From Phormidium tenue FACHB-1050 (GTDB lineage Bacteria; Cyanobacteriota; Cyanobacteriia; Pseudanabaenales; Pseudanabaenaceae), in the NCBI RefSeq assembly GCF_014696925.1, contig NZ_JACJQY010000042.1:1-51105 (forward strand): a DNA stretch of 51,105 nt, in the 5' to 3' direction. Numbering within the stretch: position 1 is the stretch's first letter; each line of letters opens with the position of its first letter. Positions 1 to 51,105 of this stretch are shown one piece after another. Made by a program: the position numbers and the translations under genes. Below the pieces are notes generated by a model. The model was given only the letters and a program-made list of their open reading frames with translations, searched no databases and was not told the origin of the DNA.

Positions 1-165
1 TCTGACAGCCAAGGTCGTGTCGTACCTAGCTGGGCAGACGTAATCAACCGCGCAAACTTGGGTATGGAAGTAATGCACGAGCGCAACGCTCACAACTTCC
101 CTCTCGATTTGGCTGCTGTTGATGTAGCTCCTGTTGCAATGGCTGCTCCTGCTATCAATGGTTAA
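1..165 (+). CDS. psbA: Photosystem II D1 protein, C-terminal end (partial)
   Basis: The last 54 codons of the D1 reaction-centre protein, open from base 1 and ending at TAA 163-165. The tail reads [10 protein letters not shown] followed by a 16-residue extension ending in APAING. In the D1 family CtpA cleaves after the Ala of LDLA, and the new carboxylate and nearby His/Glu/Asp residues ligate the oxygen-evolving manganese cluster. This segment holds that cleavage site and the RNAHN motif. A strong terminator follows at once. The start and promoter lie outside the window, so which psbA copy (constitutive or light-induced) this is cannot be told. Confidence 0.97.
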
Positions 166-190
166 TCGACTAATCTAGTCTTCTCGAAAT

Positions 191-223
191 AAAAAAGCCT
201 CTCCGCAAGGAGGGGCTTTTTTA
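191..223 (+). terminator. Rho-independent terminator of psbA
   Basis: A GC-rich hairpin (GCCTCTCC, loop, GGAGGGGC) preceded by A6 and followed by a T-run, 26 bases after the psbA stop. The A-tract makes it potentially bidirectional. Confidence 0.9.
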
Positions 224-229
224 TTGAGA

Positions 230-326
230 TAGCTAGAACAAATCAAAACCCAAAAGATAGGTGGCGGCGCGAAGCGGCGCTACTCATCTTTTGGGTTTTA
301 TGTCCTAAAACTTACATTGCTATAGC
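230..326. repeat. Dispersed palindromic element, family A (degenerate core)
   Basis: Outer arms 245-258 and 286-299 (AAAACCCAAAAGAT and its complement) are perfect, while the GGCGGCGC core has drifted. Conserved flanks lie outside the palindrome: AGCTAGAACAAATCAAAACCC on the left, shortened elsewhere, and TTTTATGTCCTAA...TTGCTATAGC on the right. The same flanks recur near 6340-6436, 10060-10150 and 10905-11000. The element fills most of the 345-base gap between psbA and guaD. The rest of the gap is AT-rich and should hold the guaD promoter, but no clear boxes were recognised. Confidence 0.85.
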
Positions 327-510
327 TTTATACCAAAACTGGCGACAGCTAACTGACCATTGATTAACCATGTCTATCTGAGATAACTTGATTGTACTTT
401 TTGCGACTACAATCAAGATCAAAAAATGTGAACAATAGTTTCATAAGACTAACCTCATTAAACTAATTATTTTTGATTGATCGCTTTAATCGATCACTAT
501 TTTCTAAACT

Positions 511-1842
511 ATGCAATATCACTCTATCAAAGGATTTCGAGCCAGTTTTCTAGATACGATCGCCGATCCATTCTATGCTCCAGAAGCTGACTGTATTCGC
601 TACTTTCCTGATGGTTTGCTGATAGTTGAAAATGGCAAAGTCAAAGATTTAGGTAACTACCAAGAACTGCAAGCTAAATATGCAGATATTCCGATTACAG
701 AGTATCGCGATCGCCTAATTGTCTCAGGATTCATTGATACGCATATCCATTTCCCACAGACAGAAATGATTGCGTCCTATGGCGAGCAGTTATTAGAATG
801 GCTAAGTACCTATACATTCCCGACAGAGCGAAAGTTCGCTGATCGTAACTATGCCCTAGAGATTGCCTCTATTTTTCTCAATGAGTTATTGCGAAATGGG
901 ACTACAACTGCCTTGGTGTTTACCGCTGTATTCCCACAATCAACGGATGCTTTTTTTGAAGAAGCACAGCGACGTAATTTGCGGATGATTGCTGGCAAAG
1001 TAATGATGGATCGTAATGCTCCAGAGTTTTTAAGAGATACAGCATTATCTTCGTATCTAGAAACTAAGCAGTTAATTGAGAAATGGCATAAGTGCGATCG
1101 CTTACTCTATGCTGTTACCCCAAGATTTGCGCTGACATCAACCACAGAACAATTAACTAATATCGGTAAACTCTTGCAGGAATTTCCTGATGTTTACCTA
1201 CATACGCATCTTTCAGAGAATGTAAAAGAAGTGGAAGCGGTTGTTGCTGAGTTCCCTGAAAGCGATGGATATCTAGATGTCTATGATCGTGCAGGTTTAG
1301 TGACTGAAAGATCTGTATTTGCTCATGGAGTCCAACTTACCGATCGCGAATTTACCAGATTATCAGAAGCAAAATCGGCGATCGCCTTTTGTCCAACTTC
1401 CAATCTATTTTTGGGGAGCGGACTATTCAAACTAGGGAAAGCTAAATCTTTAGAAACTCCTATAAAAGTCGGTTTAGGAACCGATGTGGGTGCAGGAACC
1501 AGTTTTTCGATTTTAAAAACTGCTAGTGCCGCCTATCAAGTTGCCCAGTTGAGATCTCAAAAGTTGTCAGCGTTTCAAGCATTATTTCTGGCGACTTTGG
1601 GGGGAGCAAGAGCGTTATGTCTTGAGGATAAATTAGGTAATTTTGAGATTGGGAAAGAAGCTGATTTTGTGGTGCTAAATCTGCGCTCAACACCAATTAT
1701 GGCGTTAAGAAATCAATCTTCAGAAGCGATCGCCCCAACACTTGCCGAAATCTCCGATCAACTATTTGCGACGATCATTATGGGTGACGATCGGGCGATC
1801 GCCGCGACTTACATCATGGGCGAATTAGCTCACGAAGCATAA
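511..1842 (+). CDS. guaD: Guanine deaminase
   Basis: This 443-residue amidohydrolase should convert guanine to xanthine plus ammonia in purine salvage. The zinc motif HIHFPQ is at residues 78-83, with FPTERKF near 103, a HTHLSEN segment near 230 that supplies a further metal or catalytic His, and GLGTDVGAGTSFS near 320 with the catalytic Asp. These are hallmark positions of the guanine deaminase branch rather than cytosine deaminase or chlorohydrolase. Length matches the family. The gene is monocistronic and convergent with asnS. Its stop codon TAA (1840-1842) lies inside a palindrome shared with the intergenic space. No purine transporter is adjacent. Confidence 0.95.
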   Translation: MQYHSIKGFRASFLDTIADPFYAPEADCIRYFPDGLLIVENGKVKDLGNYQELQAKYADIPITEYRDRLIVSGFIDTHIHFPQTEMIASYGEQLLEWLSTYTFPTERKFADRNYALEIASIFLNELLRNGTTTALVFTAVFPQSTDAFFEEAQRRNLRMIAGKVMMDRNAPEFLRDTALSSYLETKQLIEKWHKCDRLLYAVTPRFALTSTTEQLTNIGKLLQEFPDVYLHTHLSENVKEVEAVVAEFPESDGYLDVYDRAGLVTERSVFAHGVQLTDREFTRLSEAKSAIAFCPTSNLFLGSGLFKLGKAKSLETPIKVGLGTDVGAGTSFSILKTASAAYQVAQLRSQKLSAFQALFLATLGGARALCLEDKLGNFEIGKEADFVVLNLRSTPIMALRNQSSEAIAPTLAEISDQLFATIIMGDDRAIAATYIMGELAHEA

Positions 1843-1864
1843 AGGGTGCAACGCGCCCTTTATG
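1838..1864. terminator. Palindrome between guaD and asnS
   Basis: Arms CATAAAGGGTGC and GCGCCCTTTATG around an AAC loop, with one G-T mismatch. It lies between two convergent stop codons and includes the guaD stop. It could terminate both genes. Confidence 0.8.
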
Positions 1865-1868
1865 TTGC

Positions 1869-3269
1869 CTAAAACTCTGCACTTTGAGGAAATCGAGGAA
1901 AGGGAATTACATCTCGAATATTTCCCATCCCTGTAATGAACTGCACTAGGCGCTCAAAGCCAAGCCCAAAACCAGCATGAGGCACAGTGCCATAGCGACG
2001 TAAATCTAAATACCACCAATAATCTTCAGGATTTAGACCAACACTGCGTATTCTGGCTTCCAATACATCAAGGCGTTCTTCTCGCTGAGAACCGCCAATA
2101 ATTTCTCCAACTCCAGGGGCAAGAATATCCATAGCTCTTACTGTCTGGCGATCAGTTGCTGTATCTTCATTCACCCGCATATAAAATGCTTTGATGCCCA
2201 GTGGATAGTCCATGACAATCACGGGCTTTTGAAAATGTTCTTCTGCTAAAAAGCGCTCATGTTCCGATTGCAAATCTAATCCCCACGACACTGGAAACTC
2301 AAAGGTTTTACTGCTCTTTTCGAGAATGGCGATCGCCTCTGTATAGGTAATTCGCTCAAATTTTTCATCAATGATTTTGCGAGCATTGGTCATTACTTGA
2401 TCGTTTACCCGTTCTTGGAAAAACTCCATATCTTCTGGGCAAGTTTCCAAAACATAATTGAAAATATATTTGAGAAAATCTTCGGCTAGATCAGCATCAC
2501 CTTCGAGATCGCAAAAGGCGACTTCTGGCTCAATCATCCAAAACTCGGCAAGGTGGCGCGAAGTATTTGAGTTCTCAGCGCGAAAAGTAGGGCCAAAAGT
2601 ATAGACGTTAGAAAAGGCGGTTGCCATGATTTCGGCTTCTAGTTGACCACTGACTGTCAAAAAAGCTGGCTTCCCAAAAAAATCTTGGGAAAAATCAACG
2701 GGCTTACCCGCTGCCGCTACTTTATTTAGGTCAAATGTGGTGACCCCAAACATCTCGCCCGCACCTTCACAATCGCTAGCAGTGACAATTGGTGTATGTA
2801 CCCATAAAAACCCCCGTTCTTGAAAAAATTTGTGAATTGCAAAGGCACAAGCATTTCTCACGCGAAATACAGCCCCAAACATATTTGTACGGGGACGCAA
2901 ATGCGCGATCGTGCGAAGAAATTCGATCGAGTGACGTTTTTTCTGCAAAGGATAAGTCTCAGGATCGGCGACACCAAAAACAGCGATCGCTGTAGCTTGC
3001 ATTTCCACCCTTTGTCCTTTGCCCATGGACTCAACTAAAGTCCCAGTCACCTCAATCGACGTGCCTGTAGTGATTTGCTTAATTAGAGTTGCATAGTCAT
3101 CAATCGTTTGCGGCAAAACTATTTGAATTCCCTGTAGCGATGAACCATCATTTAGTTCTAAGAAAGTAATTTCCTTCCCTTCACGCTTTGTCCGTACCCA
3201 ACCACGGACAATATAGGATTGACTAGTTAAACCACTACGTAATAAATCAATGATTCTTGCAGATGACAT
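1869..3269 (-). CDS. asnS: Asparaginyl-tRNA synthetase
   Basis: Class IIb aminoacyl-tRNA synthetase of 466 residues that charges tRNA-Asn. The N-terminal OB-fold anticodon-binding domain (about 15-110, with [23 protein letters not shown]) is followed by the class II catalytic core. Motif 2 ([20 protein letters not shown]) has the [11 protein letters not shown] form typical of AsnRS rather than AspRS, and motif 3 is [16 protein letters not shown] near the C-terminus, which ends in [10 protein letters not shown]. Length is normal. The ATG at 3269 leaves a complete OB fold. It is transcribed towards guaD and shares no operon partner. Confidence 0.97.
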
Positions 3270-3567
3270 ACGCTAGAAATAATTGCTAGAAATAACTGTA
3301 AATAGTTTGTAGAGCAATGAAACCAGCGATCGCATAGCTCAGGCAAGTATCCTAACATTTTGGCGGATGGTACTGTCAGAAATCTGAGATGTTCCCATTT
3401 AGAACTCCCCCCCTAAATACCCCTATATATAGTTAAGCTCTCACAAATCAAAATGTAGTACTTGAAAAGTGAATGTGCTTAAACCAAACTCAAAAAACAG
3501 AATAAAAAGTAGTATCTTAAAAAACCTTATAATTAAACGAAACCCTAATGAGTCGTCTTCAGTCGAA
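3270..3567. other. Intergenic region upstream of asnS
   Basis: About 300 bases, AT-rich, with a C-rich patch near 3405-3423 and no ORF with coding character. It must hold the asnS promoter on the minus strand. No hairpin of the families common in this window is present. Confidence 0.5.
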
Positions 3568-3777
3568 CTAATTTTGATATGCCATTTCTCGGATTAAGGG
3601 CAGGCGATTGCTGATGTAGTTACTGAGATCGTTTTGTTGATGGGAGTCGAGGGATGAGCGTTGTTGAACCTGATCAACCAACCAGCTCATTAGCCCATCA
3701 TCATCAAGATTTAGGAGTAGATTTGGCTGTGCTTGGCTGACTGAGTCCCAGAAGAGGCGTATGATAGCAGGTGTCAT
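3568..3777 (-). CDS. Small conserved-looking protein, function unknown
   Basis: A 69-residue ORF with an ATG start at 3777, standing alone between asnS and pgl, with ordinary codon use. The product is soluble and slightly acidic, with an LLLNLDDDGLMSWLVDQ segment that looks amphipathic-helical and a C-terminal ISNRLPLIREMA helix. No domain was recognised. It is divergent from pgl, and the 216 bases between them carry repeated TATTGATxAAxATTGATCAA units (about 3887-3930), which might be a regulatory site for either gene. It is likely real because it fills its own transcription slot and no larger gene overlaps it. Confidence 0.6.
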   Translation of the reverse strand: MTPAIIRLFWDSVSQAQPNLLLNLDDDGLMSWLVDQVQQRSSLDSHQQNDLSNYISNRLPLIREMAYQN

Positions 3778-3886
3778 GACTATTTACCTTAACCTTAATA
3801 TTGTTCTAACATTTTATAGGTTAATACATTTGCTCGTTAGTACTGTCAAAAATCACACAAAATGAAATAAAAGACACCTCTCTTAA

Positions 3887-3932
3887 GATTGATTGATAAA
3901 TATTGATGAATATTGATCAAAATTGATCAAAA
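3887..3932. repeat. ATTGAT-type short tandem repeats upstream of pgl
   Basis: Four imperfect copies of ATTGATnAA at roughly 10-13-base spacing (ATTGATTGATAAAT, ATTGATGAAT, ATTGATCAAA, ATTGATCAAAA), about one helical turn apart. They lie in the divergent space between the 3568 gene and pgl. A transcription-factor site is possible but is an inference. Confidence 0.5.
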
Positions 3933-3993
3933 AATATACAAAATGCATCATTAGTTCATTCTCACCATTTTTTTCGCTACAGAGGTATTTTTT

Positions 3994-4704
3994 ATGGCTA
4001 GACAAGTAGAAATTTGGAACGATCGCGCTGAAATTGCCTCAAGAGCATTGTTATTGTGTCAACTTGCCTATGATGAAGCAATTTCTAAAGACGCACGCTT
4101 CACCATTGTTGCCGCAGGTGGGAGTACACCCCGTGTTTTGTATGAACTCTTAGCAAATAAAGAATGGGACTGGTCAAAGGTACATGTTTTTTGGGGAGAT
4201 GAGCGCTATGTACCTGTTAGCGATCCGCAAAGTAATGAGGGGATGACTCGCCAAGCATGGCTTAATCATGTCGCTATTCCTGAGTCAAATATTCATGCAG
4301 TGCCAACTGATGCTGATGATCCTGCGATCGCCGCCGCAAAGTATGAACAGCATATTCAAGAATTTTTTGGTGTCAGTGGAGGAGAATTTCCCCAATTCGA
4401 TCTGATTTTGTTGGGAATGGGGGACGATGGACATACAGCCTCGCTATTTCCACATACCAAAGCTCTCAAAGTTGGCGATCGCCTTGTAACCGTTGGCGAA
4501 AAAGATGGACAACCTCGGATCACTATGACTGTTCCTTTAATTAATCAGGCGAAAGAGATTATTTTCATGATCGAAGGTGCTGCTAAGGCAAAAGCTTTAA
4601 CTGCGGTGTTAGCGCCTCAAGGTGATGTTAATCAATATCCATCACGACTGATTACTGGTAACACTATTTGGCTATGCGATCGCACAGCTATGAAGTCCAA
4701 ATAA
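3994..4704 (+). CDS. pgl: 6-phosphogluconolactonase
   Basis: Oxidative pentose phosphate pathway enzyme hydrolysing 6-phosphoglucono-1,5-lactone in the cytosol. In cyanobacteria this pathway supplies NADPH in the dark. The 236-residue protein has the NagB/DevB-type fold with GGSTPRVLYELL near residue 41, FWGDERYVPVSDPQSN near 68 and LLGMGDDGHTASLFP near 143, where the Asp and His are catalytic in the family. The start has an AGAGG ribosome-binding site about 10 bases upstream. It is not linked to zwf or opcA here. The length is normal. Confidence 0.96.
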   Translation: MARQVEIWNDRAEIASRALLLCQLAYDEAISKDARFTIVAAGGSTPRVLYELLANKEWDWSKVHVFWGDERYVPVSDPQSNEGMTRQAWLNHVAIPESNIHAVPTDADDPAIAAAKYEQHIQEFFGVSGGEFPQFDLILLGMGDDGHTASLFPHTKALKVGDRLVTVGEKDGQPRITMTVPLINQAKEIIFMIEGAAKAKALTAVLAPQGDVNQYPSRLITGNTIWLCDRTAMKSK

Positions 4705-4733
4705 TCAAGCTCATTCAGGCTTCAAGTAATATG

Positions 4734-4758
4734 AAGGTGGATGCATAGCGCCCACCTT
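4734..4758. repeat. Imperfect hairpin between pgl and DUF3493 gene
   Basis: AAGGTGG...GC / GCGCCCACCTT with a bulge, ending directly at the ATG of the next gene (4760). It may terminate pgl or occlude the next gene's ribosome-binding region. Confidence 0.6.
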
Positions 4759-4759
4759 T

Positions 4760-5023
4760 ATGACAGTCAATAAAATCGTGTCCAAACTAAATTCTGAACA
4801 GTATGATCGCCTAAGACGTGAAGCCAAAGCGCCCTACCGTGGACTCCGCATATTTATTTATATAGCTTTTTCAGGTTCGGGATTTATTGGTGCAGTGATC
4901 TTTTTCACAAGATTAATTGCTAGAAATGGAGATTTGGAGACTAACTTAGGAAATTTAGCTATACAAATTGGGGTATTAGCTTTGATGCTATGGCTATATC
5001 GTATTGATAAGAACAAGAATTGA
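4760..5023 (+). CDS. DUF3493 membrane protein (LPA1/Rep27-related domain)
   Basis: An 87-residue protein with two predicted membrane helices (about 29-50 and 63-82) preceded by a basic N-terminal segment with LRREAKAPYRGLRIFIYIAF. This RxEAxAPYRGLR signature is the DUF3493 domain, known in plants from the LPA1/Rep27 protein needed for photosystem II assembly and repair. A thylakoid assembly role is therefore plausible but only inferred. The ATG sits right at the 3' edge of a hairpin with little room for a ribosome-binding site, so translation may be coupled to pgl or use an unusual initiation. Confidence 0.75.
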   Translation: MTVNKIVSKLNSEQYDRLRREAKAPYRGLRIFIYIAFSGSGFIGAVIFFTRLIARNGDLETNLGNLAIQIGVLALMLWLYRIDKNKN

Positions 5024-5188
5024 TATGAATTTGATCTTTTTTGTAAGTATTATGTCAATTGCTATAATGTCTAAATCATTTTAATTTTGATTTCTTTGCA
5101 ATTCCAAAAAAATTTGCAATTAGTTTAAACTAATAGTTTTCCATTTTAGAAACACTTCAATTTCATATTGGGTTTGGGACGGCTTGAT

Positions 5189-6235
5189 ATGCAAAGTTGC
5201 AAAAATGCAATAGAGGAGATGGTAATTGCAGAAATTGATTTACAAATCTCTCACTTACCTCAATACCGACGTGATCAGATTAACTTAAGTGAAGTCGCAG
5301 CTTATGCGCTCAATCGTCTGCCCCCGATGTATGCCACATCGAAAGTAGGATGGCTGAGGCAACGCAAAAAAGCAGCTACCGAAATGCGATCGCAAATTGA
5401 ATCCGCAGTGCGACGGGCGCTCGTAAGTGTCAAGCCTGACGCACTGAGAGACGCAAGACCTCTACCATCGCAGGAGGTGGCTAGTCATGCGCGATCGCTT
5501 GCGGCACTCCAACAAGTTTTAGGCGCAGAAAATGCCTCTTGGAAGGATATTCCTACCGCTTTAGAGAATGCCTTGATTACAGTCAAGCTCAAAAGTGCAG
5601 TGAGTAATACCTACATAGTTACAGGTAAACGCGAGGCAATTGCTGGCCGCGATGAAACTGCTTTGGGTCGAAAATCTTCAGAAATATCTTGGAAAGGTAG
5701 ACAGGTTCAAACCTCAATCAATTCTGATCGGGATGAGCAGAAGGCTAAAGATTTTCAAACCTATATGGTTGATGTCAATTATCAATTTAGTAATGTACTA
5801 GAAAAATTAGTATTGTCACTTGCCTATCATCAAATTCAGAAATTACATCCTGCGATCGCTGAAACCGTCGATCTAGGAGAAGCTACAGCCTATGTATTAA
5901 ATAGACTACCTCCAATGTATGCAACCTCAGAAAAAGGCTATAAATCCTTGAGACTAAGGGCGCGAGAAGTCTATGGCAAAGAAGTTGTGGCAGTTCTCAA
6001 AGAGGCGATCGCTGTTTGTGTAGAATCTCCAAATTTAGAAAAAATCCCTCTACCTTTGGCTCGTTTTGAGGCAGAACTAGAAGAATCTCTGGAGCAAGTG
6101 AGTTGGATTTTGCAACGTGATGATATTAATTGGCGCAATGCTCCATTTATTGTTGAGGAATGTCTATATAAAGTTGTTAACAATGAAATGGAATGGCGTA
6201 AACGCAGCGATTATAACTATCCATATTCTACATAG
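5189..6235 (+). CDS. Tandem ComFB-domain protein
   Basis: About 348 residues carrying two copies of the late-competence ComFB domain. Both share the core NLSEVAAYALNRLPPMYATS or VDLGEATAYVLNRLPPMYATS, at roughly residues 35-60 and 225-250 of this start. Each is followed by a basic helix and then a similar downstream helical segment (NASWKDIPTALENAL / DINWRNAPFIVEECL), so the whole two-part module is duplicated. In cyanobacteria single-domain ComFB proteins bind cyclic dinucleotides and influence pilus or competence functions. The same here is an inference. An upstream TTG (5168) is in frame, but the ATG at 5189 has the G-rich GGGACGG before it and is preferred. Confidence 0.85.
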   Translation: MQSCKNAIEEMVIAEIDLQISHLPQYRRDQINLSEVAAYALNRLPPMYATSKVGWLRQRKKAATEMRSQIESAVRRALVSVKPDALRDARPLPSQEVASHARSLAALQQVLGAENASWKDIPTALENALITVKLKSAVSNTYIVTGKREAIAGRDETALGRKSSEISWKGRQVQTSINSDRDEQKAKDFQTYMVDVNYQFSNVLEKLVLSLAYHQIQKLHPAIAETVDLGEATAYVLNRLPPMYATSEKGYKSLRLRAREVYGKEVVAVLKEAIAVCVESPNLEKIPLPLARFEAELEESLEQVSWILQRDDINWRNAPFIVEECLYKVVNNEMEWRKRSDYNYPYST

Positions 6236-6287
6236 GGCGATGCCCCACTCTCGTGAAGTAATTCTCATTATAAAATCATTTTTTAGC

Positions 6288-6330
6288 AAGTTTTTTGAAA
6301 GCTCGCCAACGGCGAGCTTTCAAAAAACTT
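6288..6330. terminator. Hairpin after the ComFB gene
   Basis: Perfect 20-base arms (AAGTTTTTTGAAAGCTCGCC and complement) around AAC. The core TTTTTTGAAAGC is shared with a hairpin at 22966-23018. Confidence 0.85.
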
Positions 6331-6436
6331 ACTTTGCTTAGGACATAAAACCCAAGAATCGAGTGGCGGCGCTTTGCGCCGCCACTCGATTCTTGGGTTT
6401 TGGTTTGTACTAGCTAACTCTTTTTTTGCTATACCA
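6322..6436. repeat. Dispersed palindromic element, family A, inverted copy
   Basis: A perfect palindrome at 6347-6401 (26-base arms, TTT loop, GGCGGCGC core), flanked on one side by CTTTGCTTAGGACATAAAACCC and on the other by GGGTTTTGGTTTGTACTAGCTAAC. These flanks are the reverse complement of those seen at 10905-11000. The arm segment GAATCGAGT is unique to this copy. It lies in the gap between convergent genes. Confidence 0.9.
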
Positions 6437-6489
6437 AAATCGTTCTTGTAATTAGAATTGCTAACTCTCGTAACGGGACATCACCACAA

Positions 6490-7344
6490 TTATCTTGATG
6501 GGCTATATTTCATGATTTGTAGTATTGATTGTTTGGAATTAATTAGGCTTGAATTGTTGACGTTATATTTGCCCATACATTTCTTCTTAGGATACCTTTT
6601 CATTAATTGATCCAACATTGCTAATCGCTCTTGTAAAGCATCTTTATCATTAGGATTTATATCAATCCATTTAGTGTATGCATCGAAAGCATCATACCAA
6701 TAAAGATTTTCTGCAAAGATTCTCGCCTTTTCTAAATGTGTAGAAGCAGCTTGTACTTTCTTGATGACTGAAGGATTACTTTCTCGCTTGACAATTGCTC
6801 TAATGTCTATTTGATTAGTAACGTCACTCTGATCATGAGCGCTAGGTTGCATATAACGAATATGCCAACTATAGATTTTATTTACTTCCAGTGAAGGTGC
6901 ATTTGCTGGAAGCTCAAATCGATATAGACCAGACTTGACTTTAGGAGTTACTTCTGACCGAGAACGAAAAATTGACTTTGCATTACGAGCAAAGCCAACT
7001 CTAATGAAAAAATCCATATAAAAATTATTGCTATTATAACTTACTGGCTTTGAATTTTTTGATGCTAGTGATTTATGCTCGACATACCAATAAAAAGTTG
7101 GTCGCTCTGAAAGTGTTCTTGCTCCATCGTCTGGAGCGATGAGATCGATAGAGACGAGATTAGTTAAATCTCCACACCTTACCTGTCCTTCAGGAAATTG
7201 ATTTGGTAATGTGCCCAGACCATAAGAACTATTACTTTTTGATTGTCCTGTAACTTGCCCACACCAACTAATCGTGCTGAGAAATATTGTCACAAAGACT
7301 AATTTAGGACATTGGAATAGAGGTTGCCAAATGTAAAGTTTCAT
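6490..7344 (-). CDS. DUF928 family exported protein
   Basis: A 284-residue protein with an N-terminal hydrophobic segment (about 14-30) ending near GQVTGQS that looks like a signal peptide, so it is probably periplasmic or envelope-located. The DUF928 core begins at LIAPDDGARTLSERPTFYWY near residue 70 and continues through FELPANAPSLEVNKIYSWHI. The C-terminus has a helical region with LYWYDAFDAYTKWIDINPND that resembles a single TPR-like hairpin. DUF928 is cyanobacterium-enriched and has no known reaction. There is no HIP1 site in the gene, and it stands alone. Confidence 0.8.
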   Translation of the reverse strand: MKLYIWQPLFQCPKLVFVTIFLSTISWCGQVTGQSKSNSSYGLGTLPNQFPEGQVRCGDLTNLVSIDLIAPDDGARTLSERPTFYWYVEHKSLASKNSKPVSYNSNNFYMDFFIRVGFARNAKSIFRSRSEVTPKVKSGLYRFELPANAPSLEVNKIYSWHIRYMQPSAHDQSDVTNQIDIRAIVKRESNPSVIKKVQAASTHLEKARIFAENLYWYDAFDAYTKWIDINPNDKDALQERLAMLDQLMKRYPKKKCMGKYNVNNSSLINSKQSILQIMKYSPSR

Positions 7345-7613
7345 CTTTGCTTATTCCCTAATAGTAAATATAGTCTTTTATAAGCAAGCGAGGTACAAAG
7401 GTTTGTTTCACAAACCCGTACTTCACTAGACTGATAAACGCTATATTCTTTATTTACTAACTACTATTGGCAAATTATACCAATTTAAAACTTTTGCCTA
7501 AGTAAGTAGACATAATTAAATATAAACCTCTAAAACCTGTACAGCTTGATAGGTGAGCTATAGATGTTTTAAATTTGTTGCTTAATTACGCCAAATCACT
7601 TAGATATAGTTGC

Positions 7614-7664
7614 AAACCAGAAGAGGAATGGTGGCGCTTCGCGCCGCCATTCCTCTTCTGGTTT
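7614..7664. repeat. Palindrome with GGCGC core
   Basis: 24-base arms starting AAACCAGAAGAGG around a TTC triloop, with one G-T mismatch. Confidence 0.9.
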
Positions 7665-7688
7665 TTGATTTTTCCTAACTAATACCCA

Positions 7689-7779
7689 TTTATGAAAGTG
7701 TGACAATACTTTTATAAATTAAAAAACAAAACCCAATAATTAGTGGTGCGGCGCTTCGCACCGCACCACTAATTATTGG
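7689..7779. repeat. Two-hairpin repeat (family B relative plus palindrome)
   Basis: The first hairpin has the GAAAGTGTGACAA-ACTTT form seen at 12479 and 12581. The second (7733-7779) has perfect 19-base arms CCAATAATTAGTGGTGCGG around CGCTTCGCA. The pair lies immediately downstream of the binding-protein gene and may terminate it. Confidence 0.8.
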
Positions 7780-7798
7780 AGTAAGGAAGTATATGGGT

Positions 7799-8884
7799 TT
7801 ATATTGTTCCCGATCGCAGCTTAGTCCAAAGCTCCTTATATTGTGTAAGTGTTGATGGAGACAAAGGAGCGATTAACTCACTTTTAGCGAGGATATCCTG
7901 TGAGAAAAACTTGATCGGATCAGCTTTGACACTAGCAGGAACTTGATCTAACTCACTAGATGCGCTAATTGCCTCAGTCAGAGATGTAATTTGAGCGGCA
8001 ATCTCAGGCGTTAGACAAAAATTCATCCATTCCGCCGCCGCGATCGCGGCTTCGCCCTTAGGTATTACCCAAAGATCACTCCAGAGAGATGTGCCATCTT
8101 GGGGGATTACTACTCTCAGATTAGGGTTTTGTCTTTGGGCTTTATGCATATCACTCGTCCACCCCACTGCGGCGAATGTATCGTCTGCTAGTAGAGACTG
8201 CAAATAATTATCAGAAGAATAGGTTAAGACCTGCGAGTTAAGGCTTTTTAGTTCTTGTGTCAGTGTGGCAAAAACATCTTGACGTTCAACTAAGTTTTCT
8301 AGTTGATAGGATTGCCCCATCTTTTTTAAAACTAAGCCGATCACTTCACGGGCATCGTCGGGTAGGGATAGCTTTAGTTTTAATTCTGGCCGCCATAGGT
8401 CTGACCATTGAGTAATCTTAAATTTCAGTTTGTCACTACGGTAGGCGATCGCTGTTGCTCCCCAGCGATAGGGAATGCCCCACACTTGATTATTGCGCGT
8501 AACACTCTGTCGCCAAAGGGGAGATAGTTTTTGCCATTTCGGAATTTTTTCTAGTAGATTGGGAGTGATAGGTTGGATTAAAGAATTAGCGATCGCTCGA
8601 TCTAGCCAACTGTCGCCAATACTGATGAGATGTGGTGCTTTTTCTTTAGCGATATTGGGATAATTTTGTAGTTCTTGCCAAAGTTTTGAAGGGGCATTTT
8701 CAGCTTTAAATTCAATTTTTGTTTTAGAGGCGGACTCAAATTGATTAATAACTTTACTGGGTATGGCTCCTAGTAAACCCGTGATCCTTAAGTGATCGCG
8801 CTGATCAAAAGGATTTGATACTTGACATCCCCCAAGTGCAGCGATCGCCGCCCCACCTACAACTAAAAACTTACGTCTATCCAT
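7799..8884 (-). CDS. Extracellular solute-binding lipoprotein (polyamine-type ABC transport)
   Basis: A 361-residue periplasmic binding protein. The N-terminus MDRRKFLVVGGAAIAALGGC combines a twin-arginine-like RR with a lipobox (LGGC, Cys20), so it is likely exported and lipid-anchored. The mature part has the two-lobed class 2 fold pattern of spermidine/putrescine (PotD) proteins: GIPYRWGATAIAYRSDKL near 137, LSLPDDAREVIGLVLKKMGQ near 172 and LWVIPKGEAAIAAAEWMNFCL near 270. In cyanobacteria such orphan PotD-like proteins are common. No permease or ATPase gene is adjacent, so the substrate is uncertain. Confidence 0.85.
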   Translation of the reverse strand: MDRRKFLVVGGAAIAALGGCQVSNPFDQRDHLRITGLLGAIPSKVINQFESASKTKIEFKAENAPSKLWQELQNYPNIAKEKAPHLISIGDSWLDRAIANSLIQPITPNLLEKIPKWQKLSPLWRQSVTRNNQVWGIPYRWGATAIAYRSDKLKFKITQWSDLWRPELKLKLSLPDDAREVIGLVLKKMGQSYQLENLVERQDVFATLTQELKSLNSQVLTYSSDNYLQSLLADDTFAAVGWTSDMHKAQRQNPNLRVVIPQDGTSLWSDLWVIPKGEAAIAAAEWMNFCLTPEIAAQITSLTEAISASSELDQVPASVKADPIKFFSQDILAKSELIAPLSPSTLTQYKELWTKLRSGTI

Positions 8885-8917
8885 GACCTAATTTTATACC
8901 CATATCCCATTAATACC

Positions 8918-8950
8918 AAAACACAAAATGGCTATGCCATTTTGTGTTTT
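8918..8950. repeat. Family B hairpin (CACAAAATGGC)
   Basis: Arms AAAACACAAAATGGC and complement around TAT, with TAATACC on one side and AAAACCCTTGCTGGGTTTGG on the other. The same arms occur at 12534-12567 and 12638-12672. Confidence 0.9.
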
Positions 8951-8989
8951 AAAACCCTTGCTGGGTTTGGTTTTTAATTTACAAAAATA

Positions 8990-9059
8990 AAGCGGCGCTT
9001 TGCGCCGCTTTGACCCACAAGCAATTAAAAAAGGAGCAAAGCTCCTTTTTTAATTGCTT
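8990..9059. terminator. Two adjacent hairpins between convergent-side gene ends
   Basis: 8990-9010 has AAGCGGCGC-TTT-GCGCCGCTT. 9019-9059 has arms AAGCAATTAAAAAAGGAGC around AAA, ending six bases before the stop of the coiled-coil gene. The second, with its T-run, is a good terminator for that minus-strand gene. Confidence 0.85.
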
Positions 9060-9064
9060 AGTTT

Positions 9065-9832
9065 TTACTTTACAAATGGACGCATCAGCAAATAACCAGC
9101 GCCAAACGAAGTTAGCACGATCGCTATGATCGTTGCAGTTAAGACCCAACCACTTAAGCCTGTAGACTCATTTGCCTCCTCCATCGACTCAGTACGAAGA
9201 GGTCGAGAAGATATTTCTTCACGAATTTCTAACTTGGGCAATACTTTTGTTTTTGGGGTCGATGTAGGAGCGGGCGCTTCAAAGGCTGCAAAAGAACTAT
9301 CGTAATACAGAGCTTCACTAGCCATCGAATCGCTATCCATGGGTTGTACTGGCTCAGTAGCAAGTTGTCTCGCCCTAGAAATTGCTTCCTGAATAGCGTT
9401 GGTTGTCTGCTGTACAGCAACTTTACGAGGACTAACCTGTGTGGGCTTTTCCACAGAGCGGGGCTTAGCGGCAGGAGGACGACCTTGAGGTTGAGGATTA
9501 CTTCTTGATGGTGCAGTATTAATTTGTGAAGAAGCACGGATACCTGCTAAAACATCAGTTAGCTTAGAATCAGGTAAATTAGACTGGGTGAGAATTGCTT
9601 GAACTCGATCTGTAGATTGGGCGATCGCTTCAAACTCTTGCAACAGCATTTGATTTTGCTTAGTTAGTTGCTCATTTTGCAACTGAAAAAATGAGAGCTT
9701 TGCTTGAGTAGATTGCAACTCCGCAGCCAATTCTCGATACACAGTCACAGGTACTGAGGCTTGATAACCAGAGTGAGAGGTCTGATAACCAGAGTGAGAA
9801 GTTGTAGGTTTAAAGACTGGATTGGCTTGCAT
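9065..9832 (-). CDS. Tail-anchored coiled-coil membrane protein, unknown function
   Basis: 255 residues from the ATG at 9832; an in-frame GTG at 9844 adds four residues. Order of parts: a short N-terminus with a duplicated TSHSGYQ heptad (encoded by a direct repeat near 9765-9799), a coiled coil (YRELAAELQSTQAKLSFFQLQNEQLTK, given here in part), a long Pro/Ser/Thr-rich linker, and a single C-terminal membrane helix (GWVLTATIIAIVLTSFGAGYLL) with a short basic end. This is the layout of a tail-anchored protein with its bulk in the cytoplasm. The architecture looks cyanobacterial, but no named domain was recognised. Confidence 0.75.
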   Translation of the reverse strand: MQANPVFKPTTSHSGYQTSHSGYQASVPVTVYRELAAELQSTQAKLSFFQLQNEQLTKQNQMLLQEFEAIAQSTDRVQAILTQSNLPDSKLTDVLAGIRASSQINTAPSRSNPQPQGRPPAAKPRSVEKPTQVSPRKVAVQQTTNAIQEAISRARQLATEPVQPMDSDSMASEALYYDSSFAAFEAPAPTSTPKTKVLPKLEIREEISSRPLRTESMEEANESTGLSGWVLTATIIAIVLTSFGAGYLLMRPFVK

Positions 9833-9895
9833 AGGCGACAGCACCGATAGACCGTAAAAATTTAGTCGAGACTATACCATATGATTTACTACTTT

Positions 9896-10053
9896 TTTGC
9901 ACTAAAATCCAAAATACATAGCGCTCCTAAATGAGTTGTAAGATTTTGAGTGTTGTGAGAGTGCGCCCTGAAGGGGCGCACTCTCACAATCTATTTAGGA
10001 TTGCTATAGTTGACAAGCTAAGCTCGCCAACTATGTTTTGGATTTTAGTGCAA
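9896..10053. repeat. Nested inverted repeat around a GTGAGAGTGCGCCC hairpin
   Basis: The outer arms TTGCACTAAAATCCAAAA (9896-9914) and TTTTGGATTTTAGTGCAA (10036-10053) enclose a hairpin at 9953-9989 (TTGTGAGAGTGCGCCC). The inner hairpin has the same arms as the one at 30424-30466. Confidence 0.8.
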
Positions 10054-10054
10054 A

Positions 10055-10150
10055 GCGAGAGTTAGCTAGTACAAACCTAAAACCCAGAAGATAAGTGGCG
10101 GCGCTTCGCGCCGCCACTTATCTTCTAAGCAAAACTTGATTTGCTATAGC
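10055..10150. repeat. Dispersed palindromic element, family A (right flank shortened)
   Basis: Left flank GAGTTAGCTAGTACAAACC, then a perfect 19-base-arm palindrome AGAAGATAAGTGGCGGCGC-TTC (10086-10126), then AAGCAAAACTTGATTTGCTATAGC. The left side has AACCC before the palindrome, but the matching GGGTTTTATGTCC is absent on the right. Confidence 0.9.
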
Positions 10151-10192
10151 CGCCCAATTTGTTTAGTTTGCTAATTTTAAAGCTTTAAAGCC

Positions 10193-10906
10193 ATGCTTTT
10201 ATTACAATTCAGTACTTCTCACTATTGCCGTAAAGCTAGGCTGGCTCTTGGCTATAAGCAAATTCCCTATCAGGTTGAAAATCTCACCCCTGCTTTGCAC
10301 ATTTTACGAGTTAAACCTCTTTCGGGTTCACATACTGTGCCTGTACTATTGCCTCAGCAAAAAAACTGTCCCGCAGTAGTCGCCGACTCTACCGAAATTA
10401 TTCGGTTTCTGGAAGCCTATCAACCTGATCCACCTCTGTATTTGGAAAATGATATGCAACAAAAGGAAGCTTTACGATTGGAAGATTATTTTGATGAATT
10501 TATTGGTACGGCGGCGCGGTTTGTGTACTACCAGTTTCGTGCTAATGAGGGCAAACAGATCGATTCTTCTTGGATGAGTCAAGCTGTGATTGCGATTGTC
10601 CGATCGCAATATGACATTAATGCCGACTCAGCAAAGATTGCTGCTCTGAAAATTGCTGATGCGATCGCGATGCTCAGTGAATTTTGGCAAGATGGCTATT
10701 TGGTGGGCGATCGCTTTAGTGTTGCTGATTTGACTGCGGCAGCTTTGTTGTCGCCATTAGGTTTAATTCCTACTTATCGGCAAAATTATCCTTGGCTATT
10801 TGAGCGAATCACCGAAATTCATCAGCTTTGTAATGAACCATTACCCAAAAATTGGCAAGCTGGACTTGATGGTTTATCAAGTTATAGCAATGCAAAAGTG
10901 AACTAG
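10193..10906 (+). CDS. Glutathione S-transferase family protein
   Basis: A 237-residue protein with an N-terminal thioredoxin-like domain (MLLLQFSTSHYCRKARLALG, with the CRK pair in the active-site position) and PVL...VVADSTEIIRFLE for the gamma-glutamyl-binding SxxI segment (S near 65). A helical C-terminal domain contains DRFSVADLTAAALLSPLG, the GST N-capping-box region. It probably conjugates or reduces substrates with glutathione in the cytosol. The exact class and substrate are unknown. The gene is monocistronic and flanked by palindromic elements on both sides. Confidence 0.88.
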   Translation: MLLLQFSTSHYCRKARLALGYKQIPYQVENLTPALHILRVKPLSGSHTVPVLLPQQKNCPAVVADSTEIIRFLEAYQPDPPLYLENDMQQKEALRLEDYFDEFIGTAARFVYYQFRANEGKQIDSSWMSQAVIAIVRSQYDINADSAKIAALKIADAIAMLSEFWQDGYLVGDRFSVADLTAAALLSPLGLIPTYRQNYPWLFERITEIHQLCNEPLPKNWQAGLDGLSSYSNAKVN

Positions 10907-11000
10907 TACAAACCAAAACCCCAGAAGAAGAATGGCGGTGCGAAGCACCGCCATTCTTCTTCTGGGGTTTTATGTCCTAAGCAAAACTTGCTTTTCTATA
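10905..11000. repeat. Dispersed palindromic element, family A (best copy)
   Basis: AACTAGTACAAACC, then a perfect palindrome with 27-base arms (10915-10941 and 10945-10971, GAA loop, arm segment AGAAGAAGAATGG), then ATGTCCTAAGCAAAACTTGC. The left flank starts at the stop codon TAG of the GST gene (AAC TAG), so the element abuts, or supplies, that stop. Confidence 0.92.
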
Positions 11001-11006
11001 AGGTAG

Positions 11007-11057
11007 TGAACAAGATGACAAGGGTGGCGCAAAGCGCCGCCCTTGTCATCTTGTTCA
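11007..11057. repeat. Palindrome with GGCGC core
   Basis: 24-base arms TGAACAAGATGACAAGGG... around AAA with one mismatch. With the preceding element it fills much of the 336-base gap before the next gene. The remaining 11058-11242 is AT-rich promoter space. Confidence 0.9.
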
Positions 11058-11242
11058 TAAAAGTGGGGCTTTTAAATTTCGTTACTTTTGAGATTTTGTG
11101 CTTAAACATTTTCGGTGTTAGCTGATTGATGTTAACTTAGAGGATATTTAAAAAGTCTAAAAGCTGAATTTTTCCAATACTTCAGAGTCTAAAAAACAGG
11201 TTTTCAGATAGGTTGTTAAAGGCGATTAGTGCGAGTAGTTTT

Positions 11243-11899
11243 ATGACTGTCAATGTTAGCGAATCTTTGTTTGAGCAGATTCTCGAATATCTTCGAGCAA
11301 GGACTGAAGCGAGCGATCGCGTTGCTGAAAGTTTGCTCAAAACACTTGAAACTCTGACATCTAGCAGTACTACAAGTTCTGTTACTAAGTCCAATAGCGA
11401 TCGCGACGCTGATCTAGAATTGCAGTTTGGACAAAAACTATTTGACGCTTGGAAAGAGCTAGCTGACCTACAAGTGGGCGAAAACTATTGGAGCTATCCA
11501 GTCATGTTTGAAGACCTTGCCGAAGCAATGGAGATATCTGTTGATCGCTTTGTGCAGTATTTATCAAATGTTCAGATTGGCAGTTTGCAGCTTATTCAAG
11601 GTCGTGGCTACAATTATCAGGTAAATGGACAGCAATCTGCTTCCTTGACTTTCCATTCTGCCCCAACTCTCAAAAAAGCAGCGATTCCCAATGTTGCTGA
11701 TAAAAAACAAGGTGCGGATCATAAATCTCTAAGCAAAACTTTTAAAGTAGGCGATCTCGTAGTTGTAAATGCGAACCGTCAACAGTATGCCAACCATAAA
11801 GGTGTAGTTGAGCAAGTGATTAGTGTTAGCTGTCGTGTCAAATTAGACAATGGCTGGACAGCCTTTTTACCTAATCATTGTTTGGATCACATTCCATAA
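11243..11899 (+). CDS. Unknown protein with C-terminal KOW/SH3-like domain
   Basis: 218 residues from the ATG at 11243; a TTG at 11213 is in frame but less likely. The N-terminal half is helical and acidic (ESLFEQILEYLRARTEASDR...). The middle has LFDAWKELADLQVGENYWSYPVMFEDLAEAMEI (quoted here only as LFDAWKELADLQ to EMEI positions about 70-105), which suggests a winged-helix-like unit. The last 60 residues (FKVGDLVVVNANRQQYANHK, GWTAFLPNHCLDHIP) look like a small KOW/SH3 beta barrel of the type that binds RNA or protein. Function is unknown. The stop codon is inside a 24-base palindrome arm. Confidence 0.7.
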   Translation: MTVNVSESLFEQILEYLRARTEASDRVAESLLKTLETLTSSSTTSSVTKSNSDRDADLELQFGQKLFDAWKELADLQVGENYWSYPVMFEDLAEAMEISVDRFVQYLSNVQIGSLQLIQGRGYNYQVNGQQSASLTFHSAPTLKKAAIPNVADKKQGADHKSLSKTFKVGDLVVVNANRQQYANHKGVVEQVISVSCRVKLDNGWTAFLPNHCLDHIP

Positions 11900-11942
11900 A
11901 TTGCAAAAGGGGTGCTTAGCGCCCCTTTTGCAATTTATGGAA
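11892..11942. terminator. Palindrome covering the last codons of the 11243 gene
   Basis: Arms TTCCATAAATTGCAAAAGGGGTGC and its complement around TTA, with one G-T mismatch. The left arm contains part of ATT, then CCA and the TAA stop of the upstream gene. Confidence 0.9.
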
Positions 11943-11998
11943 GAGTCGCGCCGAGACTCTCACTAGACTATAGACCTAATATAAAAAGCATTGAGAAT

Positions 11999-12370
11999 AT
12001 GACCTTTGAAGAAGCGATCGCTCAGTTTAATAGTGGTGATTATTATGCTTGTCATGACACTTTAGAGGCGATTTGGAATGATGCTTGGCAAAGCGATCGG
12101 GCTTTTTATCAGGGTATTTTGCAAATTGCTGTTGGTCTATATCATCTCAAAAGTCAAAATTGGTATGGTGCGGCAATTCTCCTAGGTGAAGGTACGAGTC
12201 GTTTACCAGCCTACCTTCCCGATTATCAATCCATTGATGTGGAAACTTTATTGGAAGATAGTTTACTCATCTTGCGAACAGTGCAACTGAGTGGAAAAGA
12301 AGGTATAGGGAATCTCTTGAAAAATCTTGAGAATGGAGATTTGAAAACCCCGAAGATCTATATGCTCTAA
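11999..12370 (+). CDS. DUF309 protein
   Basis: 123 residues from the ATG at 11999. An upstream GTG inside the hairpin would give a non-homologous extension and is rejected. The DUF309 helical core is clear: FEEAIAQFNSGDYYACHDTLEAIW with the H-D-x-LE signature, followed by YQGILQIAVGLYHLKSQNWYGA. The family resembles TPR-like helical hairpins. Its biochemical role is unknown although it is widespread in cyanobacteria and other bacteria. The gene is followed by a long palindrome that should end its transcript. Confidence 0.88.
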   Translation: MTFEEAIAQFNSGDYYACHDTLEAIWNDAWQSDRAFYQGILQIAVGLYHLKSQNWYGAAILLGEGTSRLPAYLPDYQSIDVETLLEDSLLILRTVQLSGKEGIGNLLKNLENGDLKTPKIYML

Positions 12371-12384
12371 GAATTATGGGATTT

Positions 12385-12445
12385 ACTCAAGAACCAAATT
12401 CTTGTGACGTGGCTTTGCCACGTCACAAGAATTTGGTTCTTGAGT
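12385..12445. terminator. Long perfect palindrome after DUF309
   Basis: Perfect 29-base arms (ACTCAAGAACCAAATTCTTG...GACGTGGC) around a TTT triloop, 15 bases after the stop. Confidence 0.9.
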
Positions 12446-12478
12446 TTGCTACGCATTCCTAATCTTGTTATCCCAATC

Positions 12479-12680
12479 CACGAAAGTGTGACAACACTTT
12501 CGTGAATTAAAAGCTCAACCCTTACAGGGTTTTAAAAACACAAAATGGCGCAGCCATTTTGTGTTTTGGTATTACACCAATTCACGAAAGTGTGGCAACA
12601 CTTTTGTGAATTAAAAACCTACTCCAGTAAGGATTTTCAAAGCACAAAATGGCTACGCCATTTTGTGCTTTGGTATTAGA
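12479..12680. repeat. Tandem pair of two-hairpin repeats (family B)
   Basis: Two units of about 100 bases in direct order. Each has CACGAAAGTGTGxCAACACTTTxGTGAATTAAAA, a short linker with CC-TTACAGGG or CC-AGTAAGG, then CACAAAATGGC-loop-GCCATTTTGTG and TTGGTATTA. Unit 1 is about 12479-12577, unit 2 about 12578-12680. Single relatives are at 7689 and 8918. Confidence 0.85.
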
Positions 12681-12715
12681 TGATAGAAGTATTGCTTTGC
12701 GATGCTTCTATCATC
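12679..12715. repeat. Hairpin directly upstream of the acyltransferase gene
   Basis: GATGATAGAAGTATTGC and GCGATGCTTCTATCATC around TTT, with two G-T-type mismatches. It ends 11 bases before the ATG at 12727 and could mask the start region. Confidence 0.75.
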
Positions 12716-12726
12716 AAGGTTTATTA

Positions 12727-13806
12727 ATGACTTGGGAACTCTCCGATCTGCTACGAGCGATCGCAACCACTATTGTGATTGGCATTCATGCTTCTCATCA
12801 CTGGTGGTTTGGTGTAAATGATGTAACTACTATCACTCCTGAAATCTTTATTGATACAATCATTAACCAAGTAGGACGCTTTACCGTACCGTTATTTGTG
12901 ATTTTGTCAGGTTTTGCCCTAGCTAAATCGGAAGAGAATCGTCCATTTAATTTAAAAATATTTATCCAACGCCGCCTCTGGCGGATTGTACCGCCCTATT
13001 TTCTATTCACTTTATTCAACATTGTCGGGCAATCGCAATTTCTTACAGCAGATTGGCTAGAGCGGGGACAACAGTTTTGGCAAGCCATCTCTACGGGCAT
13101 GGGTGACTATCACCTCTATTTCCTCGGAATTATCTTCCAATGCTACATAGTTTATCCATTGCTACGGCGCTTTAACTTTTCTTTGCAAAGACTGATTGGA
13201 TTAGTTCTCATTACTTTTGCTCTGGTGAGTTTGCGGTGGGGATCGGCGATCTTTGGATGGCTGCCAAATATGACAAATTTTCTGCCTAATGGCGATCATG
13301 TAATCTATTGGTTATCCTACTTTCAAATAGGAATTTGGTTAGCTAAAGATCACGGTTGGACTAGCCTATTTGTAACAAATTGGCGATCGCCTTCATGGGG
13401 ATATTTATTTGCGATCGCTGCAACTATTGAATTAAGCGAATTCTATTGGACCGCAATACTCAAAAACTCAGCTGAAGCAGTCGGTCATTATACCCGTCCC
13501 ACTGTGCTTTTCTTGACTTTCTCTTTCTTATTATGGTCAATTTCTTGGCAAAATCCAGAATCCAAAAGTGAGAGTCAGAGCTTTGTACTGTCTCCCACTT
13601 TTGGAATTTGGCAGGCAATTCAACCGCAGATTAAGACATTATCTAGGGCAAGTTTTACTACTTATCTAGTCCATGTTTGGGTGCTACGGGCGATCGCACC
13701 TTTAGAAATCGTTGGAGGAATTCTATTTATTCCGTTAGCAGCAAGTTTATCTTGGTTGGCAGGGCTAATCCTATGGCAAATTTTACAGCGTAAAGCGTTG
13801 AAGTAA
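12727..13806 (+). CDS. Acyltransferase family 3 membrane protein
   Basis: A 359-residue polytopic membrane protein with about ten hydrophobic segments and the AT3 hallmarks near the N-terminus: LLRAIATTIVIGIHASHHWW (catalytic-type His) and VGRFTVPLFVILSGFALAK, then RRLWRIVPPYFLF. AT3 enzymes O-acylate surface polysaccharides or lipids from the cytoplasmic side. The specific substrate here cannot be read. The ATG at 12727 is preferred because the longer in-frame reading to 12649 runs through the palindromic repeats and adds no family sequence. No glycosyltransferase genes are adjacent. Confidence 0.85.
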   Translation: MTWELSDLLRAIATTIVIGIHASHHWWFGVNDVTTITPEIFIDTIINQVGRFTVPLFVILSGFALAKSEENRPFNLKIFIQRRLWRIVPPYFLFTLFNIVGQSQFLTADWLERGQQFWQAISTGMGDYHLYFLGIIFQCYIVYPLLRRFNFSLQRLIGLVLITFALVSLRWGSAIFGWLPNMTNFLPNGDHVIYWLSYFQIGIWLAKDHGWTSLFVTNWRSPSWGYLFAIAATIELSEFYWTAILKNSAEAVGHYTRPTVLFLTFSFLLWSISWQNPESKSESQSFVLSPTFGIWQAIQPQIKTLSRASFTTYLVHVWVLRAIAPLEIVGGILFIPLAASLSWLAGLILWQILQRKALK

Positions 13807-13947
13807 AGCCAAAACACAAAATAAAGACTACGGATGATTATTGTATAAAATACACGTAAAAATAAGACCGATCTAGAGTCAGTAAATATCATCTGTCGCC
13901 CTACCTAAGTGATTTGGTATAACAATACTGGCGACAGCTATAGTCAC

Positions 13948-13988
13948 AAAAAAAGTAGGAGCAGTTCATGAACTGCTCCTACTTTTTT
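13948..13988. terminator. ftsH terminator
   Basis: A perfect 20-base-arm palindrome AAAAAAAGTAGGAGCAGTTC with T-run, 12 bases beyond the ftsH stop on the minus strand. It also faces the end of the acyltransferase gene. Confidence 0.9.
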
Positions 13989-13999
13989 AGAAATAGATT

Positions 14000-15886
14000 T
14001 TAGATTTGAGGGACAAAACGTTCCTTAACAGGAAGCGGAGTGTACTCAGAAATAATGCGACGGAACTCTTCACCGTCGAGAGTTTCATTCTCAACTAGAA
14101 GGTCAACCACGCGATCAATCGCTGTGCGATTTTCATACACAATTTGAAGAGCTGTTTGATAACATTTCTGCACGATTTCGCGAACTTGCTGATCGATCTT
14201 GGCGGAAATATCTTCCGAATATTGAGAGCCACCACCCATGCTGCGTCCGAGAAATACCTCAGAGCTTTGACCTTCGAGGGCGAGTTGACCAATATTCGAC
14301 ATGCCAAAACGAGTGACCATTTGACGAGCCATGCCGCTTACTTGTTGTAAGTCACCACCTGCCCCTGTAGTTACTTCCGCAGCACCAAATACCGCTTCTT
14401 CCGCAGCACGCCCACCAAGAGCCGCCGTGATCCGTGCGAGGATTTGACCACGAGAGATGAGAGTTTGTTCTTCGTCGGGAGTGAACCATGTCAAGCCAGC
14501 CGCTTGACCTCTGGGAATTAGAGTTACCTTCTGAACAGGATCGTGATCCTTCATCAAAGTACCGACGATCGCATGACCAACTTCGTGATAAGCAATCAAA
14601 CGCTTGTTACGACTATCAACGAGAGCTTTACCTTCCAGACCAGCAATAATTCTATCTACTGCATCATCAATTTCCGCCATCGTCATCGCATCCTTACGAC
14701 GACGAGCAGTTAGGATGGCAGCTTCATTAAGCAAGTTAGCGAGGTCAGCACCTGCAAATCCTGGGGTACGTCTTGCGATCGCTTCTAAAGAAACTTCAGG
14801 GCTAATCTTTTTATCGCGAGCATGAACATTCAAAACTTGCAGACGACCTTTGATATCAGGTGGATCAACACCGATTTGTCGATCGAAGCGACCGGGACGT
14901 AACAGTGCCGAGTCAAGTACATCGGCGCGGTTAGTTGCGGCGATGACAATTACGCCAGAGTTGCCTTCAAAACCATCCATTTCCGTGAGGATTTGGTTGA
15001 GGGTCTGTTCTCGTTCGTCGTTACCGCCACCGATACCAGCGCCACGTTGACGACCGACAGCATCAATTTCATCAATAAAGATGATGCAAGGTGCATTTTC
15101 CTTTGCTTTCTTAAACAAGTCACGCACGCGGGATGCACCGACACCGACGAACATTTCGACGAATTCAGAACCTGATACGGAGAAGAAAGGTACACCAGCT
15201 TCACCAGCGATCGCTTTGGCTAGCAAAGTTTTGCCAGTTCCAGGAGGACCAATTAGCAAAACGCCTTTAGGAATCTTTGCGCCAACTGCCGTAAAGCGTT
15301 CGGGCTTTTTCAAGAAAGTCACAACTTCTTGCAGTTCTTCCTTTGCTTCTTCGATGCCAGCGACATCATCGAACATTACGCCCGTCTTTGCATCCATCGC
15401 AAAACGAGCCTTGGATTTACCAAAGTCCATTGCTTGTCCAGGTCCACCCATTTGATTAGAGCGACGGAACAAGAAAAATAAACCAGCAATCAAAGCGATC
15501 GGGAAAATTAAGTTACTGATAAAGCCCCAGATTGCACCATTGTTACTAGGTGGATAAATAGCCAAATCTACACCGCCTTCGTTGATCTTATCCATCAACT
15601 CAGGTGCATAGAGCGGCAAATCAACTCTAGCGCGTTGCTCTTTACCTTCAATTTGGGGATCGCTTGCTACGATTACCGCCGTGCGACCACCATCAAAAAT
15701 ATCAACCTTGCGTACCCGATGTTCATCAAGATATTCAAGGAATCTTCCGTAGGCGATGCGGGTATTAGCCGCGTTCACAGTAGGGCGACTAGGGGCAGGA
15801 CGAGCAATTAAAGTTTGCCATCCAAAAAAGCCGATGATCGCTATGGGTAGTAACCACAGCAGTGCAGTTCTCCAAGAGGATTTCAT
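14000..15886 (-). CDS. ftsH: ATP-dependent zinc metalloprotease FtsH
   Basis: A membrane-bound AAA protease of 628 residues. In cyanobacteria FtsH hexamers degrade damaged D1 during photosystem II repair, among other tasks. Two membrane helices (about 8-24 and 119-140) bracket a lumenal or periplasmic domain. The AAA module has Walker A GPPGTGKT (213-220), Walker B IIFIDEID (268-275) and the second region of homology ending RPGRFDRQ (330-337). The zinc site HEVGH is at 434-438, with a downstream Asp ligand expected in the conserved C-terminal region. Length is canonical. The paralogue (FtsH1-4) cannot be fixed without comparison. Confidence 0.97.
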
Positions 15887-15971
15887 ATAGCAAAGAGCCT
15901 GATGTTCAAAATAATTTCTTAACTAAACTTAACTTACCATGTTCCTTAATCAATGGGATCGCGCGATCGTA

Positions 15972-16029
15972 AATATCTACCAAAAGAAAAACACCCCCAT
16001 TTGGGGGTGTTTTTCTTTTGGTAGATATT
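15972..16029. terminator. Long palindrome between the coiled-coil gene and ftsH
   Basis: Perfect 27-base arms AATATCTACCAAAAGAAAAACACCCCC and complement. It lies after the 16035 gene and 86 bases before the ftsH start on the minus strand, so it probably separates the two transcripts. Confidence 0.9.
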
Positions 16030-16034
16030 AGGTT

Positions 16035-16661
16035 TTAGAGTCGCAACTCTTTTCTGCCATTTTGGACAATTTTGATCATGTCAATTAGCTGAGATTCAAG
16101 ATTACCTAATACGCGATCGCTATATTCATCAGCACCACGCTGCATATCTTGGACTTCACCCGTTACCCGTTGATGCAATAAATCGAGATCTTTTTGGGCT
16201 TGACGACGCATTTGGTTAACTTCATTAAGAGTTTGCGATTTCACCTGTTCGCATTCCTCTTGGAGTTCGCGACGAATTTGACTGGCTTCCTGCTCCGCTT
16301 GAAGAATTATTACTGACTCTTCCAATAGCTGACTTGCTCTTAGCTCAGCCGACTTAATTAAATCCTCAGCGTATTGTTGAGCTTCAGCAACAAGATCTTG
16401 TTTGTAGAGCAAGATCTCTTCAGCTTTAGCGATCGATTCAGGTACAGACAATCTCACGCGATCGATCTGCTGACATAGTTTTTCTTCATCGATGACGGTA
16501 TGACCCATCACGCGAGGGCCACTTTCCAGCACCATTTCTTCAAGATGGTCTAGCTCTTTGTGTAAGCTCATGTAGTAATCGGCTCTTGGTAAAGGCGCAG
16601 GGGAGCCGTTGTAATTACCATTATTAGATTTAGTACTAGCAGTTGAGTTTTCTGTCAGCAT
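16035..16661 (-). CDS. Coiled-coil protein, DivIVA/ATP-synthase-b-like
   Basis: A 208-residue, highly charged protein. After a low-complexity N-terminus (Asn/Ser rich) the segment RADYYMSLHKELDHLEEMVLES leads into a coiled coil (about 75-195) with Ala- and Gln-rich heptads such as AEAQQYAEDLIKSAELRASQ. No membrane helix is present. Cyanobacterial homologues are often annotated by coiled-coil resemblance to the ATP synthase b subunit or DivIVA. A scaffolding or cell-division-related role is only a guess. It precedes ftsH in the same direction but is separated from it by a strong palindrome. Confidence 0.75.
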   Translation of the reverse strand: MLTENSTASTKSNNGNYNGSPAPLPRADYYMSLHKELDHLEEMVLESGPRVMGHTVIDEEKLCQQIDRVRLSVPESIAKAEEILLYKQDLVAEAQQYAEDLIKSAELRASQLLEESVIILQAEQEASQIRRELQEECEQVKSQTLNEVNQMRRQAQKDLDLLHQRVTGEVQDMQRGADEYSDRVLGNLESQLIDMIKIVQNGRKELRL

Positions 16662-16805
16662 CAGATTTGTGTAGGAGAAATTTCAATGCTTTGATGTTCT
16701 AAGCTGAATTGACTTGCGAAATGAGCTTAAGCGAATCAGTCTAGAAATAATTAACCAACATTGTAAATGACTTTTTGCGAAAGCTGTTACAAGATGAACT
16801 TTTTT

Positions 16806-16836
16806 TGATGAGATGAGTAAAGCCCATCTCATCAAA
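16806..16836 (-). terminator. hemL terminator candidate
   Basis: GATGAGATG-AGTAAAGC-CATCTCATC followed by T-rich or A-rich sequence just past the hemL stop. Confidence 0.6.
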
Positions 16837-16842
16837 ATTGTT

Positions 16843-18153
16843 TTAAGCGGCAATTTGCGACAATACAGCCCGAGTCGCGGCTAATGTCGCTTCCACGTCA
16901 CCATCAGTATGGGCAAGGGATGTAAAACCAGCCTCAAACTGCGAAGGCGCAAGATAAACACCATGCTCTAACATGCCACGATGGAATTTAGCAAACTTAG
17001 CTGTATCGCTAGTTTTGGCATCTTCATAGTCATAAACTTGTTGACTAGTAAAAAACATCCCAAACATCGCCCCAACAATATTACCCGTGGCAGCATGTCC
17101 AGTTTCATGGGCGATCGCCAACATACCTTCAGCTAATTTCTTGGTAATCTGTTCGAGATATTCGTAAGAACCAGCCCGTTTGAGAATTTCCATCGTTTTG
17201 ATCCCTGCGGTCATCGCCAAAGGATTACCCGACAATGTTCCAGCCTGATACATTGGACCAGCAGGAGCAACCATCGACATAATATCTTTGCGCCCACCAT
17301 AAGCTCCTACAGGCAAACCACCACCGATGACCTTGCCCATAGTGGTTAAGTCAGGAGTAACACCAAAACGAGCCTGTGCGCCACCGTAGGAAAGACGGAA
17401 TCCTGTCATCACTTCATCGAATACTAACAAAGCTCCATTTGCCTGACAAAGATCTTTTAAGCCTTGTAAAAATCCGTCTTTAGGCACAATACAGCCAGCG
17501 TTACCAACTACTGGTTCAATAATTACGCCAGAGATTTGATCAGGGTTTTCGGCAAATAATGCTTTGACTGCTTCAAGATCGTTATAGGGAGCAGTGAGGG
17601 TATTCGCTGTCGTGGATTTAGGCACACCAGGGGAATCGGGCAAGCCGAGAGTTGCCACGCCCGAACCAGCCTTAACCAAGAACATATCCGCGTGACCGTG
17701 ATAGCAGCCTTCAAATTTAATGATTTTGTCCCGACCTGTAAACGCTCTCATCAAGCGCAATACAGACATACAGGCTTCTGTACCAGAGTTCACAAAGCGC
17801 ACCATTTCTACACTAGGCACGGCATCGATGACCATTTCGGCGAGTTGGTTTTCAAGAACGCAGGGAGCGCCGAAACTTGTACCTTTTTCGAGGGCTTTAT
17901 GTAGTGCTTCGATGACTTCGGGATGGGAATGTCCCACGATCGCAGGACCCCATGAGCCGATGTAATCAATGTATTTATTGCCATCAATGTCCCACGCATA
18001 AGCTCCATTGACACGATCAAACACGATTGGTTCACCACCAACTGATTTAAAGGCTCGAACGGGAGAGCTTACACCGCCAGGCATTAGCTCCTTGGCTTTA
18101 GCAAAAATTTCTTGAGATGCTGTTGTTTTAAAGGTAGATAAATTCGCAATCAT
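16843..18153 (-). CDS. hemL: Glutamate-1-semialdehyde 2,1-aminomutase
   Basis: A PLP enzyme of 436 residues that makes 5-aminolevulinate from glutamate-1-semialdehyde, the C5-pathway step feeding heme, chlorophyll and bilins. Visible landmarks: [13 protein letters not shown] (67-79), [10 protein letters not shown] (121-130), DEVMTGFRL (246-254, with the PLP-ring Asp) and [10 protein letters not shown], with the Schiff-base Lys near 274. Length and the conserved MFGMFFT region near the C-terminal third are standard. It is monocistronic here. Confidence 0.97.
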
Positions 18154-18574
18154 TTTTTAACAAAGATTTTTAGGGTTTGTGAGTCTCTATAGAATCAATT
18201 TAACTCAGCAACGATCCAAGCGTCACAGAAATCAAATAGAAAGTTGCATTGGTACGGAGAAATTTTTGAACGCGCCACGAAGCTGTGCTTTCAAAAATTT
18301 CTCTGGCTTCTTATTCAGCACAAAGCGCCGCACATGATTTTTTTGTTTAAAATTTCTTAAATAAAAATGATTATAGATTGTTTTGTCGCAATAATACTTA
18401 AAATTTTTGCATTTATGAAAAAGCATTCGATCTTTCGTATATGATGCAATTAGATAGGGGTGAATCATGTTAACGATATTTATAAAGTTCATATTCTTCA
18501 TAAACCTGTAAAGGTATCCGTTAACTCTAACTAAGCACCTATCAAACTTAAATAACTGAGATTTGATCGATCCA
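18154..18574. other. 421-base intergenic region between hemL and a response-regulator gene
   Basis: An AT-rich divergent promoter region. It holds an imperfect palindrome (18257-18303: GAGAAATTTTTGAA ... TTCAAAAATTTCTC) with degenerate GGCGC-like core and a nearby CAGCACAAAGCGCCGC remnant, suggesting a decayed copy of the window's hairpin family. The minus-strand ORF across it has atypical composition and is not accepted. Confidence 0.65.
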
Positions 18575-19252
18575 ATGAGAATTCTCCTAGTAGAAGATGA
18601 TGCTAACTTAGCTGACACGTTAGCCGAAGTGTTAACAAGTCAACATTGTGTTGTAGATATTGCGAGAGACGGTGAAGAAGGCTGGGAAAAATCTCAAGCC
18701 GACGATTATAACCTGATCTTGCTAGATGTCATGCTACCAAAGCTGGATGGAATTAACCTATGTCGTCGTTTACGGGCGCATGGCAATAACATCCCAATTT
18801 TGATGGTGACTGCGCTGGATATGAGTTCTGACAAGGTTCAGGGGCTAGATGCTGGTGCTGACGATTATCTCGTCAAACCGATTGATCCACCTGAGTTGAT
18901 GGCTCGTATTCGCGCCTTGTCGCGCCGCGCTCAGATTGCAGAACCCACAGTTTTGCGTTGGGGGGAACTGCAACTCGATCCTGGTATGCATGAGGTTTCT
19001 TATGCAGGACAATCTGTGCATTTGACTCCGAAAGAGTACAACATCCTAGAGTTGTTGCTCCATCATGGTCGTCAAGTCCTAAAGCGGATCACCATTGTGG
19101 AACATGTGTGGTCGCTTACTGATCCACCCAGAGAAGATACGATCAATGCCACAATCAAGAGTCTGCGGAACAAGTTGAAGGGTGCTGCTGCGCCTCACAA
19201 TTTGATCGAGACGATTCACGGTGTTGGCTATCGTTTGAGCCAACTCTCATAA
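18575..19252 (+). CDS. OmpR-family response regulator (orphan)
   Basis: 225 residues from the ATG at 18575; a TTG at 18563 would add four. Receiver domain 1-115: acidic pocket EDD (7-9), phosphoacceptor Asp51 in LILLDVMLP and Lys101 in DDYLVKPIDPPEL. The C-terminal winged helix (about 130-225) has LTPKEYNILELLLHHGRQVL and the recognition-helix region DTINATIKSLRNKL. It should bind DNA as a phosphorylation-dependent dimer. No histidine kinase gene is adjacent. Its target genes cannot be inferred from the window. Confidence 0.95.
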   Translation: MRILLVEDDANLADTLAEVLTSQHCVVDIARDGEEGWEKSQADDYNLILLDVMLPKLDGINLCRRLRAHGNNIPILMVTALDMSSDKVQGLDAGADDYLVKPIDPPELMARIRALSRRAQIAEPTVLRWGELQLDPGMHEVSYAGQSVHLTPKEYNILELLLHHGRQVLKRITIVEHVWSLTDPPREDTINATIKSLRNKLKGAAAPHNLIETIHGVGYRLSQLS

Positions 19253-19258
19253 ATAAAG

Positions 19259-19303
19259 TAAATAAAGAAAAAGGAGTGCTTTGCACTCCTTTTTCTTTAT
19301 TTA
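19259..19303. terminator. Bidirectional palindrome between response regulator and narM
   Basis: Perfect 21-base arms TAAATAAAGAAAAAGGAGTGC around TTT. The right arm contains the narM stop (19297-19299) and its preceding AAA codon. Confidence 0.92.
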
Positions 19304-19752
19304 GTAAGTCCAAATTCTTGCAAGGCAGGTAAGAAATTATTGTTTTCGTGGTCGGATGTACTGAGCTTAATTAGGGCAAAACGTTGCAGTGGGCTGATGT
19401 TTTGCCATTGGGTTAGGGCGATCGCTATGTTTAATTCCTGCGCGTGCTGCAAAACGCTGAGGGGAATCACGTTGGTTTGCATCCATGCAGGATCTTGTTC
19501 AATGAGCAAATCACTAGGATATATGTTGAAATTTTGAAAAACTTGCGATCGCAGATGTTCTCTATATTCTTTGATTTCTTTGCTAGTAGTACAGGGCAAA
19601 TCAATTAGTTTTTGGCGCTGTATGGTGGAAAAACTTAGCCAATGTTGCAGTTTGAGTTTAATGCCACAGGTGTCTAGCTTGTAGCGTACTTGCATAGGAA
19701 TACAGCGCAAGGTAGCTACGAAATCGGCTTCAAACTGAAAAAATTGCAACAT
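19297..19752 (-). CDS. narM: Nitrate reductase-associated protein NarM-like
   Basis: A 151-residue protein beginning MLQFFQFEADFVATLRCIPM, then QVRYKLDTCGIKLKLQHW. This N-terminal block is the signature of the nitrate-reductase-associated family that in cyanobacteria is needed for active assimilatory nitrate reductase. Cys residues at about 17 and 30 are conserved-looking. No nir or nar gene is in the window, so the gene has left its usual partners or acts in trans. It begins 48 bases after the MutS2 stop in the same direction, and its last codons are inside a palindrome. Confidence 0.85.
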   Translation of the reverse strand: MLQFFQFEADFVATLRCIPMQVRYKLDTCGIKLKLQHWLSFSTIQRQKLIDLPCTTSKEIKEYREHLRSQVFQNFNIYPSDLLIEQDPAWMQTNVIPLSVLQHAQELNIAIALTQWQNISPLQRFALIKLSTSDHENNNFLPALQEFGLTK

Positions 19753-19761
19753 AACAAAAAC

Positions 19762-19802
19762 CCCAAAGACTAAAAGCGGCGCAAAGCACAGCTTTTACTT
19801 TA
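19762..19802. repeat. Imperfect palindrome at the mutS2 3' end
   Basis: GACTAAAAGCGGCGC and GCACAGCTTTTACTTTA-type arms around AAA. The right arm runs to the mutS2 stop (19800-19802). Confidence 0.75.
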
Positions 19803-21848
19803 GACTTTTTCGGTGTCTGAGATATTTACAGTTAGCTTCATAGTTCCTAACCTTACAGAAAATTCACCTGAACTATTTGGAACTGTCAAAACTTGAGCAA
19901 TTTTGCCAAATTTAGGAATGCGAACGCGATCGCCAATTTTTAACTGCACCTCAACTTTTTCTTCAGGCTTTACTGGGACATGGCGCTTGGTGAGTTCTTC
20001 GATTCTCTGCTCAGTACGTTGCACATCTGCAACTAGCTGTTCACCCAATTGTTCACCTTTTTGCAATTTGCGAATCACGCGACCGACTTCCTTTTGGGCT
20101 TGGGCGATCGCTGCATTTACCTCCTTTTCTTGGCGTTCACGTAGTTCTTTAGCCTGCGATCGCATTAGTTCGGCACGATCCAAAATTTCTTTATGTAGGC
20201 GTTCTGTTTCAGCGAGTAAATGCGCGGCTGCTTCAGTTTTTTGAGTTTGTTCACGGCGTTGGGCTTCCAGTTCGGCGATTACGTCATTCATTTCCGCAGA
20301 ACCAACGCCGACACGCACTTGAGCAGCTTCGAGAATATCCTGTGGCAAACCTAACCGACCTGCGATCGCAAGGGCATTAGAGCGCCCAGGGATACCCCAC
20401 AACAAGCGATAGGTGGGTGCAAGGGATGCATCATCAAACTCTACGGAAGCATTTTCAAATTTAGGATTTTGGTATTTCAGAGCCTTGAGTTCGCCGAAGT
20501 GAGTTGTGGCGATCGCAAGTCTTGTATGTTCACCCAGATATTCCAATAAAGCCGTAGCGATCGCGCTGCCCTCAGATGGATCAGTACCTGCTCCCACTTC
20601 ATCTAATAGCACCAAAGATTGAGAGGAAAGCGAGTCTAGAATTCGACCAATGCGGCGAATATGCCCCGAAAAAGTCGATAGATTTTGCTGCAATGACTGC
20701 TCATCACCAATATCGGCAAGTACAAGATCAAACCAAGGCATTTCTACAGGTTCTTTGGCGGGAATGAACATCCCTGCCTTTGCCATCAGAGCTGCCAAGC
20801 CAAAAGTTTTTAAAGTTGCGGTTTTGCCGCCTGTATTGGGTCCTGTTATGACAACTACGGAGATCTGCGGTGAAATCAACACATCCACAGGCACAACTTC
20901 GCGACCTTCCTCGTTTTGTTGTTGCCATACCAGTAATGGGTGACGCAACTGACGCAAGACGATCGCCTCACTCTCCAGAAAATGTGGTGGATTCGCTCCT
21001 AGCCAATAGCCATACCGCGCCCGCGCTACGGCTAGATCAATCTTGGTAACGATAATTAGCAATCTTTGCAAATCTTCCGCGATCGCTGTAATCTTGGCAC
21101 TCAGTTCCGCCAAAATAATCTCGATTTGGGCTTGCTCCATTTTTAACAGTTGTCGCAAGCGATTATTGGACTGCACAATCGAGTTTGGCTCTACAAACAG
21201 CGTCATCCCTGTGCTAGAAGTATCATGAATTACCCCAGGGACGCGATCTCGTTGGGGCGACTTTACCGATAAAACATAGCGATCGCTCCGTTGGGTAATA
21301 ATCTGCTCCTGCAAAGAGCTAGCATTACGCTGCATGATATTTTGCAGCTTGGTAATAATCTGATCGCGCACTGAGGTTAACTCATGGCGAATTTCCCCTA
21401 ACCGCACCGAAGCTCGATCTAAAACATTTCCACCTTCATCAATACAGCGATATATTTCCTGCTCAACATCAGGATAAGTCCGCAATTCGCTAGCAAGTAT
21501 TTGTAAATTTGGGCAGTAATCAGCATTGTCTAACTGACGGCGCAAGTTTCGCGCTCCTGCCAAAGTCGTCGCGATCGCCCAAAGCTCAGCAGCCGACAAA
21601 ATCCCCTGTTTCTCTGCTCGAAATACTGCTTCCGTAATATTTTGAATCCCATCTAGAGATACGCCTGCACTTCTCTCTTCAAGGGCATAGGCTTCTTTAG
21701 TTTGGGTGAGTAACTCTAATGTGTCTTCATAGCGATCGGGTATTGGTAAATGTGCCGATGCGATCGCCCCCAGCTTTGTCGTTGTAAATGTTGATAAATG
21801 CTGACATAAACGATTCCATTCCAACAGATCCAACGTCTCAGCTTGCAT
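19800..21848 (-). CDS. mutS2: MutS2 family protein lacking the Smr domain
   Basis: 682 residues. It has the MutS2 core and clamp (1-300), ATPase with Walker A GPNTGGKT near 340, Walker B LVLLDEVGAGTDPSEG near 415 and the H-loop ATTHFGELK. A long coiled coil (about 510-620, AQRREQTQKTEAAAHLL...) and the KOW-like unit (IGDRVRIPKFGKIAQVL ... VRLGTMKLTV) follow. The family normally continues for another 100 or so residues into a C-terminal Smr nuclease domain (about 780-820 in total). Here translation stops right after the KOW unit, at a palindrome. It is probably involved in recombination control or ribosome rescue, with altered nuclease function. Confidence 0.92.
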   Translation of the reverse strand: MQAETLDLLEWNRLCQHLSTFTTTKLGAIASAHLPIPDRYEDTLELLTQTKEAYALEERSAGVSLDGIQNITEAVFRAEKQGILSAAELWAIATTLAGARNLRRQLDNADYCPNLQILASELRTYPDVEQEIYRCIDEGGNVLDRASVRLGEIRHELTSVRDQIITKLQNIMQRNASSLQEQIITQRSDRYVLSVKSPQRDRVPGVIHDTSSTGMTLFVEPNSIVQSNNRLRQLLKMEQAQIEIILAELSAKITAIAEDLQRLLIIVTKIDLAVARARYGYWLGANPPHFLESEAIVLRQLRHPLLVWQQQNEEGREVVPVDVLISPQISVVVITGPNTGGKTATLKTFGLAALMAKAGMFIPAKEPVEMPWFDLVLADIGDEQSLQQNLSTFSGHIRRIGRILDSLSSQSLVLLDEVGAGTDPSEGSAIATALLEYLGEHTRLAIATTHFGELKALKYQNPKFENASVEFDDASLAPTYRLLWGIPGRSNALAIAGRLGLPQDILEAAQVRVGVGSAEMNDVIAELEAQRREQTQKTEAAAHLLAETERLHKEILDRAELMRSQAKELRERQEKEVNAAIAQAQKEVGRVIRKLQKGEQLGEQLVADVQRTEQRIEELTKRHVPVKPEEKVEVQLKIGDRVRIPKFGKIAQVLTVPNSSGEFSVRLGTMKLTVNISDTEKV

Positions 21849-21873
21849 GACACCTCAAAATAGCTTTTTACTC

Positions 21874-21908
21874 ATCAAGAGAAGTCAGCAGCGCTGACTT
21901 CTCTTGAT
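21874..21908. repeat. Palindrome upstream of mutS2
   Basis: 16-base arms ATCAAGAGAAGTCAGC around AGC, 26 bases from the mutS2 ATG on the side of its promoter. Confidence 0.85.
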
Positions 21909-21935
21909 CATACTTTTCTATTGTGCCAAAAAATT

Positions 21936-21967
21936 AAAGAACAAGGGGCTTAAGCCCCTTGTTCTTT
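21936..21967 (-). terminator. Terminator of the toxin-antitoxin operon
   Basis: Perfect palindrome AAAGAACAAGGGGCTT/AAGCCCCTTGTTCTTT. Its core ACAAGGGGCTTAAGCCCCTTGT is repeated at 37241-37263. Confidence 0.88.
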
Positions 21968-21988
21968 ATAAAGGTAAAGATTTATTTG

Positions 21989-22243
21989 TTAATAAGCATC
22001 CTTACGATGACAGCAACTTAGCAAAAGAATTATTAACTCTTGATCTTTAATTTCGTAAATAACACGGTAATCATTTACCCGAATGCGATATGTATTTTCA
22101 TACCCCTTGAGTTTTTTAACTCCGTTTGGACGAGGGTTTTCAGCCAAAAGCTGAATAGCAGTGATAATTCGACTTTGAAATAATTTTGGAAAAACGCTCA
22201 GTTGTTTCTGGACAGGCTGCGGAATAATAACTTGGTAGCTCAT
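21989..22243 (-). CDS. RelE/ParE-type toxin
   Basis: An 84-residue basic protein with the family's N-terminal helix (VQKQLSVFPKLFQSRIITAI), GVKKLKGYENTYRIRVNDYR and the strand VIYEIKDQELIILLLSCCHR. This matches RelE-like mRNA interferases (GxxKLKG...YRIRxxDYRVIYEI). The C-terminal HRKDAY replaces the usual HRRDVY. The ATG overlaps the antitoxin stop by ATGA, so the two are translationally coupled. The likely target is ribosome-bound mRNA, by family. Confidence 0.9.
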   Translation of the reverse strand: MSYQVIIPQPVQKQLSVFPKLFQSRIITAIQLLAENPRPNGVKKLKGYENTYRIRVNDYRVIYEIKDQELIILLLSCCHRKDAY

Positions 22244-22467
22244 ACCTGACCGACTAGATACTCATCAAGCGTAAGATAATCTCCAGATGTAAAAGCTTGC
22301 TTTGAAGCAATAATAATTTCTTGCTCTTCTATAGAAATTTCATTGTCTTCAGAAATTTTCTTGTCTTCATAACGATTTCTGACAAACAGAAGAAAATCCA
22401 ATAGATTATCCAGCAGTATATCGGGGGTTTTTTCGATTTCTTGAATAAGCTTTTCTTTCGTAGTCAT
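22240..22467 (-). CDS. Antitoxin of the RelE-type pair
   Basis: A 75-residue acidic protein upstream of the toxin, with an N-terminal helical segment (KEKLIQEIEKTPDILLDNLLDFLLFVR) and an extended C-terminus ending FTSGDYLTLDEYLVGQV, typical of the DUF2281-like antitoxins that wrap the toxin. The DNA-binding part would autoregulate the operon from a promoter between 22468 and 22500. Annotation rests mainly on position, size and the toxin partner. Confidence 0.82.
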   Translation of the reverse strand: MTTKEKLIQEIEKTPDILLDNLLDFLLFVRNRYEDKKISEDNEISIEEQEIIIASKQAFTSGDYLTLDEYLVGQV

Positions 22468-22502
22468 AGCTTGGACTGTTTTCTCTAAATCATAGCAAAT
22501 AC

Positions 22503-22536
22503 AAAAAAGGGGAGCGCATCGCGCTCCCCTTTTTTA
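22503..22536. terminator. Hairpin between the antitoxin gene and the 22539 gene
   Basis: AAAAAAGGGGAGCGC and GCGCTCCCCTTTTTT around an ATC loop; a symmetrical terminator for the minus-strand gene at 22539. Confidence 0.9.
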
Positions 22537-22538
22537 AA

Positions 22539-22754
22539 TTACAAGCGAGAAGCTAATCTCTCAAAATCAGCTTGAGTACTTGATAGCATTCTGCTGCGGC
22601 TGTCTTGAGCGCGATCGCCACTTAAATTTGGGACGAGGTTACGGGCTTGCAGTGCCATGTGTAACTGTAAATGTGCGACATATTCACTCAGATCGCCTTG
22701 CACATCAATTTGCTTGAACGCTACAGATTTATTAGTCACCGCATTACCTCTCAT
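22539..22754 (-). CDS. Small protein of unknown function
   Basis: A 71-residue protein with an ATG at 22754. The sequence has a helical core (LSEYVAHLQLHMALQARNLV) followed by a polar, arginine-rich C-terminus (GDRAQDSRSRMLSSTQADFERL). No signal peptide or membrane segment. The codon use resembles flanking genes, a HIP1 site is present, and a dedicated terminator follows. I do not recognise the family. It may be one of the small conserved cyanobacterial proteins. Confidence 0.6.
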   Translation of the reverse strand: MRGNAVTNKSVAFKQIDVQGDLSEYVAHLQLHMALQARNLVPNLSGDRAQDSRSRMLSSTQADFERLASRL

Positions 22755-22916
22755 TTGATTATGTGAATGTAAACTAAATGTAAATTTTTAAGACCAATCT
22801 TTCGTTTTGTTTAGATTAAGACAAGTCTTTTCTATAACTTTCGATATAGAACTTATCATACAGGCGATCTCGGTAGATGTGTCTAGATACGAAGCGTAAT
22901 CTTTTGAAGCAATACT

Positions 22917-23062
22917 TAATAATTGCTGGGTGCAGGGCGAAGCCCTGCACCCAGCAATTATTATAAAAATCGGTTTTTTGAAAGCCCGCCTTTGGCGGGC
23001 TTTCAAAAAACCGATTTTGGTGTTTCCAGCGCCTTCGGCGCTGGAAACACCAAAATCGGTTT
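22917..23062. repeat. Cluster of three palindromes with shared arm sequence
   Basis: H1 22917-22963 (22-base perfect arms, GAA loop). H2 22966-23018 (25-base perfect arms, TTT loop). H3 23008-23062 (perfect, TTC loop). H2 and H3 share the segment AAACCGATTTT (23008-23018), which can pair with either neighbour. The cluster lies in a 364-base gap upstream of the 22539 gene and downstream of the hydrolase gene. The ORF that runs through it is rejected. Confidence 0.92.
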
Positions 23063-23118
23063 CATAATGAGAATTGCTGCCCTGTACCATTAATCCTTGA
23101 CTAGGAAAGGAGTAAAGT

Positions 23119-24057
23119 CTACAGCTTAAAAAAGCTGCGAATAGAATTTAGATATAGCGGCTCATTGGTAGAGGCATTATTGTTATGTCCGCCATTGGGG
23201 ATAAGCACAATTTGTTTTCTGGTTGGAGTTGCCTCATATAAGCTTTGAGACATGACCGCAGGAATCAGATCATCCGCAGTACCGTGGATATAAAGGACAG
23301 GTACAGAAAGCGATCGCACCTTAGCGATCGAATCAAAACGTTGATGAATTAATAAATCTATGGGGAAAACTCGATATTTAGGATCGAGTTGAGCCATATC
23401 ACTCATGGATGTAAACGAAGCATCAATAATCAATCCCATAGCTTTAGGTTGTTTAAGCCCCAGATCGATCGCGATCGCCCCACCTAACGAATGTCCATAG
23501 ATCATAATTTGACTTGGCTGATAGCCTTTTTGGATTAAATAATCCCAAGCTGTTTGAGCATCTGTATAAACCGATGATTCACTAGGAAATCCACCTTCAC
23601 TTCTGCCATAGCCCCGATAATCAATCAATAATACTGAGAAGCCCATTCGCATTAAGCGATTGGCATGTTTAGCATTAGCACTAATGTTTTTCCCCTTGCC
23701 ATGCAAATACAAAATTACTTGGCGATCGCTTAAATTTGCTTTTTCTTCCTGTTTGGTATTAGGTAACCACCAACCATGAACATTTTCACTCGTACCATCA
23801 GCATTCTTAACTGGAATTAAGACATCCTCATACTTAGCATTAAATTTAGCGGGAGTAGTTGTAATTTCCTTTTCTGGCGAAAAAATCAGCTTCGTTTGTC
23901 CAAACCATAATCCTGCACAAACTGAACCATAAAAACTGGCGATCGTAATTCCTGCAATCGACACAGGACGCAACCAACGCTTGGGCGATCGCTTCCCACT
24001 TTGAGCAGATTTCAATGATTCTAGCGATGATTCAGTTATTGAATTTTTAGATTCCAT
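23119..24057 (-). CDS. Membrane-anchored alpha/beta hydrolase
   Basis: 312 residues. An N-terminal polar segment, one membrane helix (about 32-52), then an alpha/beta hydrolase fold: oxyanion-region ILYLHGKGKN (115-124), YRGYGRSEG (148-156), nucleophile elbow GHSLGGA with Ser190, catalytic Asp in HGTADDLIP near 265 and His in NGGHNN near 293. The closest resemblance is to the BEM46/ABHD12-13-like serine hydrolases. The substrate is unknown. It stands alone with tRNA-Leu diverging upstream. Confidence 0.85.
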   Translation of the reverse strand: MESKNSITESSLESLKSAQSGKRSPKRWLRPVSIAGITIASFYGSVCAGLWFGQTKLIFSPEKEITTTPAKFNAKYEDVLIPVKNADGTSENVHGWWLPNTKQEEKANLSDRQVILYLHGKGKNISANAKHANRLMRMGFSVLLIDYRGYGRSEGGFPSESSVYTDAQTAWDYLIQKGYQPSQIMIYGHSLGGAIAIDLGLKQPKAMGLIIDASFTSMSDMAQLDPKYRVFPIDLLIHQRFDSIAKVRSLSVPVLYIHGTADDLIPAVMSQSLYEATPTRKQIVLIPNGGHNNNASTNEPLYLNSIRSFFKL

Positions 24058-24245
24058 AGTGTCAGTGAAGGTATTTGTAAAATTTCAGGTTAAGTAGCTG
24101 AGCATAATTAAAAACCAGATTTCAAACCTGTGGCGATCGCGGCGCGTGCGCTACAGGTTTTTGGATTTTATCTTTAGAAAGCCCAAAAAGGATGTTGCAA
24201 ATATGCACCACTGCTGTAATATAGTTAAGCACTAAAAAAGCAATT

Positions 24246-24326
24246 GCGGTCATGGTGGAATGGTAGACACGCCATCTTGAGGTGGTGGTGGCGAAAGCTG
24301 TGAGAGTTCGAGTCTCTCTGACCGCA
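24246..24326 (+). tRNA. trnL-GAG: tRNA-Leu (anticodon GAG)
   Basis: 81 bases. Acceptor GCGGTCA pairs with TGACCGC, and the discriminator is A. The D-arm is followed by anticodon stem CCATC/GGTGG with loop TTGAGGT (GAG, reading CUC/CUU). The variable arm TGGCGAAAGCTGT has the class II size, and the T-arm has GAGAG-TTCGAGT-CTCTC. CCA is not encoded. The 3' acceptor strand and discriminator also form the outer part of a long palindrome that follows directly. Confidence 0.96.
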
Positions 24327-24378
24327 TAAAAGAAAAAGGAGAGCGCAAAGCGCTCTCCTTTTTCTTTTATGCGGTCAG
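24318..24378. terminator. Palindrome overlapping the tRNA-Leu 3' end
   Basis: Perfect 29-base arms: CTGACCGCATAAAAGAAAAA... (24318-24346) and its complement (24350-24378) around AAA, with GCGC at the apex. The left arm includes the last nine bases of tRNA-Leu. Confidence 0.95.
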
Positions 24379-24441
24379 GATTGAGACTGTTCTGAGATTG
24401 TAGTAGCCTTGAGTCTTAGTATCTAGACGGTTCTAAAATCC

Positions 24442-24621
24442 ATGTCTCGCCAAGTTAATTGTCAAGAAGAATGCACCAATGGCTGTGTCCTCGGGGATAA
24501 ATGCCCACATTTAGAATATTTAGCTAAAGCTCGTAAGCTTTTAGCTGAAACCTCAATTGATAAGTTGATTGAAATTTCTGACTCCCGTTTTCTGCCTCCA
24601 GATGCTCCTATCAATAAATAA
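24442..24621 (+). CDS. Small Cys-rich protein, function unknown
   Basis: A 59-codon gene below usual size cut-offs. MSRQVNCQEECTNGCVLGDK then CPHLEYLAKARKLL. Four cysteines at 7, 11, 15 and 21 (C-x3-C-x3-C-x5-C) suggest a metal or Fe-S site at the N-terminus, followed by two helices. It is convergent with mazG and shares a symmetrical palindrome with it. The regular Cys spacing, the ATG start and its own slot between a tRNA and mazG support it as real. The ligand and role are unknown. Confidence 0.75.
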   Translation: MSRQVNCQEECTNGCVLGDKCPHLEYLAKARKLLAETSIDKLIEISDSRFLPPDAPINK

Positions 24622-24656
24622 AGTAAAGACTCGCAAAGCGAGTCTTTACTTTATTT
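24616..24656. terminator. Symmetrical palindrome containing two stop codons
   Basis: Perfect 19-base arms AAATAAAGTAAAGACTCGC around AAA. The left arm begins with AAA TAA, the last Lys codon and stop of the 24442 gene. The right arm ends with the same AAA TAA of mazG on the other strand. Confidence 0.95.
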
Positions 24657-25472
24657 GAGCTTTTCTTTGGCAAGTTTCCAGAGATTATCTAGCTCCTCGG
24701 CAGTGAAACTATTGATGGGGCGATCGCTTAAAGTTTCAATCTTATCGATGCGCTGAATAAATTTGCGGTTAGTAGACTGTAAAGCCTCTGAAGGATCGAG
24801 ATCATACCAACGCGCCACATTGATCAACGTAAATAATAAATCCCCCAATTCCGCCTGTTGATTTTCCTTAGACTCATGTTCTAGTGCATGGCGCAGCTCA
24901 TCTAACTCTTCATGAAACTTTGCCCATACTCCATCGGCATTGTCCCACTCAAAACCATTTGCGGCTGCTTTTTGGGAAATCTTCATGCCAGCCGTTAAAG
25001 GTGGTAGCGATCGCGCATAGCGCTTGAGTTTATAGCTCAGTTTTTGAGTATCTGCTAAATTTTCACCCTTTTCCTCAGCTTTAATCCTTTCCCAGTTTTG
25101 ATGAATTTCGTCCATGCTGTCGGTCTTGACATCGCTAAATACATGAGGATGACGACGAATTAACTTTTGGGCGATGCCTTCGGCAACTTCGGCGATCGCA
25201 AATTGATTATTCTCACTAGCAATCTGGGACTGCAAGACCACTTGCATTAACAGATCACCTAGCTCTTCGGCGATCGCTTTACTATCACCACCCTGAATTG
25301 CATCCACCACCTCATAGGCTTCCTCAATCACATAGGGAATCAAGCTTTTAGGCGTTTGCTCCAAATCCCAAGGACATCCACCATCAGGCGATCGCAACTT
25401 GGCTACCACGTCAATTAAATGTTGTAGGGCGATCAAGTTCGCCGAAGTTTCAACGGTTGGCTCAAAAGTCAT
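24651..25472 (-). CDS. mazG: Nucleoside triphosphate pyrophosphohydrolase MazG
   Basis: 273 residues with two MazG helical domains. The N-terminal one carries the WDLEQTPKSLIPYVIEEAYE and EELGDLLMQVV metal-binding motifs (ExxE and ExxD). The second contains ELDELRHALEHESKENQQAEL followed by GDLLFTLINVARW. The enzyme removes pyrophosphate from NTPs and dNTPs, limiting damaged nucleotides and possibly alarmone levels. Length is typical for the two-domain form. The last Lys codon and stop lie in a palindrome arm. Confidence 0.95.
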   Translation of the reverse strand: MTFEPTVETSANLIALQHLIDVVAKLRSPDGGCPWDLEQTPKSLIPYVIEEAYEVVDAIQGGDSKAIAEELGDLLMQVVLQSQIASENNQFAIAEVAEGIAQKLIRRHPHVFSDVKTDSMDEIHQNWERIKAEEKGENLADTQKLSYKLKRYARSLPPLTAGMKISQKAAANGFEWDNADGVWAKFHEELDELRHALEHESKENQQAELGDLLFTLINVARWYDLDPSEALQSTNRKFIQRIDKIETLSDRPINSFTAEELDNLWKLAKEKLK

Positions 25473-25584
25473 AAGATTTGTTTAATGTTAAGAAAAGTAA
25501 CAAAATGCTATAATAGTTTGTATAAAAAATACTGCTTTTAACACACTATACACAGCACCAATCTTGCTGCTAGAGATCTGCCCC

Positions 25585-25902
25585 ATGAGTAATACTGCTA
25601 GTCCTGATCCTGAAATGCTCAGACAACTTCTAGAGCCATTACTAGAAGATTTCACCTATTGGTTTGATCGCTCTCAAAAGCTCCTCTCCAGTGAACGCAT
25701 AGATTTTTTGCAAGAGACAGAACAAAGAAATTTGCTGGAACGAGTGGAAAATGCTCTTAAAGAAGTTGCTGTGGCGATATCCTTATTCCGCGTTACAGGA
25801 CATCAAGTTGGCGTAGACATGGCAACAATGAAACCTTGGCATCAACTACTTATGGAGTGTCAAGCTGTAGGGATGCGCTACTATCGTAATCAAGCAATTT
25901 AA
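25585..25902 (+). CDS. DUF2605 protein
   Basis: 105 residues from the ATG at 25585; a TTG at 25564 gives a non-conserved extension. The DUF2605 core is LLEPLLEDFTYWFDRSQKLL and AISLFRVTGHQVGVDMATMK, ending PWHQLLMECQAVGMRYYR. It is an all-helical soluble protein found in cyanobacteria with no known function. It is followed by DUF2973, a common pairing in this phylum, which suggests a joint role. A TATAAT-like box (25511-25516 region) precedes it. Confidence 0.85.
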   Translation: MSNTASPDPEMLRQLLEPLLEDFTYWFDRSQKLLSSERIDFLQETEQRNLLERVENALKEVAVAISLFRVTGHQVGVDMATMKPWHQLLMECQAVGMRYYRNQAI

Positions 25903-25979
25903 AACTTTAATTTTGATCCCTGATTTCCCCTTTTAAACCTTAGTTCACTTAATTTACATATTTTTTCAGGAAAGTAGAT

Positions 25980-26258
25980 ATGGTACAGATCCTTTATATA
26001 CTCGCTTTTACGATCCTCTCCATTTTTGCGATTAGTAATCTCATTCGCAGCATGATCGCGCTTTCCCAAAATGACTCACGCAGCTACCAAGATAATCGTA
26101 GTCGCCGAGTATCGCCTCAATATGCCCATCCTGAATTATGGGATAAAGATGGCAAATATATCGATGAGCCATTAATGGTAATCAAATCGATTAATGTTGA
26201 TGATGCGCGTTCAAGACTAGATGCCCTCTATAACTCGTCACCTAGTGGCGACAAATAG
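25980..26258 (+). CDS. DUF2973 membrane protein
   Basis: 92 residues: a single N-terminal membrane helix (about 3-25, ILYILAFTILSIFAISNLI) followed by a soluble tail with the motif HPELWDKDGKYIDEPLMVIK that defines DUF2973. The helix with its Arg just after (LIRSM) suggests the C-terminal part faces the cytoplasm. It is 77 bases downstream of the DUF2605 gene and probably co-transcribed. Function is unknown. Confidence 0.85.
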   Translation: MVQILYILAFTILSIFAISNLIRSMIALSQNDSRSYQDNRSRRVSPQYAHPELWDKDGKYIDEPLMVIKSINVDDARSRLDALYNSSPSGDK

Positions 26259-26290
26259 TAAGGTTAAATTACATTGCTTTGCGCTCAAAT

Positions 26291-26447
26291 ACCAATGCAC
26301 AAATATTTTGAAATTCTTACAAAGTACTCCCTTCCTACCAAAGAAATAGACATATAAAACCAAGAATTGGCGTTGCGGCGCTTCGCGCCGCAACGCCAAT
26401 TCTTCGCTGGGAAGGGAGTAAGAATTTCAAAATATTTTTGCTTTGGT
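26291..26447. repeat. Nested inverted repeat: long outer arms around a GGCGC palindrome
   Basis: The outer arms 26291-26336 and 26408-26447 (ACCAATGCACAAATATTTTG... / ...CAAAATATTTTTGCTTTGGT) are nearly complementary over about 40 bases. Inside lies a perfect 20-base-arm palindrome (26363-26405, TTC loop). The element fills the space between the DUF2973 gene and the DUF1636 gene. ORFs across it are artefacts. Confidence 0.88.
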
Positions 26448-26468
26448 TTGTTTTTCATTGAGGTATGG

Positions 26469-26852
26469 ATGATCCATAGGCTATTAGTTTGTACTGCCTG
26501 TGCCAGCACTTGGCAAAATGGCAAAAAGGTAGGTGTTAGTGGTGGTGAAATATTGCTAAACGAACTTTCTCAGTTACATCAAAACTGGGGAGCACGATCG
26601 CAATTTGAAATTCGAGCAGTTTCCTGTATGAGTGCATGTAGCCATGCTTGCGCCGTAGCCTTCGCTTCTGAAGGCAAATATTCTTACTTGTTTGGGGATT
26701 TACCCAGTGATGTGGACAATATGGCGACCACTGCATCGGCAATCTTGTCCTGTGCCGAAATATATTGCGATCGCCCTGATGGGATGTTGGCTTGGAAAGA
26801 GCGTCCTGAACCACTAAAAAGTGGTGTAATTGCCCGTATACCCCCTTTATAG
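26469..26852 (+). CDS. DUF1636 metal-binding-like protein
   Basis: 127 residues from the ATG at 26469. Upstream in-frame codons lie in the inverted repeat and are not used. It begins MIHRLLVCTACAS and has VSCMSACSHACAVAFAS and AEIYCDRPDGMLAWKERP, the DUF1636 pattern. Cysteines at CTAC and C-x3-C-x3-C suggest a thioredoxin-like ferredoxin fold or metal site. In some bacteria DUF1636 genes are linked to cobalamin or metal metabolism. No such neighbours are seen here. Confidence 0.85.
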   Translation: MIHRLLVCTACASTWQNGKKVGVSGGEILLNELSQLHQNWGARSQFEIRAVSCMSACSHACAVAFASEGKYSYLFGDLPSDVDNMATTASAILSCAEIYCDRPDGMLAWKERPEPLKSGVIARIPPL

Positions 26853-26881
26853 AAAAAAAGAGCGCTTAACGCTCTTTTTTT
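26853..26881 (+). terminator. Terminator after DUF1636
   Basis: AAAAAAAGAGCG-CTTAA-CGCTCTTTTTTT, starting just at the stop codon (26850-26852). Confidence 0.9.
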
Positions 26882-27001
26882 ATGATTTTTATCATGGGAT
26901 TTGCTGCTAAAAAAGCCTTAAAATCAAGGGGCTAAAAGAAATTCTGGTAATGTAGACAGATCTCTGTACATCCAAAATAAAACTCAAATTTGTAACACCC
27001 C

Positions 27002-28072
27002 ATGCAAGGCACGCTCAGAGAAATTGACGTACATACCATTATCAACCTGATCGAGTTTGGACAGCGAACTGGCGAGTTGTTAATTGAATCTAGTACAGGG
27101 AAATTCTGGTTTTTATTTTTTGATAACGGAGAATTAATCTACGCTACCGATACTGATAGCAACTTGACTCGTCTGCACGATTATTTGCATGGATTAGGTT
27201 TAGACCATGCCCTCGATCAGTTATCTAGCTCGAAACTGGGGATTAATGTTTTAGAGTATGGACAAATTTGGGCGCTTCTAGAAGCCAAGATTCTCACTCC
27301 TGATCAGGCTAAGTCAATTCTGGAAAGCACAATCCGAGAGGTGCTTTTTGATATTATCGGTCTCTATCAAGGCACATTTGTTTTTGAAATTAGTGCTGCA
27401 CTCACGCCAAAGTTAACCAGATTCAAGTTTTCGCAGTTTAGTGCGGAATATTTACGCCAACTGCAAACATGGAAGAAATTTTATCCAGTTTTACAGTCTA
27501 TAGATCAATGTCCTGTATTACTTACTGAAGCATCTTTGCCATCTTTAAGCTCTTGGATCGATGGCAAGACGACAATTCGTCAGTTGTCGCGATATGCAGG
27601 GAAGGATATTAGCCAAGTTGGACAGATGATCTATGATGCGATCGCTCAGGGGCTAGTGGCGATTACGCCATTAGCAATGAGTGTACCGCTACAAGTAAAG
27701 GTACAGTCGCCCAGAATTTTATGTATTGACGATAGTGTGACCATTTGTCGGGCTGTTGAGTATATTTTGCATAATCATGGCTTTCAAGTTATGGCGGTAT
27801 CTAGTCCGATTAAAGCTTTAAGTCTAATTTTTCAACATAATCCTGATCTGATTTTGTGTGATATCACGATGCCAGAGATTGATGGATATGAGCTATGTGG
27901 AATGCTGCGTAAGTCGAGTGCGTTTGCAAAGGTTCCCATTATCATGCTAACGGGCAAAGATGGATTCATCGATCGCGTTAAAGCTCGGATGGTGGGAGCT
28001 ACGGAATATTTAACCAAACCGTTTGGAGAAAAGGAGTTACTAACAACGGTAGAAAAATATTGCAAACGCTAA
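27002..28072 (+). CDS. PatA/PixG-type response regulator (PATAN-REC)
   Basis: 356 residues. The N-terminal PATAN (DUF4388) domain begins MQGTLREIDVHTIINLIEFG and RTGELLIESSTGKFWFLFFD, followed by a helical linker (about 85-230). The C-terminal receiver has DD at 243-244, phosphoacceptor Asp287 in LILCDITMPEIDGYE and Lys339 in YLTKPFGEKEL. Such proteins (PatA, PixG, PilG-associated) set phototaxis direction or heterocyst pattern through protein contacts; there is no DNA-binding domain. No chemotaxis-like operon follows, so it is orphan here. Confidence 0.92.
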   Translation: MQGTLREIDVHTIINLIEFGQRTGELLIESSTGKFWFLFFDNGELIYATDTDSNLTRLHDYLHGLGLDHALDQLSSSKLGINVLEYGQIWALLEAKILTPDQAKSILESTIREVLFDIIGLYQGTFVFEISAALTPKLTRFKFSQFSAEYLRQLQTWKKFYPVLQSIDQCPVLLTEASLPSLSSWIDGKTTIRQLSRYAGKDISQVGQMIYDAIAQGLVAITPLAMSVPLQVKVQSPRILCIDDSVTICRAVEYILHNHGFQVMAVSSPIKALSLIFQHNPDLILCDITMPEIDGYELCGMLRKSSAFAKVPIIMLTGKDGFIDRVKARMVGATEYLTKPFGEKELLTTVEKYCKR

Positions 28073-28104
28073 TTGAGAAAGCTCAATTTTTGTATAGCAA
28101 ATCA

Positions 28105-28157
28105 AAACCCAAATAGTGTGAGGCGGCGCGAAGCGCCGCCTCACACTATTTGGGTTT
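28105..28157. terminator. Family A-like palindrome between regulator and cyclase genes
   Basis: Perfect 25-base arms AAACCCAAATAGTGTGAGGC... around GAA. The right arm supplies the cyclase's stop codon (TAG, 28146-28148) and its last codons. Confidence 0.93.
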
Positions 28158-29240
28158 ATTAGCTCTCATCCGAAAAACCGATACTGGCTCACTTAAACCT
28201 TTTAAAAATACAGAACTCTCTTCGCAAATGTAATGTTTTATCGCCTCGATCGCTTGGGCTTGATTTCGTAAAGTTGCCGTGAATACAATGTCATTGCCGT
28301 CACTTAGTCCTTGGACTCTTGCTGCTGTGTTAACGGTTGTCCCAAAGTAGTCCGAGCGATCATTGAGGTTAACGCTAATACAAGCACCCGCATGGACACC
28401 AACTTTGAGAATTAGTTGCTGCTCCGCAGATTCAAAACGACGATTAAAATCTTGCATTTTTGACTGCATGGCGATCGCGGCTTTGAGTCCATCATCTGGC
28501 GAAGTAAATGTTGCCATAATTGCATCACCGATCGTCTTAATTACGGCTCCATTATGCTGATCGACGATTTCAAAGAGAAAGTTAAAATGTTGACGTACCA
28601 GACTATAGGCTTGGGAATCACCTTTTTGACTATACAAAGCAGTCGAACCTGCTAAATCAGTAAAGAGAATTGTGACTTGTCGAATCAGTAAACTTTCATT
28701 GGGAGGTATGGTCTCACGGGGAAATAGCTCGCGAAACATTTGTAAGGTTAAGAGCCGATGTCCTGAAACTACGCCATATTTTGCATCGTTATGAGCGCGA
28801 AATACTGGGTCATTTGCTGCCTTTGGTAGCGATCGCAATCGTTCATCGATGCTAAAGGTGACTCGTACTTGTTGGTCAGCATCAGATTCATGCTTATGAT
28901 GACATACGGGACAAACATGCCATGTTTTAAGCTCGCCCAATTGAGTTCCCGCAAAATCAACTCCCTGACATTTGGGGCATTGAATATCCCAATTCAGAGT
29001 CACAATTCCTTCCTTCAGCGACATTACTAAAAGCTTTAAGGTCTCGCGCTCTGAGAGTTTTAATTGTTCAGCAATGAGACGAGGATTGGTATGGTAGAGA
29101 AATCGACTATCTTGCCCCTGTAAAAAATCGATGAAATTACTTTGCTCAATCGTGCTAACTCCATACTGACTTAAGGACTTAACAGCTTGGGCGATCGCCT
29201 GATTAGTCTTGTTTTTTGATGAATTAAAGAGATTTAGCAT
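28146..29240 (-). CDS. Class III adenylate/guanylate cyclase with zinc-ribbon-like N-terminal region
   Basis: About 364 residues from the ATG at 29240; an in-frame TTG at 29315 could add 25. The N-terminal region (DUF5939-like) contains a helical part, RLIAEQLKLSERETLKLL, then a two-CxxC ribbon (CPKC ... CPVC). The cyclase domain starts near VTILFTDLAGSTALYSQKGD, followed by AVIKTIGDAIMATF with the second metal Asp and YFGTTVNTAARVQG with the transition-state Asn/Arg. The Lys in VIKTIGD suggests ATP as substrate, by family comparison. It is convergent with the PatA-like gene; whether they signal together is unknown. Confidence 0.9.
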   Translation of the reverse strand: MLNLFNSSKNKTNQAIAQAVKSLSQYGVSTIEQSNFIDFLQGQDSRFLYHTNPRLIAEQLKLSERETLKLLVMSLKEGIVTLNWDIQCPKCQGVDFAGTQLGELKTWHVCPVCHHKHESDADQQVRVTFSIDERLRSLPKAANDPVFRAHNDAKYGVVSGHRLLTLQMFRELFPRETIPPNESLLIRQVTILFTDLAGSTALYSQKGDSQAYSLVRQHFNFLFEIVDQHNGAVIKTIGDAIMATFTSPDDGLKAAIAMQSKMQDFNRRFESAEQQLILKVGVHAGACISVNLNDRSDYFGTTVNTAARVQGLSDGNDIVFTATLRNQAQAIEAIKHYICEESSVFLKGLSEPVSVFRMRANKPK

Positions 29241-29322
29241 AGTTACATTTTCAATATCGCTAAGGCGATTAATTTGGCTGTTTATGAACTGATGCGTCTC
29301 AAATGTAGTTCTCAAAAAATGA

Positions 29323-29353
29323 GATTAAAGCCGCTTTGTGTGCGGCTTTAATC
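29323..29353 (-). terminator. argF terminator
   Basis: GATTAAAGCCGC ... GCGGCTTTAATC at the end of the argF gene, upstream of the cyclase. Confidence 0.85.
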
Positions 29354-30264
29354 TAGAGAACGCTAGCTAGCAAAGCTTTTTGAGCATGAAGACGGTTTTC
29401 GGCTTCATCCCAAATGCGTGACTGTGAGCCTTCCATTACTTCATCAGTAATCTCTTCACCACGATGGGCTGGCAAGCAATGCAGAGCGATCGCTTGTTGA
29501 TCAGCTAAAGCCATTAGTTCTGCATTCAACTGATAGGGCTGGAAAATGGGAATGCGATCTTCTGCTTCTGACTCTTGCCCCATACTTGCCCATACATCGG
29601 TGTAAAGGACATGGGCAGCCCGTGATGCTAATTTAGGATCTTCGGTGACAATAACTTCCGAATTTTCAGCCAAAGCTTTGGCTTGAGCCACAATGGTGGG
29701 ATCGGGCATAAAGTTTTTGGGTGAGGCAATCCGCACATTCATCCCCACAAGGGCGCAGCCAATCATCAGGGAATGCGCCATATTATTACCATCACCGAGA
29801 TAGGTGAGGGTTAAACCTTTCAAAGAGCCGAAGTTTTCCATCACGGTTAGCAAATCCGCAAGCACTTGGCATGGATGCTCTAAATCGCTGAGGGCATTGA
29901 TAATCGGGATCTTCGAGAATTTGGCAAAGGTTTCTAATTCTGCTTGCTCAAAGGTACGAATTGCCAAAACATCTAAATAGCGATCGAGAACTCTGGCAGT
30001 ATCTTCTATGGGTTCGCCACGACTGACTTGGGTCACATTTGGATCGAGGTCAATCACATGTCCCCCCAGTTGATGCATGGCGACGGTAAAGCTAACTCGC
30101 GTTCTTGTTGAGGCTTTGCGAAACAGCAATCCAAGAGTCTTACGCTGAAAGTCAAACTGGACTTCTCCTGCTTTGAGTTGTTTTGCAAGTGTCAGCAATT
30201 CCTGAATTTCGCTTGGTTGCAAATCTGCCAAACTAAGAAGATCGCGTCCCTGAAGGTTTCCCAT
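29353..30264 (-). CDS. argF: Ornithine carbamoyltransferase
   Basis: 303 residues. It condenses ornithine and carbamoyl phosphate to citrulline in arginine synthesis. The carbamoyl-phosphate loop STRTR is at 52-56, with HPCQVLADL near 142 and the ornithine/catalytic HCLPAHRGEE near 259. The GNNMAHSLM segment near 161 is also present. Length is standard and the start ATG has no in-frame competitor. It is not clustered with other arg genes. A long intergenic region with a hairpin separates it from the divergent UPF0182 gene. Confidence 0.97.
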   Translation of the reverse strand: MGNLQGRDLLSLADLQPSEIQELLTLAKQLKAGEVQFDFQRKTLGLLFRKASTRTRVSFTVAMHQLGGHVIDLDPNVTQVSRGEPIEDTARVLDRYLDVLAIRTFEQAELETFAKFSKIPIINALSDLEHPCQVLADLLTVMENFGSLKGLTLTYLGDGNNMAHSLMIGCALVGMNVRIASPKNFMPDPTIVAQAKALAENSEVIVTEDPKLASRAAHVLYTDVWASMGQESEAEDRIPIFQPYQLNAELMALADQQAIALHCLPAHRGEEITDEVMEGSQSRIWDEAENRLHAQKALLASVL

Positions 30265-30423
30265 TGTTGTTAGTTAGAAAAGATCTTGTAATGACTGTAT
30301 CATCAACTTACAGCGCTTTACCCTGATTAAAAATGGCTTTTCTGGGAAAGTAATGCAAAGCAGTGTTTTCCTGAAAAAGCGATGGGTTTAGCGCTTCTGC
30401 TAAGCAATATAGCAATCTTAACT

Positions 30424-30466
30424 GAGTTGTGAGAGTGCGCCCTTTCGGGGCGCACTCTCACAACTC
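30424..30466. repeat. Palindrome GTGAGAGTGCGCCC, second copy
   Basis: GAGTTGTGAGAGTGCGCCC arms around TTTCG, perfect. The same arm core as 9953-9989, although the flanks differ. It lies 37 bases upstream of the UPF0182 start. Confidence 0.9.
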
Positions 30467-30503
30467 ATCCCAATGCAATTAAACCTAGTTTCTAGGTGAA
30501 TTT

Positions 30504-33488
30504 ATGAAGTTAACCTCCTTAAAACTAAATACATTCAAGTTTTCTAAGCATTATTACCTTTGGCTATTAGGGGGGATTGCGGGTTTAGTTTTTGGAAGTG
30601 AGATTGTAGCTCGACTAGGCGGCGAGATTCTATGGTTTCAAGAGATGGGCTATTTGCCCATGTATTTATTACGGCTCGGAGTACAAATTGGATTAGGAGT
30701 TGCGATATTCGCGATCGCCTTAGTCTATCTCTTCAGAAATTTGCAGATTGCTGAATCACTGAAATATGACGATCTACCTAATGAGTCTGAACGGCGAAAA
30801 TCAAAACTACGCAAACGATCATCTCTCCCAAAACAACTAAATAATCAACCATTAACTTCATCCAAATACATACCCACATCTTTTCGATTACGATGGCTTC
30901 TACCTCTAGTTTTGGGCTTAAGCCTCCTAATTTGCTCACTCCTAATTCATTATGGACAAGTAGCACTTCTTCAATGGAAACCATCAGCGCTCCAACCAAG
31001 TATTGCCCCGATCGCACCATTACTATTTAGACCCGAACTACTTGGTCAATTGGTAATTCAGATATTTACGGCCAGACTCTCGGCAGTTTTGACTATTGGG
31101 GCGGCTATTTCTTTGCTAATTTATCCCAAGTTCTTGCTAAAGGCGATCGCTGTTGTCATTAGTGTGTTTACCGCATGGGTGACTTCACGACAATGGATGC
31201 GGATTATTCCTTATTTTCAACCCACTAGTTTTGAGCGAACTGAACCCCTTTTTAATCAAGATCTGAGCTTTTATATATTCAATTTACCAACCTTGGAAGT
31301 TGTGGAATTTGGACTAGTCGGCATCTGTCTATATGGTTTTATCGCAGTTCTCCTAACCTACTTGCTATCAGGAAATAGCCTGAGCGAAGGTAAGTTTATC
31401 GGCATTTCCCACGATCAACAGCGCCACCTCTACGGACTTGGAGGAGTGTTGATGGTAGTAATTGGATTTAGTTATTGGCTCAATCGCTATGAACTCTTAT
31501 ATTCACCGCGTGGGGTTTCCTATGGTGCTAGCTATACCGATACGGTGGTGCAATTGCCAGTCTATACAGGGCTAAGTATTCTCGCCTTCGCGATCTCCAT
31601 TTACTTAATTCTGCGGTGGGTCAGATTTCATCGTCAACCTGTAAGTCGTAAGCCAATAGTATTCTCCCTAGTTGTATATCTGGTGATGGCGATCGGGCTA
31701 GGTGTCGGTTTACCGATCGCCGTGCAATCTTTGATTGTTCAACCTAATGAACTTGCCCGCGAACAGCCCTACATCCAACGCACAATCTCCTTTACCCGTC
31801 AAGCATTCGGACTCGAAAGTATTAATTCTCAGGTTTTTAATCCGCAAGGTAAGTTAACCGAAAAATCCATTCAAAATAATGACTTGACGGTTCGCAATAT
31901 TCGGCTTTGGGATAAACAACCACTACTTGCCACCAATCGTCAACTTCAACAAATCCGTCTGTACTATAGTTTTCCTGATGCGGATATTGATCGTTATACG
32001 ATTAATGAAGAAAAACTATCCAAAACTGCGGCTAGTCAGCAACAGGTACTCATTGCCGCGAGAGAGTTGGACTATACGGCAGTTCCTGAAGAAGCACAAA
32101 CTTGGGTAAACCAGCATTTGATTTATACCCATGGCTATGGCTTTACCCTCAGTCCAGTCAATCGTGTTGGTGCGGGTGGACTACCTGAATATTTTATTAA
32201 AGATATTGGCATCACCGAAGGCAGTCCTCTCACTACTTCTAGCGAGGCTGTGCGAGAGAGTATTCCGATTGGTGCGCCACGTATTTATTATGGAGAGAAT
32301 ACTAATACCTATGTGATGACTGGAACCAAGGTTAAGGAACTTGATTATCCTAGCGACAATGATAATGTTTACAACATTTATGATGGAAGAGGTGGAGTTT
32401 CCCTTAATTCCTTTTGGCGGCGGATGTTGTTTGCTAAATATCTAAATGATTGGCGGATGGCGGTGACTCCCGAATTCCTGCCCGAAACTAAGTTATTATT
32501 TCGGCGGAACATCATGCAAAGGATTCAGGCGATCGCTCCTTTTTTACGTTATGACAGTGATCCCTATCTAGTAGCAGCCAAAGCAAGTGCCCAAGCAGAA
32601 GATCCTAGCTCTCTCTACTGGATTGTCGATGCTTATACCACCAGCGATCGCTTTCCCTATTCTGATATTGGCAATGAAGGAATTAATTACATTCGCAACT
32701 CGATTAAAGTTGTGATCGATGCCTATCATGGTCATGTGGATTTCTATATTGCTGATCCTAGTGATCCGATTATCCGAACATGGGCAAGGATTTTCCCTGA
32801 TTTATTTAAGCCCCTCAGCTCAATGCCTGAGCCACTGCGGCAGCATTTACGTTATCCTGTGGATTTATTCTCAATTCAATCAGAACGCTTGATGACCTAT
32901 CACATGACTGATGCTCAAGTGTTCTATAACCGTGAAGATCAATGGCAAATTCCCAATGAGGTCTATGGTGATAAACCTCGTCTGGTGGAACCCTACTATT
33001 TAATTACAAGTTTACCTGAAGTTCCCTTTGAGGAATTTATTCTCCTATTACCTTTTACGCCTATGGAACGGACAAATCTGGTGGCATGGTTGGCAGCGCG
33101 GTCAGATGGAGAGAACTATGGCAAGCTGCTACTCTATACTTTTCCCAAGCAAATTCTTGTCTATGGAACCGAACAAATTGAAGCCAGAATTAACCAAGAT
33201 CCCGTAATTTCTCAACAAATTTCGCTCTGGAATCGTCAAGGTTCACGAGTAATTCAAGGCAATCTACTGATTATTCCCATTGAACAATCTCTGTTGTATG
33301 TAGAACCACTCTATTTAGAATCAACTCAAAACAAATTGCCGACTCTAGTGCGTGTAATTGTCGCCTACGAAAATCGGATCGTGATGGCGCAGACTTTACA
33401 ACAGGCGATCGCTGCCATCTTTAAGCCAGACCAAGAGATTACACCGCCCATCATTCGCCCAGTCGAAGCACCAACGACACCACCCTAA
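30504..33488 (+). CDS. UPF0182 family large membrane protein
   Basis: 994 residues. The N-terminal half has about seven hydrophobic segments (first near 18-36 with [19 protein letters not shown], last near 385-410). The C-terminal half is a large soluble, extracytoplasmic domain with the UPF0182 landmarks [44 protein letters not shown] and the final [17 protein letters not shown]. The family is conserved in cyanobacteria and actinobacteria and has no established activity. The charged segment [14 protein letters not shown] near residue 93 is a cytoplasmic loop by the positive-inside rule. Confidence 0.92.
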
Positions 33489-33490
33489 AA

Positions 33491-33570
33491 AGATTTGTGC
33501 TGTGCTTAGCACAGCACAAATCTAGAACATACTAAGAAATAGAGGTTGCTATGCAACCTCTATTTCTTAG
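33491..33570. terminator. Two hairpins between UPF0182 and yqeG
   Basis: 33491-33523 (AGATTTGTGCTGTGC, TTA loop) follows the UPF0182 stop. 33532-33570 (CTAAGAAATAGAGGTTGC, TAT loop, perfect 18-base arms) contains the yqeG stop (33567-33569). They serve the two convergent genes. Confidence 0.92.
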
Positions 33571-34103
33571 ATTTTTACGCCAGACTTACGAGCGATCCAA
33601 ATTTCCCAATTCCGCAGAAAACTCGATCGTGCCTTAAATATGGTGGATATCGATGGTTTAAATACTATCTCTTCACAAGGTGGCTGTACCAAAATTGTGA
33701 ATAAGCCCAAACGGTTCCCCACGATCGTATCCGTAAATAGGCGATCGCCCACCATCGCCACTTGGGCAGCTGGTAATTCCATAGCTTCGAGAACTTGACG
33801 TACCACACGACGCGATGGTTTGCCAGCACGACTGCGATAGGGAAGGTTCAAGCTTTCAGCAACTCTCTGAATGCGGCGATCGCTAAAATTATTACTCGCT
33901 AACCAGATGGGATATTGTGAACGCATTAACCCCACCCAAAGACGAATTTCTTCTGATACTTCAAATTCGTCATCACCGATCAATGTATTATCCACGTCCA
34001 AAATCAAGCCTCGTAACCCGTAGGTTGCCATGAGATGAGGCGTGATCGCGTAAATGGGTGCTGACAAAACTAGGTCAGGAGCAATAAGTTGCCAAGCTTT
34101 CAC
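33567..34103 (-). CDS. yqeG: YqeG-family HAD phosphatase
   Basis: 178 residues with a GTG start at 34103. HAD motif I is GLILDVDNTLIGDD (nucleophile Asp near 38), followed by IWLASNNFSDRRIQRVAESL for motif II, KPSRRV for motif III and QVAMVGDRLFTDTIVGNRLG for motif IV. Cyanobacterial and Firmicute YqeG enzymes are thought to act on phosphorylated lipid or metabolite substrates; not settled. It lies 118 bases downstream of mltG on the same strand, and a palindrome separates them. Confidence 0.93.
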   Translation of the reverse strand: MKAWQLIAPDLVLSAPIYAITPHLMATYGLRGLILDVDNTLIGDDEFEVSEEIRLWVGLMRSQYPIWLASNNFSDRRIQRVAESLNLPYRSRAGKPSRRVVRQVLEAMELPAAQVAMVGDRLFTDTIVGNRLGLFTILVQPPCEEIVFKPSISTIFKARSSFLRNWEIWIARKSGVKI

Positions 34104-34151
34104 AAATATTTTGAAAATGTTAATTAAATAAGTAAGAACATCTTACCGCGC

Positions 34152-34224
34152 TTTTAGGTAGAACAGTTGAGCTTAGCTCAACTGCTCTACCTAAAATATC
34201 CTGAGCGGAGATCGGGATATTTTA
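34152..34224. repeat. Two palindromes between mltG and yqeG
   Basis: 34152-34196 has 21-base arms TTTTAGGTAGAACAGTTGAGC around TTA with one mismatch. 34192-34224 (TAAAATATCC...GGATATTTTA) overlaps it and includes the mltG stop (34222-34224). Confidence 0.88.
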
Positions 34225-35313
34225 CTGTTTGGGTGTTTTTTGCTGAATTTTTTTGTCGATTACTTGCAATGCTTTTTCGTGTTCCTCTAAAGTCCGACTA
34301 AAGACATGACTGCCATCAAACTTAGCCACAAAAAAGAAATAGTCAGTAGTCGCTGGATCTAGAGTTGCCTTGAGACTCGCTAATCCAACTGAAGCGATCG
34401 CCCCAGGGGGCAAACCTTCATTTAAATAAGTGTTATAAGGTGAAGCAGTACGTACTTGGTCTAAGGTGAGAGGATTTTCAGGCGTTTGGCGAATATTTAA
34501 GCCGTATTCAACTGTGGGGTCGGATTCTAAACGCATATTTTTTTTGATGCGATTCCAGAAAACGCCAGAAATAATCCGTCGCTCTGATTCAATTACCGCT
34601 TCTTTTTCCACAATACTTGCCAGAGTCACCCAATCTTTGAGACTGATTTTGACCTTCGGTTTACCAGCTTGATTTTCTTGATAAAGCGGTAAAGCCACTT
34701 CTTCAAAGCGATTAAGCATCAAATCAATAATCCGATCAGGTGTCGCTTCTGAGGGCAAGATTTGATAGGTGTCAGGAAAGAGAAATCCTTCTAGACTAGG
34801 AATATCTTCTGGCAGCCAAGGGCGGCGACTCGGACTGATCCGCTGAGCCGCAATCACAAAATCCTTAGCCGCAAAAAAACCTTGCTCCTCGAACAAGCTT
34901 GCCATTTGCGCGATCGACCAACCTTCAGGAATCGTAAATCTTACTTCCGAAGATTTGGCTGTCTGGATTTGAGCTACAACTTCTGGTAATGATTGATTGG
35001 TAGCGAAGTCATAGGTTCCCGAACGCAAGGCTACTGACTCACTACTTCGCAGCGACTGCCACGTTACCCACAAACGCAAAGCTAAAGCAGAACGAATTAC
35101 GCCTGCGGATTCTAGCTCTTGGGCGATCGCTTGTGTTGGCATCCCATCGGATATAGTTAATCGGATTTTCGCCCCAAAATTGCTAGGTGCTGCACTTGCC
35201 CAAATCCACCAAGAACTGCTGACAATACCAGTAACAAGGATAGTTAAGGGAACGGCAACACCATAAAATAGCCAGTTAGAACTCTTCTTCGGCATCTTCT
35301 GTGCTGAGGACAT
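34222..35313 (-). CDS. mltG: Endolytic murein transglycosylase MltG
   Basis: 363 residues: one N-terminal membrane helix (about 14-36, LFYGVAVPLTILVTGIVSS), then a LysM-like start and the YceG catalytic domain with EGFLFPDTYQI near 172, LASIVEKEAVIESERRIISG near 228 (catalytic Glu) and YNTYLNEGLPPGAIASVG near 305. MltG cuts nascent glycan strands and sets their length in the periplasm. Its start (35313, or 35295) overlaps the end of the DUF3727 gene by 38 or 20 bases, indicating coupling. Confidence 0.95.
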   Translation of the reverse strand: MSSAQKMPKKSSNWLFYGVAVPLTILVTGIVSSSWWIWASAAPSNFGAKIRLTISDGMPTQAIAQELESAGVIRSALALRLWVTWQSLRSSESVALRSGTYDFATNQSLPEVVAQIQTAKSSEVRFTIPEGWSIAQMASLFEEQGFFAAKDFVIAAQRISPSRRPWLPEDIPSLEGFLFPDTYQILPSEATPDRIIDLMLNRFEEVALPLYQENQAGKPKVKISLKDWVTLASIVEKEAVIESERRIISGVFWNRIKKNMRLESDPTVEYGLNIRQTPENPLTLDQVRTASPYNTYLNEGLPPGAIASVGLASLKATLDPATTDYFFFVAKFDGSHVFSRTLEEHEKALQVIDKKIQQKTPKQ

Positions 35314-35830
35314 GGTCTAGATATTGCTCCACATAAGGCTCAAGGGCTGCCATTTCCTCAGGTGTAAGGACTTCAGGCTGACCGTCATCTCCAACTTTAG
35401 CAATAAACATCAGAGGATCAAGGGATGTAAATACAGAAAAAGCTTGCTCTTCATAGTAGAAATGCGCTAGTTCTTGAAATTCACCGCAGTTGCCATCTTC
35501 TTCGGTATCAATCTCAATGATATCTTCTTCAGTTGGCTCAGGTAATTCACCTTCAACAGTCAATGTATGTGCTGAACGTTTTAGTGAAAGATTTTGTTCT
35601 GCTAAAACCGCCTGAGCTACTGGGAAAATTAGATCAATTTCCTCTTCGGTGACATCGACTAATTCAGTTTCTTCTTCGTCATCGGTTTCTTGCCATGCAA
35701 AGATTTGCACGGAAAAGTCTACTGGTTGCAGCAACAAATATTCGGTGCTGTCCACTTTAAACGCGGTTTCGACAGTGCAAGGCAAGCTCTTACCTGCGTC
35801 ATCCTTAAGTACGATCGTCGATCCTTCCAT
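35276..35830 (-). CDS. DUF1292/DUF3727 acidic protein
   Basis: 184 residues and strongly acidic. The N-terminal beta-rich DUF1292-like part (IVLKDDAGKSLPCTVETAFK, EYLLLQPVDFSVQIFAW) is followed by a DUF3727 domain (FTSLDPLMFIAKVGDDGQ, EEMAALEPYVEQYLDHVL). It overlaps mltG and lies 130 bases after ruvX. The same order (ruvX, a DUF1292 gene, mltG) is found in Bacillus (yrrK-yrzB-yrrL), so a shared but unknown function is likely. Confidence 0.87.
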   Translation of the reverse strand: MEGSTIVLKDDAGKSLPCTVETAFKVDSTEYLLLQPVDFSVQIFAWQETDDEEETELVDVTEEEIDLIFPVAQAVLAEQNLSLKRSAHTLTVEGELPEPTEEDIIEIDTEEDGNCGEFQELAHFYYEEQAFSVFTSLDPLMFIAKVGDDGQPEVLTPEEMAALEPYVEQYLDHVLSTEDAEEEF

Positions 35831-35960
35831 AGATTGCTGTTTTGTATCCTATAGCACTACTAGCTCAGAGAAACCCTCTTGTATAAGGCTTTTGGCGCTT
35901 TTAAGCATTATGACAGCAAAAGGGACAGTTTATAGAAAAGTCTCGCTTCGCGATATTTTT

Positions 35961-36389
35961 CTATGGGGTTGGTTGACGCTTGAGAGCTAGCCATTGTTGC
36001 AAGATTAGGGCAGCCGCCTTGCGATCGATCATTTCCTTGTTATGTCTTGTGGAAATGCCCTGCGATCGCATCATTTCTTCGGCTTCGTAGGAGGTTAAGC
36101 GCTCATCGACAAATTCTACTGAGATCCCTAATTGTTTGGCAGCACCATTAGCAAATTTTTGAACATGTTTTGCTTGATGACCGAGAGAACCATCCATGTT
36201 GTAGGGCAATCCCACCACAAGCGTGTCAATATCCCGCTCGACTATTAGCGATCGCAGAATTGCCATATCTTCATCCCATGATTTACGAGTAATTGTGGTG
36301 ATGCCATGCACAGATATACCGAGGCGATCGCATCCTGCTACCCCAATCCGTTTTCTACCGACATCTAGCCCTAATGCTGCATATTGCAT
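35961..36389 (-). CDS. ruvX: Holliday junction resolvase-like RuvX (YqgF)
   Basis: 142 residues of the RNase H fold family. GLDVGRKRIGVAGCD (7-21) holds the first catalytic Asp, VVGLPYNMDGS follows near 58, VEFVDERLTSYEAEEMM near 95 has the second acidic residue, and the final KEMIDRKAAALILQQWL the third. The family acts on Holliday junctions or in 16S rRNA 5' maturation. Start ATG at 36389. First gene of the ruvX-DUF3727-mltG group. Confidence 0.94.
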   Translation of the reverse strand: MQYAALGLDVGRKRIGVAGCDRLGISVHGITTITRKSWDEDMAILRSLIVERDIDTLVVGLPYNMDGSLGHQAKHVQKFANGAAKQLGISVEFVDERLTSYEAEEMMRSQGISTRHNKEMIDRKAAALILQQWLALKRQPTP

Positions 36390-36431
36390 AAATTAATTTT
36401 ATAGCTGTCGCTAGTCATGTTAAAGCAAAAT

Positions 36432-36503
36432 CCAAAAGAGAGTTGCGGCGCAAAGCGCCGCAACTCTCTTTTGGGTTTGTGTGTCGTGCAAAGCTCGACA
36501 CAC
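36432..36503. repeat. Two palindromes between eda and ruvX
   Basis: 36432-36474 has perfect 20-base arms CCAAAAGAGAGTTGCGGCGC around AAA. 36479-36503 (GTGTGTCG...CGACACAC) ends on the first base of the eda stop. The second is a short terminator. Confidence 0.9.
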
Positions 36504-37198
36504 TATTGATTTTGAAATGGTTGAACTTTTTGAATTAAAGTTTGCGATCGCGCAATGATCGTCGTCCAGTCATCCTCCGCGATCGCCTCTGGTGAAAACA
36601 AATGACTAGAAATGCCCACTGCGATCGCCCCAGCCGCCAGAAATTGATCAGCATTTTGAATCGTAATCCCGCCCGTCGGAATTAAGGGAATATCGCGCAA
36701 CACGGGCTGTAAGCATTTTAGATACTCAACACCACCAAATACCTTAATGGGAAAAACCTTAACTGCGGCTGCTCCAGCCTGCCAAGCCGTAATTATTTCC
36801 GTCGGTGTCAGTGCCCCCGCAATTATAGGAATATTACTTTCGACACCCTTGGCAATCAGATCAGGATTGGTATGAGGGGTAAAGAGAAAGCTACAACCAC
36901 AGCCAATCGCCCTTTCTACACTATCAACATCTAAAACCGTGCCTGTGCCAATTTTGCAATCAGGTAACTCCTGCTGCAATTTGGGAATCAGTGATTCGGC
37001 GCGATCGGTATTCCAAGCAATTTCGATCAGCTTAATCCCACCTGCGGCGGCGGCAAGGGCCATTTCCCGTGCAGTCACAACATTATCCGCACGAATAACG
37101 GCGATAATGCGATGCTGCTGCAACAAACTGATCCAAGGATTCACAGATTTTGTGCAAAAAGTTGCATTTGCGTTTAACTCCCAAAGATCATTACACAA
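36503..37198 (-). CDS. eda: 2-dehydro-3-deoxyphosphogluconate / 4-hydroxy-2-oxoglutarate aldolase
   Basis: 231 residues in the longest reading (TTG 37198); a GTG at 37144 is equally possible and gives a more family-like N-terminus (VNPWISLLQQHRIIAVIR). The fold is a TIM barrel with catalytic Glu59 (LIEIAWNT) and Schiff-base Lys147 (AAVKVFPIK) in the long numbering, plus GTGTVLD and PTGGI phosphate-binding loops. It cleaves KDPG to pyruvate and glyceraldehyde-3-phosphate in the Entner-Doudoroff route. No edd homologue is adjacent. A few cyanobacteria have the pathway. Confidence 0.92.
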   Translation of the reverse strand: MCNDLWELNANATFCTKSVNPWISLLQQHRIIAVIRADNVVTAREMALAAAAGGIKLIEIAWNTDRAESLIPKLQQELPDCKIGTGTVLDVDSVERAIGCGCSFLFTPHTNPDLIAKGVESNIPIIAGALTPTEIITAWQAGAAAVKVFPIKVFGGVEYLKCLQPVLRDIPLIPTGGITIQNADQFLAAGAIAVGISSHLFSPEAIAEDDWTTIIARSQTLIQKVQPFQNQ

Positions 37199-37237
37199 AG
37201 CACAGTTTTTGCAAACCCAGTAAAAATGGCTACATAA

Positions 37238-37267
37238 CGAGACAAGGGGCTTAAGCCCCTTGTCTCG
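37238..37267. repeat. Palindrome with ACAAGGGGCTTAAGCCCCTTGT core
   Basis: CGAGACAAGGGGCTT and complement, without loop. The central 22 bases are identical to those at 21940-21961. It sits upstream of eda and of bcp (divergent). Confidence 0.88.
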
Positions 37268-37349
37268 CTATGGTTGCAAAAGTTTGGAAGTCCTCAGAGG
37301 CTGTCGTGCTTCATAATATGTTTTGGATAACAAATTATAGAGAATATCT

Positions 37350-37805
37350 ATGGCTTTGAATGTTGGCGATCGCGCCCCAGATTTTAGCGTGGCTGATACC
37401 CACGGCAATATTGTGACCCTTTCTAGTCTCAAAGGTAAGCGGGTTGTTCTATATTTTTATCCCCGTGATAATACCCCTGGATGCACCAAGGAAGCTTGTG
37501 GTTTTCGCGATAACTACGCTCAGTTTCAAGCAAAAAACACATTAATTTTTGGTGTCAGCACTGATGATGCTAAGTCCCACCAAAAGTTTACAGAGAAGTT
37601 TGACTTACCTTTCCCGTTGCTTTGCGATGTCGATGCTCAAGTTGCCACAGCCTACGAGAGCTATGGCAAAAAACAAATGATGGGAAAAGAGTATATGGGT
37701 ATCTTCCGCAATACCTTTGTGATCGATCCAGAAGGTAAAATCGAGAAAATTTATCTCGCTGTCAAAGCCGAACCCCATCCTGCCCAAGTTCTCGCGGATA
37801 TCTAA
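37350..37805 (+). CDS. bcp: Peroxiredoxin Q / BCP
   Basis: 151 residues, thioredoxin-dependent peroxide reductase. The thioredoxin-fold core has GDRAPDFSVADTHG, FYPRDNTPGCTKEACGFRD with peroxidatic Cys45 and resolving Cys50 (PGCTKEAC), and NTFVIDPEGKIEKIY near the C-terminus. The CxxxxC pair marks the atypical 2-Cys Q type. Length is standard. The following palindrome ends its transcript before folP. Confidence 0.96.
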   Translation: MALNVGDRAPDFSVADTHGNIVTLSSLKGKRVVLYFYPRDNTPGCTKEACGFRDNYAQFQAKNTLIFGVSTDDAKSHQKFTEKFDLPFPLLCDVDAQVATAYESYGKKQMMGKEYMGIFRNTFVIDPEGKIEKIYLAVKAEPHPAQVLADI

Positions 37806-37840
37806 GTAAAGAGGAGGCGCGAAGCGCCTCCTCTTTACTT
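37804..37840 (+). terminator. bcp terminator palindrome
   Basis: Perfect 17-base arms AAGTAAAGAGGAGGCGC around GAA, starting within the bcp stop codon. Confidence 0.9.
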
Positions 37841-37882
37841 GATAGCAACAAGCGCTGTAAAAAATTTCTGAGGTGTTAAACA

Positions 37883-38758
37883 TTGAATCAAAGCAAAAGT
37901 AAGCCCGCTAACTCAACTAAATTAACCAATTGGGTAATTCGCGATCACCAATTTATTTGGGGCGATCGCACTTACCTGATGGGCATTTTGAATGTTACAC
38001 CCGATAGTTTTAGCGATGGCGGTCAATATAATTCACGGGATGCAGCGTTAAAACAAGTCGCGCAAATGCTGCCTTATATTGACATTCTCGATATTGGTGG
38101 CGAATCGACGAGACCTAATGCCCAGCCAGTGAGTGCTGAAGAAGAAAGCGATCGCATTTTGCCGATCATCGAAGCAGTTCGGGCTGAATATCCCCAATTA
38201 CCTATTTCCGTTGATACAGTCAAAGCAAGTGTCGCTCAAGCCGCGATCGCCGCAGGAGCTGATATGCTCAACGATGTGTCCGCAGGCAGATTTGATCCTG
38301 AAATGTTACCTCTAGTAGGAAAGCTGCAAGTGCCAATTTTTTTGATGCATATGCAAGGAGAACCACGCACGATGCAAGAAAATCCTAAATATCGCGATGT
38401 GGTAAAGGATGTGAAGCAATTTCTTGCCGATGCAATTTTGGTCGCCAAAGCTTGTGGCATCCCTAAGGACTTAATCGCGATCGACCTAGGGATTGGTTTT
38501 GGTAAAACCACCGAACATAATCTTGAACTTTTAAGAAATTTGCCAACCTTTCAAGAAATTGGCGCACCCTTGCTAATGGGAGTATCACGTAAAAGTTTTA
38601 TTGGTAAACTTTGCGATCGCCCCGATCCTAAAGATCGCCTATTTGGAACAATTGCCGCATGTACAGCCTGTATTGCGGGTGGCGCAGATATTCTACGAGT
38701 GCATGATCCCAAGGAAATATTTGATGCTTGTCAAATCAGTGATGCAATATATCGATAA
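37883..38758 (+). CDS. folP: Dihydropteroate synthase
   Basis: 291 residues. It joins p-aminobenzoate to the pterin pyrophosphate in folate synthesis. LMGILNVTPDSFSDGGQ (about 33-49) is motif 1, DILDIGGESTRPNA follows, then NDVSAG, MHMQGEPRTMQ and the C-terminal GVSRKSFIG and RVHD (DPS signatures). The start is a TTG at 37883, chosen because AGGTG (37871-37875) lies seven bases upstream and no ATG is near. Length is normal. It lies 77 bases after bcp, with a palindrome between them. Confidence 0.95.
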   Translation: MNQSKSKPANSTKLTNWVIRDHQFIWGDRTYLMGILNVTPDSFSDGGQYNSRDAALKQVAQMLPYIDILDIGGESTRPNAQPVSAEEESDRILPIIEAVRAEYPQLPISVDTVKASVAQAAIAAGADMLNDVSAGRFDPEMLPLVGKLQVPIFLMHMQGEPRTMQENPKYRDVVKDVKQFLADAILVAKACGIPKDLIAIDLGIGFGKTTEHNLELLRNLPTFQEIGAPLLMGVSRKSFIGKLCDRPDPKDRLFGTIAACTACIAGGADILRVHDPKEIFDACQISDAIYR

Positions 38759-38925
38759 AATAGAAACATAGAGCTTGAGAACCTATCGATATATTGCATA
38801 ATCCGTATGCATAAATGCCAATATCAAAAAGTATCCGTAACAGTCCATCAGTTACAATAGCCAGACGGGATGTAGGCTTTAATACAATCCAGTAAAGTTT
38901 GTAATCATTTTTTAGAGGGCAAGAC

Positions 38926-40029
38926 GTGCCACAGGCTAAGCATTTGCTGATTGGTTCCACCCGATCAGGCAGTGGAAAATCAGCAACAATTTTGGGATTA
39001 ACATATAACTTGCAAGCTAAAGGTTACAAGATTGGCTATGGTAAGCCAATAGGTACTTTTACGACCAAAGAATTACCCGAATCAGCCGAACGCACTGAAG
39101 CTGATGTGGAATTTATTCAGCAAGCGCTAAATTTGCCGCAATCCCTTTTGCGACCCACTCTACTTAATCTCGACAGATCTGCCCTCCAACGCCGTCTATC
39201 TGGTGAAGATAAAGCTGATTACAGCACTAAGTTGGATGAGTATAAAAAATTAATTGAAGGCGATCTCGTACTTTTAGAAGCTCCGGCCAATACGGCTGAA
39301 GGCGCGATTTTTGGGCTTTCCCTAGAGGAAATGGCAGATCAGCTCGAAGCGCCTATTTTGTTAGTCATGCGATTTGGCTCGTTGTTAGTGGTTGACCATA
39401 TCTTGATGGCAAAACGACGCTTTGGCGATCGCCTATTAGGAGTGGTGATCAATGACATTCCTGATGAGCAGTATGAAACATCGTTGGAGATTCTCCATCC
39501 TTATCTTGAAAATCAAGGCATTCCCGTATTTGCGCTCATGCCTGAGAATCGCACTTTGCGAAGTGTCAGCGTCGCGGAAATTATCGAGCAACTGGGGGCA
39601 AACGTCCTCTGCCGTCCTGAAAATATTGATTTAGGCAAAATCATGGTTGAGGAACTCAAAATTGGGGCGATGGATGTCAACTCTGCCCAAAGCTATTTCC
39701 GCAAGTCCTTTAACAAAGCTGTAATTACTGGCAGTAGCCGCATCGATCTCCAGTTTGCAGCTCTAGAAACATCAACAAACTGCTTAATTTTGACAGGTCG
39801 TCCTTTTATTAGTGATGATGTCGCCCATAAAGCCATGGAATTAGGTGTGCCAATCCTCTCAGTCAGCAAAGACACTCTCAGCACGGTCAGTATTATCGAG
39901 GGCTGTTTAGGACAAGTACGCTTGCATGAGGGTGTGAAGGTAACCAGCATTTGCGACATGATGGCAAAACACTTTAACTTCGATCGCTTCCTAAAGTTAA
40001 TGAATATTAAAGCTCTAGCTACAGCTTAA
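38926..40029 (+). CDS. Phosphotransacetylase-like P-loop/DRTGG protein
   Basis: 367 residues with a GTG start at 38926 (GAGGG ribosome-binding site about 8 bases before). The N-terminal P-loop domain of the BioD/CobB type starts HLLIGSTRSGSGKSATILGL, a Walker A-like GSGKS. The C-terminal DRTGG domain (NKAVITGSSRIDLQFAALE ... NCLILTGRPFISDDVAHKAM) follows. This pairing is the N-terminal regulatory half of large phosphotransacetylases, here without the acetyltransferase half. The function is uncertain; a sensory or cofactor role is possible. Confidence 0.85.
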   Translation: MPQAKHLLIGSTRSGSGKSATILGLTYNLQAKGYKIGYGKPIGTFTTKELPESAERTEADVEFIQQALNLPQSLLRPTLLNLDRSALQRRLSGEDKADYSTKLDEYKKLIEGDLVLLEAPANTAEGAIFGLSLEEMADQLEAPILLVMRFGSLLVVDHILMAKRRFGDRLLGVVINDIPDEQYETSLEILHPYLENQGIPVFALMPENRTLRSVSVAEIIEQLGANVLCRPENIDLGKIMVEELKIGAMDVNSAQSYFRKSFNKAVITGSSRIDLQFAALETSTNCLILTGRPFISDDVAHKAMELGVPILSVSKDTLSTVSIIEGCLGQVRLHEGVKVTSICDMMAKHFNFDRFLKLMNIKALATA

Positions 40030-40066
40030 AAAGAAAGAGAGAGCGCAAAGCGCTCTCTCTTTCTTT
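40030..40066. terminator. Palindrome between the DRTGG and TIGR02450 genes
   Basis: Perfect 17-base arms AAAGAAAGAGAGAGCGC around AAA between convergent genes. Confidence 0.92.
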
Positions 40067-40073
40067 GGGGTTT

Positions 40074-40304
40074 TTACATTTCCTGTAATGTTTTCCAACC
40101 AGGTAGCCAAAGCGATCGCCTTTTTAGAGCCTTAGCATTGAGCCAAAACCTTACAGAATCATCACAAGCTGCTTTGATCTCTGCAAAAACTAAATCTCCT
40201 TCATTTTTGCGATTGACTACTACAAAATGTCGCCACCCGAAGGTTTCTTGCATCGCTGTCCATTTAGACCCAATTAGATGCGGAAATTTTTGTTTTTTGG
40301 TCAT
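40074..40304 (-). CDS. TIGR02450-family tryptophan-rich protein
   Basis: 76 residues. KFPHLIGSKWTAMQETFGWR then HFVVVNRKNEGD and ending RRSLWLPGWKTLQEM: the conserved tryptophan positions and the LIGSKWT start identify the TIGR02450 family. Small and soluble, with no known activity. It is separated from the upstream DUF3134 gene by a palindrome at 40312-40343. Confidence 0.85.
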   Translation of the reverse strand: MTKKQKFPHLIGSKWTAMQETFGWRHFVVVNRKNEGDLVFAEIKAACDDSVRFWLNAKALKRRSLWLPGWKTLQEM

Positions 40305-40311
40305 ATCACCT

Positions 40312-40343
40312 CATAAAAAATGCGGCTAGCCGCATTTTTTATG
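40312..40343. terminator. Palindrome between DUF3134 and TIGR02450 genes
   Basis: Perfect self-complementary CATAAAAAATGCGGCT/AGCCGCATTTTTTATG, ending two bases before the DUF3134 stop. Confidence 0.9.
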
Positions 40344-40344
40344 T

Positions 40345-40590
40345 CTAATCAATATCGTCGTCGTCATTGTCATCGTCGTCATCATCGATGTAACTAGGGT
40401 CATCGCCTAACATCAATTCACTTAGTTCTTCAGCTTCATCATCAAACTTTAAGCTCGACTCAGTACCTTCTCTAGCTATTAAGCGCCCTGTGGACTCTAG
40501 CCAATCAAGAATAGAAACTTCTTGTTGTGTAGGGATGAGTGCTGCGGGTTGGTTGCGGCGCTGAACGCGCAAAGCGGGGTTGTTAATCAT
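40345..40590 (-). CDS. DUF3134 protein
   Basis: 81 residues from the ATG at 40590, which gives the family start MINNPALRVQRRNQPAALIP. A longer reading to 40644 is in frame but not family-like. The middle has SILDWLESTGRLIAREG and the C-terminus is a run of aspartates (SYIDDDDDDNDDDDID). DUF3134 is a small cyanobacterial family of unknown role. The acidic tail may bind metal or a basic partner; this is an inference. Confidence 0.85.
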   Translation of the reverse strand: MINNPALRVQRRNQPAALIPTQQEVSILDWLESTGRLIAREGTESSLKFDDEAEELSELMLGDDPSYIDDDDDDNDDDDID

Positions 40591-40623
40591 AAAAAATATC
40601 AAATAAAAATCTTTAGTCTCTTT

Positions 40624-40650
40624 CAAGCAGTGTGCAAAGCTCACTACTTG
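40624..40650. terminator. Short hairpin upstream of DUF3134, after ebfC
   Basis: CAAGCAGTG...CACTACTTG with a TGCAAAGCT loop, just after the ebfC stop on the minus strand. Confidence 0.65.
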
Positions 40651-40668
40651 AAAACACTTCTTGCAAAT

Positions 40669-41016
40669 TTAGAAACCTGCGGGCAAACCTAAGCCACCAG
40701 TGAGGTCTTCCATTTTTTGTTTCATTGTGCCAGTAGAAAGCTGATAAGCGTCCTTGAGGGCTGCGAGTACCAAGTCTGATAAAACTTCTGCGCCTTCATT
40801 CAAAGCTTCAGGAGCAATTTCCACACTTTGAGGTTCTTGGTTGCCGCTTAGGGTGATTTTTACCAAACCACCACCAGATTCACCAGTTAAACGCAATTCA
40901 TCTAATTCTTCTTGCAGCTTTTTAGCGCCTTCTTGAATTTGCTGGGCTTTTTGGAAGGCTTCTTTCATTTTGCCTAAACCAAAGCCAAATCCTTTTCCCT
41001 CTTTTCCCTCTGGCAT
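40669..41016 (-). CDS. ebfC: YbaB/EbfC nucleoid-associated protein
   Basis: 115 residues. It has the family's tweezer fold: a helical [23 protein letters not shown] arm followed by [23 protein letters not shown] and the C-terminal helix [20 protein letters not shown]. It dimerises and binds DNA with little sequence preference. The N-terminal [15 protein letters not shown] is Gly/Phe-rich, an extension seen in cyanobacterial homologues. It lies between DUF3134 and cpcT without obvious operon partners. Confidence 0.94.
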
Positions 41017-41117
41017 AGCAGTATCAGTTTTAATCCTAAGTTTTCCTGTACATTATGTCACTAATCTGCACGATCGGGTAAGTACGGTCATTGCTAACTA
41101 TCAAGCTTCTTTCCTAG

Positions 41118-41711
41118 TTAGTTGTTTAGGACTTCGTTACCAAAATCTTGTTTTTTGCTAAATTTATAAAAGTCCACAGTTGCGCCCCAGATGGCTGTGC
41201 CTGTTTCAGGATCGACTCCGCGATCGCCACTCCAAAATTCATCAGCGCTAACTTCAAAGCCTAAAACAACTTGGCGCGATTCGTTTAAATATTGAAAACA
41301 ACATTTCGCATCCTTGGGCATTTCGGCTTTGTAGCGACTATTAGTAAATGAGACATCTAATAAACAACCAGCGAGGGGTTCGATGTCATTAATGGTGATT
41401 TGATTGAGCCGATCGCGATCGCGTCCAGCCCTAGTCCATGCCACAGGATCTTTAAAGCCCCAATATTTGACTTGAATTTTGCCGTCATTTTCTACAAATT
41501 GCAAAATACGCTGACGATATGGGCGATCGAGGATTAGCGCATTGGCTTGTTCGGCAAAGATGGCGATGCTGCCTAAAACGTTAAATGGGATGGGACGTTG
41601 CCACCAGACTAAGTTCACAAACCAAACAGGCTGATCTAGCGATTGTTCGCGGTTGCCAAATTCACCTGCCATCCATGAAGTAAGGGTTAAAAGTTGATTG
41701 GAAGTACTCAT
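41118..41711 (-). CDS. cpcT: CpcT/CpeT-family phycobiliprotein chromophore lyase
   Basis: 197 residues from the ATG at 41711 (MSTSNQLLTLTSWMAGEFGN); longer readings add non-family sequence. The calyx-like T-type lyase fold shows VWFVNLVWWQRPIPFNV, LILDRPYRQRILQFVE and LAGCLLDVSFTNSRYKAEMP. In characterised members the enzyme attaches phycocyanobilin to Cys153 of beta-phycocyanin. Whether this is CpcT or CpeT cannot be told from the sequence alone, although no phycoerythrin gene is present. Confidence 0.88.
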   Translation of the reverse strand: MSTSNQLLTLTSWMAGEFGNREQSLDQPVWFVNLVWWQRPIPFNVLGSIAIFAEQANALILDRPYRQRILQFVENDGKIQVKYWGFKDPVAWTRAGRDRDRLNQITINDIEPLAGCLLDVSFTNSRYKAEMPKDAKCCFQYLNESRQVVLGFEVSADEFWSGDRGVDPETGTAIWGATVDFYKFSKKQDFGNEVLNN

Positions 41712-41869
41712 GATAGATTTGGATGATGCTACAGGGTTAATTTTTAGATCACATGGCAAAATAAAGGTACACCTCTCTGGATTGATTCGGCGATTGCAAA
41801 ACTGACTACTTAACATCTTCTATAGTAAGTAGATATAGAGACAATTAATCTGCAATACAAATATTAAAA

Positions 41870-42073
41870 ATGCACATTCAACAAGTTAAAATCAAAAACT
41901 TTCGATGTTTTGAAGATCTTACGGTCAACTTAAATCCAGATGTAAATATATTTGTTGGCAATAATGGCTCTGGTAAAAGTGCAGTATTAGATGCGATCAC
42001 CTCATTGGTAAAGCGTAAATCTAGAAAAAAGATAATATTTCAAATAAATATAATAGAAGTTAACGAAACTTAG
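41870..42073 (+). pseudogene. 5' fragment of a Septu-like AAA ATPase gene
   Basis: 67 codons. The first 43 encode MHIQQVKIKNFRCFEDLTVN and continue through GNNGSGKS, matching the N-terminus of the full ATPase at 43973 with only two Val/Ile changes in 43 residues. Then the sequence leaves the family (TSLVKRKSRKKIIFQINII...) and stops. At DNA level about 16 of 129 bases differ, and 12 of the 14 changed codons are synonymous. It holds a P-loop but none of the rest of the ATPase, so it is a remnant rather than a working gene. It could still be translated. Confidence 0.85.
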
Positions 42074-42109
42074 ACAGATAACCTTAAAAATATAGACTTA
42101 ATAACTAAT

Positions 42110-43939
42110 ATGAATTTCAAAAATAATTCTTTTTTCTCTAGCGATGCTTTGACTATGTTAGAGCGTTTATCCTCAGATGTAGTCGCACTAACTTACTTAG
42201 ATCCACCTCATGGCAATTCTTATGGGTTACAGGATGATATTAAAACGAATAAGCAGGTTTTAGAAGATTTGCATACATCCTATGAGTCTTATATATCAAA
42301 GGTTGTCCAGCAAATTCATCGTATCCTGACCTATGAAGGTAGTCTTTTTGTTCACTGGTCGCAAAATTCCAAATCTATTGATATAAGGTTAATAATAAAT
42401 CAAGTTTTTGGTAAACAACCAAATTATGAAATCAATTGGAATAAAAGAAATCGCTATAATGATTTTATTCTAGTTTACAGTAAATCAGATAATCCAATTC
42501 GTAATAAGCTTTATCGTCCACTATCTACCGAAACAATACTCTTGTATAAAATGGAGGATGACAGAGGTGTTTATAGAACAACTCCTTTAATTACAAATTC
42601 GGAACGTCCATCATTACAATTTAATTGGCGTGGCTACCAACTACCACCACAGAAATCATGGTATTTTGACTTTGATAAGCTAGAAAAACTTGCTCAAGAA
42701 AATCGAATTGACTTTCCTCATAGTTTTAACAATTTACCAAGATTAAAAAATTACCTTGCAGAACATATCGGAGAAGAAATTGGTACAACATGGAATGATT
42801 TACATGAAATTATTTCTTCTTCCCGTGAGCGTACAAACTACCCGACTCAAAAGCCACTTATATTGATGGAAAGAATTATACAATTAGCATCTAATGAAGG
42901 AGATCAAGTGCTTGATCCTTTCTGTGGCACAGGTACGACTTTAGTTGCAGCACAACTATTGAAGCGTAATTGGTGGGGAATTGACAATTCATTGGATGCC
43001 CAGCAAATCACTATAAAACGTTTACTTACATCAAATAATTTACAGTCAAATAAGGATTACAATGTTCTAAATGCAAGAGAAATTTTAGAACTTCCTATTG
43101 TAGGTAAATCTGTTTATGTAGATTTAATTAAAAGAGTTAGTGACATTACTAAACTCAAGAATGAAACTGTAAGATTACAGCAATCTGTTGATCAGCTTAC
43201 TAATTTTGTGTTGAATATAAAAAAACAGATCAACATTAGCGAAGACGATAATAATAGCGAACGAGTTGAAGATGCTGTTAAACAGATTGAGGATTGGATT
43301 ACAAACTCAATCTCATATCAGTCAATATCGATAGATCACTATATTAGTGCTGTATGTTTATGGCTGACGATAGATAGATGGGAACAATTAGATATAGCTA
43401 GTCAATCTTTTTTACCACAAGCTGAATTATTATTTGAAAATATTGAACAAACCAATAGTCAAGATTACTCTCCTTTTATCCTCCAGTATTGTCGAGCCTT
43501 AGAGAATGAACTTTTAATTAAGTTATTTACTGCTTATACAGATGACTTATATAACCGATGCGAAGATATTAATGCTTTTTTAGCTGATGATCTTAAGAAT
43601 GAGAAAACCAACAAATTTGCTAAGCTCTTAAAGCAACGAAAAAGCACCTATACGTTAGGGGATATGAACCATATAATGGGATTTTTAAAAGCAAATGGTG
43701 AAACATTAAATAAAAGCTTATTGTTACAGGACTTTCGAGGCTTTACTGTTAAATATTTTGGTGAAAGTATTGTTGATGTAAAGTATCTTAATCAAATTAA
43801 GAGAATCAACGAAGATTTTCGATGTAAAGCTGCTCATCCTTATATTTTAGATATTGAGATTGCTAAACGATGTCGTGATCAAGTACGAGAATGTATTAAC
43901 GAACTGATTTTAAATTATCGTGACAATCCTAAAATTTAA
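42110..43939 (+). CDS. DNA methyltransferase (beta class) with HEPN-like C-terminal region
   Basis: 609 residues. The first 300 form an N4/N6 aminomethyltransferase: catalytic motif IV TYLDPPHG (about 28-35), with His where the family usually has Tyr/Phe/Trp; a target-recognition-like middle; YPTQKPLILMERII; and SAM motif I LDPFCGTGTT (about 269-278). This order is the beta class. A coiled coil follows (about 340-400), then a helical domain ending INEDFRCKAAHPYILDIEIA, whose R-x4-H resembles the HEPN RNase motif. No restriction gene of a usual kind is adjacent. It lies between the ATPase fragment and the intact ATPase, 33 bases before the latter. Confidence 0.85.
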   Translation: MNFKNNSFFSSDALTMLERLSSDVVALTYLDPPHGNSYGLQDDIKTNKQVLEDLHTSYESYISKVVQQIHRILTYEGSLFVHWSQNSKSIDIRLIINQVFGKQPNYEINWNKRNRYNDFILVYSKSDNPIRNKLYRPLSTETILLYKMEDDRGVYRTTPLITNSERPSLQFNWRGYQLPPQKSWYFDFDKLEKLAQENRIDFPHSFNNLPRLKNYLAEHIGEEIGTTWNDLHEIISSSRERTNYPTQKPLILMERIIQLASNEGDQVLDPFCGTGTTLVAAQLLKRNWWGIDNSLDAQQITIKRLLTSNNLQSNKDYNVLNAREILELPIVGKSVYVDLIKRVSDITKLKNETVRLQQSVDQLTNFVLNIKKQINISEDDNNSERVEDAVKQIEDWITNSISYQSISIDHYISAVCLWLTIDRWEQLDIASQSFLPQAELLFENIEQTNSQDYSPFILQYCRALENELLIKLFTAYTDDLYNRCEDINAFLADDLKNEKTNKFAKLLKQRKSTYTLGDMNHIMGFLKANGETLNKSLLLQDFRGFTVKYFGESIVDVKYLNQIKRINEDFRCKAAHPYILDIEIAKRCRDQVRECINELILNYRDNPKI

Positions 43940-43972
43940 GATTTGAATTAATTATATTATTGGTATATTTCA

Positions 43973-45307
43973 ATGCATATTCAACAAGTTAAGATTAAAA
44001 ACTTTCGATGTTTTGAAGATCTAACAATTAACTTAAATCCAGATATCAATATATTCGTTGGTAATAATGGTTCGGGTAAAAGTGCCGTATTAGATGCTAT
44101 TTCTGCTGCAATGTATCCCTATATATCGCAAATTCAACGAATTGCAAATCAAAATGAGGATAAGTCGCCTATTTTTAAAAGCGATTTATCAGTTCAAAAA
44201 AATAATCTTAAACAGGAAAACAAGCGTATCACCCCAGAATTTCAGGCTTTAGTTAAAGGATTTCCAGAATGGTTTATTAAATATAATAATATTTTTTCGC
44301 GTGAAGATGGGAATGTTTTTACTGATGAAAATAGTATAGGATTTGGAGCAGATTTTGGTAGTCCAAAACTTAGTAAATTGCTTCGATCAATAGATGATAA
44401 ATATAAAAATGAGAGAGAAGACAATACGCTTGACCTCATAATTTATTATAAAGAAAATCGAAACGGTATTATTAAGATTAAAGATGTTTTCAATCAATCA
44501 TCTAATAAATTTAATGCTTTCAAAAATGCTCTTAACGCATCCGCGAATTTTACGGATTTAGCTGACTGGTTCTTTATTCGTAGATTTCACGAACTGAGCA
44601 TAGTTCAAAAAACAGGAAATACCAAGTTTGAACTCCCCGATTTGAAACAAATACGAAAAGCAATTTCCACTATCATTGCACCAAATGCGACTGTTGATTT
44701 TGCTCAAGATACATCAGCTAGGTTAATGGTTGAATGGGAAACAGAAACAGGTGAGAAAATTGAACTATCACTTAATCAATTAAGCTCAGGCTATCGCAAT
44801 ATGTTAGCGCTTGTAATGGACTTTGCAAGACGTTTAGCACAGGCAAACCCACAGATGGAAAATCCGTTAGAAGCCGAAGCCGTTTTAATGATTGACGAGT
44901 TAGATTTACACCTCCATCCAACTTGGCAACAAAAAATTATTCCCGACCTCCGCAAAGTATTTCCTAATACTCAAATCATCGCCACAACCCATAGTCCCGA
45001 AATTGTTACTACTGTACAACGTCATCAAGTCAAGATTTTAGAAGATTATCAAATCAAAGAATGTCCCTCACCTACTAGAGGCATGAAAAGCTCTGATGTT
45101 GTGCGCTATGTTTTAGGGCTAGATAATCTGCGACCAAATACCGAAGAATCAAGGACATTAACAGCACTTTTTGAAGCGATCGATAATGGCAATTTAGAAG
45201 AAGCAAAACGACTGCGAGATAAGTTACAAGACTGGAAATCATTTGATCCAGATATTACTAGAGCCGACATGCAAATCCGTCGATTGGAGCGTGAAATGAC
45301 CGCATGA
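43973..45307 (+). CDS. AAA ATPase, PtuA-like (Septu)
   Basis: 444 residues, ABC/SMC-type ATPase. Walker A GNNGSGKS at 30-37, signature LSSGYRNM near 272, Walker B AVLMIDELDLHLHPTW near 304 and H-loop ATTHSPEIV near 343. The C-terminal tail PNTEESRTLTALFEAI and RDKLQDWKSFDPDI follows. The family member that pairs with an HNH protein is PtuA of Septu defence, or the effector pair of some retrons. No reverse transcriptase is present here. The TGA overlaps the next ATG by ATGA. Confidence 0.9.
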   Translation: MHIQQVKIKNFRCFEDLTINLNPDINIFVGNNGSGKSAVLDAISAAMYPYISQIQRIANQNEDKSPIFKSDLSVQKNNLKQENKRITPEFQALVKGFPEWFIKYNNIFSREDGNVFTDENSIGFGADFGSPKLSKLLRSIDDKYKNEREDNTLDLIIYYKENRNGIIKIKDVFNQSSNKFNAFKNALNASANFTDLADWFFIRRFHELSIVQKTGNTKFELPDLKQIRKAISTIIAPNATVDFAQDTSARLMVEWETETGEKIELSLNQLSSGYRNMLALVMDFARRLAQANPQMENPLEAEAVLMIDELDLHLHPTWQQKIIPDLRKVFPNTQIIATTHSPEIVTTVQRHQVKILEDYQIKECPSPTRGMKSSDVVRYVLGLDNLRPNTEESRTLTALFEAIDNGNLEEAKRLRDKLQDWKSFDPDITRADMQIRRLEREMTA

Positions 45308-46068
45308 AAAATGTGCTTAAATCTCCAGAACCAGTTGAGTTTCAGAAATACAAAAATAAAAATAATTCTCAATCTAAAACATGGAAAAGTTTCAAACGAA
45401 CTGGTGCTTATAATTCTGTCCGTCAAACACTTGTAATTGATCAAAAAGGACTTTGTGCTTATTGTGAAATCGATCTACATCCCAATGATCGTTGTGTCGA
45501 GCATTTTATTCCGCGAAATCAATCCACTCCAGAAAGAAACTATGATCTAGATTGGCAGAATATGTTAGCCAATTGCAGAGGGGGGATGGAAAATATTGAT
45601 GTTTCTGAAGAAGAAAATGAACGTAGAATCTCACAACCACCTAACAGAGTTGCCTGTTGTAGTGCTGCTAAAGCTGATTTTATTCCCGATGGCAAATTAT
45701 TAAATCCTCTTGAGTTGCCCACATTAAGATTATTTCGTTTTAGCAGTTTAGATGGTGAAATTAGACCTGACGAAAATGCTTGCAAAAATGCTGGTATTCC
45801 CATTGAGTATGTGCAATTCACCATTCAAAAGTTGGGACTCAATGTTCAAAGATTGAAAAATGAAAGAGTAGCTATAATTAGCGAAATAACCCAAGAACTT
45901 GATGATCGAGATGATGGGTTAATTAATCCAATTTTACTAAAAAAGCAAATTGCTGCCGAACGTTTCGGTGATGGCAAACATGACTGGCCAGCATTTTTCA
46001 CAACTATTCGTTGGATTCTAGGAGAAGGTGCAGAAAAGCATTTAACCACTATTTCTTATATGGGGTAG
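45304..46068 (+). CDS. HNH endonuclease, PtuB-like (TIGR02646)
   Basis: 254 residues. A zinc-supported HNH motif: CAYC at 51-54, RCVEHFIPRN with the catalytic His67, and DLDWQNMLANC with Asn and Cys in 80-91, then further Cys at VACCSAAK. The remainder (about 130-254) is helical, with EITQELDDRDDG and WPAFFTTIRWILGEG. The TIGR02646 family is the nuclease partner of PtuA-type ATPases. ATGA overlap with the ATPase implies a complex made from one mRNA. No terminator was recognised downstream. Confidence 0.88.
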   Translation: MKNVLKSPEPVEFQKYKNKNNSQSKTWKSFKRTGAYNSVRQTLVIDQKGLCAYCEIDLHPNDRCVEHFIPRNQSTPERNYDLDWQNMLANCRGGMENIDVSEEENERRISQPPNRVACCSAAKADFIPDGKLLNPLELPTLRLFRFSSLDGEIRPDENACKNAGIPIEYVQFTIQKLGLNVQRLKNERVAIISEITQELDDRDDGLINPILLKKQIAAERFGDGKHDWPAFFTTIRWILGEGAEKHLTTISYMG

Positions 46069-46077
46069 TTGGTGGCT

Positions 46078-46692
46078 TTAGGTCAAAACTTGTCCAGCAG
46101 TTAAATTTAAATTTGGAAATGTGGGTGAAGCGATCGCATCATTACCACGAAACAAATTAATTTCATACTCCCCCTCTACCAACGTACAGATCGAAAGAGT
46201 AGGTTGCTTAGGCTTACCGATATGTCGAATCCCACCCAAACCTAAATAATCGGCAATCCAATATTCAGGAATACCTAGCGCTGCGTAATCCTCGACTTTA
46301 CGAGCATAATCATTTTGCCAATTACTACTCACAACTTCCGCGACAAACTTGATTGAGCTACCTCTTGTGATGATTGATTGTTCTTGCCAGAGAGATTCTT
46401 TCGCAACTTCCGTCCGATCTACAACCATCACATCAGGACGAAAAGCCGTCGTACTTGCACTAGAGGGACGAAATAAGCCCCTTTGCAACACAAACCAAGG
46501 CAAACCTAATTGATCGATCTGCACACAGATTTTTGCCGTGATCAAAGCCGCAACTTCCTCATGCTGCCCTGTTGGTTCCAAATCGAACACCTCACCATCA
46601 ATCAATTCATAGCGATTATCACCACCATAACGGGCAATAAACTCATCTAGGCTGACAGGTTGATGCTGTACTTGTGCGATCGCAAGGGTCAT
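46078..46692 (-). CDS. Uma2-family (DUF820) nuclease-fold protein
   Basis: 204 residues of the restriction-endonuclease-like Uma2 family common in cyanobacteria. FIARYGGDNRYELIDGEVFD starts the fold, AFRPDVMVVD and KFVAEVVSSN carry the acidic residues, and KVEDYAALGIPEYWIADYLG gives the Lys and end of the core. The physiological role is unknown; many copies per genome are usual. It ends nine bases from the HNH gene, converging on it. Confidence 0.88.
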   Translation of the reverse strand: MTLAIAQVQHQPVSLDEFIARYGGDNRYELIDGEVFDLEPTGQHEEVAALITAKICVQIDQLGLPWFVLQRGLFRPSSASTTAFRPDVMVVDRTEVAKESLWQEQSIITRGSSIKFVAEVVSSNWQNDYARKVEDYAALGIPEYWIADYLGLGGIRHIGKPKQPTLSICTLVEGEYEINLFRGNDAIASPTFPNLNLTAGQVLT

Positions 46693-46856
46693 AGCTCATC
46701 TAGCCCCAATTAGTATTTTCAGCTTACCAAATTTTAGCTATAACTGAGACTTCATCGCAAAACTTGCATTGTTATGGTATCTAATCAGCGTTAGCCAATA
46801 TAGCGATACCCAAACGATGCAAAAATAGTAGATCGATTCTACTGGAGAAAGATTAG

Positions 46857-48260
46857 GTGTCGGACAAATTTGATTACGATTTGATCATTATTGGCGCTGG
46901 TGTTGGTGGACATGGCGCAGCCCTCCATGCCGTCGCCTGTGGCTTAAAAACGGCGATCGTCGAAGATGGCGTAATGGGCGGAACCTGCGTTAATCGTGGC
47001 TGCATCCCCTCCAAGGCATTGCTAGCAGCTTCGGGACGAGTGCGTGAAATGCGGGCAAAGTCTCGCCTTAAGGCATTAGGCATTGATGTGGGTGAAGTAA
47101 ATTTTGATCTCGGGGCGATCGCTAGTCATGCCGATAACTTAGTACTGAAATTGCGCGGTGACTTGACCAATAGCCTCAAACGATTAGGTGTAGATATTTT
47201 GGAAGGTCGTGGTCGTGTCGCAGGTGTACAGAAAGTTAGTGTTGGCAGTAAGACCTACACCGCCAAAGACATTATTCTTGCTACTGGTTCCGAGCCATTT
47301 GTGCCACGCGGTATTGAAATCGATGGCAAAACTGTCTATACCAGCGATCAGGCTGTGCGTTTAGAAACCTTGCCCCAATGGGTCGCGATTATCGGTAGTG
47401 GTTACATCGGGCTAGAATTTGCGGATGTTTATACAGCGCTTGGTTCAGAAGTAACCATGATCGAAGCTTTAGATATTTTGATGCCAGGGTTTGATCCTGA
47501 TATTGCCAAGATTGCCGAGCGTGTACTTCTCAAACCTCGCGATATCGAAACGAGAACTGGTGTATTCGCCACCAAGATTACCGCAGGTGCTCCCGTCAAG
47601 ATTGAACTTACCGATGCCAAGACTAAGAAGGTAGTGGAAGTTCTGGAAGTAGATGCTTGTTTGGTGGCGACAGGACGGATTCCGCTTACCAAGGATCTTG
47701 GTTTAGAAAGCGTAGGTATTGCGCCAAATCAACGCGGATTCATTGATGTAGATGACACAATGGCTACTTCTGTTCCGCATCTTTGGGCGATCGGTGATGC
47801 GACGGGCAAGATGATGTTGGCTCATGCGGCTTCGGCGCAGGGTATTGTTGCTGTTGAGAATATGTGTGGTCGTGCTTCTACGGTTGATTATCAAAGCATT
47901 CCTGCGGCTGCCTTCACCCATCCTGAAGTTAGCTTTGTCGGCTTGACGGAACCACAGGCAAAAGAGAAAGGTGCGGCGGAAGGCTTTAAGGTTGCTACAG
48001 CAAAGTCTTACTTTAAGGGCAATTCCAAGGCGATCGCAGAGGGAGAAACTGAAGGCTTAGCCAAGATTGTTTACCGAGAAGATACGGGCGAACTTTTGGG
48101 CGTGCATATCATCGGTATCCATGCTTCGGACTTGATTCATGAGGCTTCAGCGGCAATACGCGATCGCCAAACAGTGCAGAAGTTAGCGACGATTGTTCAC
48201 GCTCACCCAACGCTTAGCGAAGTCTTGGATGAGGCTTATAAACGCGCAGCACACATTTAA
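46857..48260 (+). CDS. lpdA: Dihydrolipoyl dehydrogenase
   Basis: 467 residues, GTG start at 46857. The flavoprotein motifs are [18 protein letters not shown] (FAD), redox-active GGTCVNRGC (Cys44/Cys49), the NAD-binding [11 protein letters not shown] near 180, [17 protein letters not shown] near 318 and [13 protein letters not shown] near the C-terminus, with the catalytic His-Glu pair. It regenerates lipoamide for pyruvate dehydrogenase, glycine cleavage and related complexes. It is not clustered with E2 genes here, as is usual for cyanobacteria. Its stop codon adjoins or belongs to a duplicated target site of a MITE-like element. Confidence 0.97.
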
Positions 48261-48430
48261 CTGATGTTGCGTGGAAGGAATTCTTGCGATGGCGTAAGTC
48301 TAGGGCAAGCCCTGTGGCGCAGCCCCTACAAGATCTAAAATTTACAGGTAGGGGCAATCCCCCCGTGGTTGCCCTGTTATGCTAGCAGCAAGAGGTTCAT
48401 TATCTGAGTTCCACGTAACATCAGATTTAA
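48255..48430. mobile_element. MITE-like element with terminal inverted repeats and target duplication
   Basis: Terminal inverted repeats CTGATGTTGCGTGGAA (48261-48276) and TTCCACGTAACATCAG (48409-48424) differ at one base. Direct repeat ATTTAA flanks both (48255-48260 and 48425-48430). The inner part is also an imperfect palindrome (AGGGCAAGCCC...GCCCCTAC against GTAGGGGCAA...GTTGCCCT). The 164-base element encodes nothing and inserts exactly at the lpdA stop. Confidence 0.75.
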
Positions 48431-48469
48431 TCAAAAAAGTATCCTAATGGGGAGCTTTTTTAATTAGTT

Positions 48470-48512
48470 CTAAATAGGTAAGGCGGCACTTTGCGCCGCC
48501 TTACCTATTTAG
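48470..48512. terminator. Palindrome at the 3' end of the 48501 gene
   Basis: 20-base arms CTAAATAGGTAAGGCGGC(A/G)C around TTT, with one mismatch. The right arm contains the last three sense codons (Leu-Asn-Arg) and the stop of the minus-strand gene. Confidence 0.9.
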
Positions 48513-49529
48513 GTTTTGCATATCAAGTTTAAGGAATCTATCTACTGCTTGATACATCCAATATAAAGGCATTTTAGGATCAGCATTAGTCTTCTGAAAT
48601 CCCAAGGCTCCTGCTAATGCTGCATAATCAGGATGAATGATTAATGTGTACATATCCCAGAGGTTGGGAAAATCCTGTTGTATTCTCTGGAGAGTTTGTT
48701 GCGAGTCTAGCAAGAGACTGGGCTGAGAGGTTTGGCGATACTCACTATCAATTACCCAACTTCGCACAAAGACAGACCGACAAGTTTCATCACCAGCCAA
48801 AGCCATTTGAAACGGATCAACATCCGCAACTTGACTCAGGTGCAGCCCTCGACTGGGAGGCTCAAAAAATTTAATTTCGGATTCGCGTTTGGTGGGATAG
48901 AAAGCATAAAACCCAACGGGATTATGATTGTCGGCGCGACGTAATACCCGCAAGCCTGTTGCATATTGACTAGCCCAATCGCGCAGAATATTGGCAATGC
49001 GATAGGTAACCGCATCATGATTGCGATTGAGCCAGTTGTAGTTGCTAGCTAATAAATTAGCGATCGGAATTGCATCACTACGAGGATCAAAGGCATCGAT
49101 CGCAAAATCAACATTGCTCTCCGCACTATCACCTTTGAGCAACTCTGGCAAAGCTTGAATTTTGATCTGAGTACAGTTACCGTCAAACTGCTTTTGGATT
49201 AATCCCAGATCAACCAACTTATTGAGCATCATTCCTGCTGAGCGATCGCCACCACGATCTTTATCGCTATAAAACACATCTGAAGCTTCCAGACAACTAC
49301 ATTCCACCCATCCTTGTGGAAATGATAGTTCTGAAAGCGGTGGTTTTGGGAGGGCTTTTTGAGATTGGCAATCTTTTAGAAACAAATAAAGCGCTAGGCG
49401 TACAAAACACTCGGCTCTACGCCTTGTCATCCCAATTCGGCGCAGTAGCTCTGTCACATAACGCTGCTGGATAGTTTTGGGAAGCCATTGATCAAGGGCT
49501 TCAGGGCGGATTGTGGAAGATATGGACAT
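48501..49529 (-). CDS. Unknown protein with possible GNAT-like C-terminal part
   Basis: 342 residues from the ATG at 49529; a TTG at 49541 adds four. The N-terminal part (RYVTELLRRIGMTRRRAECF) looks helical, perhaps DNA-binding, followed by a winged-helix-like segment (LVDLGLIQKQFDGNCTQIKI). The C-terminal half (LLASNYNWLNRNHDAVTYRI, TGLRVLRRADNHNPVGFYAF, ending LALGFQKTN-like and MPLYWMYQAVDRFL) has the strand-helix rhythm of a GNAT acetyltransferase. No catalytic motif is certain. Probably a cyanobacterial conserved protein. It stands alone. Confidence 0.65.
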   Translation of the reverse strand: MSISSTIRPEALDQWLPKTIQQRYVTELLRRIGMTRRRAECFVRLALYLFLKDCQSQKALPKPPLSELSFPQGWVECSCLEASDVFYSDKDRGGDRSAGMMLNKLVDLGLIQKQFDGNCTQIKIQALPELLKGDSAESNVDFAIDAFDPRSDAIPIANLLASNYNWLNRNHDAVTYRIANILRDWASQYATGLRVLRRADNHNPVGFYAFYPTKRESEIKFFEPPSRGLHLSQVADVDPFQMALAGDETCRSVFVRSWVIDSEYRQTSQPSLLLDSQQTLQRIQQDFPNLWDMYTLIIHPDYAALAGALGFQKTNADPKMPLYWMYQAVDRFLKLDMQNLNR

Positions 49530-49732
49530 ATGAGCTACCAATGAGGACAGCGCAAAGCGCTATGAGGCTTTTGTCTGTTTTTTCTAAATATAGCAAGATT
49601 TTTCCGAAAAAACTTCGCCCTACTTCGATCTACTTCTTTAATCTTCGTGGCGATCGCTGCTTACTCGGTCAAGTCATTCTCATTACATAGGTACAGACGG
49701 CATGATGAGCTTATGAGTTTTCGGAGCAGCCA

Positions 49733-50371
49733 ATGATTTCCGTCTATCAATGCAAATCAGCTTTTCAAAATCTACTCCGTCCATTAGTCCAACAATTGGC
49801 AACATGGCAAATTTCCCCAAATCAAGTAACAATATCCGCGATTTTGTTGTCGGGGGTGACAGGGCTAGCACTTGTCCAAAGTACACAATTCGCCAGTTCC
49901 TTTCTACCCACAACTCAACAGGTTCTATGCTCTTTACCGATCGCCTTATTAGTCCGTATGGCTCTTAATGCGATTGATGGAATGCTTGCCCGCGAACATG
50001 GTCAGAAATCAGCCTTGGGATGCATTCTTAATGAAATGGGAGATGTCTTATCCGATGTTTTTCTCTACTTACCATTTGCCCTAGTTGCAGGTGTTTCTGC
50101 TCCCTTGATTGTCGGGATTGTGATTTTAGCGATCGCCTCGGAAATGGTCGGGGTCTTGGGCTATGAGATTAACCACAAACGTCACTACGAGGGACCAATG
50201 GGCAAAAGCGATCGCGCCTTAGTTTTTGGAGTCATTGGCTTGATATTAGGTTTTGGAATTGAGCCTACTCAATGGCTAACGTTTCTTTTAGCGGGAGTTG
50301 TCTTGCTTCAGATTTGGACAATTACTAATCGCATTCAAGGAATGCTACAGGAGGTCGAACCATGGAAATAA
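49733..50371 (+). CDS. CDP-alcohol phosphatidyltransferase, YnbA-like
   Basis: 212 residues with about six membrane helices. The family motif D-x2-DG-x2-AR-x8-G-x3-D-x3-D reads here as N-A-I-DG-ML-AR-x8-G-CIL-N-EMG-D, in LNAIDGMLAREHGQ and LGCILNEMGDVLSDV. The first and third Asp are thus Asn. E. coli YnbA, as I recall, has a similar NAIDGMLARE form, so it may be a subfamily trait. It should transfer a CDP-linked group to or from a lipid. It overlaps the CdsA-like gene by 10 bases, so the two form an operon. Confidence 0.85.
   Translation: MISVYQCKSAFQNLLRPLVQQLATWQISPNQVTISAILLSGVTGLALVQSTQFASSFLPTTQQVLCSLPIALLVRMALNAIDGMLAREHGQKSALGCILNEMGDVLSDVFLYLPFALVAGVSAPLIVGIVILAIASEMVGVLGYEINHKRHYEGPMGKSDRALVFGVIGLILGFGIEPTQWLTFLLAGVVLLQIWTITNRIQGMLQEVEPWK
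50349..50354 (+). promoter_or_regulatory. Perfect ribosome-binding site for the CdsA-like gene
   Basis: AGGAGG seven bases before the ATG at 50362, inside the end of the upstream gene. It supports this start over later Met codons. Confidence 0.8.
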
Positions 50372-51021
50372 ATATGGGAATAAACATCGCGACACCAGTG
50401 CTATACACGCTTGCGGGAATTTTTGGACTACTAGCGATCGCCACAATGATTACTTTCGGTTTAGCATTGAGTCATTGGGATACAGACTATAGCGAACTGA
50501 AAGCCCGCATCAAATCATGGTGGGTGATGGTCACAATTTTCAGCCTTGCTATCTTGTTGAAGCACCCTGTTCCCATTGTCTTTTTCATGGTTCTCAGCTT
50601 TATTGCCCTTCGTGAATATCTTTCTCTAATCCCTACCCGCTTTAGCGATCGCCGCGTTTTACTCTGGGCTTATCTTGCCATAGTCCTCCAATATTTCTGG
50701 ATTTATATCGGTTGGTATGGAATGTTTTTGATCTTCATTCCCCTCTATATGTTTCTACTCCTGCCGATGCGAATGTTGCTTAATGGCGAAACTGAGGGCT
50801 TTTTAAATGCGATCGGCACGCTCCACTGGGGACTGATGCTGAATGTCTACACAATTAGCCATCTCTCATATCTAATCATGCTGCCACTTAGTGGGAATCC
50901 AATCGCAGGCGGTACAGGTTTATTAGTCTATCTATTACTACTGACTGAAATCAATGACATTTCTCAATACATCTTTGGAAAGCTGTTCGGTCGTCACAAA
51001 ATTAGTAATTGCTCAACGTAG
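50362..51021 (+). pseudogene. CdsA-like phosphatidate cytidylyltransferase, truncated by an insertion
   Basis: 219 residues, membrane protein with about seven helices. It contains the CdsA-type segment LTEINDISQYIFGKLFGRHK, which in the family is followed by the P-S-x-SPxKT-EG catalytic signature. Here the family sequence stops after GRHKI (about base 51003), and an unrelated five-residue tail leads to a stop at 51019-51021. The signature and the rest of the enzyme are missing. The gene pairs with the CDP-alcohol transferase as ynbB pairs with ynbA. It is probably inactivated by the element starting near 51005. Confidence 0.8.
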
Positions 51022-51105
51022 GAAAATTGACAAAAAGGCAAAAGCTGATAAATTAAAGAAATGAAGGAACTACCCAACCTAAAAGACCTAACAGACGAGG
51101 CAAAA
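51005..51105 (+). mobile_element. Left end of an insertion sequence (IS66-like, partial)
   Basis: The sequence from GTAATTGCTCAACGTAGG interrupts the CdsA-like gene. GTAA is the usual terminus of IS66-family elements. A new ORF (51061 onward) follows after about 55 bases. The right end and target duplication are outside the window. Confidence 0.5.
51061..51105 (+). CDS. Transposase N-terminus (partial)
   Basis: Only MKELPNLKDLTDEAK is present, open to the window's edge. This start resembles IS66-family TnpC proteins of cyanobacteria, which begin with a short ELPNL...L segment. Identification rests on 15 residues plus the context of an interrupted gene and is tentative. Confidence 0.45.
   Translation, partial: MKELPNLKDLTDEAK

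Follow-up and report, generated by a model that had tools for sequence, protein, structure and literature searches.

Four palindromic elements in a stretch of 51,105 nucleotides from Phormidium tenue FACHB-1050, the whole of which is here called the window, raise the question of how the stem of a hairpin can differ from copy to copy and its two arms still match. The original prediction held that each copy has its own arm word, always complemented by the opposite arm, and named template switching at a replication hairpin and RNA-level selection as candidate causes. The four copies are real and share the outer flanks, the apex GGCGGCGC or GGCGGTGC and a three-base loop (Table 1). Arm pairing is perfect in copies 2 and 4 and over 19 bp in copy 3, and the stem has decayed in copy 1, the right end of which (ATTGCTATA) is found at 316-324; in the sister species G005 an element resembling copy 1, but perfectly paired in its stem, is located upstream of the same gene.

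Table 1. Positions of the four element copies and of further hairpins in the window, with the state of arms and loop in sister species
Feature	Position	Strand	Arms	Loop
Copy 1	230-324	+	left 245-270, right 274-299	GAA (271-273)
Copy 2	6328-6433	-	6347-6372 and 6376-6401	TTT (6373-6375)
Copy 3	10062-10148	+	10086-10104 and 10108-10126	TTC (10105-10107)
Copy 4	10883-11000	+	10915-10941 and 10945-10971	GAA (10942-10944)
Hairpin, unrelated flanks	7614-7664			TTC here, GAA in G022, TTC in G005
Hairpin	8918-8950		15 bp; same in G022 despite loop ATA	TAT here, ATA in G022, TAT in G005
Short hairpin	8989-9011		AAAGCGGCGC and GCGCCGCTTT	TTT here, AAA in G022, TTT in G005
Hairpin	11007-11057		one paired A-T to T-A and one single-arm change vs G022	same in G022
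Hairpin	11892-11942		several paired changes vs G005	TTA here, TAA in G022, TTC in G005
Hairpin	12385-12445		29 bp; 3 paired changes vs G005; absent in G022	
Hairpin	40030-40066		17 bp; identical in G022	AAA here, TTT in G022

The copies belong to a miniature-transposon-like family in Pseudanabaena of about 115 bp with the ends TATAGCAA..TTGCTATA, and 54 element pairs in the G000 and G022 pieces gave these ends as the consensus of terminal inverted repeats; long end pairs, as would be expected of an autonomous partner, were found only twice in these pieces. Copy 2 carries the TATAGCAA end at 6426-6433, its opposite end is fused to a hairpin at 6288-6330, and the block around it (6253-6489), a composite insertion with ACTCTCGT flanking both sides, is missing from both G022 and G005. 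Copy 3 lacks the right outer arm (GGGTTTTATGTCC) that is present in both sister species. Insertions of the element differ between sister species and the family is insertion-polymorphic. Among the 202 own-genome hairpins that could be placed in G022, 68 are absent or partial there, neighbouring hairpins inside one insertion being counted separately; 58 of these show a length difference of 60-260 bp, and in 32 of the 58 a loosely matched family flank motif lies nearby. For a related 115-bp element in G022 there is a clean empty site to compare with, and its edges would fit the duplication of a TA. The family has probably spread by transposition.

Comparison of arm words across 89 family hits, which include a few chance or doubled matches, did not bear out the proposal of a private word for every copy, since the words fall into inherited types with extra differences. 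In the own genome 32 of 45 hits have one arm, or both, departing from AAAACCCAAGAATCGAGTGGCGGCGC by no more than 4 differences (one copy being entered twice in the resulting table of 32 rows), about two thirds of the 35 hits in G022 are of the AAAAGATGAG type, and the four arm words of the window are diverged versions of one word. With types found across the family copies, ordinary subfamily structure accounts for part of the variety that had looked like a new arm each time. Deviations from the own-genome type occur in one arm in 29 cases and in two arms in 25, and among nine copies of this type with unaltered arms the loop is GAA in four, TTC in two, AAA in two and TCC in one.

Nor is the phenomenon peculiar to the four copies. 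The window contains 39 near-perfect hairpins, most of them outside the family, and hairpins of equal quality were found in none of five first-order Markov shuffles, so that those of the window are not due to chance. Extrapolation from 551 hairpins in 0.92 of the 5.6 Mb of the own genome gives around three thousand near-perfect hairpins per genome. Hairpins with unrelated flanks behave like the family copies; in the one at 7614-7664, relative to G005, both bases have been replaced in three pairs and a single base in a fourth. Among the family copies themselves, copy 4 shows three paired changes and one unpaired change relative to G022, with two changes in 80 sites of its flanks, and the orthologues of copy 3 have the loop AAA in G022 and, in G005, an arm word with a paired A-T to G-C change.

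The own genome was compared with G022 at 131 orthologous hairpins, the union of both references (of the hairpins placed, 97 of 202 from the own genome and 88 of 180 from G022 were kept and then merged). Kept loci were aligned over at least 80%, had 60 or more aligned flank sites and a flank divergence of no more than 15%; 55 pairs with a gap were set aside, leaving 2,579 stem pairs. The coordinated arm changes for which this comparison had been proposed were found in abundance, with 79 paired changes that are still complementary where the rates of change in the arms predict 6.6 by chance (Poisson p ~6e-56), a roughly 12-fold excess. Single-arm changes, numbering 254, are frequent as well and occur at much of the rate expected under neutrality. 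The earlier statement that one arm always complements the other therefore goes too far. Inherited arm types and neutral single-arm mutation had both been named beforehand as outcomes that would refute the original prediction, and each was borne out in part. In the own-genome set the single-arm changes are lopsided, 143 lying in the other genome and 13 in the reference, because hairpins were chosen for near-perfect stems in one genome. Before filtering, and with less G022 sequence, 110 aligned loci gave 66 paired and 261 single changes together with 20 exact loop inversions against 31 unchanged loops. A second species pair, G019 and G008, showed 13 paired changes and two exact flips at six loci, and seven paired changes and one exact flip in the reverse direction.

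The loops give the clearest signal. Of 92 three-base loops compared between the own genome and G022, 25 are exactly inverted, 32 identical and 35 otherwise changed, and in a control exact inversion was seen in 34 of 9,467 flank triplets. Inverted loops make up 25 of the 57 that are either the same or inverted (0.44), so that both orientations of the loop are almost equally likely. Arms of at most 16 bp had nine loops inverted and four the same, as compared with ten and 14 for arms above 20 bp, and at eight loci an exact flip and paired changes occur together. Exact flips also separate the named strain SR411 from G022 in two of four aligned hairpins of one locus (L200). Comparisons with 80 kb of G005 sequence, of 4-8 loci each, gave five inverted and one same loop for G022/G005 (four and two in the other direction) and one inverted and two same for G000/G005 (one and four in the other direction). 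All three exact flips in the window that G005 can polarise fall on the G022 branch; the G022 side seems to carry more of the flips, perhaps because rates vary between branches or because G022 is unusual. As a yardstick for the flip rate E. coli was tried, and this comparison is uninformative since 50 kb each of K-12 and SE15 hold one and three hairpins of comparable quality, none with a three-base loop.

The excess of paired changes and the exact inversions support the first of the two candidate causes, and template switching at DNA hairpins, many of which resemble miniature inverted-repeat transposons, probably both homogenises the arms and inverts the loop. A replication fork would meet the hairpin, the nascent strand would switch template onto the opposite arm, either of the same strand itself or of the sister strand, and then return, which would leave the new arm fully complementary to the other. 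In this way a point mutation would either spread from its own arm to the partner or be erased, and a switch passing through the loop would leave the loop inverted. Neutral evolution was simulated with the rewriting rate as the only free parameter (0.4-0.7 events per hairpin and lineage), a flip chance of one half and the same filter for near-perfect stems. This gave 2.5-3.3% paired changes, 8.2-6.7% single changes and a flipped share of 0.37-0.41, against observed values of 3.1% and 7.5% (own-genome set) and 0.44 (union). In this model one rewriting rate thus roughly reproduces all three quantities together, with an overshoot of mismatches found only in the own genome (1.65-1.67% against 0.68% observed) and an undershoot of pairs mismatched in both genomes (0.22-0.48% against 0.73%). 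Single-arm changes outnumber paired ones, and rewriting must therefore be slow enough to leave many mismatches; it is frequent but not instantaneous. Among genes for nucleases that handle palindromes no loss that could explain the rate was seen, XseA scoring above cut-off in all 23 genus genomes and SbcC-like matches being present in all 23, yet below the curated cut-off.

Site-specific or homologous recombination between the arms, in which a cruciform is resolved with inversion and the arms are matched by gene conversion, would likewise yield loop flips and homogenised arms, and small inversions in chloroplasts have been described in this way (PMC12928735). The arm sequences vary between loci, however, and arms of 12-16 bp are short for homologous recombination; this route is considered unlikely, even though by sequence alone it is inseparable from template switching. 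We infer that the copying proceeds by template switching during replication rather than by another hairpin-dependent repair or recombination pathway.

Selection at the RNA level, in which the hairpins would terminate transcription or stabilise 3' ends and a second mutation would be favoured for re-establishing pairing by way of G-U intermediates, finds some encouragement in where the hairpins lie. A crude ORF call puts 516 of the 551 own-genome hairpins in intergenic DNA, 33 in coding sequence and two at edges, and they crowd the spacers between convergent genes (127 in 18 kb). Paired changes lean towards transitions, 51:28 as compared with 392:341 in the flanks (p=0.07), which RNA compensation would also give, and on the inferred transcript strand GU mismatches slightly exceed AC (47:36). 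This last bias is not significant (p=0.27), and the frequency of paired changes is no lower in divergent spacers (19/497) than in co-directional (37/1,278) or convergent ones (17/611). Arm sites have changed at 8.7% and flank sites at 7.1% over the 131 loci, and with arms that have diverged no less than the flanks there is no sign of purifying selection on the stems. A search of the window with Rfam at gathering score gave no structured-RNA match except a tRNA at 24246-24326. RNA-level selection, which in addition leaves the exact loop inversions unexplained, is very unlikely as the cause and is not needed.

Ectopic gene conversion, by which the hairpin of another copy would replace both arms and the loop at once, would fit the near-identical copies at other loci (97-98% in G000), the shared arm types and the six of 131 loci with three to five paired changes. 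Of the 52 loci with paired changes, however, 36 have one and ten have two, as predicted by point mutation followed by copying, hairpins lacking family flanks flip too (for example those at 8918 and 40030), and an exact inversion with unchanged arms requires no donor, all of which makes such conversion highly improbable. That the assembler placed the loop of a perfect hairpin in either orientation is hardly credible: perfect arms do leave the inner k-mers of the loop identical in both orientations, and the apparent excess on the G022 side would suit such an artefact, but arms of up to 16 bp, shorter than usual assembly k-mers, flip at least as often as longer ones, loops are mixed among copies of the own genome, flips recur in G019/G008 and against SR411, and paired arm changes are impossible to produce in this manner.

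A broader reading can be put forward tentatively, and at somewhat less than even confidence: rewriting may be a dominant mutation process of Pseudanabaena, with short-loop perfect hairpins as neutral flip-flops. By the time sister species have diverged their loops would point at random, both orientations might even coexist in one culture, and near-perfect hairpins would be kept by the rewriting without selection. The findings suggest a neutral route by which miniature transposons could keep perfect palindromes. The genus also offers a set of natural reporters, several hundred in each megabase, with which template switching could be measured in vivo, flips being recorded in the loop and copying in the stem. 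Paired stem changes count as the standard proof of functional RNA structure; in Pseudanabaena, where they are abundant and no clear sign of RNA selection accompanies them, covariation alone would mislead annotation.

Among known systems, quasipalindrome correction, reportedly studied in bacteria by Lovett, has been described mostly at mutation hotspots within individual genes, whereas in Pseudanabaena it is many hairpins of a genome that are affected. It makes an imperfect palindrome perfect with one arm as template (Ripley 1982, named in PMC8604942). Cyanobacterial MITEs such as Nezha (PMC3733652) are likewise small and non-coding, with terminal inverted repeats, many copies and empty sites; the likeness is one of description, and the Pseudanabaena family differs in its central hairpin with a rewritten stem. 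REP elements and REPINs (PMC3116915, PMC3733652) are also numerous small palindromic intergenic repeats, but their GTAG/CGTC end tag was not seen in the consensus ends of the Pseudanabaena family. In chloroplasts, too, related species can differ in the orientation of a hairpin loop enclosed by short inverted repeats, and the available portion of that report contained no arm-pair statistics (PMC12928735).

The closest parallels come from yeast and from rRNA genes. In perfect short inverted repeats of yeast, template switching homogenises the arms and inverts the spacer, including TTC/GAA flips (Abraham & Hazkani-Covo 2021, PMC8604942); ten spacer inversions in coding sequence were described there across strains, and in nine of the ten the spacer alone had changed, as compared with 25 of 92 three-base loops between two bacterial species, mainly intergenic, in the present case. 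Template switching has further been proposed to make and maintain RNA hairpins, predicting multi-base compensatory change and loop inversion in one event (Monttinen & Loytynoja 2022, PMC8794818). In the rRNA genes this combination was extremely rare (six cases, against 69 with inversion only), which the authors tied to conservation of the loop, whereas the loops of Pseudanabaena seem free to flip. Going by the available text of these reports, the mechanism has already been described in yeast and in rRNA genes, with flips as rare events, and it is its high rate across the hairpins of a bacterial genus that appears to be new.

Orthologous stems were compared using 551 hairpins from 920 kb of the Phormidium tenue FACHB-1050 genome, of which 202 could be placed via both flanks in 1.32 Mb of the sister species G022, 134 were at least 80% aligned and 97 passed a flank filter (at least 60 aligned flank sites and at most 15% flank divergence). 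The set based on G022 contained 180 placed hairpins, 134 at least 80% aligned and 88 past the filter, and merging the two sets gave 131 loci. At these loci 2,214 stem pairs are unchanged, 254 are changed on one side and 79 are changed on both sides but still pair, against 6.6 expected by chance. A further 16 double changes do not pair in one of the genomes, 16 pairs are mismatched in both, and 55 pairs with a gap were set aside from the counts. The arms are changed at 8.7% of the sites (451/5,158) versus 7.1% in the flanks (733/10,312), showing that the stems are not conserved.

When analysing the loops, 92 loci had three-base loops in both genomes; 32 of these are identical, 25 are the exact reverse complement (a flip) and 35 are otherwise changed, while a flank control gave exact reverse complements in 34 of 9,467 triplets. 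Longer non-palindromic loops of equal length (n = 17) were identical in seven cases, exactly inverted in one and otherwise changed in nine, and the remaining 22 of the 131 loci have loops that are palindromic, unequal in length or unreadable. Flips are as frequent with short arms as with long, nine loops being inverted and four the same for arms up to 16 bp, six and 14 for 17–20 bp and ten and 14 above 20 bp. Examples of flips in the window are listed in the table, and three of them can be placed on the G022 branch, since a second sister species, G005, carries the loop of P. tenue.

Features in the window and their counterparts in the two sister species
Position	Feature	P. tenue FACHB-1050	G022	G005
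230-324	Element copy, + strand			
~5008-5024	Hairpin difference	none	imperfect hairpin (AAGAATTAGTGGTGCGGC..)	imperfect hairpin (AAGAATTAGTGGTGCGGC..)
6253-6489	Composite insertion	block with copy 2	no block; near-perfect hairpin, loop TCC	no block; imperfect hairpin, loop GGA
6328-6433	Element copy 2, - strand			
7614	Loop flip	TTC	GAA	TTC
8918	Loop flip	TAT	ATA	TAT
8989	Loop flip	TTT	AAA	TTT
~9916-10005	90-base hairpin insertion	present	absent	absent
10062-10148	Element copy, + strand			
10883-11000	Element copy, + strand			
11892	Loop flip	TTA	TAA	
40030	Loop flip	AAA	TTT	

Using 80 kb of G005, comparison with G022 gave five inverted and one identical loop (8 loci; four and two in the reverse direction, 8 loci), and comparison with P. 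tenue one and two (4 loci; one and four in the other direction, 6 loci). With more flips between G022 and G005 than between P. tenue and G005, loops may invert more often on the G022 side. P. tenue shows flips too; among its copies with unaltered arms the loops GAA, TTC, AAA and TCC are all present. In a second species pair (G019/G008, 6 loci) two exact flips, one flip with a substitution, two identical loops and one substitution were found, and in reverse one flip, two identical loops and three other changes.

Selection on RNA pairing gives no reason for loop flips. Between co-directional genes, GU and AC mismatches on the inferred transcript strand number 47 and 36 (p = 0.27), and transversions make up 28/79 paired changes versus 341/733 flank changes (p = 0.07); the GU and transition excesses lean slightly towards tolerance at the RNA level, neither being significant. 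With genes taken crudely as long ORFs, paired changes per pair were 37/1,278 in co-directional, 17/611 in convergent, 19/497 in divergent and 4/167 in coding contexts, and 2/26 at edges. The proposed rewriting at the DNA level, template switching in which one arm is copied onto the other and the loop inverted, was simulated with neutral stems that acquire point mutations at roughly the rate of the flanks and are screened by the filter used to detect hairpins; stems of 19 bp, whole-stem copying and loop flipping in half of the events were our own choices. At 0.4–0.7 events per hairpin per lineage the simulation gave 2.5–3.3% paired and 8.2–6.7% single changes and a flipped fraction of 0.37–0.41, the observed values being 3.1% and 7.5% (P. 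tenue set, 97 loci) and 0.44 (25 of 57 identical or inverted three-base loops, merged set). Without copying the paired class fell to 0.04% and flips to zero. The one-rate rewriting model needs no selection. Two small classes are not reproduced: mismatches in P. tenue only are too many (1.65–1.67% vs 0.68% observed) and pairs mismatched in both genomes too few (0.22–0.48% vs 0.73%).

The four element copies were confirmed and constitute the middle portion of a longer element. Its consensus ends, from 54 end pairs in P. tenue and G022, are TATAGCAA.GCAAGAG.. and ..AAACTTaCaTTGCTATA, which makes the flanks part of a transposon-like miniature element with a hairpin at its centre. A family search gave 89 matches (45 in P. 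tenue, 35 in G022 and nine in others), some few of which are chance or doubled; a core of 55 bases is present in 67. The proposal that each copy has its own arm word does not hold at family level, where the arms fall into types; 32 of the 45 P. tenue matches have one or both arms within four differences of AAAACCCAAGAATCGAGTGGCGGCGC, and about two thirds of the G022 matches, counted by eye, carry AAAACCCAAAAGATGAG.., AAAACCAAAAAGATGAG.. or close variants of these. Among 832 pairs of the P. tenue type (one copy entered twice) 25 deviations are common to both arms, against 0.6 by chance, and 29 are one-armed.

The block with copy 2 lies within an older hairpin, at its tip, and is flanked on both sides by ACTCTCGT, and the loops at this site in the two sister species are flips of one another. 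The 90-base insertion lies within an arm of a larger hairpin starting CTAAAATCCAAAA, and the hairpin shared by both sister species at ~5008-5024 shows that loss or gain of hairpins runs both ways. In G022 (C1, ~468165; L053) a related 115-base element with ends TATAGCTG..CAGCTATA has a clean empty site, consistent with a TA target duplication, a trait of IS630-type elements. Convergent-gene spacers (only 18 kb, crude ORF call) contain 127 of the 551 P. tenue hairpins, a crowding which suggests terminator use or insertion preference.

The window, one contig of a 5.6 Mb genome, harbours 39 hairpins with near-perfect stems (zero in each of five shuffles), only three of which are family copies by flank search. 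Density is 0.20–0.61 per kb in nine genomes of the genus versus 0–0.05 per kb in nine cyanobacteria outside it, in a non-random choice of 8–80 kb pieces except for P. tenue and G022. With positions 6100-7400 as query, matches were found in 22 of 22 same-genus relatives searched, many of those listed falling on the repeat part, and in 0 of 15 genomes of the same class outside the genus. An exact scan of named genomes for a 19-base flank word gave 26 stretches, 23 of them in Pseudanabaena (SR411 13, FACHB-1998 five, bin ULC187bin1 two, and one each in mucicola FACHB-723, biceps O153 and bin M085S1SP2A07QC) and two in one uncultured cyanobacterial bin. The genus of the window is inferred from this to be Pseudanabaena. 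The word also occurs in one metagenome-bin record labelled Flavobacterium (L206), whose 8 kb lack hairpins, through mis-binning or chance. Small cyanobacterial repeats were reportedly treated by Elhai in 2008.

The rewriting mechanism itself is already published. According to PMC8604942, template switching at inverted repeats homogenises arms and inverts spacers, with 10 spacer inversions in yeast genes; in PMC8794818 loop inversions in rRNA genes are very rare, PMC6649704 suggests the same process for hairworm mitochondrial palindromes, and hairpins are also mentioned in published work on small inversions of chloroplast DNA. Among the matches listed in a literature search, mostly without subscription journals, no title or abstract start described hairpin rewriting in Pseudanabaena, cyanobacteria or prokaryotes. 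The pattern is real and striking and its mechanism known in principle; what is unusual in Pseudanabaena is the rate and breadth of rewriting, which acts on other hairpins of the genus as well as on those of the transposon-like miniature elements. In the proteobacterial survey of Lavi 2018, as summarised in PMC8604942, inverted-repeat regions are more conserved than their surroundings, whereas the Pseudanabaena stems are not.
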